From positions 930,001 through 994,000 of the forward strand of contig JARFIW010001188.1 in the NCBI GenBank assembly GCA_036346225.1: DNA of 64,000 nucleotides. Reading direction: 5' to 3'. The notes beneath the pieces were generated by a model, which worked only from the letters and a program-made list of their open reading frames with translations, ran no database searches and was not told the DNA's origin. Positions within the stretch are counted from its first letter, which is position 1. Each line of letters opens with the position of its first letter. The DNA comes from Platerodrilus igneus (taxonomy: Eukaryota; Arthropoda; Insecta; Coleoptera; Lycidae). Shown here piece by piece: positions 1 to 64,000 of this stretch. Position numbers and translations under genes: made by a program.

Positions 1-60
1 ATGGGACCTACACTTTACTTCTCACCCGAAGGAAGGCATATTTTTTTTTAAAATGTCGAT

Positions 61-154
61 CTAACATTTTTTAAGCGGCCCGTGTCGGCAATCAAACCTG
101 GGATATTGGGCTTAGCAGTCACACGCAAACCAACTAAGCCACGAAGCCGCCTCG
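61..154 (-). repeat. tRNA-derived SINE, copy 1
   Basis: Read on the minus strand, this stretch has a good polymerase III A box (TGGCTTAGTTGG, + positions 130-141) and a degenerate B box (GGTTTGATTGCC), spaced as in a tRNA, followed by CCGACACGG and the tail CTTAAAAAATGTTAG. The same tail and body order occur at 636-729, so this is a dispersed repeat and not a functional tRNA gene. No acceptor stem can be folded. The full 3' extent of the SINE is uncertain. Confidence 0.7.
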
Positions 155-635
155 TCTTTATATACCAATACATGTCCAAATGGAATCGTTAACATGTATA
201 AACAGATCTGTCATAGCATATAGTCAAATCAGGATCTAAATGTTGTTGCGTTGTTTGGCTACACCAAATTTTATTTCAATATTAGAATTAGAAGATATGT
301 ATTAGAATTCAGCGATGGAAAGCCTTTTTCATCCATAAATCAAGTTATTACCTGGGACGTTTATAAATATAGTTTCTTACGAACCTGAGAATAATAACCC
401 CATAGTTTATGGTATGTATTCCACATTAGCCCTAAATTTGATTTTACAATGCTCCACGCAAAGGTAGTACATTGTATAGGAAACGAGTTTTTTTTATCTG
501 GAAATTTTGAATTTTGTCGAACTCTTGCTATTCCAATCAAGGTAGAGATCTTTAACGTATGTGACAACACTCATACACGGGAGCTACATTTTATCTCTCA
601 TTCGAACGAGGGTGTATTTTTGTCAAATAAGCTCG
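155..635. other. Spacer without recognised gene
   Basis: AT-rich sequence between the two SINE copies. Only short open frames (under 70 codons) occur on both strands, they overlap each other, and none resembles a known family. Confidence 0.5.
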
Positions 636-729
636 CCTAACATTTTTTAAGCAGACTGTGTCGGGATTCGAACACAGGACCTTGGACATAGTAGTCACAT
701 ACATATCAATTTGCCACGGAGCCACCTCC
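636..729 (-). repeat. tRNA-derived SINE, copy 2
   Basis: This is the second minus-strand copy, in the same orientation as the one at 61-154. Its B box is very close to consensus (TGTTCGAATCCC, + positions 663-674). Its A box region (TGGCAAATTGATA) is more decayed. It shares the order GAGG-GGCT, A box, GTGACT, B box, CCGACAC and the tail CTTAAAAAATGTTAG with copy 1. The two copies each keep a different box in better condition, as expected for independent decay. Confidence 0.75.
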
Positions 730-1450
730 ATATTAGCCCACATTTCTTAGGTGAAAGGAATGTGATGTGGTTAGATGGTCAGCCATAAGAAGCGTGGAAT
801 GATACTACAGGCATGTGGGAGCGACGCATTTTAAAGTATAGGACTTGACTATCGGCTATCAAAGAGATCGAACGTGTATGCATGATAGTTTGGTGAAGTG
901 AACCCTTGCCCTCGTACTCAAAAAAACTATCTCGAACTCCGCCACAGTTTAGGCACATTTACTTCGCCTTTAGAATTTGTTCACGCATAGAAGAAATCAC
1001 CCACACACAACCCTGATCTAAAAACAAGTGGAGACTACTTCTGGTTCCACCCATAGATAAAAGGAGATCATCCGATACATAGGGAATAATGGGAACCAAA
1101 TTGCGCGCATATCCAGTAATGCTTGGAGAAGCTGCAGTATCATCGAAATACCATCGTATGAAAAAGTAGGAACAACCTAACCTCTGTCCTACATGTTTTG
1201 TTTAGGAATGCCTTCACCATTTTGAAGTCATTCTAATTTAAACGGTATCATGGTACTATCGTTCATTGCAAAATTAAAAAAAAATATTTTACAGGTACTC
1301 CATTTTTAAGTTGGTGTTTAAAATACTAATTATAATACGGTTTTAGCAAAATTCTCTTTACAGTAATTAGTTGCTTTGTTCAGTATCATTATTACTGGTA
1401 AATTATTAAATTGTAAAGATTGACTTTGCAGGTATGTTATTTTTTAAATC
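730..1450. other. Spacer without recognised gene
   Basis: No open frame with family resemblance and no repeat shared with the rest of the window was seen. It may contain the 5' part of the element that carries the THAP fragment downstream, but no terminal inverted repeat was found. Confidence 0.4.
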
Positions 1451-1456
1451 GGCCAT

Positions 1457-1845
1457 TGCGTTGTCAAAGGTTGTGAAAATGCGTGTTATACTAACATAAC
1501 TGATAACAACTATAGAAACAAAAATTTTTTTTTCGATTTCCTGATAAAGATCCAGAGCACAAACAACGATGGTTTGAAATAATGGATTTGCCTGTGGTTA
1601 AAAGTAGGCCATATTTGTGTGAAGACCATTTTGCGGAAGGAATAATTTTGCTGCACAATAGTAACTCGGCTATTAAATTTTGCATTACCAAAAAACACAC
1701 ATCAAGTGTCAACACTAATAGTAACATTTTAACACTTATTCCATCATTACATAATACAACTACCAGTAATTTTGTTTTATTACCTACAAACTGCAATAAT
1801 ATATCAACTGTTAATGGGGATTTTTCGGGCCCAATATGTCAGTAA
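1457..1845 (+). pseudogene. THAP zinc-finger fragment (probable P-element/THAP transposon)
   Basis: The THAP domain is a C2CH zinc-binding DNA-binding fold found at the N-terminus of P-element transposases and THAP proteins. Visible in order are CVVKGC (from 1457), which supplies the first Cys pair; the FRFP block just before the RW motif; the conserved Trp; and CEDHF, which supplies the last Cys and the His. A frameshift in the T run near 1527-1535 separates the first Cys pair from FRFP, so the domain is not translatable as it stands. The open frame from ATG 1582 runs on for 87 codons into low-complexity Asn/Thr/Ser-rich sequence and stops at 1845. Only the N-terminal domain is recognisable and no RNase-H-like transposase core follows. 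I am confident of the THAP call and less sure of the P-element origin. Confidence 0.72.
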
Positions 1846-2216
1846 CGAAAACATGATTCTACATTTGTAACTTCTGTTGTCTGCTATTGATGAAGCTCGT
1901 GTAGGTAATTTAACTCCGAAAAAAAAAAAGTTTACGAATTCAATAAAACAAAAACGCTCAATCGCCAAACTAAAATTATGTCAAAAGAACTCAAACACAA
2001 AATAAAAAAAGGATTTCAGGTATCTACAACAAAAATGTTTAGAAAATTAGAATCATATTTAGATTTCTTTGCTACCAATTTTATTAAAAGTACTTTTAAA
2101 AATGCTACCATCAAAAAACACACTTGAGTAACTTCTGATAAAGTATTATAATATACATAGTTATGAATTAGAAAAAAATCCATAAGAAGTTTTAAACTTG
2201 GAGTAAAGAGTACAGT
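1846..2216. other. AT-rich, Lys-rich relic sequence between THAP and LINE fragments
   Basis: Contains runs of A and short Lys-rich frames that may be the decayed continuation of the THAP element. No motif is clear enough to name. Confidence 0.35.
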
Positions 2217-2507
2217 TACAGAGAACTTCTTTCGCTTATGAATGTCGAAACTTTGGAATGTCCTCGTTTAAAATCAGATATATTTTTCTTTAATTTAATT
2301 CACGGTATTCTGAATTACCTATATGTGCTTCAAAGAATCGATTTTAATACAAACTTGATATTCAGGAAAAATGAAGTATTTAAACTATATAACTACACAC
2401 ATAATTATATTTATAATAGTCCCTTAAGAAGAATACAAAGAATGGTAATAATACTAACATTTTTGAAACTTCAAAATTTTTGCTCTTATAAAAGAATTCA
2501 CAACTAA
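2217..2507 (+). pseudogene. CR1/Jockey-type LINE ORF2, C-terminal end
   Basis: The frame starts upstream of ATG 2238 and reads YRELLSLMNVETLECPRLKS, then LIHGI, then a block ending in NSPLRRIQRM. This order (a leucine-rich 'L..L..RR' segment, an 'LYKILNG'-like segment, then 'TNYG.NSPI.RM'-like) is the conserved tail downstream of the reverse transcriptase in CR1/Jockey-group non-LTR retrotransposons. A frameshift follows RIQRM and the frame ends in an A-rich stretch. The RT domain itself is absent, so this is a 5'-truncated LINE, as is usual for these elements. Confidence 0.62.
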
Positions 2508-2515
2508 AATAAAGA

Positions 2516-3075
2516 AAAACTGGAAGATATTGAGTGATACATGTCTATAATAGATTTAATTAATTAACGAACAGAATTTCTTTATGTTGCAATTATTAGT
2601 GTTTAATTATTTGTTTAATTAAATTTGATATGATGAATATATCTGTATTATATTTATGATACAATAAGGTTATTTATTGATTCGTTATTTTGTACTGTTG
2701 CTCAGTGTGATGTATAATAAAGAATATTTATATTAATAAACCATTATTATTAATTTTTTCTGTTTAGCTCCCATTAATAATATTATCTAAAACTTTATTT
2801 TCAAAACTCAACAATATGTATGAAATAGGTTGAATTAAAATTCATTTATTTACCATATATACTTAAATGAAATTTTATTTAACCTGTTGATACATATTGT
2901 TGAGTTTCGAAAATAAGTCTTTAGGTAAATCTTATAGTATTAATATTTTGAATTTCCCGCTATTAGCTCCTGTTTTCTCCAGTAGTCCCTGAGGCGTCAC
3001 CGGTTTTAGCCGCCATTGTCGTCCCCACATTTTAACATGTTATTGGTGACTTTCTTGCTGTATGTTCTCTATGGT
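2516..3075 (+). repeat. Dispersed repeat R1, copy 1
   Basis: About 560 bp that match 12943-13487 in the same orientation over their whole length, including the central palindrome and the motif CACCGGTTTTAGCCGCCATT near the right end. Similarity fades past about 3075. The repeat lies just downstream of a LINE C-terminus here, and a different LINE C-terminus precedes the other copy. It could therefore be a 3' UTR shared by related LINEs or an independent non-autonomous element. Confidence 0.85.
2787..2924. repeat. 138-bp palindrome inside R1 copy 1
   Basis: Arms of about 60 nt read CTAAAACTTTATTTTC...CATTTA and the reverse complement, around a short AT-rich centre. The arms contain ACTCAACAATATGTATG and its complement. 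It could fold into a long hairpin and has the look of a MITE inserted in the ancestor of both R1 copies. The copy at 13196-13334 is better preserved. Confidence 0.85.
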
Positions 3076-4903
3076 TTCATCCAAAAACCAGGTAAACCTC
3101 TGATTTATTGCCAATTTGTAGACTTTATCCCTGACGGCAATACTGTAACGAATATATATTCTATAGCACCATTTTTTCAAGAATCGCATCAGTATAATTT
3201 TATTCTGTGGTATTTAATTCTCGTATTTGATACTGTTATATCTAAAAGAAACAATTCCATAATGAAACAGGAAATCATGTTCGCTTAAATAACTTAAATG
3301 CTTTACCCAGAGATATTTAATAATAATATACTTTCAAGAAACATATTTATAAGGGGTCTAGTCGTTTGTGTTGCCTAACTTGCAGGCGGATTATTCCCTT
3401 TCATTTGTTAGAATTAGAATAGCGCGTGCGTGAATACGGTCACGGGGTGATGCGCCACGCAGATAAGCGGTCCCGTACTTGTACGGTACGAATAAGAAAG
3501 TCGGCCATTGCTTTTGAGAATGTAGTTCAGATTGGATAGTACAAAACAAATGAGTTCTCAGGCTTTGCATAAATGGGGCCTCAGAATAGGCGTGCTGTGA
3601 TGTAGTAGTTTAAAATTGATTCGTGTCGGTACTTGTTAACGGTAAGATCGCATTAATCAAATAATTTATAAAATATCTTTATTCCTTTAGCGCATGATGA
3701 AATGACGTAAAACAAATGATGTAGTAACATAATGATATAGTAAGATAATGATATATTCGAATAAAGAGATTGGAACAATACTCGTTTGTTAAGGCAACTA
3801 CAGCTGTTGTTTGGTATTTTGTTACAACCATTTGATAAGCAGATTTCAGAAGACGTGCGTCGCAGTTTGGTAACTAGGGATGACGACCTCATCAAATACA
3901 GGTATCAAACCTTTTTTTGTTATGTTTGTGAGAACTCGAGTGTGCTCACACAAATTGTATTCAGGGATTGCTTGGTTAAATTAAATTTTGTGCATAAAGA
4001 ACAGCGTGGAAGATTATTGTCACGAAATGCTATTATAATAATTTTGTAAGATATGCAGAAATTCAAATGTTAAAAAGATGAGACTTCAAAGTCCATTTCC
4101 CGTTTTCTAGAAAATTACTTGTAGATGTCAAATTTTTATAAGCTCATAATACCTGAATTAATTGAAAAGTTGTTTGTCCAAGTTAACTGCACGTGATTCA
4201 AGTTTTTTTAAGAAATAATTTAAACTCAATGTGAAACATATGTAAGCCAATAATCAGATCTGGGTATTTCGTAGTAAAAACTTGTTATAAAATGTTATTA
4301 ACTTAAGGTCTTGTTATGTCAAGGCAGATGTATAGAGAAACCAATTTTATCATTTCATTTTTGTAAACATATTTAAAGCAAAAAACGAAAAGAGAGAAAC
4401 TATATTAAATTTTATTTTTATTCCATGCACAATTAATTTTTACAAAAATTTTTTAAAGAAAATAAATCTTTGAATAATGAAAGTATACGAATGCTGAAGT
4501 AATTTAAAAAGCACAGATATGCCACCACTGATTTGTTCTAGTAATTCATTTTTGATTTAAATATCTTTGGTGTGGTAATCTTAACATTATCCACCTGTAA
4601 TTATTAGTCTGTTTTTTTATTAGAAAGCACAAACTGTGTCTTTCTAATAGAGAATTTGTTGTGTATTTTTTCTTTCAGGATCATCGAGATCGGAGAGGTT
4701 GTAAGTATGCTCCAGAGGTGTCCAGATACATTAGTTCAGTAAGTTGTAAGTTTTTTATTGTGTTTAATCCCATGAGTTTCTGTATCTTCTCATAGGAGTA
4801 ATGAATTTTTAGTGTTATCATCCATACAGATACAGTGGCGCTCAACCCATTTTCTTTTTATTAATTTATTGCAGAGTTTAGACCATCCCCACACCCTTTC
4901 TCA
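3076..4903. other. Unassigned region with weak exon-like frames
   Basis: No family could be recognised. A 90-codon frame at 3016-3288 begins inside repeat R1 and is probably spurious. A plus-strand frame at 3786-4049 contains CAG/GTATCA near 3900, which looks like a splice donor, and TTTCTTTCAG near 4680 looks like an acceptor, but the peptide resembles nothing I know. A 30-nt imperfect hairpin with ATTAGAAAG/CTTTCTAAT arms lies at 4619-4648. I see no support for a real gene. Confidence 0.35.
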
Positions 4904-7900
4904 TTGTTCACCCTTGGGGTAATTCCCAGACTTAGCCGCGAACAATTAAAGCTTCACTTGTATCCAACTAGAGGAGGCCATAAAAAAAAGGTTTCACTGA
5001 CGCCACTAACGAGTGGAAGCAAAAATATTACACTGACGCCCAACCAACATAGTCGTGCAGTAAAGAAATTAAAAATTGTTTCAACACTTGCAACCGAATT
5101 TGGTCACCTAACTATTTACGTCCAGGGTTATACACTAATTGGCAACACGGATAAGACGTAACGGTTAGCGCTCTAACAAAAGGCCGGTTTCCATAAAACT
5201 GGCTAATTAAACTAATTTTCATCGATTGCGTAATTCATATTTCTGTTCATCGTTTAATCAGCTTTTAAATCAAAACATATAAAAATTTTATCCCCAAAAC
5301 TAAAAACATCTTTCAAATTTGCATTTAGACTCCTCTGTTACTAACCTCTTAGGTTTTGACATTTTAAAATAAATTGTTGGCGCCACCTTACCATTTATAC
5401 GGTACATAACATATTTCATAATACCTTAAAAAGAAACAACATGGTGACTTCCTTATACAGCACGTGTTTTAGTAAATTAATTATTCATACAGAAAATGCC
5501 AATATAGTATAGTTAAAATTGTAGTTTCTGTAAGTGATAACGAGATTTTCACTTATTTTGAGAAAGATTTTATATAACTAATTTATCTAATTTGCATTAC
5601 TAAAAATGGTTATTTTTATACGAAATTTGTTAGTAAGTTATAATTAGCATATTATTGACGTGATAGGGGGTCACAAGACGTCATTTAAACCCAAATTCTA
5701 CAAATAAATTCCCCCAAAATATAAAAGAATCCTGAAAAAACGGAAATTTCTGCAAATTTATGGTTACGATCTGTATAATACAAGGGTACTTTTATTCATT
5801 AAAATGTACTAGCGAAAAATGAAATTGCGCATGTATAAATAATTACCCTGTATGATATAAGCGTATTGTAAATAAATAGTAAGTAACGTAAGTTGAATAT
5901 GTAAAAATAATTAATAGTAAAATACCGTAAGATGCATTTAAATACGAACGCAAATCAATCATTATAAGAAAAATACAAAGCCATTTATTTTCACTTATTA
6001 ATTATCAATACATTTTTGATAAAAATGCTTTTCATTTGCTGTAAATAACTAGCTTTACGCATTTAAGATAAAAACTACAATCTTGTTAAAAAACCCAACT
6101 CTAACCTTAATAGGTGTATTAAAAACATGTTTTAATGTTTAAAGCAAATATGTTTATAAAATGCAACCCCTTTTGCATTTAAAAGCAATTACAGTTTAAA
6201 TTAACTACCTTGTGGATTATAAAAATTTATTTTAAATAAAGAATTTTTTAGAATATTAGGAATATAAAGAGATAAGTCATCAGTATTTAGAGATAGGTAA
6301 ATATTTAATAGAATATTTATTTCGAGAAGGGGCCGGAACAGAAAAAACCCACAAAGTCGAAGAAATCCGATAAAATTAATTATTCTTTGCATTAGTATGC
6401 GGCGTTACAATAATCGTTTATGTGTTAAACAAGAACAAACAGCGCGCGTCACAAATAACTTAAACGAGATGACCCCGCGATTTTAGACGCTAATAAATTT
6501 TACTGTAAAACCTTGCATCATAATGTTCTATACTATTCTACAACCTTCTGAATATAGATAATTTGGGTATATAAGGAAGCGATTATTAAAAACGGGGGTT
6601 GATTCGATTCATTCGCTTCCTAAATTCATGGCAAAATATTATTTTGATATAAGTTGCAGGCTGTTGCTTTGCGAAGAGGTATTTGAAGTGTGCAGTAAGC
6701 ATACCTTAATTTAATAATTATTATGTTACAATGTGTACAGAAGTGATGCTTTAAATGCAATTTACATAAAAAATGGAATTTATTAAATTGCAATGAAGAG
6801 GGAAAATTCTTTAACATACTGCTATTTTAAAATTTTTATTAAATAATCAAAAGGAAGATTTACCCAAAAAAATGTACCTTTGTGACTGCTGTTTGAAATG
6901 AGGATTTTAAATATAGAAAATCTTGTAAGCTAATTTAATGTCAATTTAAAATAAAAAGATATTTAATTACGAGAAACGTTTTTGTGGATTCTGCAAGTAT
7001 TACTTATAGATTTATTTTTAACTGATATTGAAGTATTTGTATTTAAGTTGAGGTAGAATAAGAAGTGTTAATTATATAATTTTGTCTTTGTGAGGATTTC
7101 TGCCAGGAAAGTTTGTGTTCAGAGTTGGATATACTATGACCTTTTAATAGATTATCTGTCAAGAAATGTTTTTGGCCAAAACAAATCTTACAAGCATGGA
7201 AATAATAACCAGGTAAACCATACATAAAAAGAAGAAATTTAATTCTGTTAATTTAAAATAAGGTAAGAAACATTTTTTTTAGAAATTACTTTATGTTTGA
7301 AAGAAACGATGTTGTAAATGTTCTATATACTTTTGTATGAGAGAAAATATTTTATATTGTATAAATGCTTTGTTTGTGATATTGCTGTTTGATTTCATTT
7401 TGAAAACTCCGTCAATTCCGTTGAGCTAGACAAGCAAAGTTAAAAAAGAAGGTAAATGAACAATTTTAAGTTTTACAATTTGCAGTATTTGTGTCACAGT
7501 ACTTTTTTAGTAGCTCTCCAAAGCGAGGCGTTGTCTCAGCACTATTTTAGCGACGCTCCAACGTGGGTCTTATCACATCACTCTTTAAACAACTTAAAAG
7601 ATTAACTAATTTAAAGTTGCATTAGAAAAAGTCAAAGTACAAAATATTGTTGGCAAACAAACAATGTCATAAGCAAACATAGATAATAATAATTATATAA
7701 AACGAGTCAAAATTGAAGTTAAAGGAATTCATAAAATTAAAAGAACTAAGGCAAAGAACCAGTTAGTCCGCTATAAGATTCCTGTTATTCTTTATAACGG
7801 AAAAAGATGCGAGTGGATATTACTAAGATTTTTGCGTTTCAATTGGTTACGTTCTGTCCCTGAAATTCAAATAAGTGTTTATTCAACATCCTGTAGGTTT

Positions 7901-8826
7901 TAGTACCACATGCAATTATTATTTAGACATAGCAAATTACTTCTTCAATATAACATAACTGTTTACTTATCAATAACATTTGCTTCAAAAATATTATTAT
8001 AGTATTGAAAATTTGATATCTATTTCATCAAAAAATTTTGTCGTTAAAGATTGTCAGGTGCTCCAAAAAGGTTAAATGTATATGCCTCATCAACAGCTTT
8101 GTTTACTAAAGTAATTATTTTTGCAATAAGTTACAAATTTTTTCATGCTTACTACAAGGTTGAGGACGAATATGCTTCAATCATAATAGAATCTTATGAT
8201 CATACTGAAAATAGCAACCTATGTTACAACAAGCTCTAGGAATCTGCAAAGCTGGTTGCAAACCATCATAGTTGGTTAGGCACACAGCCAAGAGTTTAAC
8301 GACGTTTCATGTTTATCAAGGCAGTACACTCCGTCCTCTTGTCAACAGATGATGTTTTAGAAAGTATTGTTCAAGTGGGTGTTTTGGACAACAGCAAATG
8401 TTCTTTTAAAAACACGATTTCTGGGAAGTTTTATCGGAACATCGACGAGTTTCAAGCGAAACCACGATCAAAAGAAGGATTATTACTGTGCCGATTTTCC
8501 GCGAATGAGGTTATTGGGGTTAAAACAATGACCCCAGGCGATACAAATATTGCGTGAATAAGAGCGCAAGGTTTTATTTTGTGGCGATTCTTTACTTTTC
8601 AAGGAACGTGCTTCGCTTTGTAACTTTGCAGTGTAAATGCTATACGGTTACAACAGTTCGTCGTGTCTATTCTAAAAATGAATAGCATCCTTAATATGGA
8701 ATTTTGAAAATATAGTAACCACGATATACTGGAATGTCAAAATTTATCTTTATTATTTATTATTTATATTTGGATGTACTGTGGTGGACCTTGACGATTT
8801 GCGAGCTGTAGCCTCAGACTTATCAG
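4904..8826. other. AT-rich stretch without recognised gene
   Basis: The open frames are short (60-90 codons), on both strands and without known motifs. The longest are plus-strand frames at 4904-5161, 8051-8239 and 8309-8557. The last two lie just upstream of the Penelope-like reverse transcriptase and could be remains of its N-terminal part, but I see no diagnostic motif. Long A and T runs are common throughout. Confidence 0.4.
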
Positions 8827-9719
8827 TTATCACAGTGGTTGTCAAATGAACTTAAGAATTTAAAGATAGATAGTTTGGCTTTACAAAACTCTCTAAAGTT
8901 TATTAATAAAATGAAGGATATCACATTAGAAGAGAACGAAATCTTAATTTCATTTGACGTCAGCTCATTATTCCCTAGTGCTCCTATACCACGTACTTTG
9001 ACATATATAAAGGATGCTCTAATAGATAGTTACGTTCATGACGATAAAATCTAAGAATTTATCAAGCTTGTTTCACACTGCATGTCCCAGAACTGTTTTC
9101 AATTTAACAACAAATTGTACGAACAATATGAAGGGACAGCAACGGGAAACAGTCTTTCACCATTCATAGCTAATTTGTGTATGCGTGCTTTGAAACTGAA
9201 TTTAAAGGGAATTCCAAATACTTCCCAAGAATATGGGTAAGGTACGTGGATGACATTTTTGCGGTTTTTGACACTTCCAAAACAAATGTTGATGATTTCC
9301 ATAATGAATTAAATTCAAAATTAAAAGCATAATATTTACATACGAACTAGAGAATAATGTGCAATTGCCATTTCTAGATGTACTAGTAATTAGAAACGAT
9401 AAGAAACTAGAATTTGATATTTATAGGAAAGGAACTAATGTGAATCGTTTTATTTTATCCTCCTCCAACCACAGTTTACAACATAAACTGGCGGTTTTTA
9501 ATTTTTTTGTGAACAGATTAATTAATTTGCCTTTAAATAACCAAAGGTTTGATAAGAAGCTTGCACTTATTAAACAAATAGTGATTCACAATTGATTCTC
9601 TGCAGTTATCTTCGACTTTGTAACCTAGCACCACTAATAAATTAGTCAAATTTGTCAAACTTCCTTTTCACAGCACTACTAAAGGTCATAATAAAATATT
9701 TAAGCAAATTCAATTTTAA
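8827..9719 (+). pseudogene. Penelope-like element reverse transcriptase (broken)
   Basis: Penelope-like elements encode a reverse transcriptase related to telomerase, usually joined to a GIY-YIG endonuclease. The order of motifs fits this group: a segment ending in ILISFDVSSLFPSAPI (RT motif A, catalytic Asp), then GTATGNSLSPFIANL (motif B), then RYVDDIFAVF (motif C, catalytic YVDD at 9243-9254), then PFLDVLVIR and a SSSNHSLQHK block (motifs D/E), and finally a FVKLPFH segment near 9640-9665. The frame is broken by a stop at 9052-9054, a frameshift near 9190, a stop near 9330 and a further shift after 9595. No GIY-YIG domain is visible downstream, where the gypsy LTR begins 18 nt later. The C-terminus was probably lost when the two elements came together. 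Confidence 0.88.
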
Positions 9720-9736
9720 AATGCTTAGAATAATAC

Positions 9737-10268
9737 TGTAGCGGATCACTACTACCGTGTTTCACTAATTTAAAACAAGTAATAACAAGAGTTTTTATTA
9801 CTCACTGTTCAGAAGTCTAATTAACAGTATATGCTTTATTTATAGATGTTTTCAGTCCAATTAACGATGAAACACTATCACACTAATGAATTTACAAGCA
9901 CTAATATCTTCTTAAACTAAATTCTTAACCATAGGTCTATTAACAACACTAACACACTATTTATTTATTACACTTTTGTCTATGTATGTATTCTACAAGC
10001 TGCATGTACATTAGACACGTTCACATAATATAACATTTATGTTTACTCTTGGACTTCCAAAAGCTCAACTATTTAACTTTACACGATATAATTTATATTC
10101 GACATTCTGATATAGACTGAACTTCTTTATTAGCAGTCTTATTTATACCCTGAATTAAAAGAATGATTCATACTCCAGTACTTGCTAGAAAATTCTTGGT
10201 CCCTGGAGAATATACGGTGCTTACGGCGTTTGTGTGTTTGAAGGGTTGCCTAATAGTAGCTCGCAACA
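9737..10268 (-). repeat. 3' LTR of the macrodomain-bearing Ty3/gypsy element
   Basis: On the minus strand this begins TGTTGCGAGC directly after a polypurine tract and ends GATCCGCTACA, which gives TG...CA ends and a length of 532 bp. It is clearly similar along its length to the solo LTR at 54316-57494, which supports both boundaries. Shared blocks include GTATGAATCAT, AATTCAGGGTAT and CGTGTAAAGTTA. A TATAAATA box lies at + 10140-10147 and an AATAAA-type polyadenylation signal near 9961. The 5' half of the element is missing, so no target duplication can be checked. Confidence 0.85.
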
Positions 10269-10281
10269 CTACCCCCTCTTT
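10269..10281 (-). promoter_or_regulatory. Polypurine tract
   Basis: AAAGAGGGGGTAG on the minus strand sits immediately before the LTR start TGTTGCG. It is the expected primer site for plus-strand DNA synthesis. The last codons of one reading frame (VLKRG, then TAG) overlap it, so the upstream ORF seems to end exactly at the LTR. Confidence 0.75.
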
Positions 10282-10437
10282 AAGACCGTTACGTCTCGTA
10301 ACTGTAAATACTTTTTGACGCCAATTTGATGACTGATGACGGTATCGGCAGCTATATCCTCTGGTGCATCCACCACTTCGTTGGAAATAACAGTTAACAC
10401 TCTTTTCTTGGTCTTGGTAAGCAACCGGTTGATAACA
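10282..10437 (-). pseudogene. Tail of the gypsy ORF after the macrodomain
   Basis: This short minus-strand segment between the macrodomain and the polypurine tract reads through in one frame as a charged tail with the blocks DAPEDIAADTVISHQIG and VKKYLQLRDVTVLKRG. The frame differs from that of the upstream macrodomain half, so there is a shift near 10440. I do not recognise a domain in it. Confidence 0.5.
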
Positions 10438-10870
10438 ACAGACAAGGACCTGGACATTGGTTCCCTGGAAAACTACTTCCAGCATATTTCAGACTATCCT
10501 CCAATCTAAGCGATCCAATTCACAGCCTAACTAGGGTACCGCTAATTTCGTTACTCCATTTTCATCATCTAAGCCTTAAGATTTAGCAAAGCCTCCCATT
10601 GGTGTCCATAACTAGGTCTCTGCCATAAAGAATTTTTGGTGACCAGATAGTAAACATAACGATTTGTATCCTGAAGGACCAAAGCTTTTCCTACAGTTGG
10701 CTGCTGTTGTACTAATTCATCCACACATCCAAACTTTTTCTTGAAAACAACAGCTATTCCTCTTGACATTTGCAGGTCCTGAGCTACGCAATGTGCAAGG
10801 GAATACTCTTCTGGTGCTCTAAACAGATCTTGCTGTTTTTCAACAACAACCCCAAATGTCACCTTAGCGG
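10438..10870 (-). pseudogene. OARD1/TARG1-type macrodomain fused to gypsy Pol
   Basis: Macrodomains of the TARG1 (OARD1) type bind ADP-ribose and remove it from modified acidic residues. The match covers the whole domain: QQDLF (in place of GDLF), YSLAHCVAQD, SRGIAVVFKKKFG, RYVYYLVTK, ENGVTKLAVP, LGCELDRLDW and NVQVLV, in the family's order and spacing over about 140 residues. The lysine of LVTK (codon near 10635-10637) and the aspartate of LDRL (codon 10513-10515) correspond to the two catalytic residues known in human TARG1. The first half is in the same open frame as the end of integrase (ORF 11045 down to 10569), so the domain was part of Pol rather than a separate gene. The copy is dead: a frameshift near 10570, a TAG before LGCELD and a TGA after WRIV. 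It sits where some retroelements carry env. Its role is unknown. Confidence 0.85.
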
Positions 10871-12245
10871 AACCACCATACGCCGCCATAAAACTCTCAA
10901 AATCTACATTCGGCTCGCGATTAATAACTTTTCGCACACCATTCTCATTATTCAAGTCCCCCTGGTTGTTGCCAGCATAAGATGTTAATCGGCCAAAGTG
11001 TAAAACTTTCGGTTTACCACGGGGAGATCTTCTGATCCGGTACACTACATCATTAATTCTTTTAACACTTCGTACGGGCCATCCTATTGTCTTTGTAATT
11101 TTGGCGACAACCCACGCTGTCTTTGTGGATTATACAACCACGCTAAATCTCCAGGTTGATAACCACCTTCTTGAGCTCTCGTGTCATATTGTCAATTCAT
11201 TCGATCGCTTACTGCCTGGATACTCTTTCGGACGTTTTCGTGAATGCTATTTGATCTTTCACGAAGCTTACTAACGTAATCTTCACCTGCGCTTTCTTTT
11301 CCAGGTTTAAATCCAAACTGAAGATCACATGGTAGCCGCAATTCACGTCCTAACATCACGCACGCGGGAGAGTATCCTCTGCTATCATGTACTGAAGATT
11401 GGTACGCCAGTAAAAACAAATGTAAATATTGATCCCAGTTTCGTTGATGTTCAGAGACAACTTTGGCTAGGTACTTTCCTAACGTCCTGTTCATTCTTTC
11501 AACCATTCCATCCGATTGAGGATGAAGTGGCGTGGTTCTAGTCTTTCTGATTCTAAGATTCTTGCAGACGTTTTGAAACAACGCTGATTCGAAGTTCCAA
11601 CCTTGATCGGTGTGTAATTCCAACGGAACTCCAAAGCAACAAAACAACTCCTCACTAGTACATCTGCAACCGTCTCGACTACTTGGTTAGGTATAGCATA
11701 TGCCTCCGGCCATTTGGTACAATAATCCATTGCAACCAAGATGTATTTATTTCCTTTTTCTGATTCAGGAAACGGATAAGCTATATCAATGGTTGCCCTT
11801 TCAAAAGGATTCCCCACGTTATACTGTCTCATTGGGGCTTTCCGTTTTGTAACCGGGCCATTTGCAGAGGCGCACAACTCACATTTTCGGCACCACTCCT
11901 TCACATCTTCTTTGCAGTTCACCCAATAGAATCTTTCTCTCACTCTTTCGAGAGTTCTTTTCACGCCAAAGTGCTCTCCGGAAATACCATCGTGCAAGTG
12001 CTGCAACACCTCCGGCACTCTGCCTCTCAGCACTATCACTTGAAGTCTCTTAGTGCTATCTTTACATTCCATGCGTCGTTTCAAGATTTTATTTTCAATC
12101 ACCAAGGAGTCCCACTGTGCTCAGTATGCCTTCAGGCTCCCACTTGAAATACTAATTTTTTCCCAAGCTGGTCGTTGTCCTCTACGTTTCAACTAAATAA
12201 TACGTCCCAATTCGGCGTCATTCTCCTGGTCTTCTCGTATTCATC
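10871..12245 (-). pseudogene. Ty3/gypsy Pol: end of RNase H/linker and integrase (412/mdg1-like)
   Basis: Integrase inserts the retroelement cDNA. From the N-terminal side (high coordinates) the order is as follows. A linker reads RGQRPAWEKIS and AYWAQWDSL (with one stop). A zinc-binding HHCC domain has His at residues 38 and 45 of the frame that starts at 12105, and CELC at 75-78. The first catalytic Asp lies in ATIDIAYPFP, and MDYCTKWPEAY follows. After a frameshift near 11640, LHTDQGWNFES carries the second Asp and HPQSDGMVERMNRT carries the catalytic Glu, 35 residues later (D-35-E). Two further breaks follow. The C-terminal tail YRIRRSPRGKPKVLHFGRL leads without a stop into the macrodomain. 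RT, protease and gag are missing; the fragment stops at about 12250, next to a plus-strand LINE piece. It resembles the 412/mdg1 branch by general pattern. Confidence 0.92.
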
Positions 12246-12260
12246 CGTTACCGTCATTCT

Positions 12261-12709
12261 ATGAATTTGCGTGGTACTTTCTCAACTACTTTGTTGTCTT
12301 TACTAATAGCACACAAGTTTATTATCAAAGTCATGCTTAAAAAGGATATATATTTTCCGTCAGACATCCTATTTGTGGAGGCTAATTTACTACCACTTAG
12401 AATACTTTACTTTAAATGTACTTTACTGTTTCTGTACAAAAATCTCCACCCTAAAAAATGTATTCGCGTTCTTATTACATTAGATTAATAGATAAAAACC
12501 AATCAGAACTTATTCGATCGCTTATGACATTAACTCAACATTATATTTCTTATTTAGGTCCAAGGCATTTCAATACTTTACCCGCTTGCTATAAAACTAT
12601 AAACAGCATTAGATTATTTGAAAAACGAGGTATAAAACATTTACTTGATAACATGGAAAAATATAATTTTACATTTTCGAATGCTTTTCAAGACCCAATT
12701 TTAGGTTGA
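12261..12709 (+). pseudogene. Non-LTR retrotransposon RT, C-terminal part
   Basis: Two overlapping frames (12261-12488 and 12458-12709) together give a typical tail of a Jockey-like LINE: AHKFIIKVMLKKDIYFPSD, then LPLRILYFKCTLLFLYKN, then, after a frameshift in the overlap, YLGPRHFNTLP and SIRLFEKRGIKHLL. The 'YLGPR.FN.LP ... F....K..L' pattern is the conserved end of many insect LINE ORF2 proteins. The sequence differs from the LINE tail at 2217-2507, so this is another family or a distant copy. It abuts the truncated gypsy Pol. Confidence 0.6.
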
Positions 12710-12942
12710 ACTTTATCATTTTTTTGTCAGTTTTTAGATAAATGTGTTTTATTTTTTTTTTATAAATTCATTGTATTTATAACTTAGTTTACTATTCACA
12801 GTTTTCTGTTGAACTATTTATGTATTCAGCCTCACAAACTTTGCTCAGGTGCCAAATCTCTGTCGTATATATCTCTGTACTAACAAAACTATTTAATACA
12901 TTACAAAACAAAAAAAGTGGAGACTTCAAAATTAGCTTTTAT
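12710..12942. other. AT-rich sequence, possible LINE 3' UTR
   Basis: No coding signal. It links the LINE C-terminus to the dispersed repeat R1 and may be part of the LINE 3' UTR. Confidence 0.35.
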
Positions 12943-13487
12943 AGGTATTGACTAATACATGTCTACAATAGATTTAATTAATTTACAAACGCAATTTCTT
13001 TATATTCCAATTATTTGTGTTTAATTATTTATTTAATTAAATTTGATGTGAGTATGTCGGTATTATACTTATGATACATTAAGGTTATTTATTGATTTGT
13101 TATTTTCTACTGTTGCTAAGTGTGATGTATAATAAAGAATATTTACATAATAAACCATTATTAATTTTTCTGTTTGCTCCCATCAATAAATTTATCTAAA
13201 AACTTATTTTCAAAACTCAACAATATGTATGAAACAGGTTGAATTAAAATTCATTTATTTACCATATATGCTTAAATGAATTTTAATTTAACCTGTTTCA
13301 TACATATTGTTGAGTTTCGAAAATAAGTTTTTAGGTCAATCCTAGAGTGTCACTATTTTGAATTTCACGCTATTAGTTATTGTTTTCATTAGTAGTCTCT
13401 AGAGGCGCCACCGGTTTTAGCCGCCATTGTTGCCCCCACTTTTTTACATTGAATTGGTGACTCTCTTACTGTATGTTCTTTTTGGTC
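12943..13487 (+). repeat. Dispersed repeat R1, copy 2
   Basis: Same orientation as 2516-3075 and about 545 bp long. Shared blocks include TGTGATGTATAATAAAGAAT, the 139-bp palindrome, and CACCGGTTTTAGCCGCCATT followed by TTACTGTATGTTCTTTTTGG. Small indels and substitutions separate the copies, so they are old. Confidence 0.85.
13196..13334. repeat. 139-bp palindrome inside R1 copy 2
   Basis: The outermost 16 nt of the arms (CTAAAAACTTATTTTC and its complement) are perfect inverted repeats. The remaining arm sequence (AACAATATGTATGAAACAGG and its complement, then TTGAATTAAAATTCAT) also pairs with few mismatches. The AT-rich centre is about 20 nt. The structure resembles a small MITE. No target duplication could be separated from the arms. 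Confidence 0.9.
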
Positions 13488-13875
13488 TGGTGTTTGCTCG
13501 ATTGCACGAGACTTTTGTAGAATACACTTCGGTTATGCAGGTTGCGTGTTTAACGGATTGCCTAATAGTTCGTAACAATATACTTATTTTGTATTATTTT
13601 CTCACTTTTGTTTTTATGCCACTAAGAATCCGATAGTGAATTTTTAACATGCTCTTCAAATGAGTAGTCGCACTCCTATTTTTCAGTCGGCATGTTCTGC
13701 AAAGAAAAACGAACTTTTTGTAGACAAGAAAGGTATGCCGCGTGAGCTATTTCAAAATATAGTGACAAAGAGATAAAAAACATTTTTGTTCAAAAAAATT
13801 ATCAACTGACTTTCTTATTAGTAAGATTTTATGGGCATAAACTGGAAGCTCATTGGACGTTTATTTTCTGAATAA
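13488..13875. other. Spacer without recognised gene
   Basis: A 69-codon frame at 13427-13636 starts inside repeat R1 and has no known resemblance. Nothing else was seen before the Harbinger fragment. Confidence 0.4.
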
Positions 13876-14205
13876 GTGAAAGTGTCTAAAATTTTGTCAA
13901 ACACATACCTATGGAAGAAAAATGTGGGTGCTGCAAAAGCAGTTCTTATGGCAATATTGTGTTGCAATAATCAAGAAACCTTTCGGAAGATATCAGATAG
14001 GCTCAATGTTACCAAAAGTGCAGCACATCGCATAATTAAATTGGTAATTCAGTATTCAATAGCAATATGCAAAGAACATTTAAGTGGTCAAACGAAGAAA
14101 AAAAGTTGTAATTCGAGAATCGTGCAGAAGTTCTCATTAGTGCTGTAGATGATGGCCACATCAGAACTAAAAATTCCGATAAAAAAACGCTGAAATAGCA
14201 GAAAT
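13876..14205 (+). pseudogene. PIF/Harbinger transposase, N-terminal fragment
   Basis: The frame that opens at 13876 (no ATG) reads LMAILCCNNQETFRKISDRL followed by NVTKSAAHRIIKLVIQYS. This is the helix-turn-helix block at the N-terminus of HARBI1-like DDE transposases ('NQETFR..ADRF.ms.st.hriI'). The frame stops at 14148, before the first catalytic Asp. About 60 nt later the foldback-like element begins. The rest of the gene resumes on its far side at 16289-16650, so the two parts were most likely one transposase copy. Confidence 0.7.
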
Positions 14206-14390
14206 GGGACGATTTGGCGCGGCCGTTTTGGTGTGGGGGATTCAGCGCAGCCGTTTCGACGCAGGGACATTTTGGCACAGGGACGTTTCAACGCAAAGAC
14301 GTTTTCGCGCCAGGACATTTTAGCGAATGAACATTTCGGCGCAGGCCGTTTCGGCGCAGAGACATTTCGGCGCATAAATGTTTCAACGAG
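14206..14390. repeat. Left arm: about 12 degenerate 16-bp repeats
   Basis: Consensus unit close to GGGACATTTCGGCGCA, with variants such as GGGACGTTTCAACGCA and GGCCGTTTCGGCGCA. It is much more GC-rich than its surroundings. It is the inverted partner of 16168-16288. Confidence 0.88.
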
Positions 14391-14439
14391 CAAAATTGCT
14401 TGCTATTTGTCTATATGGTAATATTGTGTATATTTGTAG

Positions 14440-16150
14440 TGTTGTGGAAAACAGTGTTGAGGCAAAAATAGGGTTGGGAGTTCAACTTAGGTTAGTAGCA
14501 GAAATGTTTTACTACTAGGGCGTAATAATCGAAGGTGTACATGTGCGAAGATAGTGTGCAGGCGAAAATAGTTTTGAGATTTCAACTCATGTTAGAAGTC
14601 GAATTACTTTACCGCTAAAACAAAATAATCGGAAGGGTACATGTGCGTAGATAGTGTTGAAACGAAAATAGTGTTAGATTTCAACTTAGGTTAGAACTCG
14701 AAATGTTTTACTACTAAAAGAGAATTATCGATTTGGTACATGTGCGAAAATAGTCTCAAGGCGTAAATATTTTGAGGTCTCAACTTAGGTTAGTATCTGC
14801 AATGTTTTACTACTATGACAAGTGTCGAATGGGTACATGTGCGAAAATAGGTTAGAAACCAAAATGTTTTACTACTAAGACGTAATAATCAAACGTGTTC
14901 ATGTACGAAGATAGTGTGAAAGCGTAAATAGTGTTAAGGTTTCAACTACGATATAATAATCGAAACGGTACATGTGCAAAAATAGTGTTTAGGGTAAAAT
15001 AGTGTTGTGGTTTCAACTTAGGTTATGAATCGAAATGTTTTACTACTGAGAAAGAATTATCAATCCGGTACATGTCCGAAAATAGATTCGAGGCAAAAAT
15101 AGTGTTGAGGTCTCAATTAAGTAGTATTCAAACGTTTTACTACAGTGACAAGATTCGAACCGGTACATGCGCGAAATTAGTGTTGAGGTTTAAAAGTGTA
15201 CGTGTGCAAGTATAGTGTGAAAGCGAAAATAGTGTTGAGGTTTAAACTTAGGTTAGAAGTCGAAATATTTTACTACTAAGAACGAATTATCGAATTGGTG
15301 CATGTGAGTTAATAGTGTCGAGGCGAAAATAGTGTTGAGGTCTCAATTTAGGTTAGTATTCGAAATGTTTTGCTACTGTGTCAGAAGTCAAACGGGTACA
15401 TGTGCGAAAATAGTGTTGAGGTTTCAACTTAGGTTAGAAGTCGAAATGTTTTATTACTAAGAAAGAATTATCGATTCGGTATATATGCAAAAATAGCGTC
15501 GAGGCGAAAATAGTGTTAAGGTATCAACTTACGTTAGTATTCGAAATGTTTTACTACTGTGACAGGAGTCGAACAGGTACATGTGCGAAAATAGTGTGGA
15601 GGTTTCAACTTAAGTTAGAAGTCAAAATGTTTTACTACTACGACGTATTAATCAAAAAAGTACGTGTGCGAAGATAGTGTAAAAGCGAAAATAGTGTTGA
15701 GGTTTAAACTTAGGTTAGAAGTCGAAATGTTTTACTACTAAGAGAGAATTATCAAATAGGTACATGTGCAAAAATAGTATCGAGCTAAAATAGTGTTGAT
15801 GACCCAATTTAGGTTAGTATTTGAAACGTTTTGCTACTGTGACAAGAGTTACACGGGTACATGTGCGAAAACAGTGTTGAGGCTTCAACTTAGGTTTGAA
15901 ATAGAAATGTTTTATTACTAAGAAAGAATTATCGATTCGGTATATATGCGAAAATAGCATCAAGGCGGAAGTAGTGTTAAGGTATCAATTTACGTTAGTA
16001 TTCGAAATGTTTTACTACTGTGACAAGAGTCGAACGGGAACATGTGCGAAAATAGTGTTGAGGTTTAAACTTAGGTTACAAGTCAAAATGTTTTATTACT
16101 AAGAGAAAATAATCGAATCAGTACATGTGCAAAAAAAGTGTTGAAGCAAA
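14440..16150. repeat. Minisatellite core, unit about 100 bp, about 17 copies
   Basis: Successive copies of GGTACATGTGCGAAAATAG start near 14537, 14637, 14736 and 14833, which gives a period of 97-100 bp; some units are shorter (about 64 bp). Each unit also carries AACTTAGGTTAGAAGTCGAA and ATGTTTTACTACTAAGA. There is no coding potential. Confidence 0.92.
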
Positions 16151-16167
16151 AATACATTTTGTTGCAA

Positions 16168-16288
16168 GCCCTGAAACGTCATTGTGCCGAAACATATTTG
16201 CGCCGAAACATCCCTGAGCCGACCGTCCCTACGCCGAAACGTCCTTGCGTCGAAACAGCCTCGCTGAAACGGCTGTGTGGAAACGTCG
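16168..16288. repeat. Right arm: about 8 degenerate 16-bp repeats, inverted
   Basis: Unit TGCGCCGAAACRTCCC, the reverse complement of the left-arm unit. It ends with GGAAACGTCG at 16288, after which sequence resembling Harbinger transposase resumes. Confidence 0.88.
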
Positions 16289-16650
16289 TAAATCTTTGCA
16301 AACAGCGTGAGACCAAGAAAAAGACGGTTTGTAGATGTATATTGTTGGAAAGCAAGGTTAGTAGTTTTTTTGAAGAAGATGTATGTCTCATACCTCCATA
16401 CAAAGATAATAGCAATGTATGTAGGAAGCAGTAATTATTTAATCATAACATTCATCTACTAGAGTGGTGACTGAGAATGCTTATAGTTTACTCAAAAAGA
16501 AATTTTTTAAGTTTAACGGTTTTGATAATGCAGATATTTTACAATATTTCAGTGTGTGATAGCTGCCACTGTATTGCATAATATTTGTTTGATGAACAAA
16601 GAAGAAATAAACTTCGAGTTTGAGAAGAAAGTACCCGAGTGAGTTTGTTG
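16289..16650 (+). pseudogene. PIF/Harbinger transposase, C-terminal fragment
   Basis: The recognisable blocks are HSSTRVVTENAYSLLKKKFF (from about 16451), which matches the 'R..VE.AFG.LK.RF' region holding the last catalytic acidic residue of Harbinger DDE transposases, and VIAATVLHNICLMNKEEINF (from about 16557), which matches the conserved 'i.a..vLHNi' block. The segments are in different frames. A stretch ending in ATTTCAG between them could be an intron end, but no donor was identified. The frame ends at 16641. Confidence 0.75.
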
Positions 16651-16836
16651 AAGCAACAACACAAAATTTAAGAGGTATTGTACCAGATAATTACCACGAA
16701 ATGAGAAGAAATATTTCAAAGAGTAGTTGATTTGTAAATATATATTTTACAGAAAAGAATTTTTTTTTCCTGAGTATAGTAATAAAGGTAAGGCAAGTTG
16801 ATTTATATTAAAGTAGTACCTAATAAAGCGAAATAT
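16651..16836. other. Boundary between Harbinger fragment and satellite
   Basis: AT-rich, with no feature seen. The satellite begins abruptly at about 16837. Confidence 0.5.
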
Positions 16837-18619
16837 TCAACCCTTTCTACTCCTGCCGGAGGTTGGTAACTTTTTCCTAAGATCTTGGTATTGCAGCTAA
16901 CCGTTGTTAGTAACAATTCAAACTAAACACTGAAAGCATTCAAAAATCGAAAATTTAATTATGTAATTTGATTTGCAGGTTTCGAACCTTTCTACCTCCT
17001 CCGGAGGGTTGTTAATTTTTGCTAAGGTCTAGGTATTGCAACTAACTGTTTTTGGTTACAATTGAAGCCAAAAACTGAAAACATTCAAAAATCGAAAAAT
17101 TAATTATGTAATTTGAATTTCCGGTTTCGAACCTTTCTACCCCTTCCGGAGGGTTGGTAATTTTTTTCTAAGCTCTTGGTATTGCAACTAACCGTACTTG
17201 GTCACAATTGAAACTAAACACTGAAAACTTTCAATAATCGAAATTTTAATTATGAAATTTGAATTGCTGTTTTGAACCCCTTCTACTCCTGCCGGAGGGT
17301 TGTAATTTTTTCCTAAGATCTTGGTATTGCAACCAACCGTTCTTGATCACAATTGGAACCAAACACTGAAAACTTTTACTAATCGAAGATTTTATTGTGA
17401 AACTTGTATTGCCGTCTTTAACCTCTTCTACTACCGCCGGAGGGTTGGTAACTTTATCCTAAGGTTTTGGTATTGCAAGTAAGCGTTCTTGGTTACATTT
17501 GAAACCAAATACTGAAAACTTTCAAAAATCGAAGATTTTATTATGAATCTTGAATTGCTTTCTTCGATCCTTTCTACCCGTGCCGGAAGGTTGGAATTCT
17601 TTTCCTCAAATCTAGGTATTGCAACTAACCGTTCTTAATAACAATTGAAGCCAAACACTAAAAAATCTGCAAAAATCGAAAATTTTATTTTGAAATTTAA
17701 ATCACCGCCTTCCACCCTTACCACCTTCGCCGGGAGGTTGGTAATTTTTTTTAAGGACTTGGTCACAATTGAAACCAAACACTGGAAACTTTCAAAAACC
17801 GGAAATTTAATTATGATATTTAAATTGCCGTTTTTAACGCTTCTTCCTTTGCCGGAGGTTTGGGAATTTTTTCCTAAGGTCTTGATATTGCAACTAACTG
17901 TTCTTGGTCGCAATTGAAGCCAAACACTGAAAACATTCAAAAATCGAAAATTTAATTATGTAATTTGAATTGCCGGTTTCAAACCTTTCTACCCTTTTCG
18001 GAGGGTTGGTAATATTTCTTAATGTCTTGGTATTGCAACTAATCGTTCTTGGTCGCAAGTAAAGCCAAACACTGAAAACTTTTGATAATCGAAAACTTTA
18101 TTAAAAAAATGGAACTATCGACTTCGATCCTTTCTACCCCTGCCGGAGGGTTGGTAATTTGTTCCTAAGGTCTTGGCATTGCAACTAATCGTACTTGGTC
18201 ACAATTGAAACAAAACCATAAAAACCTTCAATAATCGAAATTCTAATTATTAAATTTGACTTGCCGTTTTTGACTACATCTACTACAGCCGGAGAGTTGG
18301 TAAGTTTTTCCTAAGGTCTTGGTATTGCAACTAAACATTCTTGGTCACAATTGAAGCCAAACACTAAAAACTTTCAATAATGGAAGATTTGATTATGAAA
18401 TTTATATTGCCGTCTATGACCCCTTCTAACCCCTGCCGGAGGGTTGGTAATTTCTTTCTAATGTCTTGGTATTGCAACTAAGCGTTCTTGGTCACAATTC
18501 AAACCAAACACTAAAAACTTTCAACAATGCAAGATTTGATTATGAAATTTGTATTGCCGTCTATGACCCCTTCTACACTGCCGGAAGGTTAGTAATTTTT
18601 TCCTAAGCTCTTAGTATTA

Positions 18620-21600
18620 CAACTAACCGTTCTTGGTCACAATTGAAACCAACACTGAAAACTTTGAGTAATCGAAAACTTAATTATGAAATTTGAATTG
18701 TCGATTTCGACCCCTTCTCCGTCTGTCGGAGGGTTGATAATTTTTTCATAAGGTCTAGGTATTGCAAGTAACCGTTTTTGGTCATAATTGAAACGAAACT
18801 CTAAAAATTTTTAATAATCGAAAATTTTATTATAAAATTTGGATTGCCGTCTTCGACCTTTCTACACCTGCCATGGTTGGTAATTTTACCTAAGGTCTTG
18901 GTATTGCAGCTAACCGTTTTTGGTCACGATTGAAATCAAACACTGAAAAATTTCAATCAAAAATTTTATTATGAAAATAGAATTGCCGTTTCCGACCCAT
19001 TCTGCCCCTGCCGGAGGGTTAGAAATTTTTCCCTTAGCTTTTGGTATTACAACTAACCATTCTTGTTCACAATTGAAACCAATACTAAAAACTTTGAGTA
19101 ATCGAAAATTTAATTATGAGGTTTAAATTGCAGATTTCGACCTCTACTACCTCTGCCGCATGGGTTGGTAATTTTTTCCTAAGGTCTTGGCTTTGCAGCT
19201 ATCCGTTTTTGTCAAAATTGAAACCAAACACTGAAAATTTGAGTAATCAAAAATTTAAATATGAAATTGGAGTTGCCGTTTTCGACTCCTACTTTTGCCA
19301 AAGGGTTGGTAATTTCTTCCTAATGTCTTGGTATTGCAACTAACCATTCTTGGTCACAATTAAAACCAAACAATGAAAACTTTCAATAATGGAAGATTTG
19401 ATTATAAAATTTGTAATACCGTCTTCCCCTGCCGGAGGGTTGGTAATTTCTTCCTAAGGTTTTGCTAACGCAAATAAATGTTGTCGGTCACAATTGTAAC
19501 CAAACACTGAAATCCTTTAGTAATCGAAAATTAAATTATGTATTTTGACTTGCCGTTTTCGACCCCTTCACCCCTGCCGGAAGGTTGGTAATTTCTTCCT
19601 AAGTTCTTGGTATTGCAACTAAACGTTCTTGGTTACATTTGAAACCAAACACATAAAACTATAAAAAATTGAAGGTTTTATTATGAAATTTGAATTGCCG
19701 TCTTCGACAACTTCTTCACTGCCGGAGGGTTGGTAATTTTTTCTTAAGTTCTTGGTATTACAACTAACCGTTCTTGGACACCATTGAAACCAATACTGAA
19801 AACTTTGAATAATCGAATATTTAATTATGAAATTTAAATTGCCGATTTCCACCTCTTCTACCTCTGCCGGAGGGTTGGTAGTTTTTTCCTAAGGACTAGG
19901 TATTGCAACTAACCGTTTTTGGTCACAATTAAAATCAAACACTGAAAACTTTTAATAATCGAAAATTTTATTATGATTTTTGAATTGCCGTCTTCGACCC
20001 ATTCTGCCCCTGCCGTAGGGTTAATAATTTTTTCCTTAGCTCTTGGTATTACAACTAACTGTTCTTGGTCACAATTGAAACCAATACTGAAAACTTTGAG
20101 TAATCGAAAATTTAATTATGAAATTTGAATTGCAGATTTCGACCTCTTCTACCTCTGCCGGAGGGTTGGTACTTTTTCCTAAGATCTAGGTATAGCAACT
20201 AACCGTTTTTGGTCACAATTGAAACCAAACTCTGAAAACTTTCAATAATCGAAAATTTTATTATGAAATTTGAATTGCCGCTCCGACCCCATCTGCCCCT
20301 GCCGGAAAGTTAGCTATTTTTTTCTTAGCTTTTGGTATTACAACTAACCGTTCTTGGTCACAATTGAAACCAACACTGAAACCTTTGAGTAATCGAAAAC
20401 TTAATTATGAAATTTGAATTGTCGATTTCGACCCCTTCTCCGTCTGTCGGAGGGTTGATAATTTTTTCATAAGGTCTAGGTATTGCAAGTAACCGTTTTT
20501 GGTCATAATTGAAACGAAACTCTAAAAATTTTTAATAATCGAAAATTTTATTATGAAATTTGGATTGCCGTCTTCGACCTTTCTACACCTGCCATGGTTG
20601 GTAATTTTACCTAAGGTCTTGGTATTGCAGCTAACCGTTTTTGGTCACGATTGAAATCAAACACTGAAAAATTTCAATAATCAAAAATTTTATTATGAAA
20701 ATAGAATTGCCGTTTCCGACCCATTCTGCCCCTGCCGGATGGTTAGAAATTTTTCCCTTAGCTTTTGGTATTACAACTAACCATTCTTGTTCACAATTGA
20801 AACCAATACTAAAAACTTTGAGTAATCGAAAATTTAATTATGAGGTTTGAATTGCAGATTTCGACCTCTACTACCTCTGCCGCATGGGTTGGTAATTTTT
20901 TCCTAAGGTCTTGGCTTTGCAGCTATCCGTTTTTGTCAAAATTGAAACCAAACACCGAAAATTTGAGTAATCAAAATTTAAATATGAAATTGATTGCCGT
21001 TTTCGACCTACTTTTGCCAAAGGGTTGGTAATTTCTTCCTAATGTCTTGGTATTGCAACTAACATTCTTGGTCACAATTAAAACCAAACAATGAAAACTT
21101 TCAATAATGGAAGTTTGATTATAAAATTTGAATACCGTTTCCCTCCAGCGAGGGTTGGTAATTTTTCCTAAGGTTTTGTAACAAATAAATGTTTGGTCAC
21201 AATTGAACCAAACACTGAAACTTTGTAATCGAAAATTAAATTATGTATTTTGACTTGCCGTTTTCGACCCTTACCCCGCCGGAAGGTTGGTAATTTCCTA
21301 AGTTCTTGGTATTGCAACTAAACGTTTTGGTTCTTTGAAACCAACACTAAACTTAAAAATTGAAGTTTTATTTGAAATTTAATTCCGTCTTGACAATCTC
21401 ATGCCGAGGTTGGAATTTTTCATAATTCTTGGTATTAATAACTTTTGCGACACCTTAAACCAATCTGAAAATTTGATAATGATTTTAATTATGAAATTTA
21501 AATTGCCATTCACCTCTTTACCTTCGAGGTTGGAATTTTTCATAAGGAAGTTTAATAACGTTTTGGTCCATTAAAATCAACCTGAAACTTTAATAATGAA

Positions 21601-23450
21601 ATTTTTTATGGTTTGAACTACGTCTTGCCAATTGCCCCTAGGGAATTTATTTTTCCTATTTGTATTAAATAATGTCTTGTCACAATTAAACCATCTGAAA
21701 ATTTGGTAATAAATTTAATTATGTAATTTGAATTGCAGATTTCGACTCTTCTACCTCTGCCGGAGGTTGGTAATTTATCCTAAAATCTTGGTATAGCAAC
21801 TAACCGTTTTCGGTCACAATTGAAACCAAACCTGAAAACTTTCAATAATCGAAAATTTTATTATGAAATTTGAATTGCACTAACCGCCTGTCACATGCCG
21901 GAAAGTAACTTTTTTCTAGATTTGGTATTCAACTAACCGTTCTTGGTCACAATTGAAACCAACACTGAAACTTTGAGTAATCGAAAACTTAATTATGAAA
22001 TTTGAATTGTCGATTCGACCCCTTCTCCGTCTGTCGGAGGGTTGATAATTTTTCATAAGGTCTGGTATTGCAATAACCGTTTTTGGTCATAATTGAAACA
22101 AACTCAAAATTTTTAATAATCGAAAATTTTTTATGAAATTATGATTGCCGTCTTCGACCTTTCTACACCTGCCATGGTTGGTAATTTTACCTAAGGTCTT
22201 GGTATTGCATAACCGTTTTTGGTCACGTTGAAATCAAACACTGAAAATTTCAAATCAAAATTTTATTATGAAATGAATTGCTTCGACCCATTCTGCCTGC
22301 CGGAGTTAGAAATTTTTACCTTAGTTTGGTATTCAACTAACCATTCTTGTTCACAATTGAAACCAATACTAAAAACTTTGAGTAATCGAAAATTTATTAT
22401 GAAGTTTGAATTGCGTTTCGACCTCTACTACCTCTGCCGATGGGTTGGTAATTTTTCCTAAGGTCTTGGATATTGCAGCTATCCGATTTTGTCAAAATTG
22501 AAACCAAACACCTGAAAATTTATAATCAAATTTAAATATGAAATTTGGTTGCCGTTTCGACTTCTTTGCCATAAAGGGTTGGTAATTTCTTCCTAATGTC
22601 TTGGTATTGCAACTAACCATTCTTGGTCACAATTAAAACCAAACAATGAAAACTTTCAATAATGGAAGATTTGATTATAAAATTTGTAATACCGTCTTCC
22701 CCTGCCGGAGGGTTGGTAATTTCTTCCTAAGGTTTTGGTAACGCAAATAAATGTTGTCGGTCACAATTGTAACCAAACACTGAAATTCTTTAGTAATCGA
22801 AAATTAAATTATGTATTTTGACTTGCCGTTTTCGACCCCTTCACCCCTGCCGGAAGGTTGGTAATTTCTTCCTAAGTTCTTGGTATTGCAACTAAACGTT
22901 CTTGGTTACATTTGAAACCAAACACATAAAACTTTAAAAAATTGAAGGTTTTATTATGAAATTTGAATTGCCGTCTTCGACAACTTCTTCACTGCCGGAG
23001 GGTTGGTAATTTTTTCTTAAGTTCTTGGTATTACAACTAACCGTTCTTGGACACCATTGAAACCAATACTGAAAACTTTGAATAATCGAATATTTAATTA
23101 TGAAATTTAAATTGCCGATTTCGACCTTTTCTACCTCTGCCGGAGGGTTGGTAGTTTTTTCCTAAGGACTAGGTATTGCAACTAACCGTTTTTGGTCACA
23201 ATTAAAATCAAACACTGAAAACTTTTAATAATCGAAAATTTTATTATGATTTTTGAATTGCCGTCTTCGACCCATTCTGCCCCTGCCGTAGGGTTAGTAA
23301 TTTTTTCCTTAGCTCTTGGTATTACAACTAACTGTTCTTGGTCACAATTGAAACCAATACTGAAAACTTTGAGTAATCGAAAATTTAATTATGAAATTTG
23401 AATTGCCGATTTCTACCTTTTCTACCTCTGCCGGAGGGTTGGTAATTTTT
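18620..23450. repeat. Higher-order repeat, 12 monomers (about 1.72 kb), three copies
   Basis: The diagnostic variant GTCTGTCGGAGGGTTGATAA occurs at 18721, 20442 and 22029, and the rare variants CTGCCATGGTTGGTAA and GCTATCCGTTTTTGTCAAAA recur in the same order in each copy. The first interval is 1721 bp (12 monomers). The second is only 1587 bp because of many small deletions between about 20980 and 22560. Confidence 0.93.
20980..22560. other. Satellite segment with dense small deletions (suspected consensus errors)
   Basis: Compared with the flanking copies of the same higher-order repeat, this stretch lacks one to a few bases every 5-20 nt, mostly inside short homopolymers or at repeated bases, and almost no bases are gained. 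Monomers shrink to as little as about 120 bp. Sequence on both sides is full length and nearly identical to the other copies. A biological process would not give deletions only, in a block that starts and stops within a few monomers. Confidence 0.8.
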
Positions 23451-26400
23451 TTTAAGGTCTAGGTATTGCAGCTAACCGTTCTTGGCACAATTGAAACCAA
23501 CACTGAAAACTTTGAGTAATCAAAGATTTAATTATGAAAATTGAATTGCCGATTTCGACCCCTTCTACATCTGCCGAAAGGTTGGTAATTTGTTCCTAAG
23601 GTCTAGGTATTGTAACTAACCGTTTTTTGTCACAAATTGAACCAAACACTGAAAACATTCAATAATCGAACATTTTATTATGAAATTTGATTTGCCGTAT
23701 TCAACCATTTCTGCCGCTGCCGGAGGGTTAGTAATTTTTTCCTAAGGTCTTGGAATTAGAGCTAACCGTTCTTGTTTATTATTGAAACCAAACACTAAAA
23801 ACTTTAAGTAATCGAAAGTTTAATTATGAAATTTTAGTTGAAGTTTTCGCCCCCTTCTACTTCTGCCAAAAGTTGGTAATTTCTTCCTAATGTCTTGGTA
23901 TTGCAACTAATTGTTCTTGGGCACTATTGAACCCTAACACTGAAAACCTGCAAAAGCGAAAATTTTATTATTAAGTTTGAATTGCCGGCTTCGACCTCTT
24001 CTCCTCGGTTGGAGGGTTGGTAATTTTTTCTTAAGGTCTAAGTATTGCAAGAAACCGTTATAATTACAATTGAAACCAAACACTGAAATCTTTTAATATT
24101 CGAAAACTTAATTGCGAAATTTGAATTGCCGTCTTTGACCCTTTCTACTCTTGCTGGAGGGTTGGTAGTTTTTTCCTAAGGTCTTGGTGTTGCAGTTAAC
24201 CGTTCTTGGTTACTATTGAAACCAAACACTGAAAACTTTCAATAATCGAAAATTTTATTATTAAATTTGAATTGCCGTTCCCGACTCCTTCCACTCATGC
24301 CGGAGAGTTGGTAAGTTTTTTTTTAGGTCTTGGTATTGCAACAAACCGTTCATGGTCACAATTGAAACCAAACACTGAAAACTTTCAATAATGGTAGATT
24401 TGATTATGAAATTTGTACTGCCGTCTTTGATCCCTTCTACCCCAGCCGGAGTGTAATTTTTACCCATGGTCCTGATGCTGCAACTAAGCGTTCTTGGTTA
24501 CATTTGAAACCGAATACTGCAAACTTTCAAAAGCGAAGATTTTATTAAGGAATTTGAATTGCCGTTTTCGACCACATCTTCCCCTGCCGGAGGTTTGGTA
24601 ATTTTTTTTAAGGCTTTGGTATTTCAAATAACTGTTGTTGGTCACAATTGAAACCAAACACTGACAACTTTTAGTAATTGAAAATCAAATTATGTAATTT
24701 GACTTGCTGTTTTCGATCCCTTCTTCCCCTGCCGGAGGGTTGGTAATTTTTTCCTAAGGTCTAGGTATTGCAACTAACCATTTTTGCTCACAATTGAAAC
24801 CAAACTCTGAAAACTTTCAAAAATCGAAGATTTTATTATGAAATTTGAATTGCTGTTTCGACCCCTTCTACCCTGCCCGAGGGTTAGTAATTTTTTCGTA
24901 AGCTCTTGGTATTACAACTACCCGTTTTTGGTCACTATTGAAACCAACACTGAAAACTTTGAGTAATCAAAAATTTAATTATGAAATTTGAATTGCCGAT
25001 TTCGACCCCTTCTATCTCTGCCGGAGGATTGGTAATTTTTTCCTAAATCTAGGTATTGCAACTAACCGTTTTTGGTCACAATTGGAACCAAACTATGAAA
25101 TCTTTCAATAATCGAAAATTTTATTATGAAATTTAATTTACCGTCTTCGACCTTTCTACCCCTGCCAGAGGGTTGGTAATTTTTCTTAAGGTCTTGGTAT
25201 CACAACTAACTGTTTTTGGTCACAATTAAAATCAAACACTGCAAAACTTTTAATAATCGAAAATTTTATTATGAAATTAGATTGCCATCTTCGACACCTT
25301 CTTCGCCTGCCGGAGGGTTGGTAAGTTTTCCTAAGGTCTTGGTATTGCAACTAACTGTTCTTGGTCACAATTGAAACCAAACACTGAAAACTTTCAATAA
25401 TCGAAAAATTTTATTATGAAACTTGAATTGCTGTATTCGAACTTTTCTGCCTTTTCTACCTATTATCTACTCCTGTCGGAGGGTGGTAAGTTTTTTCTTA
25501 GCTCTTGGTATTACAAATAACTGTTCTTGGTCACAATTGAAACCAATACTGAAAACTTTGAGTAATCGAAAATTGAATTATGAAATTTGAATTGCCGGGT
25601 TCTACCTTTTCTACCTCTGCCGGAGGGTTGGTATTTTTTTTTAAGGTCTAGGTATTGCAGCTAACCGTTCTTGGTCACAATTGAAAACAACACTAAAAAC
25701 TTTGAGTAATCAAAGATTTAATTATGAAAATTGAGTTGCCGATTTCGACCCCATCTACCTCTGCCGGAAGGTTGGTAATTTTTTCCTAAGGTCTAGGTAT
25801 TGCAACTAACCGTTTTTTGTCACAAATTGAACCAAACACTAAAAACATTCAATAATCGTAAATTTTATTATGAAATTTGATTTGCCGTATTCGACCCTTT
25901 CCGCCGCTGCCGGAGGGTTGGTAATTTTTTCCTAAGGTCTTGGAATTAGAGCTAACCGTTCTTGTTTATTATTGAAACCAAACACTAAAAACTTTAAGTA
26001 ATCGAAAGTTTAATTATGAAATTTTAGTTGACGTTTTCGACCCCTTCTACTTCTGCCAAAAGTTGGTAATTTCTTCCTAATGTCTTGATATTGCAACTAA
26101 CCGTTCTTAGTAACAATTAAACCCAAACACTGAAAACCTGCAAAAGCGAAAATTTTATTATTAAGTTTGAATTGCCGGCTTCGACCTCTTCTCCTCGGTT
26201 GGAGGGTTGGTAATTTTCTCTTAAGGTCTAAGTATTGCAAGAAACCGTTATAATTACAATTGAAACCAAACACTGAAATCTTTTAATATTCGAAAATTTA
26301 ATTGTGAAATTTGAATTGCCGTCTTTGACCCCTTCTACTCTTGCTGGAGGGTTGGTAATTTTTTCCTGAGGTCTTGGTGTTGCAGTTAACCGTTCTTGGT

Positions 26401-27790
26401 TACTATTGAAACCAAACACTGAAAACTTTCAATAATCGAAAATTTTATTATTAAATTTGAATTGCCGTTCCCGACTCCTTCCACTCATGCCGGAGGGTTG
26501 GTAAGTTGTTTCTTAGGTCTTGGTATTGCAACTAACCGTTCATGGTCACAATTGAAACCAAACACTGAAAACTTTCAATAATGGTAGATTTGATTATGAA
26601 ATTTGTATTGCCGTCTTTGATCCCTTCTTCCCCAGCCGGAATGTAATTTTTTCCCATGGTCCTGATGCTGCAACTAAGCGTTCTTGGTTATATTTGAAAC
26701 CGAATACTGCAACCTTTCAAAATCGAAGATTTTATTAAGGAATTTGAATTGCCGGTTTCGACCACATCTTCCCCTGCCGGAGGTTTGGTAATTTTTTTTA
26801 AGGTTCTGGTATTTCAAATAACTGTTGTTGGTCACAATTGAAACCAAACACTGAAAACTTTTAATAATCGAAAATCAAATTATGTAATTTGACTTGCTGT
26901 TTTCGATCCCTTCTTCCCCTGCCGGAGGGTTGGTAATTTTTTCCTAAGGTCTAGGTATTGCAACTAACCATTTTTGCTCACAATTGAAACCAAACTCTGA
27001 AAACTTTCAAAAATCGAAGATTTTATTATGAAATTTGAATTGCTGTTTCGACCCTTTCTACCCTGCCCGAGGGTTAGTAATTTTTTCCTAAGCTCTTGGT
27101 AATACAACTACCCGTTTTTGGTCACTATTAAAACCAACACTGAAAACTTTGAGTAATCAAAAATTTAATTATGAAATTTGAATTGCCGATTTCGACCCCT
27201 TCTATCTCTGCCGGAGGATTGGTAATTTTTTCCTAAGTCTAGGTATTGCAACTAACCGTTTTTGGTCACAATTGGAACCAAACTATGAAATCCTTCAATA
27301 ATCGAAAATTTTATTAAGAAATTTAATTTAACGTCTTCGACCTTTCTACCCCTGCCAGAGGGTTGGTAATTTTTCTTAAGGTCTTGGTATCACAACTAAC
27401 TGTTTTTGGTCACAATTGAAATCAAACACTGAAAACCTTTAATCATCGAGAATTTTATTATGAAATTAGAATTGCCATCTTCGACCCCTTCTTCTACTGC
27501 CGGAAGGTTGGTAAGTTTTCTTAAGGTCTTGGTATTGCAACTAACCGTTCTTGGTCACAATTGAAACCAAACACTGAAAACTTTCAATAATCGAATATTT
27601 CATTATAAAATTTGAATTGCCGTCTCCGACCTTTTCTGCCCCTGCCGGAGGGTAGGTAATTGTTTCCTTAGCTCATGGTATTACAACTACCCGTTGTTGG
27701 TCACAATTGAAACCAACACTGAAAACTTTGTGTAATCGAAAATTTAATTATGAAATTTGAATTGCCGAATTCGACCCCTTCTACTTCTGC
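23411..27790. repeat. Higher-order repeat, 15 monomers (about 2.19 kb), two copies
   Basis: The rare variant TGAAAACCTGCAAAAGCGAA occurs at 23941 and 26131 (2190 bp apart). The flanking variants (CTCTTCTCCTCGGTTGGAGG, GAAACCGTTATAATTACAAT and a monomer with CCCATGGTCCTGATGCTGCA) keep the same order in both copies. Diverged parts of the same series appear again near 31290 and 33690. Confidence 0.93.
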
Positions 27791-29210
27791 CGGAGGGTTG
27801 GTAATTTTTTCCTAAGGTCTAGGTATTGCAACTAACCGTTTTTGGTCACAATTGAAAGCAAACTCTGAAAACTGTTAATAATCGAAGATTTTATTTTGAA
27901 ATTTGAATTACCGTCTTTGACCTATCTATCCCTGCCAGAGGGTTGTTAATTTTTCCTAAGGTCTTGGTACTGCAACTAACTGTTTTTGGTCACAATTGAA
28001 ATCAAACACTGAAAACTTTTAATAATCGAAAATTTTATTATGAAATTAGAATTACCATCTTCGACCGCTTCTTCGCCTGCCAGAGGGTTGGTAAATTTTC
28101 CTAAGGTCTTGGTATCACATCTAACTGTTTTTGGTCACAATTGAAATCAAACACTGAAAACTTTTAATAATCGAAAATTTTATTATGAAATTACAATTGC
28201 CATCTTCGACCCCTTCTTCGCCTGCCGGAGGGTTGGTAAGTTTTCTTAAGGTCTTGGTATCACAACTAACTGTTTTTGGTCACAATTGAAATCAAACACT
28301 GAAAACCTTTAAACATCGAGAATTTTATTATGAAATTAGAATTGCCATCTTCGACCCCTTCTTCGCCTGCCGGAGGGTTGGTAAGTTTTCTTAAGGTCTT
28401 GGTATTGCAACTAACCGTTCTTGGTCACAATTGAAACCAAACACTGAAAACTTTCAATAATCGAATATTTCATAATAAAATTTGAATTGCCGTCTCCAAC
28501 CTTTTCTGCCCCTGCCGGAGGGTAGGTAATTTTTTCCTTAGCTCATGGTATTACAACTAACAGTTGTTGGTCACAATTGAAACCAACACTGAAAACTTTG
28601 AGTAATCGAAAATTTAATTATGAAATTTGAATTGCCGAATTCGACCCCTTCTACTTCTGCCGGAGGGTTGGTAATTTTTTCCTAAGGTCTAGGTATTGCA
28701 ACTAACCGTTTTTGGTCACAATTGAAAGCAAACTCTGAAAACTGTTAATAATCGAAAATTTTATTATGAAATTTGAATTACCGTCTTTGACCTTTCTACC
28801 CCTGCCAGAGGGTTGGTAATTTTTCCTAAGGTCTTGGTACTGCAACTAACTGTTTTTGATCACAATTGAAATCAAACACTGAAAACTTTTAATAATCGAA
28901 AATTTTATTATGAAATTAGAATTACCATCTTCGACCGCTTCTTCGCCTGCCGCAGGGTTGGTAAGTTTTCCTAAAGTCTTGGTATCACATCTAACTGTTT
29001 TTGGTCACAATTGAAATCAAACACTGAAAACTGTTAATAATCGAAAATTTTATTATGAAATTACAATTGCCATCTTCGGCCCCTTCTTCGCCTGCCGGAG
29101 GGTTGGTAAGTTTTCTTAAGGTCTTGGTATTGCAACTAACCGTTCTTGCTCACAATTGAAACCAAACACTGAAAACTTTCAATAATCGAAAATTTTATTA
29201 TGAAATTTGA
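27440..29210. repeat. Higher-order repeat, 6 monomers (about 870 bp), two copies
   Basis: The variant TCGAATATTTCATTATAAAA occurs at 27591 and, with one change, at 28461 (870 bp). The neighbouring variants GGAGGGTAGGTAATT and CTCATGGTATTACAAC recur in step with it. Confidence 0.9.
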
Positions 29211-32200
29211 ATTGCCGTCTCCGACCCTTTCTGCCCCTGCCGGAGGGTAGGTAATTTCTTCCTTAGCTCTTGGTATTACAACTAACGGTTGTTGGTCACA
29301 ATTGAAACCAACACTGAAAACTTTGAGTAATCGAAAATTTAATTATGAAATTTGAATTGCCGATTTCGACCCCTTCTACTTCTGCCGGAAAGTTGGTAAT
29401 TTTTTTCTAAGGTCTAGGTATTGCAACTAACCATTTTTGGTCACAATTGAAACCAAACTCTGAAAACTTTTAATAATCGAAAATTTTATTATAAAATTTG
29501 AATTACCGTCTTTGACCTTTCTACCCCTGCCAGAGAGTTGGTAATTTTTTCTAAGGTCTTGGTACTGCAACTAACTGTTTTTGGACACAATTGAAATCAA
29601 GCACTGCAAAACTTTTCATAATCGAAAATTTTATTATGAAATTAGGATTGCCATCTTCGACCCCTTCTTCGCCTGCCGAAGGGTTGGTAAGTTTTCTTAA
29701 GGTCTTGGTATTGCAACTAACTGTTTTTGGTCACAGTTGAAATCAAACTCTGAAAAATTTCAATAATCGAAAATTTTATTATGAAATTTGAATTACCGTC
29801 TTCAACCTTTCTACCCCTGCCAGAGGTTTGGTAATTTTTCCTAAGGTCTTGGTGTTGCAACTAACTGTTTTTGGTCACAGTTGAAATTAAACACTGCAAA
29901 CTTTGAATAATCTTCTGCTCCTGCCGGAGGGTTAGTAATTTTTTCTATAGCTCTTGGTACTACAACTAACCGTTGTTGGTCACAATTGAAACCAACACTG
30001 AAACCTTTGAGTAATCGAAAATTCAAACATGAAACTTGAAATGCTGATTTAGACCCCTTCTACCTCTGCCGGAGGGTTGGTAATTTTTTTCTAAGGTCTA
30101 GGTATTGCAGCTAACCGTTTTGGCTCACAATTGAAACCAAACTCTGAAAACTATCAATAATCGAAAATTTAATTGTGAAAATTGAATTGCCGTCTTTACC
30201 TCTTCTACCCCAGTCGGAGGGTTGGTAATTTTTCCTAAGATCTAGGTATTAAAACTAACCGTTTCGGGTCATAATTGAAACCAAACTCTGAAACCTTCAA
30301 TAATCGAAAATTTTATTATGAAATTTGAATTGCCGTCTCCAAGCCCTTCTGCCCCGGAAGGATAGTAATTTTTTCCTTAGCTCTTGGTATTACAACTAAC
30401 CGTTCTTGTTCACAATTAAAACCAATACTGAAAACTCTGAGTAATGGAAAATTTAGTATAAAGTTTGATTTGCCGCCTCCGACCCGTTCTGCCCCTGCCG
30501 GAGAGTTAGTAATTTTTTCTTAGCTCTTGTTATTACAACTAACCGTTCTTGGTCACAATTGAAACCAATACTGAAAACTTTGAGTAATCGAAAATTTAAT
30601 TATGAAATTTGAATTGCCGATTTCTACCTTTTCTAATTCTGCCGGAGGGTTGGTAATTTTTTCTTAAGGTCTAGGTATTGCAGCTAACCGCTCTTGGTCA
30701 CAATTGAAACCAACACTGAAAACTTATGGTAATCAAAAATTTAATTAGGAAATTTGAATTGCCGATTTCGACCCCTTCTACCTCTGCCGGATTGTTGGTA
30801 ATTTTTTCCTAAGGTCTAGGTATTGCAACTAACCGTTTTTTTGTCACAAATGTAACCAAACTCTGAAAACCTTCAATAATCGAAAATTTTATCATGAAAT
30901 TTGATTTGCCGTATTAGACCCTATCTGCCCCTGCCGGAAGGTTAGTAATTTTTTCCTAAGGTCTTAGAACTAGAGCTAACCGTTCTTGTTTATTATTCAA
31001 ACCAAACACTAAAAACTTTAAGAAATCGAAAGTTTAATTATGAAATTTTAGTTGACGTTTTCGACCCCTTCTACTTTTGCCAGAGGGTTGGTTTTTTCTT
31101 CCTAATGTTTTGGTTCTGCAACTAACCGTTTTTAGTCACTATTGAACACAAACACTGAAAACTTTCAAAAATAGAAAATTTTATTGCTGTTTTCGACCCC
31201 TTCAACCCCTGTCGGAGTGTTGGTAATTTTTTCCTAAGGTCCTGATATTGCAACTAACCGTTCTTAGTAACAATTGAACCCAAACACTGAAAATCTGCAA
31301 AAGTGAAAATTATTAAGTTTGAATTGCCAGCTTCGACCTCTTCTCTTCGGTCGGAAGGTTGGTAATTTTTTCTTAAGGTCTAAGTATTGCAAGAAACCGT
31401 TATAAATACAATTGAAACCAAACACTGAAATCTTTCAATATTCGAAAATTTAATTGTGAAATTTGAATAGCCGTCTACCCTTGCTGGTGGGTTGATAATT
31501 TTTTCCTAAGGTCTTTATATTGCAGTAAACTGTACTTGGTTACTATTAAAACCAAACACTGAAACTTTTAATAATCGAAAATTTTATTGTGAAATTAGAA
31601 TTGCCACCTTCGACCCCTTCTTCGCCTGCCGGAGGATTGGTAAGTTATCCTAAGGTCTTGTTATTGCAACTAACTGTTCTTGGTCACAATTGAAACCAAC
31701 ACTGAAAACTTTGATTAATCGAAAAGGTCTAGGTATTGCAACTAACCGTTTTTGATCACAATTGAAACCAAACTCTGAAAACTTTCAATAATCGAAAATT
31801 TTATTATGAAATTTGAATTGCCGTCTTCAACTCCTACAACCCCTGCCAAAGAGTTGGTAATTTTTTTTAAGGTCTTTTTATTGCAACTAACCGTTCTTGG
31901 TTACATTTGAAACCAAACACTGAAAACTTTCAAAAATTGAAGATTTTATTGTGAAATTTGAAGTGCTATATTCGACCACTTCTTCCCTGCCGTAGGGTTA
32001 GTAATTTTTTCCTAAGCTCTTGGTACTACAACTAACCGTTCGTGGACACAATTGAAACAAACACTGAAAACTTTAAGTAATCGACAACTAAATTATGAAA
32101 TTTGAATTGCCGTTTTCGACATCTCTACCCCTGCCGGAGGGTTGGTAATTTTTTTTTAGTGTTTTGGAATTAGAACTAACCGTTCTTGATCACAATTAAA

Positions 32201-34020
32201 ACTGTTCTTGGTCACAATTGAAACCAATACTGAAAACTTTGAGTAATCGAAAATTTAAATAAGAAATTTGAATTGCCGATTTCTACCTTTTCTAATTCTG
32301 CCGAAAGGTTGGTAATTTTTTCCTAAGATCTAGGTATTGCAACTAACCGTATCTGGTCACAAATGAAACCAAACTCTGAGAACCATCAATAATCAAAAAT
32401 TTTATTATGAAATTTGAATTGCCGTCTCCGACCCTTTCTGCCCCTCCGGAAGGTTAGTAATTTTTATTCCTTAGCTCGTGGTATTACATCTAACTGTTGT
32501 TGGTCACAATTGAAACCAATACTGAAAACTTTGAGTAACCAAAATTTAATTATGAATTTTTAATTGCCGACTTTGACCCCTTTTATCTCTGCCGGAGAGT
32601 TGGTAATTTTTTCCTAAGGTCTAGGTATTGCAACTAACCGTTTTTGGTCACCATTGAAACCAAACTCTGAAAACTTTCAATAATCGAAAATCTTATTATG
32701 AAATTGAATTACCGTCTTCGACCTTTCTACCCCTGCCAGAAGGTTGGTAATTTTTCCTAAGGTCTTGGTATTACAACTAACTGTTTTTGGTCACAATTGA
32801 AATCAAACACTGAAAACTTTTAATAATGGTAGATTTGATTATGAAATGTGTATTGCCGTATTTGATCCTTCTACCAGAGGCCAGAGTGTTTGTAATTTTT
32901 TCCCATGTTCCTGGTGTTGCAACTAAGCGTTTTTGGTTACTTTTGAAACAAAATACTGAAAACTTTCAAAAATCGAAGATTTTATTAAGAAATTTGAATT
33001 GCTGTTTTCGACCTTTTTTATACCCCTGCCGGAGGGTTGGTAATTTTTTCCTAAGGTCTAGGTATTGCAGCTAACCGTTCTTGGTCACAATTGAAACCAA
33101 CACTGAAAACTTTGAGTAATCAAACATTTAATTATGAAATTTGAATTGCCGATTTCGACCCCTTCTACTTCTGCCGGAAGGTTGGTAATTTTTTCCTAAA
33201 GTCTAGGTATTGCAGCTAACCGTTTTTGGTCACAAATGAAACCAAACTCTGAAAACTTTCAATAAACGAAAATTTAATTGTGAAATTTGAATTGCCGTCT
33301 TTGACCCCTTCTGCTCCTGTCGGAGGGTCGGTAATTTTTTGCTAAGGTCTTGTTATTGCAGCTAACCGTTTTTGGTCACAATTAAAACCAAACACTGAAA
33401 ACCTTCAATAATCGAAAATTTTCTTATGAAATTTGATTTGCCGTATCCGACCCTTTCTGCCCCTGCCGGAGGGTTGGTAATTTTTTCCTAAGGTCTTGGA
33501 ATTAGAGCTAACCGTTCTTGTTTAGTATTGAAACCAAACACTAAAAAACTTTAAGTAATCATAAGTTTAAATATGAAACGTTAGTTGACGTTTTCGACCC
33601 CTTCTACTTCTGCCAGAGGGTTGGTAATTTCTTCCTAATGTCTTGGGATTGCAACTAACCGTTCTTAGTAACAATTGAACCCAAACACTGAAAGCCTGCA
33701 AAAGCGAAAAGTTTACTATTAAGTTTGAATTGCCGGCTTGGACCTCTTCTCTTTGGACGGAGGGTTGGTAATTTTTTCGTAAAGTATAAGTATTGCAAAA
33801 AACCGTTATAATTACATTTGAAACCAAACACTGAAATCTTTTAATATTCGAAAATTTAATTGTGAAATTTGAATTGCTGTTTTTGACCCCATCACCATTG
33901 CTGGAGGGTTGGTAATTTTTCCCTAAGGTCTTGGTATTGCAGTTAACCGTTCTTTTTTACTATTGAAACCAAACACTGAAAACTTTCAATAATCGAAAAT
34001 TTTATTATTAAATTTGAATT

Positions 34021-37000
34021 ACCGTCTTCGACCTTTCTACCCCTGCCAGAGGGTTGGTAATTTTTCCTAAGGTCTTGGTATTGCAACTAACTGTTTTTGG
34101 TCACAGTTGAAATCAAACACTGAAAACTTTTGTTAATCGAAAATTTTATTATGAAATTAGAATTGCCATTTTCGACCCCTTCTTCGCCTGTCAGAGGGTT
34201 GGTAAGCTATCCTATGATCTTGGTATTGCAACTAACCGCTCTTGGTCACAATTGAAACCAACAATGAAAACTTTGAGTAAACAAAAATTTAATTATGAAA
34301 TTTTTAATTGCCGATTTCGACCCCTTCTACCTCTGCCGGAGGGTTGGTAATTTTTTCCTAAGGTCTAGGTATTGCAACTAACCTTTTTTGGGCACAATTG
34401 AAGCCAAATTCTGAAAACTTTCAATAATTAAAAATTTTATTATGAAATTTGAATTACCGTTTTTGACCTTTCTACGCCTGCCAGAGGGTTGGTAATTTTT
34501 TCTAAGGTCTTGGTATTGCAACTAACTGTTTTTGGTCACAGTTGAAATCAAACACTGAAAACTTTTATTAATCGAAAATTTTATTATGAAATTAGAATTG
34601 CCATCTTCGACCCCTTTTTCGCCTGCCGGAGGGTTGGTAAGTTTTCCTAAGGTATTGGTATTGCAACTAACCGTTCTTGGTCACAATTGAAACCAAACAC
34701 TGAAAACTTTCAATAATCGAAAATTTTATTAAGAAACTTAAATTACCGTTTTCGACCTTTCTACCCCTGCCATAGGGTTGGTAATTTTTCCTAAGGTCTT
34801 GGTATTGCAACTAACTGTTTTTGGTGACAGTTGAAATCAAACACTGAAAACTTTTATTAATCGAAAATTTTATTATGAAATTAGAATTGCCATTTTCGAC
34901 CTCTTCTTCGCCTGTCAGAGGGTTGGTAAGCTATCCTATGGTCTTGGTATTGCAACTAACCGCTCTTGGTCACAATTGAAACCAACACTGAAAACTTTGA
35001 GTAAACAAAAAATTAATTATGAAATTTTTAATTGCCGATTTCGACCCCTTCTACCTCTGCCGGAGGGTTGGTAATTTTTTCCTAAAGTATAGGTATTGCA
35101 ACTAACCCTTTTTGGTCACAATTGAAACCAAACTCTGAAAACTTCCAATAATGGAAAATTTTATTATGAAATTTGAATTACCGTTTTTGACCTTTCTACC
35201 CCTGCCGGAGGGTTGGTAATTTTTCCTAAGGTTTTGGTATTGCAACTAACTGGTTTTGTTCACAGTTGAAATCAAACACTGAAAACTTTTATTTATCGAA
35301 AATTTTATTATGAAATTAGAATGGCCATCTTCGACCCCTTTTTCGCCTGGTTGGTAAGTTTTCCTAAGGTATTGGTGTTGCAACTAACCGTTCTTGGTCA
35401 CAATTGAAACCAAACACTGAAAACTTTCAATAATCGAAGATTTTATTATGAAACTTGAATTACCGTTTTTGACCTTTTTACCCCTGCCAGAGGGTTGGTA
35501 ATTTTTCCTAAGGTCTTGGTATTGCAACTAACTGTTTTTGAAATAAAACACTGAAAACTGTTATTAATCGAAAATTTTATTATGAAATTAGAATTGCCAT
35601 TTTCGACCCTTTTTTCGCCTGCCAGAGGGTTGGTAAGCTATCCTATGGTCTTGGTATTGCAACTAACCGTTCCTGGTCACAATTAAAATCAACACTGAAT
35701 ACTTTGAGTAATCGAAAATTTAATTATGAAATTTGAACTGCTGATTTTGACCCCGTCTACCTCTGCCGGAGAGTTGGTAATTTTTTCCTAAGGTCTAGGT
35801 ATTGCAACTAACCTTTTTTGGTCACAATTGAAACCAAACTCTGAAAACTTTCAATAATCGAAAATTTTATTATGAAATTTGAATTACCGTTTTTGACCTT
35901 TCTACACCTGCCAAAGGGTTGATAATTTTGCTTAAGGTCTTGGTATTTCAACTAACTGTTTTTGGGCACAGTTGAAATCAAACACTGAAAACTTTTAATA
36001 ATAGAAAATTTTATTATGAAATTAGAATTGCTATCTTCGACCCCTTCTTCGCCTGCCGGAGCGTTGGTAAGTTTTTCTAAAGTCTTGGTATTGCAACTAA
36101 CCGCTCTTGGTCACAATCTAAACCAAACACTGAAAACTTTCAATAATCGAAAATTTTATTATGAAATTTGAATTGCCGTCTCCGACCCTTTCTGCCCCTG
36201 CCGGAAGGTTAGTAATTTTTATTCCTTAGCTCTTGGTATTACAACTAACTGTTGTTGGTCACAATTGAAACCAACACTGAAAACTTTGAGTAACCTAAAT
36301 TTAATTATGAATTTTTAATTCCCGACTTTGACCCCTTTTATCTCTGCCAGAGGGTTGGTAATTTTTTCCTACGGTCTAGGTATTGCAACTAACCGTTTTT
36401 GGTCACCATTGAAACCAAACTCTGAAAACTTTCAATAATCGCAAATCTTATTATGAAATTTGAATTACCGTCTTCGACCTTTCTACCCCTGCCAGAAGGT
36501 TGGTAATTTTTCCTAAGGTCTTGGTATTACAACTAACTGTTTTTGGTCACAATTGAAATCAAACACTGAAAACTTTCAAAAATCGAAAATTTTATTATGA
36601 AATTAGAATTGCTATCTTCGACCCCTTCTTCGCCTGCCGGAGGGTTGGTAAGTTTTCCTAAGATCATGGTATTGCAAGTAACTGGTTTTGTTCACAGTTG
36701 AAATCTAACACTGAAAACTTTTATTAATCGAAAATTTTATTATGAAATTAGAATTGACATCTTCAACCTCTTTTTCTCCTGCCGGAGGATTGGTAAGTTT
36801 TTCTAAGGTATTGGTGTTGCAACTAACCGTTCTTGGTCACAATTGAAACCAAACATTGAAAACTTTCAATAATCGAAAATTTTATTATGAAACTTGCTAT
36901 TACCGTTTTTGACCTTTCTACCCCTGCCAGAGGGTTGGTAATTTTTCCTAAGGTCTTGGTATTGCATCTAACTGTTTTTGGTCACAGTTGAAATCAAACA

Positions 37001-37320
37001 CTGAAAACTGTTATTAACCGAAAATTTTATTATGAAATTAGAATTGCCATTTTCGACCCCTTGTTCGCCTGCCAGAGGGTTGGTAAGCTATCCTATGGTC
37101 TTGGTATTGCAACTAACCGTTCCTGGTCACAATTAAAACCAACACTGAATACTTTGAGTATTCGAAAATTTAATTATGAAATTTGAACTGCTGATTTCGA
37201 CCCCTTCTACCTCTGCCGGAGGGTTGGTAATTTTTTCCTAAGGTCTAGGTATTGCAACTAACCTTTTTTGGTCACAATTGAAACCAAACTCTGAAAACTT
37301 TCAATAATCGAAAATTTTAT
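34021..37320. repeat. Higher-order repeat, 5 monomers (about 724 bp), with a 10-monomer step
   Basis: The variant GGTAAGCTATCCTATG occurs at 34201, 34925, 35632 and 37082. The first interval is 724 bp (5 monomers), the second is 707 bp (with a short deletion that removes GGTCACAGTTG), and the third is 1450 bp (10 monomers). Confidence 0.9.
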
Positions 37321-39339
37321 TATGAAATTGGTTTGCTGTCTCCGATCCCTTCTGCCACAGCTGGAGGGTAAGTAATTTTTTCCTTAGCTCTTGGTATTAC
37401 AACTACCCGTTGTTGGTCACATTTGAAACCAACACCGAAAACCCTGAGTAATCGAAAATTTAATTATGAAATTTGAATTGCCGATTTCGACCCCTTCTAT
37501 CTCTGCCGGATGGTTAGTACTTTTTTCCTAAGGTCTAGGTATTGCAGCTAACTGTTCTTGGTCACAATTGAAACCAACACTGAAATCTTGGAGTAATCAA
37601 AAATTTAATTATGAAATTTGAATTGTCGATTTCGACCCCTTTTGCCTCTGCCGGAAAGTTGGTAATTTTTTCCTAAGATATTGTTATTGCAACTAACCGT
37701 TCTTGGTCACAATTGAAACCAAACACCTAAAACTTTCAATAATCGAAAATTTTATTATGAAATTTGAATTGCCGTCTCCGACCCCTTCTGCTGCTGCCGG
37801 AGGGTTAGTAATTTTTTCCTTAGCTCTTGGTATTACAACTAACCGTTGTTGGCCACAATTGAAACCAACACTATAAACTTTGAGTAATCGAAAATTTAAT
37901 TATGAAATTTGAATTGCCGTTTTTGAACCCTTCTACCCCTGTCGGAGAGTTGGTAATTTTTTCTTAAAGTCTAGGTATTGCAACTAATCGTTTCTGGTCT
38001 CAATTGCAACCAAACTCTGAAAACGTTCAATAATCAAAAATTTTATTATGAAATTTGAATTGCCGTCTCCGACCCCTTCTGCCCCGGAGGGATAGTAATT
38101 TTTTCCTTAGCTCTTGGTATTACAACTAATCGTTGTTGGTCACAATTGAAACCAACACTGAAAACTTTGAGTAAACGAAAATTTAATTCTGGAATTTGAA
38201 TTGCCGATTTCGACCTTTTCTATCTCTGCCGGAGGGTTGGTAATTTTTTCATAAAGTCTAGGTATTGCAACTAACCGTTTTTGGTCACAATTGAAACCAA
38301 ACTCTAAAAACTTTGAATAATCGAAAATTTAATTGTGAATTTTGAATTGCCGTCTTTGACCTCTTCGACCCCTTTATACTTCTGCCGGAGAGTTGGTAAT
38401 TTTGTCCTAAGGTCTAGGTAATGCAACTAACCGTTTCTGGTCACAATTGAAACCAAACTCTGAAAACTTTCTATAATCGAACATTTTATTATTAAATTTG
38501 AATTGCCGTCTTCGACCCCTTGCACTCATGCCGGAGAGTTGGTAAGTTTTTTTTAAGGTCTTGGTATTGCAACTAACCGTTCATGGTCACAATTGAAACC
38601 AAACACTGAAAACTTTCAATAATCGAAAATTTTATTATGAAATTTGAATTGCCGTCTCCGACCCCTTCTGCTCCTGCCGGAGGGTTGTTAATTTTTTCCT
38701 TAGCTCTTGGTATTACAACTAACCGTTGTTGGCCACAATTGAAACCAACACTAAGAACTTTGAGTAATCGAAAATTTAATTATGAAATTTGAATTGCCGT
38801 TTTTGAACCCTTCTGCCCCTGTCGGAGGGTTGGTAATTTTTCTTAAGGTCTAGGTATTGCAACTAATCGTTTCTGGTCTCAATTGCAACCAAACTCTGAA
38901 AATTTTCAATAATCGAAAATTTTATTTTGAAATTTGAATTGCCGCCTCCGACCCCTTCTGCCCCTGCCGGAAGGTTAGTAATTTTATCCTTAGCTCTTGG
39001 TATTGCAGCTAACCGTTTTTGGTCACAATTGAAACCAATACTGAAAACTTTGTGTAATCGAAAATTTAATTCTGGAATTTGAATTGCTGATTTCGACCTT
39101 TTCTATCTCTGCCGGAGGGTTGGTAATTTTTTCATAAAGTCTAGGTATTGCAACTAACCGTTTTTGGTCACAATTGAAACCAAACTCTAAAAACTTTGAA
39201 TAATCGAAAATTTAATTGTGAATTTTGAATTGCCGTCTTTGACCTCTTCTACCTCTGTCGGAGGGTTGGTAATTTTTTCCAAAGGTCTTAGTATTGCAAC
39301 TAATCGTTTTTTGGTTACAATTGAAATCAAACTCTGAAC

Positions 39340-39343
39340 ACTT
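39340..39343. repeat. Target site duplication ACTT, left
   Basis: ACTT here and at 41070-41073 flank the LTR-type element. The satellite monomer reads on from one side to the other (CTGAACACTT, then ACTTTCAATAATC) if one copy of ACTT is removed. Confidence 0.85.
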
Positions 39344-39817
39344 TGTAACGTGAATTTTTGTAATTTAACATTTTTACGCTTTTATACTCAATTCGTAAAT
39401 ACCTTTCGGCAATTACTATTTTTATATTTTATATTTATTAACTCGCGTGTATTAATTTTAAAAGTAGTTTAATTAAAGATAGATAAATTGAAGTTTGATT
39501 CTCATGAATAAAATGTTAAACAGCTTGTAATTAATTATAGATTGCATCGTTCTTGTCTAGCCGTCGTATAGGTTTTGTTGCTTGTCTGAATATACAAGCC
39601 TAGATAAGAGACGATAAGAAGTTGTAATAGAACGAGTTGGATAAACAGATGAGGAGTCGTAGTTCGTTCTTGGTAACTATATATTAATTACGTTGAAAAT
39701 ACTGTTTCTGTTTGCTTTGTTCCTATAAATTACTGAGTTGTATATTAACGGCGGAGTGTAGTTCTTATTGCATTGAAGAAAAGATGCTTTTATAGGCGAA
39801 CGTGTTTGACGTGCTTG

Positions 39818-39989
39818 TTTACGGAACATGGACTTACTTAGTGATTACCCGTTGTTTTACTAACTGTGTTTTTGTTGATTTTCTGTTGGAAATAAAAGTG
39901 GTAGTTTTGTTCTTGGTTCCGATATGGTTTACGGAACATTGACCTAGTGATTACGCGCTGTTTTACTGATTGTGTTTTCTTAGTTGATT
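39818..39989 (+). repeat. Direct duplication inside the LTR
   Basis: TTTACGGAACATGGAC...TAGTGATTACCCG...TTTTACTAACTGTGTTTT at 39818-39880 is repeated with a few changes at 39928-39989, an offset of 110 bp. Such duplications are common in the U3 regions of LTRs. Confidence 0.8.
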
Positions 39990-40009
39990 TGTCTTTTTAT
40001 ACTTAAACT

Positions 40010-40348
40010 GTGTGTGTGATCTCGTCTAGTGTCCCTTTGTTTTATCAGATTAGTGCATACTTTGGATTATTTAAATACAGTGATACTGTAGTTTCTGAAT
40101 TTTCTAACAACAAAGAATCTAAAATAGATCATTGCTTGCGCAAATTTCGTTATTTGCGAAATATAACAGATTACCGGTTTACAAAGGTAATGGTTGAAGT
40201 TTCTCACTGCTTTTTGGAGGTTTATGAAAATAATATACATTTAATCCCAGTTGAAATTAAACTAGTGCTACAAAATATTTCGAAATTATTGTCTCAGGAA
40301 ATAGAATTAACACGAAATTTATCAATGCTACATGGTTCCGTCGCGTGA
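40010..40348 (+). CDS. Unassigned 112-codon frame inside the LTR-type element
   Basis: The frame opens with GTG at 40010 and has no early ATG. The peptide is not repetitive and has a mixed helical look (segments YRFTKVMVEVSHCFLEVY and LVLQNISKLLSQEIELTRN), unlike the low-complexity frames around it. I recognise no family. It is followed by conserved-looking leader sequence and, 680 nt later, by the possible primer-binding site. It may be chance, or a small ORF carried by a long LTR. Confidence 0.25.
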   Translation: MCVISSSVPLFYQISAYFGLFKYSDTVVSEFSNNKESKIDHCLRKFRYLRNITDYRFTKVMVEVSHCFLEVYENNIHLIPVEIKLVLQNISKLLSQEIELTRNLSMLHGSVA

Positions 40349-41032
40349 TGGTGTCTGCTGCTAACCCCAGTGAAATACGTAGGTGTGATTAGTGTAACGT
40401 GTGATAAGTTCCATGAACACCCGCACAGTCAAGGGTGAAGTGCTTCGTTAGTACAGGACATCGTGAATCCCACACTTCAATTGTAGGGAAACGTTACTGA
40501 AGGACCTTTTGTAAGTTGAACTATTTTCTACTTGTTATTACTTTAAATATCTATCCGTTGCTTTGCCATATCTTTGTCGTTCTAATACCTTTTACAATAG
40601 ACTTGCATGCTATTTTAAAACATAAAAAAAAGAAAGAAAGAACAATCAATACTACTGAATTACTCATACCAATGGTGTCTTATCTATTTATCTTTTGTTA
40701 ACATTTTGTTAACATTATATTTATTACCTCACTTTGTGATAAAAATTTTTGTAATGCTTTTACCGTTATTATATTATATAGTTTATCTAAACAGTTTTAT
40801 TTACATTCTACAAAGTACGGGATAACTTAGACTTTTCATTGCTGCTATGCTTATTCTTTTTTTTCAGGTTTGCTTAATTATTTTACCTGCAGGTATTGTC
40901 TAACTCCTTACCGCCGTATACATCATATGTTAGTCTGCTTTCTACAACCCTCCCTAATCATCGATTGAGCCCGGGTCAGTTCTTTGATTTTCTTTGTGTT
41001 ACGCACGGCTACGAGCCAACGTAACAAATTTT

Positions 41033-41050
41033 TGGCGCCCAATGTGGCTG
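41033..41050 (+). promoter_or_regulatory. Probable primer-binding site (tRNA-Lys type)
   Basis: TGGCGCCCAATGTGGCTG lies 6 nt after the inferred LTR end. The first 15 nt differ by one base from the known tRNA-Lys(1,2) primer-binding site that begins TGGCGCCCAACGTGG. The position and sequence support an LTR retroelement origin for this insertion. Confidence 0.7.
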
Positions 41051-41069
41051 CCACGAAAAAAACGTAACA

Positions 41070-44000
41070 ACTTTCAATAATCAAAAGTTTAATTGTGAAA
41101 TTTGAATTGCCGTCTTTGACCCCTTCGAAACCCTGTCGGAGGGTTGGTAATTTTTTCCTAAGGTCTTGGTATTGCAGCTAACCGTTTTTGGTCACAATTA
41201 AAACCAAACACTGAAAACTTTCAACAATCGAAAATTTTATTATGAAATTAGAGTGCCATCTTCGACCCCTTCTTCGCCTGCCGGAGGGTTGGTAACATGT
41301 CCTAAAGTCTTGGTATTGAAACTAACTGTTCTTGGTCACAATTGAAACCGAACACTGAAAACTTTGAGTAATCGAAAATTTAATTATAAAATATGAATTG
41401 CCGATTTCGACCCTTTTCTACTATTGTCGGAGGTTTGGTAATTTTGTCCTAAGGTCTAGGTATTGCAACTAACCGTTTTTGGTCACAATTGAAACCAAAC
41501 TCTGAAAGCTTTCAATAATCGAAAATTTAAATGTGAAATTTGAATTGCCGTCTTTGACCCCTTCTACCCCAGTAGGAGGTTTGGTAATTTTTTCTAAGAC
41601 CTAGTTATTGCAACTAACCGTTTCTGGTCACAATTGAAACCAAACTAAAAATTTTTAATAATCGAAAATTTAAATGTGAAATTTGAATTGCCGTTTTTGA
41701 CCCCTTCTACCCCAGTAGAAGTGTTGGTAATTTTTCCTAAGATCTAGGTATTGCAACTAACCGTTTCTAGTCACAATTGAAACCAAACTCTGAAAACTTT
41801 CAATAATCAAAAATTTATAAAGAGATTTGAATTGCCGTCTCCGACCCCTTCTGCCCCGGAGGGATAGCAATTTTTTCCTTAGCTCTTGGTATTACAACTA
41901 ACCGTTTCTACTTCTGCCGGAGGGTTGGTAATTTTGTCCTAAGGTCTAGGTAATGCAACTAACCGTTTTTGGTCACAATTGAAAACAAACTCTGAAAACT
42001 TTCAATAATCGAAAATTTATCATGAAATTAGAATTGCCGTCTCCGACCCCTTCTGCCCCGGTGGGATAGTAATTTTTTCCTTAACACTTGGTATTACAAC
42101 TAACCGTTGTTGGTCACAATTGAAACCAATACTGAACACTTTGAGTAATCGAAAATATAATTATGAAATATGAATTGTCGATTTCGACCCCTTTCTACTT
42201 CTGCCGGAGGGTTGGTAATTTTGTCCTAAGGTCTAGGTATTACAACTAACCGTTCTTGGTCACAATTAAAACCAAACACTGAAAACTTTCAATAATCGAA
42301 AAATTTATTATGAAATTTGAATTGCTGTCTCCGACCCCTTCTGCTCCTGCCGGCGGGTTAGTAATTTTTTCCTTAGCTCTTGGTATTACAACTAACCGTT
42401 GTTGGCCACAATTGAAACCAACACTAAAAACTTTGAGTAATCGAAAATTTAATTATGAAATTTGAATTGCCGCTTTTGAACCCTTCTGCCCCTGTCGGAG
42501 GGTTGGTAATTTTTTCTTAAGGTCTAGGTATTGCAACTAATCGTTTCCGGTCTCAATTGCAACCAAACTATGAAAACTTTCAATAATCGAAAATTTTATT
42601 ATGAAATTTGAATTGCCGTCTCCGACCCCTTCTGCCCCTGCCGGAGGTTAGTAATTTAACCTTAGCTCTTGGTATTGCAGCTAACCGTTTTTGGTCACAA
42701 TTGAATTCAATACTGATTACTTTGTGTAATCGAAAATTTAATTATGGAATTTGAATTGCCGATTTCGAGCTTTTCTACCTCTGCCGGAGGGTTGGTAATT
42801 TTTCATAATGTCTAGGTATTGCAACTAACCGTTTTTGGTCACAATTGAAACCAAACTCTAAAAACTTTGAATAATCGAAAATTTAATTGTGAAATTTGAA
42901 TTGCCGTCTTTGACCCCTTCTACCTCTGTCGGAGGGTTGGTAATTTTTTCCTAAGGTCTTGGTATTGCAACTAATCGTTTTTTGGTTACAATTGAAACCA
43001 AACTCTGAAAACTTCCAATAATCAAAACTTTAATCGTGAAATTTGAGCTGCCGTCTTTGACACCTTATAACCCGGTCGGAGGGTTGGTAAATTTTTCCTA
43101 AGGTCTTGGTATTGTAGATAACCGTTTTTGGTCACATTTAAAACCAAACACTGAAAACTTTCAACAATCGAAAATTTTATTATGAAATTAGAGTGCCATC
43201 TTCGACCCCTTCTTCGCCTGCCGGAGGGTTGGTAAAATTTCCTAAGGTCTTGGTATTGCAACTAACCGTTCTTGGTCACAATTGAAACCGAACACTGAAA
43301 ACTTTGAGTAATCGAAAATTTAATTATGAAATATGAATTGCCGATTTCGATCCTTTTCTACTTTTGCCGGAGGGTTGGTAATTTTGTCCTAAGGTCTAGG
43401 TATTGCAACTAACCGTTTTTGGTCACAATTGAAACCAAACTCTGAAAGCTTTCAATAATCGAAAATTTAAATGTGAAATTTGAATTGCCGTCTTTGACCC
43501 CTTCTACCCCAGTAGGAGGTTTGGTAATTTTTCCTAAGATCTAGGTATTGCAACTAACCGTTTCTGGTCACAATTGAAACCAAACTCTAAAAACTTTCAA
43601 TAATCGAAAATTTATTATGAAATTTGAATTGCCGTCTCCGACCCCTTCTGCCCCGGAGGGACAGTAATTTTTTCCTTAGCTCTTGGTATTACAACTAACC
43701 GTTGTTGGTCACAATTGAAACCAATACTGAAAACTTTGAGTAATCGAAAATATAATTATAAAATATGAATTGTCGATTTCGACCCCTTTCTACTTCTGCC
43801 GGAGGGTTGGTAATTTTGTCCTAAAGTTTAGGTATTGCAATTAACCGATCTTGGTTACTATTGAAACCAAACACTGAAAACTTTCAATAATCGAAGATTT
43901 TATTATTAAATTTGAATTGCCGTCTTCGACCCCTTCCACTCATGCAGAAGGGTTGGTAAGTTTTTTTTAAGGTCTTGGTATTTCAACTAACCGTTCATGG

Positions 44001-47000
44001 TCATAATTGAAACCAAACACTGAAAACTTTCAATAATGGTAGATTTGATTATGAAATTTGTATTGCCGTCTTTGATCCCTTCTACCTCAGCCGGAGTGTT
44101 GGTAATTTTTTCCCATGCTCCTGGTGTTGCAGCTAAGCGCTCTTGGTTACTTTTGAAACCAAATACTGGAAACTTTCAAAAATCGAAGATTTTATTAAGA
44201 AAATTGAATTGCCGTTTTCGAGCACTTCTTCCCCTGCCGGAAGGTTGGTAATTTTTTTTAAGGTTTTGGTATTTCAAATAACTGTTGGTCACAATTGAAA
44301 CCAAACACTGAAAACTTTTAGTTATCGAAAATCAAATTATAAAATTGGACTTGCTGTTTTCGACCTTTTCTACACCTGCCGGAGGTTAGTAATTTAACCT
44401 TAGCTCTTGGTATTGCAGCTAACCGTTTTTGGTCACAATTGAAACCAATACTGAATACTTTGTGTAATCGAAAATTTAATTATGGAATTAGAATTGCCGA
44501 TTTCGAGCTTTTTTACCTCTGCCGGAGTGTTGGTAATTTTTTCATAAATTCTAGGTATTGCAACTAACCGTTTTTGGTCACAATTGAAACCAAACTCTAA
44601 AAACTTTGAATAATCGAAAATTTAATTGTGAAATTTGAATTGCCGTCTTTGACCCCTTCTACCCCTTTCGGAGGGTTGTTAATTTTTTCCTAAGGTCTTG
44701 GTATTGCAGCTAGCCGTTTTTGGTCACAATTGAAACCTAACACTGAAAACTTTCAATAATCGAAAATTTTTTTATGAAATTAGAATGCCATCTTCGACCC
44801 CCTTCTTCACCTGCCGGAGGGTTGGTAAGTTTTCCTAAGGTCTTGGTTTTGCAACTAACCGTTCTTGGTCACAATTGAAACCAAACACTGAAAACTTTCA
44901 ATAATCGAAAATTCTATTATGAAATTTGAATTATCGTCTACGACCTTTTTACCCCTGCCAGAAGGTTGGTAATTTTTTCTAAGTTCTTGGTATTGCAACT
45001 TACTTATTTTGGTCACAATTGAAACCAAACACTGAAAACATTCAATAATCGAAAATTTTATTATGAAATTTGAATTGCCGTCTCCGACCCCTTCTGCTTA
45101 GCTCTTGGTATTACAACTAACCGTTGTTGGTCACAATTTAAACCAACACTGAAAACTTTGAGTATTCGAAAATTTAGTTATGAAACCTGAATTGCCGATT
45201 TCGACCCCTTTTACCTCTGCCGGAGGGTTGGTAATTTTTTTCTAAGGTCTAGGTATTGCAGCTAACCGTTTTGGGTTGGTAATTTTTTCCTAAGGGCTTG
45301 GTATTGCAGTTAACCGTTTTTCGTTACTATTGAAACCAAACACTGAAAACTTTCAATAATCGAAAATTTTATTATTAAATTTGAATTACCGTCTTCGACC
45401 CCTTCCACTCATGCCGGAGGGTTGGTAAGTTTTTTAAGGTCTTGGTATTGCAACTAACCGTTCATGGTCACAATTGAAACCAAACACTGAAAACTTTCAA
45501 TAATTGTAGATTTGATTATGAAATTTGTATTGCCGTCTTTGATCTCTTCTACCCCAGCCGGAGTGTTGGTATTTTTTTCCATCCTCCTGGTGTTCCAACT
45601 AAGCTTTCTTGGTTACTTTGAAACCAAATACTAAAAACTTTCAAAAATCGAAAATTTTATTAAGAAATTTCGAGCCCTTCTTCCCCTGCCGGAGAGTTGG
45701 TAATTTTTTTTAAGGTTTTGGTATTTCAAATAACTGTTGTTGGTCACAATTGAAACCAAACACTGAAAACTTTCAATAATCGAAAATTTTATTATAAAAT
45801 TTGAATTGCCGTCTCCGACCTCTTATGCCCCTGCCGGAATGTTAGTAATCTTTTCCTTAGCTCTTGGTATTACAACTAACCGTTGTTGGTCACAATTGAA
45901 ACCAACACTGAAAACTTTGAGTAATCAAAAATTTAATTATGAAATTTTTAATTGCCGATTTCGACCCCTTCTACCACTGCCGGAGGGTTGGTAATTTTTT
46001 CCTAAGGTCTAGGTATTGCAACTAAACGTTTTTGGTCACAATTGAAACCAAACTCTGACAACTTTGAATAATCGATAAATTTTATTTTGAAATTTGAATT
46101 ACCGTCTTCGACCTTTCTACCACTGACAGAGGGTTGGCAATTTTTCCAAATGTCTTGGTATTGCAACTAACTGTTTTTGGTCACAGTTGAGATCAAACAC
46201 TGCAAACTTTTAATAATCGAAACTTTTATTATGAAATTAAAATTGCAACTAACCGTTCTTGGTCACAATTAAAACCAAACACTGAAAACTTTCAATAATC
46301 GAAAATTTTATTATGAAATTTGAATAGCCGTCTCCGACCCCTTTTGCCTCTGCCCGAAGGTTAGTAATTTTTATTCCTTAGCTTTTGGTATTACAACTAA
46401 CTGTTGTTGGTCACAATTGAAACCAACACTGAAAACTTTGGGTAATCAAAAATTTAATTATGAAATCTTTAAGTGCCGATTTCGACCCCTTCTACCTCTG
46501 CCGGAGGGTTGGTAATTTTTTCCTAAGGTCTAGGTATTGCAACTAACCGTTTTTGGTCACAATTGAAACCAAACTCTGACAACTTTCAATAATCGAAAAT
46601 TTTATTATGAAATTTGAATTACCGTCTTCGACCTTTCTACCCCTGCCAGAGGGTTGGTAATTTTTTCTAAGGTCTTGGTATTGCAACTAACTGTTTTTGG
46701 TCACAGTTGAAATCAAACACTGCAAACTTTTAATAATCGAAACTTTTACTATGAAATTAAAATTGCCATCTTCGACCCCTTCTTCGCCTGCCGGAGGGTT
46801 GGTAAGTTATCCTATGGTTTTGGTATTGCAACTAACCGCTTTTGGTCACAATTGAAACCAACACTGAAAACTTTGAGTAATCGCAAATTTAATGATGAAA
46901 TTTGAATTGCTGATTTCGACCCCTTCTACCTCTGCCGTAAGGTTGGTAATTTTTTCCTAAGGTCTAGGTATTGCAACTAACCTTTTTTGGTCACAATTGA

Positions 47001-47516
47001 AACCAAACTCTGAAAACTTTCAATAATCGAAAATTTTATTATGAAATTTAAATTACCGTTTTTGACCTTTCTACCCCTGCCAGAGGGTTGGTAATTTTTC
47101 TATAAGGTCTTGGTATTGCAACTAACTGTTTTTGATCGTTGAAATCAAACACTGATAACTTTTAATAATCGAAAATTTTATTATGAAATTAGAGTTGCCA
47201 TCTTCGACCCCTTTTTCGCCTGCCGAAGGGTTGGTAAGTTTTCCTAAGGTCTTGGTATTGCAACTAACCGTTCTTGGTCACAATTGACACCAAACACTGA
47301 AAACTTTCAATAATCGAAAATTTTATTATAAAATTTGGTTTGCCTCTCCGACCCCTTCTGCCCCTACTGGAAGGTTAGTAATTTTTATTCTTTAGCTCTT
47401 GGTATTACAACTAACTGTTGTTGGTCACAATTGAAACCAACACTGAAAACCTTGAGTAATCAAAAATTTAATTATGGAATTTTTAATTGGTGATTTTGAC
47501 CCCTTCTACCTCTGCC
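41070..47516. repeat. Satellite array, right block (about 44 copies)
   Basis: Same monomer and orientation as the left block, so both are one array split by the LTR-type insertion. Several monomers are cut and fused. Near 41906, AACTAACCG jumps to CTTCTGCCGG. Near 45095 and 45273, monomers are shortened. Near 46243, ATGAAATTAAAATTGC jumps to AACTAACCG. The array ends at CCTCTGCC (about 47516), where gypsy-like sequence starts at once. Confidence 0.98.
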
Positions 47517-48530
47517 CATCACATTTCAACAAGGAGTAAAAACATCCACCGCGTTAGTACAAAATAAAGACAGTTATGCCAATACAACAATTTTAAACTC
47601 AAACGATTAGCCCATAGAACTATCATTGACAAACCCAATAGACATAGAAGAAGTAAATTTCAGCGAGATGGAAATCGACGAAAACTATGAAAGCGATTCC
47701 AACCCTACAAGACATGATAGAATGTTAAAAGAAAATTTAATTAACCTTCGACTTATGTTTCGAATACCGAAATATATTTCACTGTTAAGAAATATCTTTA
47801 ACTTTCACCAACACCGTCAAACATAAAATAGAATTAACAGACGATAAGCCAATTTTCACCAAAGCATACAGACTACCTCAAGCAAGTCAAGAAGAAGCAG
47901 ATAAACAGGTAGCAGATCTATTAAAGCAAGATATTATCCAACATTCAAACTCACCATGGAGCAGCCCTGTATTAATAGTACCAAAGAAGTTAAATGCCTC
48001 AGGCAAACGCAAGTATATATTGGTTATAGATTACAGAAAACTAAATTAGAAAACAGTAGACGATAAATACCCGCTACCCAATATTACGGAAATCTTGGGC
48101 AAATTAGGAAAGTGTTAATATTTTTCGACATTAGACCTCGCCTCAGGATATCACCAAGTAGAGATGGACGAGAAGGACACAACCAAAACAGCTTTTAGTA
48201 CACCTAGAGGACATTATAAATACCGTTTGGATTAAAGAACGCACCCGCTACTTTTCAAAAAGTAATGGACAACATTTAAGAAGGATACACAATGGAAAAT
48301 GCCTTGTATACTTAGACGACATTATCGTATACTCAACATCACTGACTGAACACGTCGAACGATTACGAGAAGTTTTTGAACAACTACAAAAAGCTCATTT
48401 TAAAGTGACTTTCTACCAAAAGAAGTAGCATTTTTAGGACACATAATAACCCCACAAGGAGTTATGCCAAATTCAGGCAAAACGAACGCAGTACTAAATT
48501 ACCCCCTACCCAAAACTAATAAAAAGCTTC
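47517..48530 (+). pseudogene. Ty3/gypsy reverse transcriptase fragment
   Basis: The RT of LTR retrotransposons is recognisable across about 300 codons. In order: [60 protein letters not shown] (first catalytic Asp), [24 protein letters not shown] (catalytic YLDD at 48309-48320) and EVAFLGHIITPQGV. At least four in-frame stops or shifts break it (after YRKLN, after LGKLGKC, after YRLD and near 48410). The fragment has no protease before it and stops before RNase H. Its left end coincides with the end of the satellite. The pattern is of the 17.6/297 kind. It is a different family from the element at 9.7-12.2 kb as far as overlap allows. Confidence 0.93.
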
Positions 48531-49038
48531 ACAACTTTAACATTGTTGGTTGTTCAAGCTACTCAAATTTAGTTTAATTAATTTAATTAGTGAAAGTAAT
48601 TGAAAAGAAATTTTGATTGTAAAAAGCGTTAATGCATATAACGCAGCCATTTGTTAATTTAAATTGTAATTTCTGCTTTAAATAAATTTGTTAAAAGAGT
48701 TTTTGGAAGAAGCTTTTTTAAAAAGTCGCTCCAAGAGGCCAAATCTAAATCGCTCCCAAAAAAAAAATATGTAATGCTAAAATGGCAACACAAACGTGGG
48801 ATTTGACAAAGTAAGACCGCAACGTGCGGAGATATACAAATAACGCCGCAGCGTAGGACTCGATTTTTTCTGTATACTTTAATCTTGTTATAGAACAGTT
48901 TGTTCCTATTTGTTCTCGATAATGAAAATTTTTAAAAAATTTTGTTCGTATCTCGAACCTACACTTACAATTATTTTATTTTTATATTCAGCTCTGTTCC
49001 GTGCTGTTTGTGAATAATTCATTTTCAAAATTTTTGAA
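48531..49038 (+). other. Leader region upstream of gag (possible LTR/5' UTR)
   Basis: Noncoding sequence between the RT fragment and the gag start. It contains CGCTCCAAGAGG and short repeats of the type AACGTGCGGAG / CAGCGTAGGACTC. I cannot place LTR ends or a primer-binding site with confidence. Confidence 0.4.
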
Positions 49039-50370
49039 ATGACTGAAACTTTTCGTGTTGATCATTTGCTAAAGGAGGAATTGAATTATGAATTAAGAAT
49101 AAGAGGCAAGGTAAGTGCTAGAGAAGAAGTCCAAGAGAAACAAAAATATTAGGTAGACAGTTAGCGAAAGAGGTTTTTTCGAAACCCAGTTCTTTGATAA
49201 ACTTAAAAGAATATCCAGAAAATTTTGAGGTCGAATGTCTTGAAATAAATGCGCCAATAGAAACAATTCGTAGTAACATAGTGGAATTTGAAGGTAACCC
49301 TTCTGATTCTTCCTTTAAAAATTTTTTGTCTAGATTGGTTCATATTACAGGTCGTATTAAGCGTATGATACTCCCTGATGAGAGTTTGGAAGAAATTTCT
49401 AAATACAAAAACGAAATTTTAGCTACCGTGCTTGTACTTGAAGCCGAAATGTTCGATAAAAATGAGTTGTCGTTAGCACAGCCTGCTAGCATTAATTTAC
49501 CTAATCAGACAGTTACTCATGTTCAGCAATCGGTATCTTCCGATACGTGGCGTGTCAAATGTTCTGATGAACCCGGACAGATATCCATTTCTAGAAAGAA
49601 GTCACGAGTTAGCAGATTCGCGTAAAGTCATGCGTGAAACCCTATTCTATTCCGCAGTAGAATTTTTCTGCAACAACGCACTTATTTTGTACCGTAGTGT
49701 TAAGAGTACATTATCAACTCTTTAGTTTGTCGTATGAAGGAAGATTTCCTTTCAGTGCACCCAGAGGACGAAATATGGAATGCCATTAAAAGTAGCAAAC
49801 AAAAAAAAATATAAACCCGTTGTATTATTCTTGGCTCACATGAATAGCCTTTTTAGTCGATTAATAAATTTTTCAGCAGAGATCACGAAGGTGAGGTTGT
49901 CAATAAAAAAATTTACGTCCTGAGTACATTACTCAGTTAGCTTTATCTGAAAACCAAACATAGACATTAACCAAGTTGTGCAAAAAGTTGAAAACGACAT
50001 TTGTATTGAATACTAATTTAAATTTTAATTTCCAGGAAAAAGTTCAAAAAAATTATTATTGTAATACATCATTTTCTTCGAATAATAACAACAAGAAAAT
50101 CAAAAAATTTCCTACACCCCCTCGTATATATAAAAGTAGTCATGTTTCTCCTTAAGTTCAAGTATTGAAAAATTGTTTTTCTAATACGGACAATAAAAAT
50201 TTACAAGGTGTTCCGAAGAGGAATGGAAATGTTTGTTGGAATTGTTCACGTTATGGACATACTTTTAGAAGTTGCAGTTTTGCTAAACATTTATTCTGTT
50301 ATGGTTGTGGTGTCATTAAGGCTGGAGAAATTCTCCCCTTATTCTTCTGGCACAATCTTAGATAGGCCAA
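49039..50370 (+). pseudogene. Gag of a Ty3/gypsy (Osvaldo-like) element, with zinc knuckle
   Basis: Gag builds the particle and binds RNA through its nucleocapsid. The frame starts at ATG 49039 (MTETFRVDHLLKEEL, then NYELRIRG, a motif common at the N-terminus of such Gags). A one-base shift near 49150 leads into the longest frame (49194-49625). Further on come AHMNSLFSRLINFSAEITK (about 49835) and KNLRPEYITQLALSENQ (about 49910), both typical of the capsid of this group. A nucleocapsid zinc knuckle CWNCSRYGHTFRSC (C-x2-C-x4-H-x4-C, about 50234-50275) is intact, and a second one starts (FCYGCG) but has lost its His and last Cys. There are at least four breaks. No protease or RT follows. Confidence 0.8.
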
Positions 50371-52340
50371 CTTTTTTTTTAAATTCTGGAAGTGGTGTTG
50401 GTTTTAAAAAAAAATCAAAGAAGATAATGACACAAAAATCAAAATTTTGAGTTTAATTTTGAACATTTTGGAATTTGTTTATAGCTGAATTAAATAAAAT
50501 ATTGTTGTAATTTTTATACCATCATCTTCAGAATGTTTTCTTGCTATAAAATGCACCAAAAAAATTAATTGTTTTGTTGAATTTTCCTATCTATGACTGT
50601 GCCAGAGGTATTTTTCATAAGCGTAGTCTGGATTTAAACTAGTCGGTATGCGGGAACATTCCCAACAGTTCACCAGGTTTAACGAAGGTATCGCTAGGCT
50701 ATTTTTATGAAAGCTGGTGTATCGCAATTAGACGTGACTGCAACAAGCATTTTCTACATTCGTCAATGTAGAAGGAAGAACGATGATCGTCGGCACGTGC
50801 ATCAAACCAGAGCAATAAAGTGTTAAAGCTCATTGGATAAGAATTCTAACAGATAGCTGGCATACTATTCAACTCCACGTGGACCGAGTATAATAAGACA
50901 ACTGATATTTAGTATACGGCTATTGTTTGCTTTTGTTAGATATCCACAACAGCAATCTCAATATGAAATGGTTCTTATAGTTTTAATAATTAGTAAATAA
51001 CTTCGCAATTCGTTATTTAGGCTTTATTGTTATTTTAAAATAAAAACCTTGAAGGCACTTGTAACGTTATTCCTGTCGAATCGGAATAACGCACAAAAAA
51101 ACTTACTGGTTAGATATTCTTCGTACCTTCTGGTCGATTGGGGTATTCTTAGGACAGGGAACCCTGACCAGGAATGATACTGAATATGGTGATGTTCCCG
51201 ACTAGCAGCAGGATGGGCCGTGAGCGTTGGTAGCACACAAACAACGAATAATAATAATGGGGGCGCCAATTGCAGTTGGTTGGGCCCACATGCACCATCA
51301 ATAAGTTGAATAGACAGAGCAGCTTCTGCAATTAAGCCCACTTGTCTGTAACTTCACCAGCAATTTACCTTGTTACTAATAAAGCTAACTTCCTCAAAAA
51401 ATAATAATTATATTTACTCTTATTTGGCTGGATAATAAAAATGTACACATAATCTGCTCTAGTGCAACACTGCCCAGCAGATATCAATAAACAAAAACCC
51501 TATTCTTTTAAATTATTCTCAAATATTTACCCCTCTACGACTACACAAAAGAATTTATAATTACACTTCAGTGAACAGGCAGATCAAACCTCTTCAGTTA
51601 TTTCGCTGAAATATTTATAGCAAACTTAAATCACCTGTATACGATTTCTATTTTGCACATAATCATTCTATATAACCATGCCCGTTTTCACACCTCCTTT
51701 CGCTAAAATATAAACGCCGAAAATATATGCAATTAGAGGTAGAGTACTCGGCGCGTTTTTTATACAAGTGATATCCCCAATGTAAGCCTAGTCCACTACG
51801 TCAATATTCACTAATCAAGCGTATCTTCTTTTTCTCTAAAAAATTAAATTTTTAAAAATATATGATTGAAATATTGAAGGGTATATTATACTTTGCTAAC
51901 CGTTTCAGTTTTTGACCATTCCTTATATAATCGAGATCAACACATCTTAATCCCTTTTTAAGTTCCCGTGTACGATTTTCGGACAAATACAGTTCATGTT
52001 AGCAGACTCTGATTTTGAAAGCATTGTTTTTGTCCACAAATCGTCATCGCATGTTATTTTCTCGATGTACAACGGCAATTCATTGCTAATAAACACGACA
52101 AAATAACGTATGACCTTTTTTGAGATATGAAGTTAGCCCTGAATCTATAAACATTTAATTTATACCATTAAATTTTTTAAAACCTTAATGTAAAGTACCT
52201 GGTAATAATAATTATGCTTTTTTCAAGCTCAGCATCCCATTTACATATTGCAAACAAATGTCTCCTTTTTTGCAGCATGCTCTAAAGTCATGCCATATTT
52301 TTTACTTTGGGTAAACATTTCACTTCAACCAACGTACTGT
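50371..52340. other. Unassigned spacer
   Basis: No known coding motif. A 103-codon minus-strand frame at 51030-51341 resembles nothing I know. On the minus strand near 51260-51275, TTGGCGCCCCC follows AACTGCA and could be an LTR end plus primer-binding site, but no second LTR was seen. Confidence 0.4.
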
Positions 52341-52346
52341 AACCAA

Positions 52347-52690
52347 TTAACCCTTAGAAAAAATAGATAATTGCTCACGAAAGTTGTAATGAAGTAGTTT
52401 GAAAAAATTACCATCGGACGACGCTGCTAAAAATGGATAATCTATATCTATATAAAGTTCACAAGGTTGAATCTCTATGCCTAAAGTTTCTGCTAATAAA
52501 CTTATTGCTACGGATTCATACATCTTCGCAAATTCAGTTGCATCGGAATAGAAAGCAGTAGGAGTCAAAATAACCTTCACCAAGTTATGGCATAAGCCTC
52601 CAACCCTTCTCTTAATTACATTTTCAAAGTTGGAAGCTATCAATCGATTTATACGCTGAATTTTGTAATACAGGGGTTGCCCAACTGGCC
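52347..52690 (-). pseudogene. YqaJ-type nuclease domain of a MULE transposase (C-terminal exon)
   Basis: YqaJ-like domains are lambda-exonuclease-type nucleases. Here the minus-strand frame reads IQRINRLIASNFENVIKRRV near its start and then TLGIEIQPCELYIDIDYPFL followed by AASSDG. This fits the conserved 'R...taS.fg.i..rr' and 'P.lgaSPDG' motifs of the family, the last of which holds catalytic acidic residues. TTACAAAATTCAG just before CGTATAAATCG looks like a splice acceptor. The exon lies downstream of, and in the same direction as, the transposase parts at 53020-54311. The frame runs to 52347 and lacks the rest of the nuclease fold. Confidence 0.72.
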
Positions 52691-53019
52691 TACAGTGGTA
52701 GCCGCGATAACGCTAACTTGCTCTATAGTTACCTGCAATAGTTGTCATTGGTTGGATTCATTAATTGGTTACCGTTTACCACACTACTACTTTGTAGAAT
52801 TTAAATATATTTTCGTTAACTAACTTGTCCATAGTTCGCATACGTATTGATTTTCAAAAGTATTAGTGTGGTTGTTGGGGATTATAGAATTACTAGCATG
52901 TGAAGTTACTTCGCGTTTGTGCCGAGAACTACTTTTGTGGCGGAGGCGCTTATATTTTACTGCGTGCTTCGTTTTCAGAATTCATTCGCGTTTAAGTTGT
53001 CTGAGGGGTTAACTCGTGA
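52691..53019. other. Intron or insertion between transposase and YqaJ parts
   Basis: No coding signal in either direction. Near 52690, TGGCCTACAGTGGTAGCCGCG faintly resembles a tRNA A box. It may be an intron of the MULE gene or a small insertion. Confidence 0.35.
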
Positions 53020-54311
53020 CAGCTAATACCCATTCAGGACCCATTTCCAGGACACGATCACATTCTTGTTTTAGCACGTGTTGTTCCATATCTGGTCCAT
53101 AATCTTGATCTTTAGTCTCGATCGTTTTACGTTTGCCAGTAGTATCTCTCGTTATATGGATTTTCACATCACTCACAAATAGCTTTTTCCTGTTTTTAGT
53201 TTTTCTACTAATATATATGTTTTGATGTATTTACCTGGACTTTTCTTGGGAAAGTTATTCCAAGACCTCAAGTGCCATTCAAAGTCTAAAATCACCAAAT
53301 TCAGTCATGTTTGATGAATGCAAATGTAGTGATTTTTATTTTTTCCTGCTTCGATATTACCTTCACTATACCTTCACCTTGATAAGTAACTTCGAATATT
53401 ATAGGAAGATCTCTGAATGAGAATTAGTCGTTTGTCCATATTAAATTTAGCCACAATGCTCATAAAAAGCTCAGCTCTATTGTTTGTTTCATTATCAATT
53501 AACAAGCCGGCCTTCCTAGTCACTAAAGAAAGAGTTCCTAAAAATAAAAAGTTTATATTAGGTATCAATTTCTCTGATAAGTCTCCCTTCCACTACTCGT
53601 AATAAACCCGAATTACGTACTAAATTGCATTCATCAGATAATACTGCATCCACATTAACGCAAAAATAATCTTTGCATTTGATAAAGTTCCCAAAAATAT
53701 GCCGTGGTTCATTATTTAGATCTTCAAATAGGCAAGGCAAATCACCGTGGGCGTTACCATATATTGCTTTTTGAGCAATGTTTTGCAACTCTTTAATTTT
53801 TGTTGCTGTCAACAATTTTCTTACAGTTACAGAAAATTATTTCGTATCTTTTTCTACAACGTAGAATCTTTTGCCATATTTTTTTATTATGTGATTTGTA
53901 CATTCTATTTTTTGAACCTACACAATGGAAATACAATTTCTGATGCTTTATATAGAGTGTATTAAATAGAGTAATATTGTATTGCCCTATAAACTTCAAA
54001 TATCTCAAAAAAAGGTTACAAATTCAAAACTACTACATTTAATATACTCTGGGCATACTATTTTTGCAAATTTCTTTACTTTGTTGCCATATGAAGCATT
54101 TTGTTAAATTTTCACGTAGACGCTCGAATCGCCGTCGGCTATAAATCACTTGTAACATACCCAATGCTGGTCAACGCTTCGATTAAAACCTTCCACAATT
54201 ATATCGGCTTATATTGCTGTCGAACTTCCTTCCCAATTTTTAAAACAAAACATGTTGATGTTCATTCGCATGTTTTTTACAAATTGTACAAAATTTATCC
54301 CAAACACAAAC
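53020..54311 (-). pseudogene. Mutator-like (MULE) transposase, central and C-terminal part
   Basis: Continuation, on the minus strand, of the transposase begun at 57499-58000. In order: KFCTICKKHANEH (zinc-finger-like Cys pair), FKNWEGSSTA, ADIIVEGFNRSVDQHW, FIADGDSSVY (a likely catalytic Asp region), ECTNHIIKKYGKRFY, KLLTATKIKELQNIAQKAIY, HIFGNFIKCKDYFC, RNSGLL, LIDNETNNRAELFMSIVAKF and FPKKSPGKYIKTY. This is the order found in the transposase of the insect MULE family that carries a YqaJ nuclease. Stops after NWEGSSTAI, after the block ending HWVCYK and after EKDTK, plus several frameshifts, show that it is dead. A possible acceptor (CCATTGTGTAG) lies before GTTCAAAAAATAG. Confidence 0.85.
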
Positions 54312-54315
54312 ATAT
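54312..54315. repeat. Target duplication ATAT of solo LTR A, left
   Basis: ATAT here and at 57495-57498. Removing 54316-57498 joins the two parts of the MULE transposase in the same reading frame, in the middle of a conserved block, which confirms the breakpoints. Confidence 0.85.
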
Positions 54316-54343
54316 TGTTTCAAACTACTGTTAGGCAACCCGT

Positions 54344-57005
54344 TGTAACCTTCCAGTCGACACTTCTGTGTCAGCATTCTATTTATATAATATTTCTAAA
54401 TTCACTTGTCTGCTGATAGCATTGTCCTGCTATCTATATCGTTGTTACCTTTGCGCTTCATTTGTGTTAACCTTCATAATTACAAGTTATTGCCGTATAC
54501 TCAAATTTACGTTACTTATCTGCATTGGAAATTACAAATATGATAATAAGCTGTACTTTGCTTTTGTCCTTGTGGATAAGAGGTATTCTTATTTCGATCG
54601 TTGTTGGTGAAAGTTGGATTCTGCCGATATAAACGTATTGATTACGGATTTAGGTAGTACCGACAAATAATTATTGGAGTTTGGCAATTTTGGTTTTATG
54701 GTTTTAGAATACCTTTTGCAAGCTTCGATTTTCACTTGTAGTGGATTTAAATTCATCATCACCGTTCATATATCAATTAAAATAGATTAAATTTTATTAT
54801 TTTAATTTTTCTAGGTGCAGATGTTCGTTATTGAAATCTAAATATTGTAACGTCCTGTTATCTCTAAATCAGTTAGTGCACATTTAATTGACCCACTTAC
54901 GTGGTAATTAATATCTCAATTTTTGTTTGCAACTTGATTTCTAATATAAAATTTTAGGGTCCTCCTTCTTTTTCTTCTTCTTTTTCCTCCCTAAGCCTTC
55001 TCATTGTGCGTTATACGTATGCTCTTCATTCTGTTTATGCTCCTGCCTCCGTTATCTCAAGAACGTTGTCGCACTATCAACTTTATTATTTATCATTTAT
55101 TGGCGTTGGCGACCAACTGTCGTTACTCTGGGTTACCATTCCAGCAGCCTAGGACTTCGACGACCTTTGATGTGAGATAACTACGTGCAGAAGCTAATCA
55201 TTGAGTAAGATTATTCCATGTATTTATTGTTCGTTGTTAGTGTTTGTGCTTATTTGGTGCCCTTGTGGCTTTATTATTTTTCTTTACTAGTACTTAATAT
55301 CAATAATTTGAGGTATTGCTGTTCATAGGAAGTACCTCTACTTCATTCAAAATTCTGTAATACTGATATACAAAATTTAATATTTAAAAATCAACATTTA
55401 GTATATTTCTAGTCACCCTCTTTACGGCCTAGGGTGATTTATTAAGATCATTAATGAAATATTTCAACAGTACGTTGTTATACTTCTCTCCCTTTCTCTT
55501 CAATAACCTCGTAACTTTTTAATTTAAATTCTTTTTTCTTTTTTAATTAATAATAATAATTTAATTAAAGATAGAATGATATGCCACGACTATATTTAAA
55601 ATGAAACTTTCTTTTTCTCAGGGTCAACTGTGGGTATCACCTAGTTTGAAACCTTAATCCTTTATATATATATAACTAGTACACCTACACACGTATTTAC
55701 AAGAAAACTCAAAAATCAATTTTAATCATAATATACTGAAATAAAAATTAATAGTGCAACAAAAGCAAATATTCAATATACTAAAACTTAACTTAAAATT
55801 AATGTACCACGATAGGGTTCAATCTTAAAATAGATCATGAATTTTTTTATTAGCGCAATTTAAAAAGTTTTATATATTATTAATGAGCTCACTAACCTGT
55901 AGCTGGTGACTTCATGTAACAACCATAACGATTGGTGCACTCTCGATCTTTTCCACTGTGAGACTATTTACATCAACGTTATATTTTAATTACGACAGCT
56001 AGCTGCACTTTACCGTGCATTACTACCAAAAGATGCATGCGGTGCATTCCACTTTATGTGGGGTTAGTCCAGTCACTTCCAATTTTCACCCGCACACGTC
56101 GACTTGTACTACCCGTCTGCCTGAAAAATTGTTACTCCCCACTATTATTCACTGCACTAACGGGACTTTTTCCGCCCCTCGATGACACATACACAGCGCG
56201 GCATTCTACATTCTAACATTTTCAAACGCTAATACAAAATTTTACAAATGTACATCTTCATATAAAAACATTAGGAACATTTATAGTCAAAATTTTATCA
56301 AGACCTTACAACTATTATAATTAAGTGCCATTACAACGTTAAGGTATCTAATATTTACACTATTGTTAGAGATTGCTCCCACGAGGTGCTTATTTGAAAT
56401 TGAGGTTAGAACACCTAGCACTTAATTTATGGTGCATTTTACGTACTACTACATGCTTTCTTGGCCAAGGGTATATGAGTAGGTGAGTAATAAATAACTT
56501 TAAAGTGAGTGAGAAATTAAAAGTTCTTCTTCCCTGATATGCACTCGTGCGGGGTTCCTTACGGTAATATTTACTAATTTTGTATTTTCTATTCATGTGT
56601 TAATCATAATTGATGTAATATTGAAATTCAACTGGTATTTGGAATTTTTGTTATTAATTGTTTTTGTGTTCCGATGCGATATTAAAGATAGTTATTTTGT
56701 GAAGTTGCGTGTTTTATATTTATGATCTGGAGGGGGTTCCTTCGAAGTCTGTTGGAACTAGGACTTTAGGTTTCATAGGCTCCTTAATTGTTATCAGTTC
56801 CTGGCGCCTTGGCATTTCCTGTCCAGGCTCTGATTCAATACTAACCCTTATTAATTTAATCTGTGCAGTACATTATCTGATCTACCCTGAATTAGAGTCT
56901 CACCCTGACTAAGCGGGAGCAAAAGTTGTCACCACCCCCAACCCAAAAGCTGCTACCTAAGCACTTTTCTAGCGGCCGTCAACTTGACTTAAATTTTCCG
57001 TGACA
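54344..57005 (+). mobile_element. Inner LTR-type element B, inserted in solo LTR A
   Basis: Begins TGTAACCTTCC and ends TTCCGTGACA, with the target duplication CCGT on both sides (54340-54343 and 57006-57009). Removing it restores LTR A exactly. TG...CA ends and a 4-bp duplication suggest an LTR retroelement or a long solo LTR. Inside I see no gag or pol motif. TGGCGACC at 55107-55114 could be a primer-binding site. AAGCGGGAGCAAAAG at about 56911-56925 could be a polypurine tract; it is followed by TGTCACC, which mirrors the final GTGACA. I cannot align two LTRs within it. The frame at 56709-56912 has no recognised homology. Confidence 0.7.
54960..54993. repeat. Pyrimidine-rich (CTT/TTC) tract
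   Basis: A 30-nt run of T and C with TTCTTCTTC repeats within inner element B. No function is implied. Confidence 0.7.
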
Positions 57006-57494
57006 CCGTCAAACACACAAGCTGCATAACCGAAATGCATTCTCCAGGAATCGAGAATGTTCCAGCACATACCAGAGTATGAATCATCTATTTAATTCAG
57101 GGTATATATAAGACCACTGATGAAGTACGGTCTTAGTCTATATCCAAATGTCGTTTATAAGTCATACCGTGTAAAGTTAGTTATTTACGCTTTTGAAAGT
57201 CCTATAGTAAATATAAATTTGTGTTATGTGAACGTGTATATTGTACCGCCAGCTTGTACATAAATAGACAAAAGTGCAATAAATAAATTATGGTAGTGTT
57301 GAGAAGACTTATGGTTCAGGATTTAGTTTAAGAAGATCTTAGTGCTTGTAAAAAGCATTAGTGTGATAGTGCGAACTGTATACATCCATAAATAAGGCAT
57401 ATACTGTTAATTAGACTTGTGAATAGTGAGTAATAGAGACTTTTGTTATTACTTGTTCTAAATTAGTGAAACACGTTAATAGTAGCCCGTTATA

Positions 57495-57498
57495 ATAT
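57495..57498. repeat. Target duplication ATAT of solo LTR A, right
   Basis: Right-hand partner of 54312-54315. Confidence 0.85.
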
Positions 57499-58000
57499 AA
57501 AACTTTTTTTGTTTTCTGCCCGACAATAACTGCCTAAAATTTAAATAAAAATTACAATATATATACTAATGTCACTATCATAGCAAATACCAATCCAGAA
57601 GCAGAATCATAATTTTGGCCATAGCTCCTTTTGGCCCATCCGCCATCTACATAAACAGTTATCCAAGGAATTCTGTCGTCATCTATGTCATCATTTTCCA
57701 ATTCAATGCGTTTTTCTTCCTCACTAGCTCGTTTCATTGAAAGTATACTACTATCGCTCCTAACTTTGCACACATTTGTAATATTTTTGCTTTGTAAGTT
57801 GTGAATGTATATTTTACCTGGCGCAAAGTTTCTTGAATTGAATAAAAATGATTGTTTCTTATACAGGGTATATCCAAAATTGACAAAAATTCTTCCAAAT
57901 GGGTAAAGGTACTTCCAGTTGACAAAGTTCCCCATACTGCTGCATGGTTTAAATGTGCATTTTTACAGTTGTGGAACATGAATATGTTTTGTCGCACGTA
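57499..58000 (-). pseudogene. Mutator-like (MULE) transposase, N-terminal part with intron
   Basis: Minus-strand segments read NHAAVWGTLSTGSTFTHLEE (from about 57945), then, after a shift, ITVYVDGGWAKRSYGQNYDS, then AVIVGQKTKKVLY, which breaks off at the LTR insertion. VWGTLSTG.TF.H and VYVDGGW.KRSYG are hallmark blocks of the YqaJ-bearing MULE transposases of insects; the Asp of VDGG is a likely catalytic residue. A 57-nt GT-AG intron (57534-57590) separates SASGL from AVIVG and keeps the frame (phase 0). It is one gene with 53020-54311 and 52347-52690. At least one frameshift lies near 57850. Confidence 0.87.
57534..57590 (-). other. 57-nt GT-AG intron of the MULE gene
   Basis: Donor G/GTATTTGC and acceptor TTTAAATTTTAG/GCA on the minus strand. 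The intron is AT-rich and contains stops in the reading frame. Removal joins two halves of a conserved block. The short length is typical of insects. Confidence 0.75.
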
Positions 58001-58235
58001 TTGTATTTTAAAAACAGAATACTACTAAGGCCATTTCTTTTTCTTTATCAAGAAACAAGTTACTTGCAGATCATACACGTGCATGAGTCTGCAAGAAACG
58101 TTGTCCTCTGCAAGAGGTTGGAAGGATCACAAGAACTATTTGCAATACTTATGTTGCTCTCATTCCAAACTGATTCCAAGTCGATCAAATCAGCACCAGT
58201 CGGTAACTGACGGAAAGCTAACGTATCGTTAGTCC
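58001..58235 (-). pseudogene. Possible 5' exon sequence of the MULE transposase
   Basis: One minus-strand frame is open from about 58232 to 58055 and reads ESCRTNDTLAFRQLPTGADL and then RTTFLADSCTCMICK, with paired cysteines at the end. It lies directly upstream of the recognisable transposase and in the same direction. A further Cys pair follows downstream in another frame (CDKTYSCS). The resemblance to the N-terminal region of the family is loose. Confidence 0.35.
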
Positions 58236-61200
58236 TACAACTTTCTTGAAATACAATGCATGACTAACCTAACAGGGTGTCCGGAAATAAAGCGTCGATA
58301 TTAGGAAAAGCGATTCTACACAAAAAATGAATACCATAAAGTCCTTTACACTTTCCATTTTTTGCATACTTATTTGTGTTCTTTTGTCTTCGCGTTCTAA
58401 ATTTTGCGCAGACCTACAATGCAAAAAGCGAAAACTAACCTTGGCTTGTAAACATGATTCAACACTTTTTTAACATTTTTATGCATTGTTACACTTTCGG
58501 TCAATTGTTATACTGCGCAATTGTTATACTCGCGATAACTACAAGTCATTGTCATAATTTAATGCATAATTATGCGGTTATTTTACCCGTCATATACCGA
58601 CCACGCTTTAAAAGTGATGCAACCGCTGCTTAAGTCAATTTGCAAGCACAATTTAAATTAAAACAAATTACTTGCGTGGTGGCATCTCGGAACTTATTCT
58701 CAGGGTACAACGGTGAATTGCAGGTTAGGTTCAGTTACCCATGTTGAATCAAATTATTATCCGTCCTTCCTGTAACTTCTGTACTCGTAGGGGAATGACA
58801 GGAATTAAGATACCAGGCACAATAAGAAATAAAGTTAGAAGAAACCTACATACCTAAAAAAAAAACAAACTCCACCACTCAAGATAGTTGTTGCTCGTCG
58901 AGGGCTCGTAACTTAATAGCGTTTTTTAACAGCACGGGCGCACTCCGCATCCTTTTGCGCAGACGCAGCTATCAGAGACGACAGAAATTGACGTATTCAT
59001 TTAAAAATGCGCGGCAATTTATTTACAAATTAAATCTAACGTGATGCATGCCAGTTGGCATGTAACAACATTAGGCTAGAAAGTGCATCCAAAAGTGTTC
59101 AAAAAAACGCCCCCATATTATAGGTGTAGCGTAGAATCGATGTGTGAACATAACATCCCGTTTGTTAAAACTATGATTTTGAAAGTGGTTCCAACGTTGT
59201 GCTACTTTGTTCCTAATCAATATTATTTTATTTCAAACGATTTTTTGAATAAGCGGAAAACCCCATTTTAATACTAGCACCCTTTTTTTCAGAAATCAAA
59301 AGTTTGATCCTCGTTGAACAGTGTTCTAGTTGTTCCAATAGGACAACTCCGCCTGAAAAACGATTCTTGAAAATACGGAAAAACACTTGTTTGGTGGAAC
59401 CTCTTTTTTGCGAACAAACCGAATGTAGTACTTTCAGGTAGAGCATTGGGAACGCGGCCGCCTAGGGGCCCTATATAAATTATAAGGTATGAATTTCGCA
59501 TCACTACCCGATATCCCAAAATCGATTTATGGACTATATCAAAAAGAGTAAAATATTCTCTTCATCTTCCTCTTTTATTCTATTGGCTAACTTTTTGTAA
59601 GTCAAATTGGAACAATGTGGTAGAAGGGTAGAACAATCTGGAACAATTATCAAAAACATAATTTTTAGAAAGGGGTGCCAACTTTACACACATGTAGTAC
59701 CGCTCTCTGGATTATTGACGCATCAAATCGAGACACACTGAATATTTCATTATTTTAGCATTCTTACCTACTCATATGCAATTCGATAGTTTTTAGTTCA
59801 GAATTTATTGCTTTTGTAACTCGAATACTTTTAGTTCATTTGGTTCTACTTCTTATTAGTTGCACGCGTTCTTGGTATATAATTGCTTTTACCCATTTCG
59901 AAAACAACAATACTCACTATTTTCACTATTGCAATTGTCTGTAAAATTTGAGCTGTAGGATCTGTATAAGTATTATTTCGATTTTCAATTAGTTAGCATC
60001 AATACTTACAGTGCGTATCAATTGAAATATTTAGACTTTACATTTGATCGTATTACTACTCTTAAAAATAAATTGGTACTACTTACAAATAACGTAAATC
60101 TGTAGTTTTGTTGCCGCAGTTAATTTTCTATTTCGTTCAAGTAAAAATCAAATTTGTTGGGAAAAATAAGTAAATACTGTAGGTCCCTTTGTTTGCTTTG
60201 CTAAAGTTACACACCAAACACGTAAACAAGGTATGTTCAATGTTTATTGCTTTGAAATTAGTGAATTAGTCATCAAGGACATCAAACAGCAAAACAATAA
60301 ATTCTACTTGTTCGGTCAACAAGAAATATGTTGCATTTGCATCCACACAACTGTTATGTTAACTGAATTAATTTTTTTGCAAGTTTAAGAAAAACTGAGT
60401 CAGGGTGATTTTGGTTTTAACCCATTTAAATTAGTACCGACAATAATGCAAATATGACTGAAATTTGCCATACAAGTAACATCCACCAACAAAAGTTTAT
60501 GCCTAAATATGCAGTTAGTGATATTTCATGCAATTTAGTTGTTTCTCATTTTTATAAAATAAGAAATGACTCACATATAGTACTGCGTTTTAGCTTTAAC
60601 AGTATCCATCTTTGTTCAATTAGTAGTAATAAAATAACTAAACCTACTTTTTACTTTTTCATAATGGAATAATTCCCAACGATTTATATTTCAATTGACA
60701 CTCAGAGTATTTTAAAATAATATAAATACCAATTTATAATGAAACAGTTGGTTTGGCGCTTTTCTCATGTCCGATGCGCTGCTGCATAAACAAACGAGTT
60801 ACCTATCATACCGGTCGATTACGGTTCGGTATTTATTCGTTCGCTAATGTGAACTCGTTCTGCTAGGACTGTCTAGCAGAGTTATAAATTACATCGCTTT
60901 CGCAAATTGTGTAAACAATATATAAATTTAATTATTATGTGTTTAAGTGTGATGCTTCAACAAGTTCCGCATAGTTCGCTGTACAAGAAATCTTGGATAA
61001 CTTGGTAAGTTTATGTGGTATATGTCTTTGGGCAGGGATTAGCGCTCAACTTATTTTTCACGTCAATATTTCAATATTTTTCTCATAAATATTCTTAGTT
61101 ATCACATTCAGGTTCTTCAAGCTTTCTCAAACTCAAAAAAATTATAATGAACAACAGTTCAACAGTAAAGAACGATCATTAAAGTAAAAAATGCATTTTC

Positions 61201-61640
61201 TTGTAAATAAAATGTACAATCAAACCAAATAATAAAGCTGAATGCTAGTGGCCATGTTTTATGTATACGCGGGGTCTCGAGGGAACTTCTAAGTGGACGT
61301 ATCTGTGAATTTTATCATGTCTTAAAAGATAACGTAAGCTCGTTTATGGCAAGGTAATAAAATACTGGTTTATAATAGTGTAACTAAACTCCACTGACCG
61401 ACTGCAAAATCGTGTAAAATAGTTTTAATGGAAGAGCTGCCCTCTATCGTAAAATGTACGTCTACGCAATGATATTCCCGTCTTAAACCAAATTCTTTGA
61501 AGTGTTAAAAAAACATGTAAAGAGATATTCGTGCATTATCCGACAGTCTGTCTTATTCTTAAAGACTAATTCTAGAAAAATCTAGAATAAATTATTTTGT
61601 GTTGATGATTGATCTAAATGGTTGTACACTGTTTAAAATT
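58236..61640. other. Unassigned region
   Basis: No recognised coding sequence. CAGGGTGTCCGGAAATAAAG at 58273 has the look of a DNA-transposon end, but the matching opposite end was not found. Around 59180-59410 two blocks with AACGATT...GAA...CGGAAAA are about 130 bp apart, perhaps an old tandem duplication. A frame at 60454-60672 and others of similar size show no family resemblance. The stretch at 60740-61020 is less AT-rich but gives no protein motif. Confidence 0.4.
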
Positions 61641-61654
61641 TTTATTTATCATGT

Positions 61655-61927
61655 GTGAGGAACCAAGCGGATCTTTTATTTGAAAAGAAATCTTGTGATA
61701 ATCGTCCGTATATTGCAGTGCAGTTATTTGGTAAAAATATTTGTGGGTTGTTGGATTCTGGATATGCCACCACTATAGTAGGCTCTTTGGCCCTACCTAT
61801 GTTAGAGGAATTAAAGTTAAAAGTTTTTCATACTGATCGTGGAGGTGTATTTACTGCAGACGGTTCAATTAAGGTAATTGTAAGTGTAGATAAGAGTTTA
61901 TATTTTTATAACGGTTCAGACTTGTAA
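61655..61927 (+). pseudogene. Retropepsin (aspartic protease) fragment of a Ty3/gypsy element
   Basis: Retroviral-type proteases cut the Gag-Pol polyprotein. The frame contains RPYIAVQLFGKNICGLLDSG followed by YATTIVG. This fits the 'v.v.g....lLDSGa..t.ig' active-site motif with catalytic Asp in DSG; Tyr replaces the usual Ala after the Gly. The flap region and the second hydrophobic-Gly motif are less clear. The frame stops at 61927, with no RT behind it. The family is probably that of the gag at 49039-50370. Confidence 0.78.
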
Positions 61928-61972
61928 AGGTTATTCACTGGGTTAAATTTTTCTATTTTTTGAGATTATAGT

Positions 61973-62176
61973 TTGGACAATTTGTTTGAAGCCGAGTTGA
62001 TTAGATTTTACATTCAGAAAATGCTAAAGTTGGAATATGAACTTAGGATTAAAGGAGTAGCAAGAAATAGACCGGAAACAGAGAAGAGAAAAATGATGAC
62101 TCACTTATTATCAAAAAAAGTTAACAAACCTGGTTGTCTATTTGATCTCTCGAGATATGAGATTATGTTTTGTTAA
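61973..62176 (+). pseudogene. Gag N-terminus fragment, paralogue of the 49-kb gag
   Basis: Contains KLEYELRIKGVARNRPETEK followed by LLSKKV, which parallels EELNYELRIRGKVSAREEVQ and AKEVFSK at the start of the gag at 49039. It lies downstream of the protease fragment although gag should precede it. The fragments therefore come from different copies or from a rearranged one. Confidence 0.6.
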
Positions 62177-62640
62177 ATTGGTATATTAAATTTAACTGTC
62201 GTTATAACGTTTGAGGATTGCTCTTGTGCAGTATGCACGGTTTCGTTTTGCTAACAATTTTTTATTTTTATCGGCATTGCAACGCAGCATGTTTAGTTCT
62301 ATTTAGTCTAGGCAAGATTTGTAGTCGTGGTTAATCGCTCAGCAGTGCGTTAGTCTAGACGTGATTTGGGATGAGTTTGTCGCTCTAGAATTTTTGAATC
62401 AATTGTTTTGAGGTAGGTGATGATGTAATTTTTTTGTTTATTGGTCTGGGTGAGGCTCGTAGAGGAATCTGACATTCTAGCAAATTTATGCGTTGTAGGT
62501 AACTTTTATTTGTTTCGATAGTTTAGTTATGAGTAGAACGAGAGTGTTCCAGTGCATGGAGTTGTGGTTAGCCATGGTAGTGGCATGGAACCACTTAAGG
62601 ACGTAGAAATCACTCTAGGTAGTCGTTCTCTATATGTTTC
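62177..62640. other. Spacer between gag-like and integrase fragments
   Basis: No clear coding motif. The frame that opens at 62552 runs into the integrase tail, but its first 25 codons do not resemble integrase. Confidence 0.4.
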
Positions 62641-62935
62641 CAATATACGTGGTTTGTTCAAAATATTTAAAGATGTACGTACTAATTTACACTTAGCATA
62701 TGAGCGATCCAGTCGCAATTATAATTTACGAAGAAGAGAGTACCTTTCGTGGTTGGCGCTAGTGTGGAAAGCTAACAAAGTGCTCTCTCATGCTGGAAAC
62801 CAATTTTCTGCAAAGTTAGCACCAAAATGTATACTAAGTATAGTCCGTAAGAGGATATCAAATTTAGCGTATCAGTTGAATAACGAAGGTGGTTCTAAAG
62901 TTGGTATATGGCATATGAAGATTTAAAACATTTTC
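62641..62935 (+). pseudogene. Integrase C-terminal domain (Osvaldo-like Ty3/gypsy)
   Basis: The C-terminal part of the frame 62552-62926 reads FKDVRTNLHLAYERSSRNYN, LRRREYLSWLALVWKANKVL, SHAGNQFSAKLAPK and SNLAYQLNNEGGSKVGIWHM. The order 'A....YNLRRR ... VW..N.vLS.A...F.AKLAPk ... yqL....G...G.WH.KDLK' is the SH3-like C-terminus of integrases in this branch. The catalytic core is missing. With the protease and gag pieces it may represent one heavily deleted element. The sequence beyond 62935 should hold the 3' LTR, but I cannot define it. Confidence 0.75.
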
Positions 62936-63397
62936 AGGCTATGGGTGATCTTATAGATATTTGTGAAGACTGGAATGTTTATAGAAAGTATATGTATTTA
63001 TTTTGATGAGTTGTTGTGTTCAACCTCAATTGTTTTTGAATTTTACTTAATGTTGCATATTTGTTTGAATCCTCGATATTGGTTGGCTATGTTGTTGAGT
63101 TATGTTCCGTGCTCTTGGTTGCAGCATTTCTTCTTTGTACTCGCCAAAAGGAAATTTTTATCATTTTATGAAAGAATTTTAGGTTTCTTAACTGTATGTT
63201 TTAGATACTAAGTTGTATCGAACCCAGCTGTGACTGAAAGGTTGCTAAGCAAAGCTATATTTTCAGTTAATGTGTAATGCTTTTGCCATTGTGAAGTATA
63301 AACTTCTTGTAACATCTTGTGTGGTCACAAAATATTTTTTTCTAAGTCGCAGTAGTACGAATTGGTTTGTGCTACTTAAATATTTGGGTCTAGTGAC

Positions 63398-63400
<3 letters not shown>
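62936..63400 (+). other. Possible 3' UTR/LTR region, undefined
   Basis: Follows the integrase C-terminus. An 82-codon frame at 62963-63211 is hydrophobic but has no known relatives. No LTR ends could be recognised. Confidence 0.3.

Positions 63401-63449
<49 letters not shown>
63401..63449. repeat. (AT)n microsatellite, about 24 units
   Basis: An uninterrupted run of AT dinucleotides, likely to vary in length between individuals and to be error-prone in assemblies. Confidence 0.97.
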
Positions 63450-63452
<3 letters not shown>

Positions 63453-64000
63453 TTGTGAATAAGTAGAATTGAGATTTGTGATGAGAAATAGTGGATTGAA
63501 AAAATTTACCTTTCAAAAAAAAGTTAAAACTTTAGTAATCAGTAAAAATAGTAATGGTTTTGTGATGACTTAAATGTTTCTTTTTTTGCGCATATTTAGT
63601 ATTCCCCTTTATACAGTTGTACATTAACCCCCTCCACATCCTAGTTTATATTAAGTCTATGGCTATTGTGTAAATATTTTGTGATTTATCAGTACATATT
63701 TTTTTTATAAATACTATCACGCATTAGTGAAGCCTTTTTGTGAAGTATATACAATCTATTCGGAGTGTCGGACAATTTTGCTTTTGACCTTTCCCTGATA
63801 TATGACTTCCTCGATTGTGACTCCTTGATTTTTTCTCCATATTGGAGGTATTGTACGCGTAGATTCAAAAACAATTAAAATAAAATTTCAAACGTGCTTA
63901 TATATTTTTTGCAGTTGTATTGGTTAACATAGATATTTGTTAGTTATTAGGAACTAGCTCTAGTATGGTCATGGGTTAGTATGTAGTGTTAAGTCTAGTT
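63450..64000. other. Spacer at window end
   Basis: AT-rich. A 61-codon minus-strand frame at 63689-63874 has no recognised homology. Nothing further was seen. Confidence 0.4.

What the first reader, a model, noticed from the sequence alone, without database searches (positions are those of the whole stretch)
10438..11045. Ty3/gypsy retrotransposon whose Pol carries a TARG1/OARD1-type macrodomain after integrase
Seen: the tail of gypsy integrase (YRIRRSPRGKPKVLHFGRL) and the first half of a macrodomain lie in one uninterrupted frame, and the second half follows after one frameshift. All main blocks of the TARG1 fold are in order, and the two residues known to be catalytic in TARG1 (Lys in LVTK, Asp in LDRL) are kept. 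The polypurine tract and LTR follow within about 160 bp of the domain, so it belonged to the element and was not picked up by chance nearby. Known: TARG1-type enzymes remove ADP-ribose from acidic residues, and some animal viruses carry macrodomains against host ADP-ribosylation. Inferred: the element may have captured the domain to counter PARP-based defence or DNA-repair signalling at integration. I do not know of a described family with this layout.
Basis: partly seen in the sequence, partly recalled or inferred. Interest (0 to 1): 0.9.

Follow-up and report, generated by a model that had tools for sequence, protein, structure and literature searches.

The report
Retrotransposon integrase fused to ADP-ribose eraser
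A family of jumping genes found in many beetles carries, fused behind the enzyme that inserts its DNA, a domain of the same kind as the human ADP-ribose-removing enzyme TARG1, and it is predicted to erase ADP-ribose marks that the host likely places where the element inserts.

Summary
The integrase tail and the first half of a TARG1-type macrodomain share one open frame; the second half follows in another frame with two in-frame stops. It is not a local accident. In the window's own 2.71-Gb genome 150 of 150 scored matches join integrase tail and macrodomain, and 20 of 20 places picked by integrase have it downstream. Eight named beetle species have integrase, macrodomain and a CCCH finger in one record; three more have the macrodomain. 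Some records also hold RNase H and part of RT. Macrodomain-bearing integrases sit on one side of one branch (94/84), as do their macrodomains (93/91). The catalytic Lys and Asp are kept in 64 of 64 open genomic copies and in 26 and 25 of 28 divergent proteins. Pooled pN/pS is 0.20-0.30. The model matches TARG1 best, then DarG. Most likely it is a working ADP-ribosyl hydrolase tethered to integrase, removing PARP-made ADP-ribose at integration sites. Activity, target and benefit are inferred.

The parts
11491..12120 (-). integrase N-terminal zinc-binding part and start of the core (own frame, broken off from the rest)
   Evidence: ORF; Integrase_H2C2 7.8e-19 and rve 2.5e-5, the latter below its cut-off
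11192..11686 (-). integrase core, second half
   Evidence: ORF; rve 1.2e-5, below its cut-off; places among macrodomain-bearing integrases in the tree
10986..11066 (-). integrase C-terminal domain (p58_C), residues 22-48 of ORF 10569-11129
   Evidence: PF22938 1.9e-7
10830..10985 (-). linker between integrase and macrodomain (41-52 aa in 11 relatives)
   Evidence: frame; linker lengths
10572..10829 (-). TARG1-type macrodomain, first half, with catalytic-Lys equivalent at 10637-10635
   Evidence: E 1.4e-20 to PDB 2eee; alignment A1
10426..10566 (-). macrodomain, second half, in another frame and with two in-frame stops in this copy; catalytic-Asp equivalent at 10515-10513
   Evidence: tblastn of family proteins; sequence
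10336..10392 (-). CCCH zinc finger (C-x7-C-x5-C-x3-H)
   Evidence: ORF 10168-10488; weak zf-CCCH hits; motif in 21 of 23 non-redundant relatives long enough to show it
10271..10283 (-). polypurine tract
   Evidence: sequence
9737..10268 (-). 3' LTR (TGTTGCG...CTACA, 532 bp)
   Evidence: LTR match downstream of the macrodomain in 64 of 64 open copies
13516..13580 (-). possible remnant of a 5' LTR start
   Evidence: 68-bp blastn match to the LTR 5' end, 72%; no clean target-site duplication seen
57006..57492 (+). second, apparently solo LTR of a related subfamily (about 79% identical)
   Evidence: no held family protein matches beside it

Best explanation
A Ty3/gypsy LTR retrotransposon lineage of beetles carries a TARG1-type macrodomain, nearly always followed by a CCCH zinc finger, as the C-terminal end of Pol behind the integrase, and this module is predicted to act as an ADP-ribosyl hydrolase that likely clears host PARP-made ADP-ribose from DNA ends and proteins at the integration site. 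Shown: the order of domains, one open frame in relatives, presence at every locus examined, single branch in both trees, low pN/pS, kept catalytic Lys and Asp in nearly all, fold nearest TARG1 then DarG. Inferred: that it hydrolyses; that integrase or the uncleaved Pol end brings it to the intasome and to the gapped junctions left after strand transfer, where PARP1-type enzymes act; that removing the mark lets gap repair finish or blunts PARP-based repression; and that the CCCH finger adds RNA or DNA binding.
For: Domain in frame with integrase in the window and in relatives: P0109, P0110 and P0115 run RNase H - integrase - macro - CCCH, P0113 with an end of RT as well, P0114 (Callosobruchus) RT to macro. 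Own genome: 150 of 150 scored matches join integrase tail and macrodomain, 124 without a stop and 10 in frames of 900 aa or more, by my count of the table; 20 of 20 integrase-picked loci match over macrodomain and finger. Selection: of 70 loci (window copy included) the macrodomain is gapless and stop-free in 64, pooled pN/pS 0.30, 0.20 and 0.25 in three comparisons, against 0.13-0.16 for integrase (36 of 70 loci usable) and 0.12-0.21 for the finger (65 of 70). Lys 64/64 and Asp 64/64; 26/28 and 25/28 in divergent proteins. Trees. Model: macro pLDDT 92-98; best match TARG1 4j5s, rmsd 1.0, 45% identity, then DarG 5m3e; profile against PDB 7e-65 for TARG1, 1e-13 for the DarG entry 5m31. Mechanism from papers (passages read): Lys84 of TARG1 is needed to remove DNA-linked ADP-ribose, and PARP1-3 modify DNA ends in vitro (PMC8501950); PARP1 marks single-stranded telomere DNA at unligated Okazaki fragments and TARG1 removes it (PMC11102865); mobile elements, many of the gypsy superfamily, tend to be up in Drosophila parp-1 mutants (PMC7712786).
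Against: No activity, expression or localisation data. Catalytic Lys is Arg in 2 of 28 and Asp is missing or replaced in 3 of 28 divergent proteins, two of those three from Diabrotica, so a binding-only role is possible in some lineages. The 70 loci for pN/pS were chosen by protein match score and then for open frames, which lowers the ratio. The 20 integrase-picked loci, not chosen by macrodomain, vary at only 15 macrodomain sites with a weak third-position excess, and all 20 differ from an open copy by two to five one-base length changes in the macrodomain, so in this assembly their macrodomain frames are broken; consensus error and real defect cannot be told apart here. The window copy itself is broken. 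Branch support is good but below the tool's starred level (94/84, 93/91). In the Drosophila study the ten further raised elements were not significant after correction and the authors allow an indirect cause; it concerns transcripts, not integration.
Confidence: 0.55

Rival explanations
1. The macrodomain is a reader: it binds ADP-ribosylated chromatin or DNA breaks and steers integration there, as chromodomains behind the integrase are thought to do in chromoviruses; catalysis is secondary.
For: Same place in Pol as the chromodomain (C-terminus of integrase, abstract start of PMC3605345 in the listings); one or both catalytic residues lost in some relatives (P0111, P0115, P0080, P0007).
Against: Lys and Asp kept in 64 of 64 own-genome open copies and in 26 and 25 of 28 divergent proteins; a pure reader would not need the Lys.
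Confidence: 0.2
2. It is a hydrolase that acts before integration, in the cytoplasm or virus-like particle, on RNA or Gag/Pol proteins modified by antiviral-type PARPs; the CCCH finger holds it on the genomic RNA.
For: CCCH finger follows in 21 of 23 relatives, a class that often binds RNA (recalled); the finger's pooled pN/pS is close to the integrase's.
Against: Fusion is to integrase, not Gag; one clade has the macrodomain without the finger (P0012, P0087). That insects have few PARPs and no ZAP is recalled, not tested here.
Confidence: 0.15
3. A structural or solubility tail without ADP-ribose function, kept because it is part of the Pol fold.
For: None direct; up to 34 of 141 held proteins that reach the integrase end lack it (some of these may be cut by contig ends).
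Against: The LAHC, GIA and YL-TK columns are kept in at least 26 of 28 and the Asp in 25 of 28 divergent proteins.
Confidence: 0.06
4. A processed host OARD1 copy or assembly join in this locus only.
For: The window copy is broken and the domain resembles the cellular enzyme.
Against: 150 of 150 scored genomic matches, 20 of 20 integrase-picked loci and records of 8 named beetle species share the join.
Confidence: 0.01

Closest known systems
TARG1 / OARD1 (C6orf130), terminal ADP-ribose protein glycohydrolase
   Same: Fold (rmsd 1.0, 45% identity), catalytic Lys and Asp, LAHCV, YLVTK and GCGLD blocks
   Different: Part of a retrotransposon Pol; the GA or GK of the host-type loop is most often SR (18 of 28); Trp, Arg, Met and Glu positions typical of the element family
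DarG antitoxin (DNA ADP-ribosyl glycohydrolase)
   Same: Next-best fold and profile match after the TARG1 entries
   Different: 45 bits against a 250-bit family cut-off; no toxin partner seen
Chromoviruses (Ty3/gypsy with chromodomain behind integrase)
   Same: Extra domain fused to the integrase C-terminus of a gypsy element
   Different: No chromodomain found; the added domain resembles an eraser enzyme, not a histone reader
Orchid Ty3/gypsy elements with an AlkB-type RNA demethylase (PMC9289625, passages)
   Same: Gypsy element that acquired a host-type eraser domain
   Different: AlkB lies in an additional ORF; plant; other chemistry
Fish epsilon-like endogenous retroviruses with macro-domain ORFs (PMC4977317, one passage, citing Basta et al. 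2009)
   Same: LTR element carrying a macro domain
   Different: Vertebrate epsilon-like retrovirus, listed as an additional open reading frame, not stated to be fused to integrase; type of macro domain not seen

Membership tests
Ty3/gypsy LTR retrotransposons | integrase H2C2 - rve - C-terminal domain, after RNase H | tested here: met
   integrase domains in the window; RT/RNase H before integrase in P0113, RNase H in P0109; the window copy has no RT left beside it
Ty3/gypsy LTR retrotransposons | polypurine tract and LTR with TG..CA-type ends directly after pol | tested here: met
   64 of 64 open copies with an LTR match downstream
Chromoviruses | chromodomain behind integrase | tested here: not met
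   no chromodomain in the Pfam scans of four window pieces and six family proteins
TARG1-type macrodomains | fold and sequence closest to TARG1 among solved structures | tested here: met
TARG1-type macrodomains | catalytic Lys84 and Asp equivalents | tested here: met
   64/64 and 64/64; 26/28 and 25/28; Lys84 role from PMC8501950, Asp role recalled
TARG1-type macrodomains | ADP-ribosyl hydrolase activity | not testable with these tools
   needs purified protein
DarG | NCBIfam equivalog cut-off | tested here: not met
   45.3, 41.2 and 34.8 bits in three proteins against 250
CCCH zinc fingers | C-x7-9-C-x4-6-C-x3-H motif | tested here: met
   motif in 21 of 23; P0069 equals the zf-CCCH cut-off of 20.5 bits, other scanned members lie below it
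Pfam Macro PF01661 | curated cut-off of 22 bits | tested here: not met
   0 of 6 scanned Pol-type proteins (P0069, P0113, P0109, P0114, P0139, P0126) reach it, though P0012 carries it precomputed

The most novel reading that the evidence does not exclude
An insect retrotransposon lineage brings its own DNA and protein ADP-ribose eraser to the insertion site as part of integrase, which would mean that ADP-ribosylation of integration junctions is an unrecognised barrier to retroelement insertion and that beetle elements answered it with a TARG1-DarG-type enzyme plus a CCCH finger, kept since one acquisition that predates the spread of the lineage through several beetle families.
Probability: 0.35. 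Interest if true: 0.9.

Novelty: new variant of a known kind. Interest (0 to 1): 0.75.

Why it matters
It would be a natural fusion of an integrase to an ADP-ribose eraser, apparently held under purifying selection in an abundant element lineage. It points to PARP signalling, or DNA ADP-ribosylation, as a step that limits retroelement integration in insects, and makes that directly testable with one small purified domain. It also explains at least one beetle record named OARD1-like that is a piece of a retrotransposon, and shows that the standard Pfam Macro model misses most of the members scanned.

Tried and rejected
Rejected: local processed pseudogene; chance domain match; chromodomain-type tail; viral contigs as a source of relatives (one locus, a giant-virus-like contig). 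Not reached: the host OARD1 gene of this genome. A fly OARD1 query returned 150 scored matches of 46-53% identity; about 40 of them, compared by eye, lie at places also listed, so element copies swamp the search and the host gene could not be singled out. LTR-pair dating was not done. A codon-position test on the 20 integrase-picked loci was nearly uninformative. One-base length differences recur, mostly at short homopolymer runs, in different combinations among near-identical copies (57 of 90 loci have none, all 20 integrase-picked ones have two or more), as expected of long-read consensus errors or recombination; which of the two is open.

Full report
What was claimed and what is there. On the minus strand the frame 11129-10572 is open for 186 codons. 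Its residues 22-48 are the C-terminal domain of a gypsy integrase (PF22938, 1.9e-7) and residues 98-182 match human TARG1 (1.4e-20). The rest of the macrodomain follows in a second frame down to about 10426 with two in-frame stops (read). A purine tract and a 532-bp LTR (10268-9737) follow. Integrase zinc-binding and core parts lie upstream in two further frames. No held family protein matches next to the element beyond 12,255. The copy is thus broken and cut off upstream.

A part that was missed. The open frame 10488-10168 that holds the end of the macrodomain also encodes C-x7-C-x5-C-x3-H at 10392-10336. In the window it scores weakly, but in relatives the finger is regular: 21 of the 23 non-redundant family proteins that extend at least 45 residues past the macrodomain have it; the other five of 28 end too early to tell. 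The two without it, P0012 and P0087, group in the macrodomain tree with a leafhopper protein, P0085, and with P0006, which is too short to tell.

The family in named genomes. Three protein searches gave proteins of 11 named beetle species. In eight of them (Molorchus, Aromia, Exocentrus, Callosobruchus, Leptinotarsa, Gonioctena, Diabrotica, Harmonia) one record holds integrase match, macrodomain and finger motif; the Brassicogethes, Pyrocoelia and Holotrichia records examined have the macrodomain but no detected integrase and no finger motif, although the Pyrocoelia record begins with the last residues of the integrase end. Many unnamed metagenome proteins belong as well. P0113 (945 aa) has the end of RT, RNase H, integrase, macrodomain and finger in one frame; P0109, P0110 and P0115 run from RNase H to finger; P0114 of Callosobruchus runs from RT to macrodomain. 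The Pfam Macro model stays below its cut-off in 6 of 6 such proteins, which may be why the layout has gone unnoticed. Of the 210 held proteins, 141 have a match that reaches the integrase end: 107 with the macrodomain and 34 without; 33 of those 34 stop 2-65 residues after integrase, some perhaps at contig ends, and one has an unrelated 206-residue tail. One search listed only the best 120 of 1584 hits, so these numbers describe the held sample.

One acquisition. In an integrase tree of 42 rows (cut at 95% identity; 14 with the macrodomain, 21 without, 7 undecided and not counted), the macrodomain-bearing rows lie on one side of one branch, support 94/84, in 95% of 200 bootstrap trees. The nearest row without it, P0168, ends 8 residues after integrase on a 1.2-kb contig and may be cut off. 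In a macrodomain tree of 60 rows (P0071 dropped from the 28 non-redundant ones before building, others added; host-type labels are mine and partly rest on unnamed records) the 34 element rows form one side of a branch, 93/91, in 94% of bootstraps; host-type OARD1, a giant-virus protein and other insect macro proteins lie outside. The root is for drawing only, so the donor is not identified.

The family in the window's own genome. The genome (2.71 Gb, 1723 contigs; organism not named) gave 13,663 first-look candidates for the 186-residue piece; 150 were scored, and 150 of 150 cover both integrase tail and macrodomain, 124 of 150 without a stop and 10 of 150 in open frames of 900 aa or more by my count of the table. 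An integrase query gave 36,776 candidates, 150 scored; the stretch downstream of the 20 best places, leaving out the window and one locus already held, was fetched, and 20 of 20 match over macrodomain and finger. In those 20, however, the macrodomain frame is interrupted by two to five one-base length changes each. Of 70 loci examined before (the window copy among them), the macrodomain is gapless and stop-free in 64, and in 64 of 64 an LTR match lies downstream, median 158 bp after the domain, range 0-195. So the macrodomain belongs to the element.

Selection and catalytic residues. Pooled pN/pS over pairs is 0.30, 0.20 and 0.25 for the macrodomain (within loci L002-L031, within L032-L071, between), 0.13-0.16 for the integrase part (36 of 70 loci usable) and 0.12-0.21 for the finger (65 of 70). 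The loci were chosen by protein match and filtered for open frames, which favours low values; the ratio is still far below 1. The independent 20 loci vary at only 15 macrodomain sites, too few to test. The Lys and Asp equivalents are kept in 64 of 64 open copies. Among 99 family proteins covering at least 120 of 136 macrodomain positions, 28 remain at under 90% identity; Lys is kept in 26 (Arg in 2), Asp in 25 (Glu in 1, deleted in 2).

Fold. An AlphaFold model of the L033 piece on 36 sequences has block pLDDT 92-98 over the macrodomain and 45-66 over linker and finger, so the finger is not modelled. Foldseek ranks TARG1 entries first (4j5s, rmsd 1.0, 45% identity) and DarG next. The A3 profile against PDB sequences gives TARG1 7e-65 and the DarG entry 5m31 1e-13; NCBIfam lists DarG at 45 bits, far below its cut-off.

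How it most likely works. TARG1 cleaves ADP-ribose from Glu/Asp and, through Lys84, from DNA, and PARP1-3 modify DNA ends in vitro (PMC8501950, passages). PARP1 marks single-stranded telomere DNA in cells and TARG1 removes the mark (PMC11102865, passages). Integration leaves gapped junctions with unjoined ends (established knowledge, recalled). A hydrolase fused behind integrase would be delivered there. In Drosophila parp-1 mutants mobile elements, many of the gypsy superfamily, tend to be up, ten of them without significance after correction (PMC7712786, passages), so PARP activity may act against such elements, though the authors allow an indirect cause. I therefore favour an eraser that works at the insertion site. 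A reader that steers integration, like the chromodomain in the same position, is the main rival; the loss of catalytic residues in a few relatives keeps it alive.

Known or new. Domain capture by LTR elements is known: chromodomains, AlkB in orchid gypsy elements (PMC9289625, passages), other accessory domains (PMC6338049, passages), and macro-domain ORFs in fish epsilon-like retroviruses (PMC4977317, one passage). Searches for a described retrotransposon Pol with a macrodomain found none in their listings, within open-licence papers only; repeat databases such as Repbase or Dfam were not available. I rate it a new variant of a known kind: the known kind is a gypsy element with an added integrase-end domain, the variant is a TARG1-type eraser with a CCCH finger.

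Noticed in passing
L001, about 512-1033 (+): A giant-virus-like contig (IMGVR_UViG_3300010233_000005; the kind of virus is my impression) encodes a TARG1-type macrodomain protein; the only viral-contig hit, placed among host-type sequences.
   Followed up: partly
P0091, P0095, P0103: Proteins with a Cys-containing start, coiled-coil-like stretch and TARG1-type macrodomain, P0103 with a weak GDSL-lipase match at the end: they look like ORF1 proteins of non-LTR retrotransposons, so macrodomain capture may have happened more than once. Their kind is my impression, untested.
   Followed up: partly
P0107 (Rhopalosiphum padi): TARG1-type macrodomain followed by a CCHC zinc knuckle, gag-like.
   Followed up: no
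P0084 (Leptinotarsa) and P0085 (Macrosteles): Records named OARD1-like: P0084 carries the integrase tail and P0085 falls inside the element branch of the macrodomain tree; P0084 is, and P0085 may be, a misnamed retrotransposon piece.
   Followed up: partly
L002-L031: The subfamily nearest the window copy shares a frame break just before the integrase tail: the open frame starts at the same place in 25 of 30 loci. Yet it has many copies, as if mobilised by others or read with a frameshift, unless it is an assembly error.
   Followed up: no
P0139 (Aromia): SAP domain at the N-terminus before Gag in a gene model that ends in macrodomain and finger; it recurs in many Aromia records in the listing.
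   Followed up: no
window 47807-48574: Remains of another gypsy-type reverse transcriptase region on the plus strand (P0193, P0116, P0114 matches).
   Followed up: no
window 14432-19993: Two tandem satellite arrays, units of about 100/181 and 145 bp.
   Followed up: no
window 13190-13340: 68-bp inverted repeat, 94% complementary, with a 15-bp loop, MITE-like.
   Followed up: no
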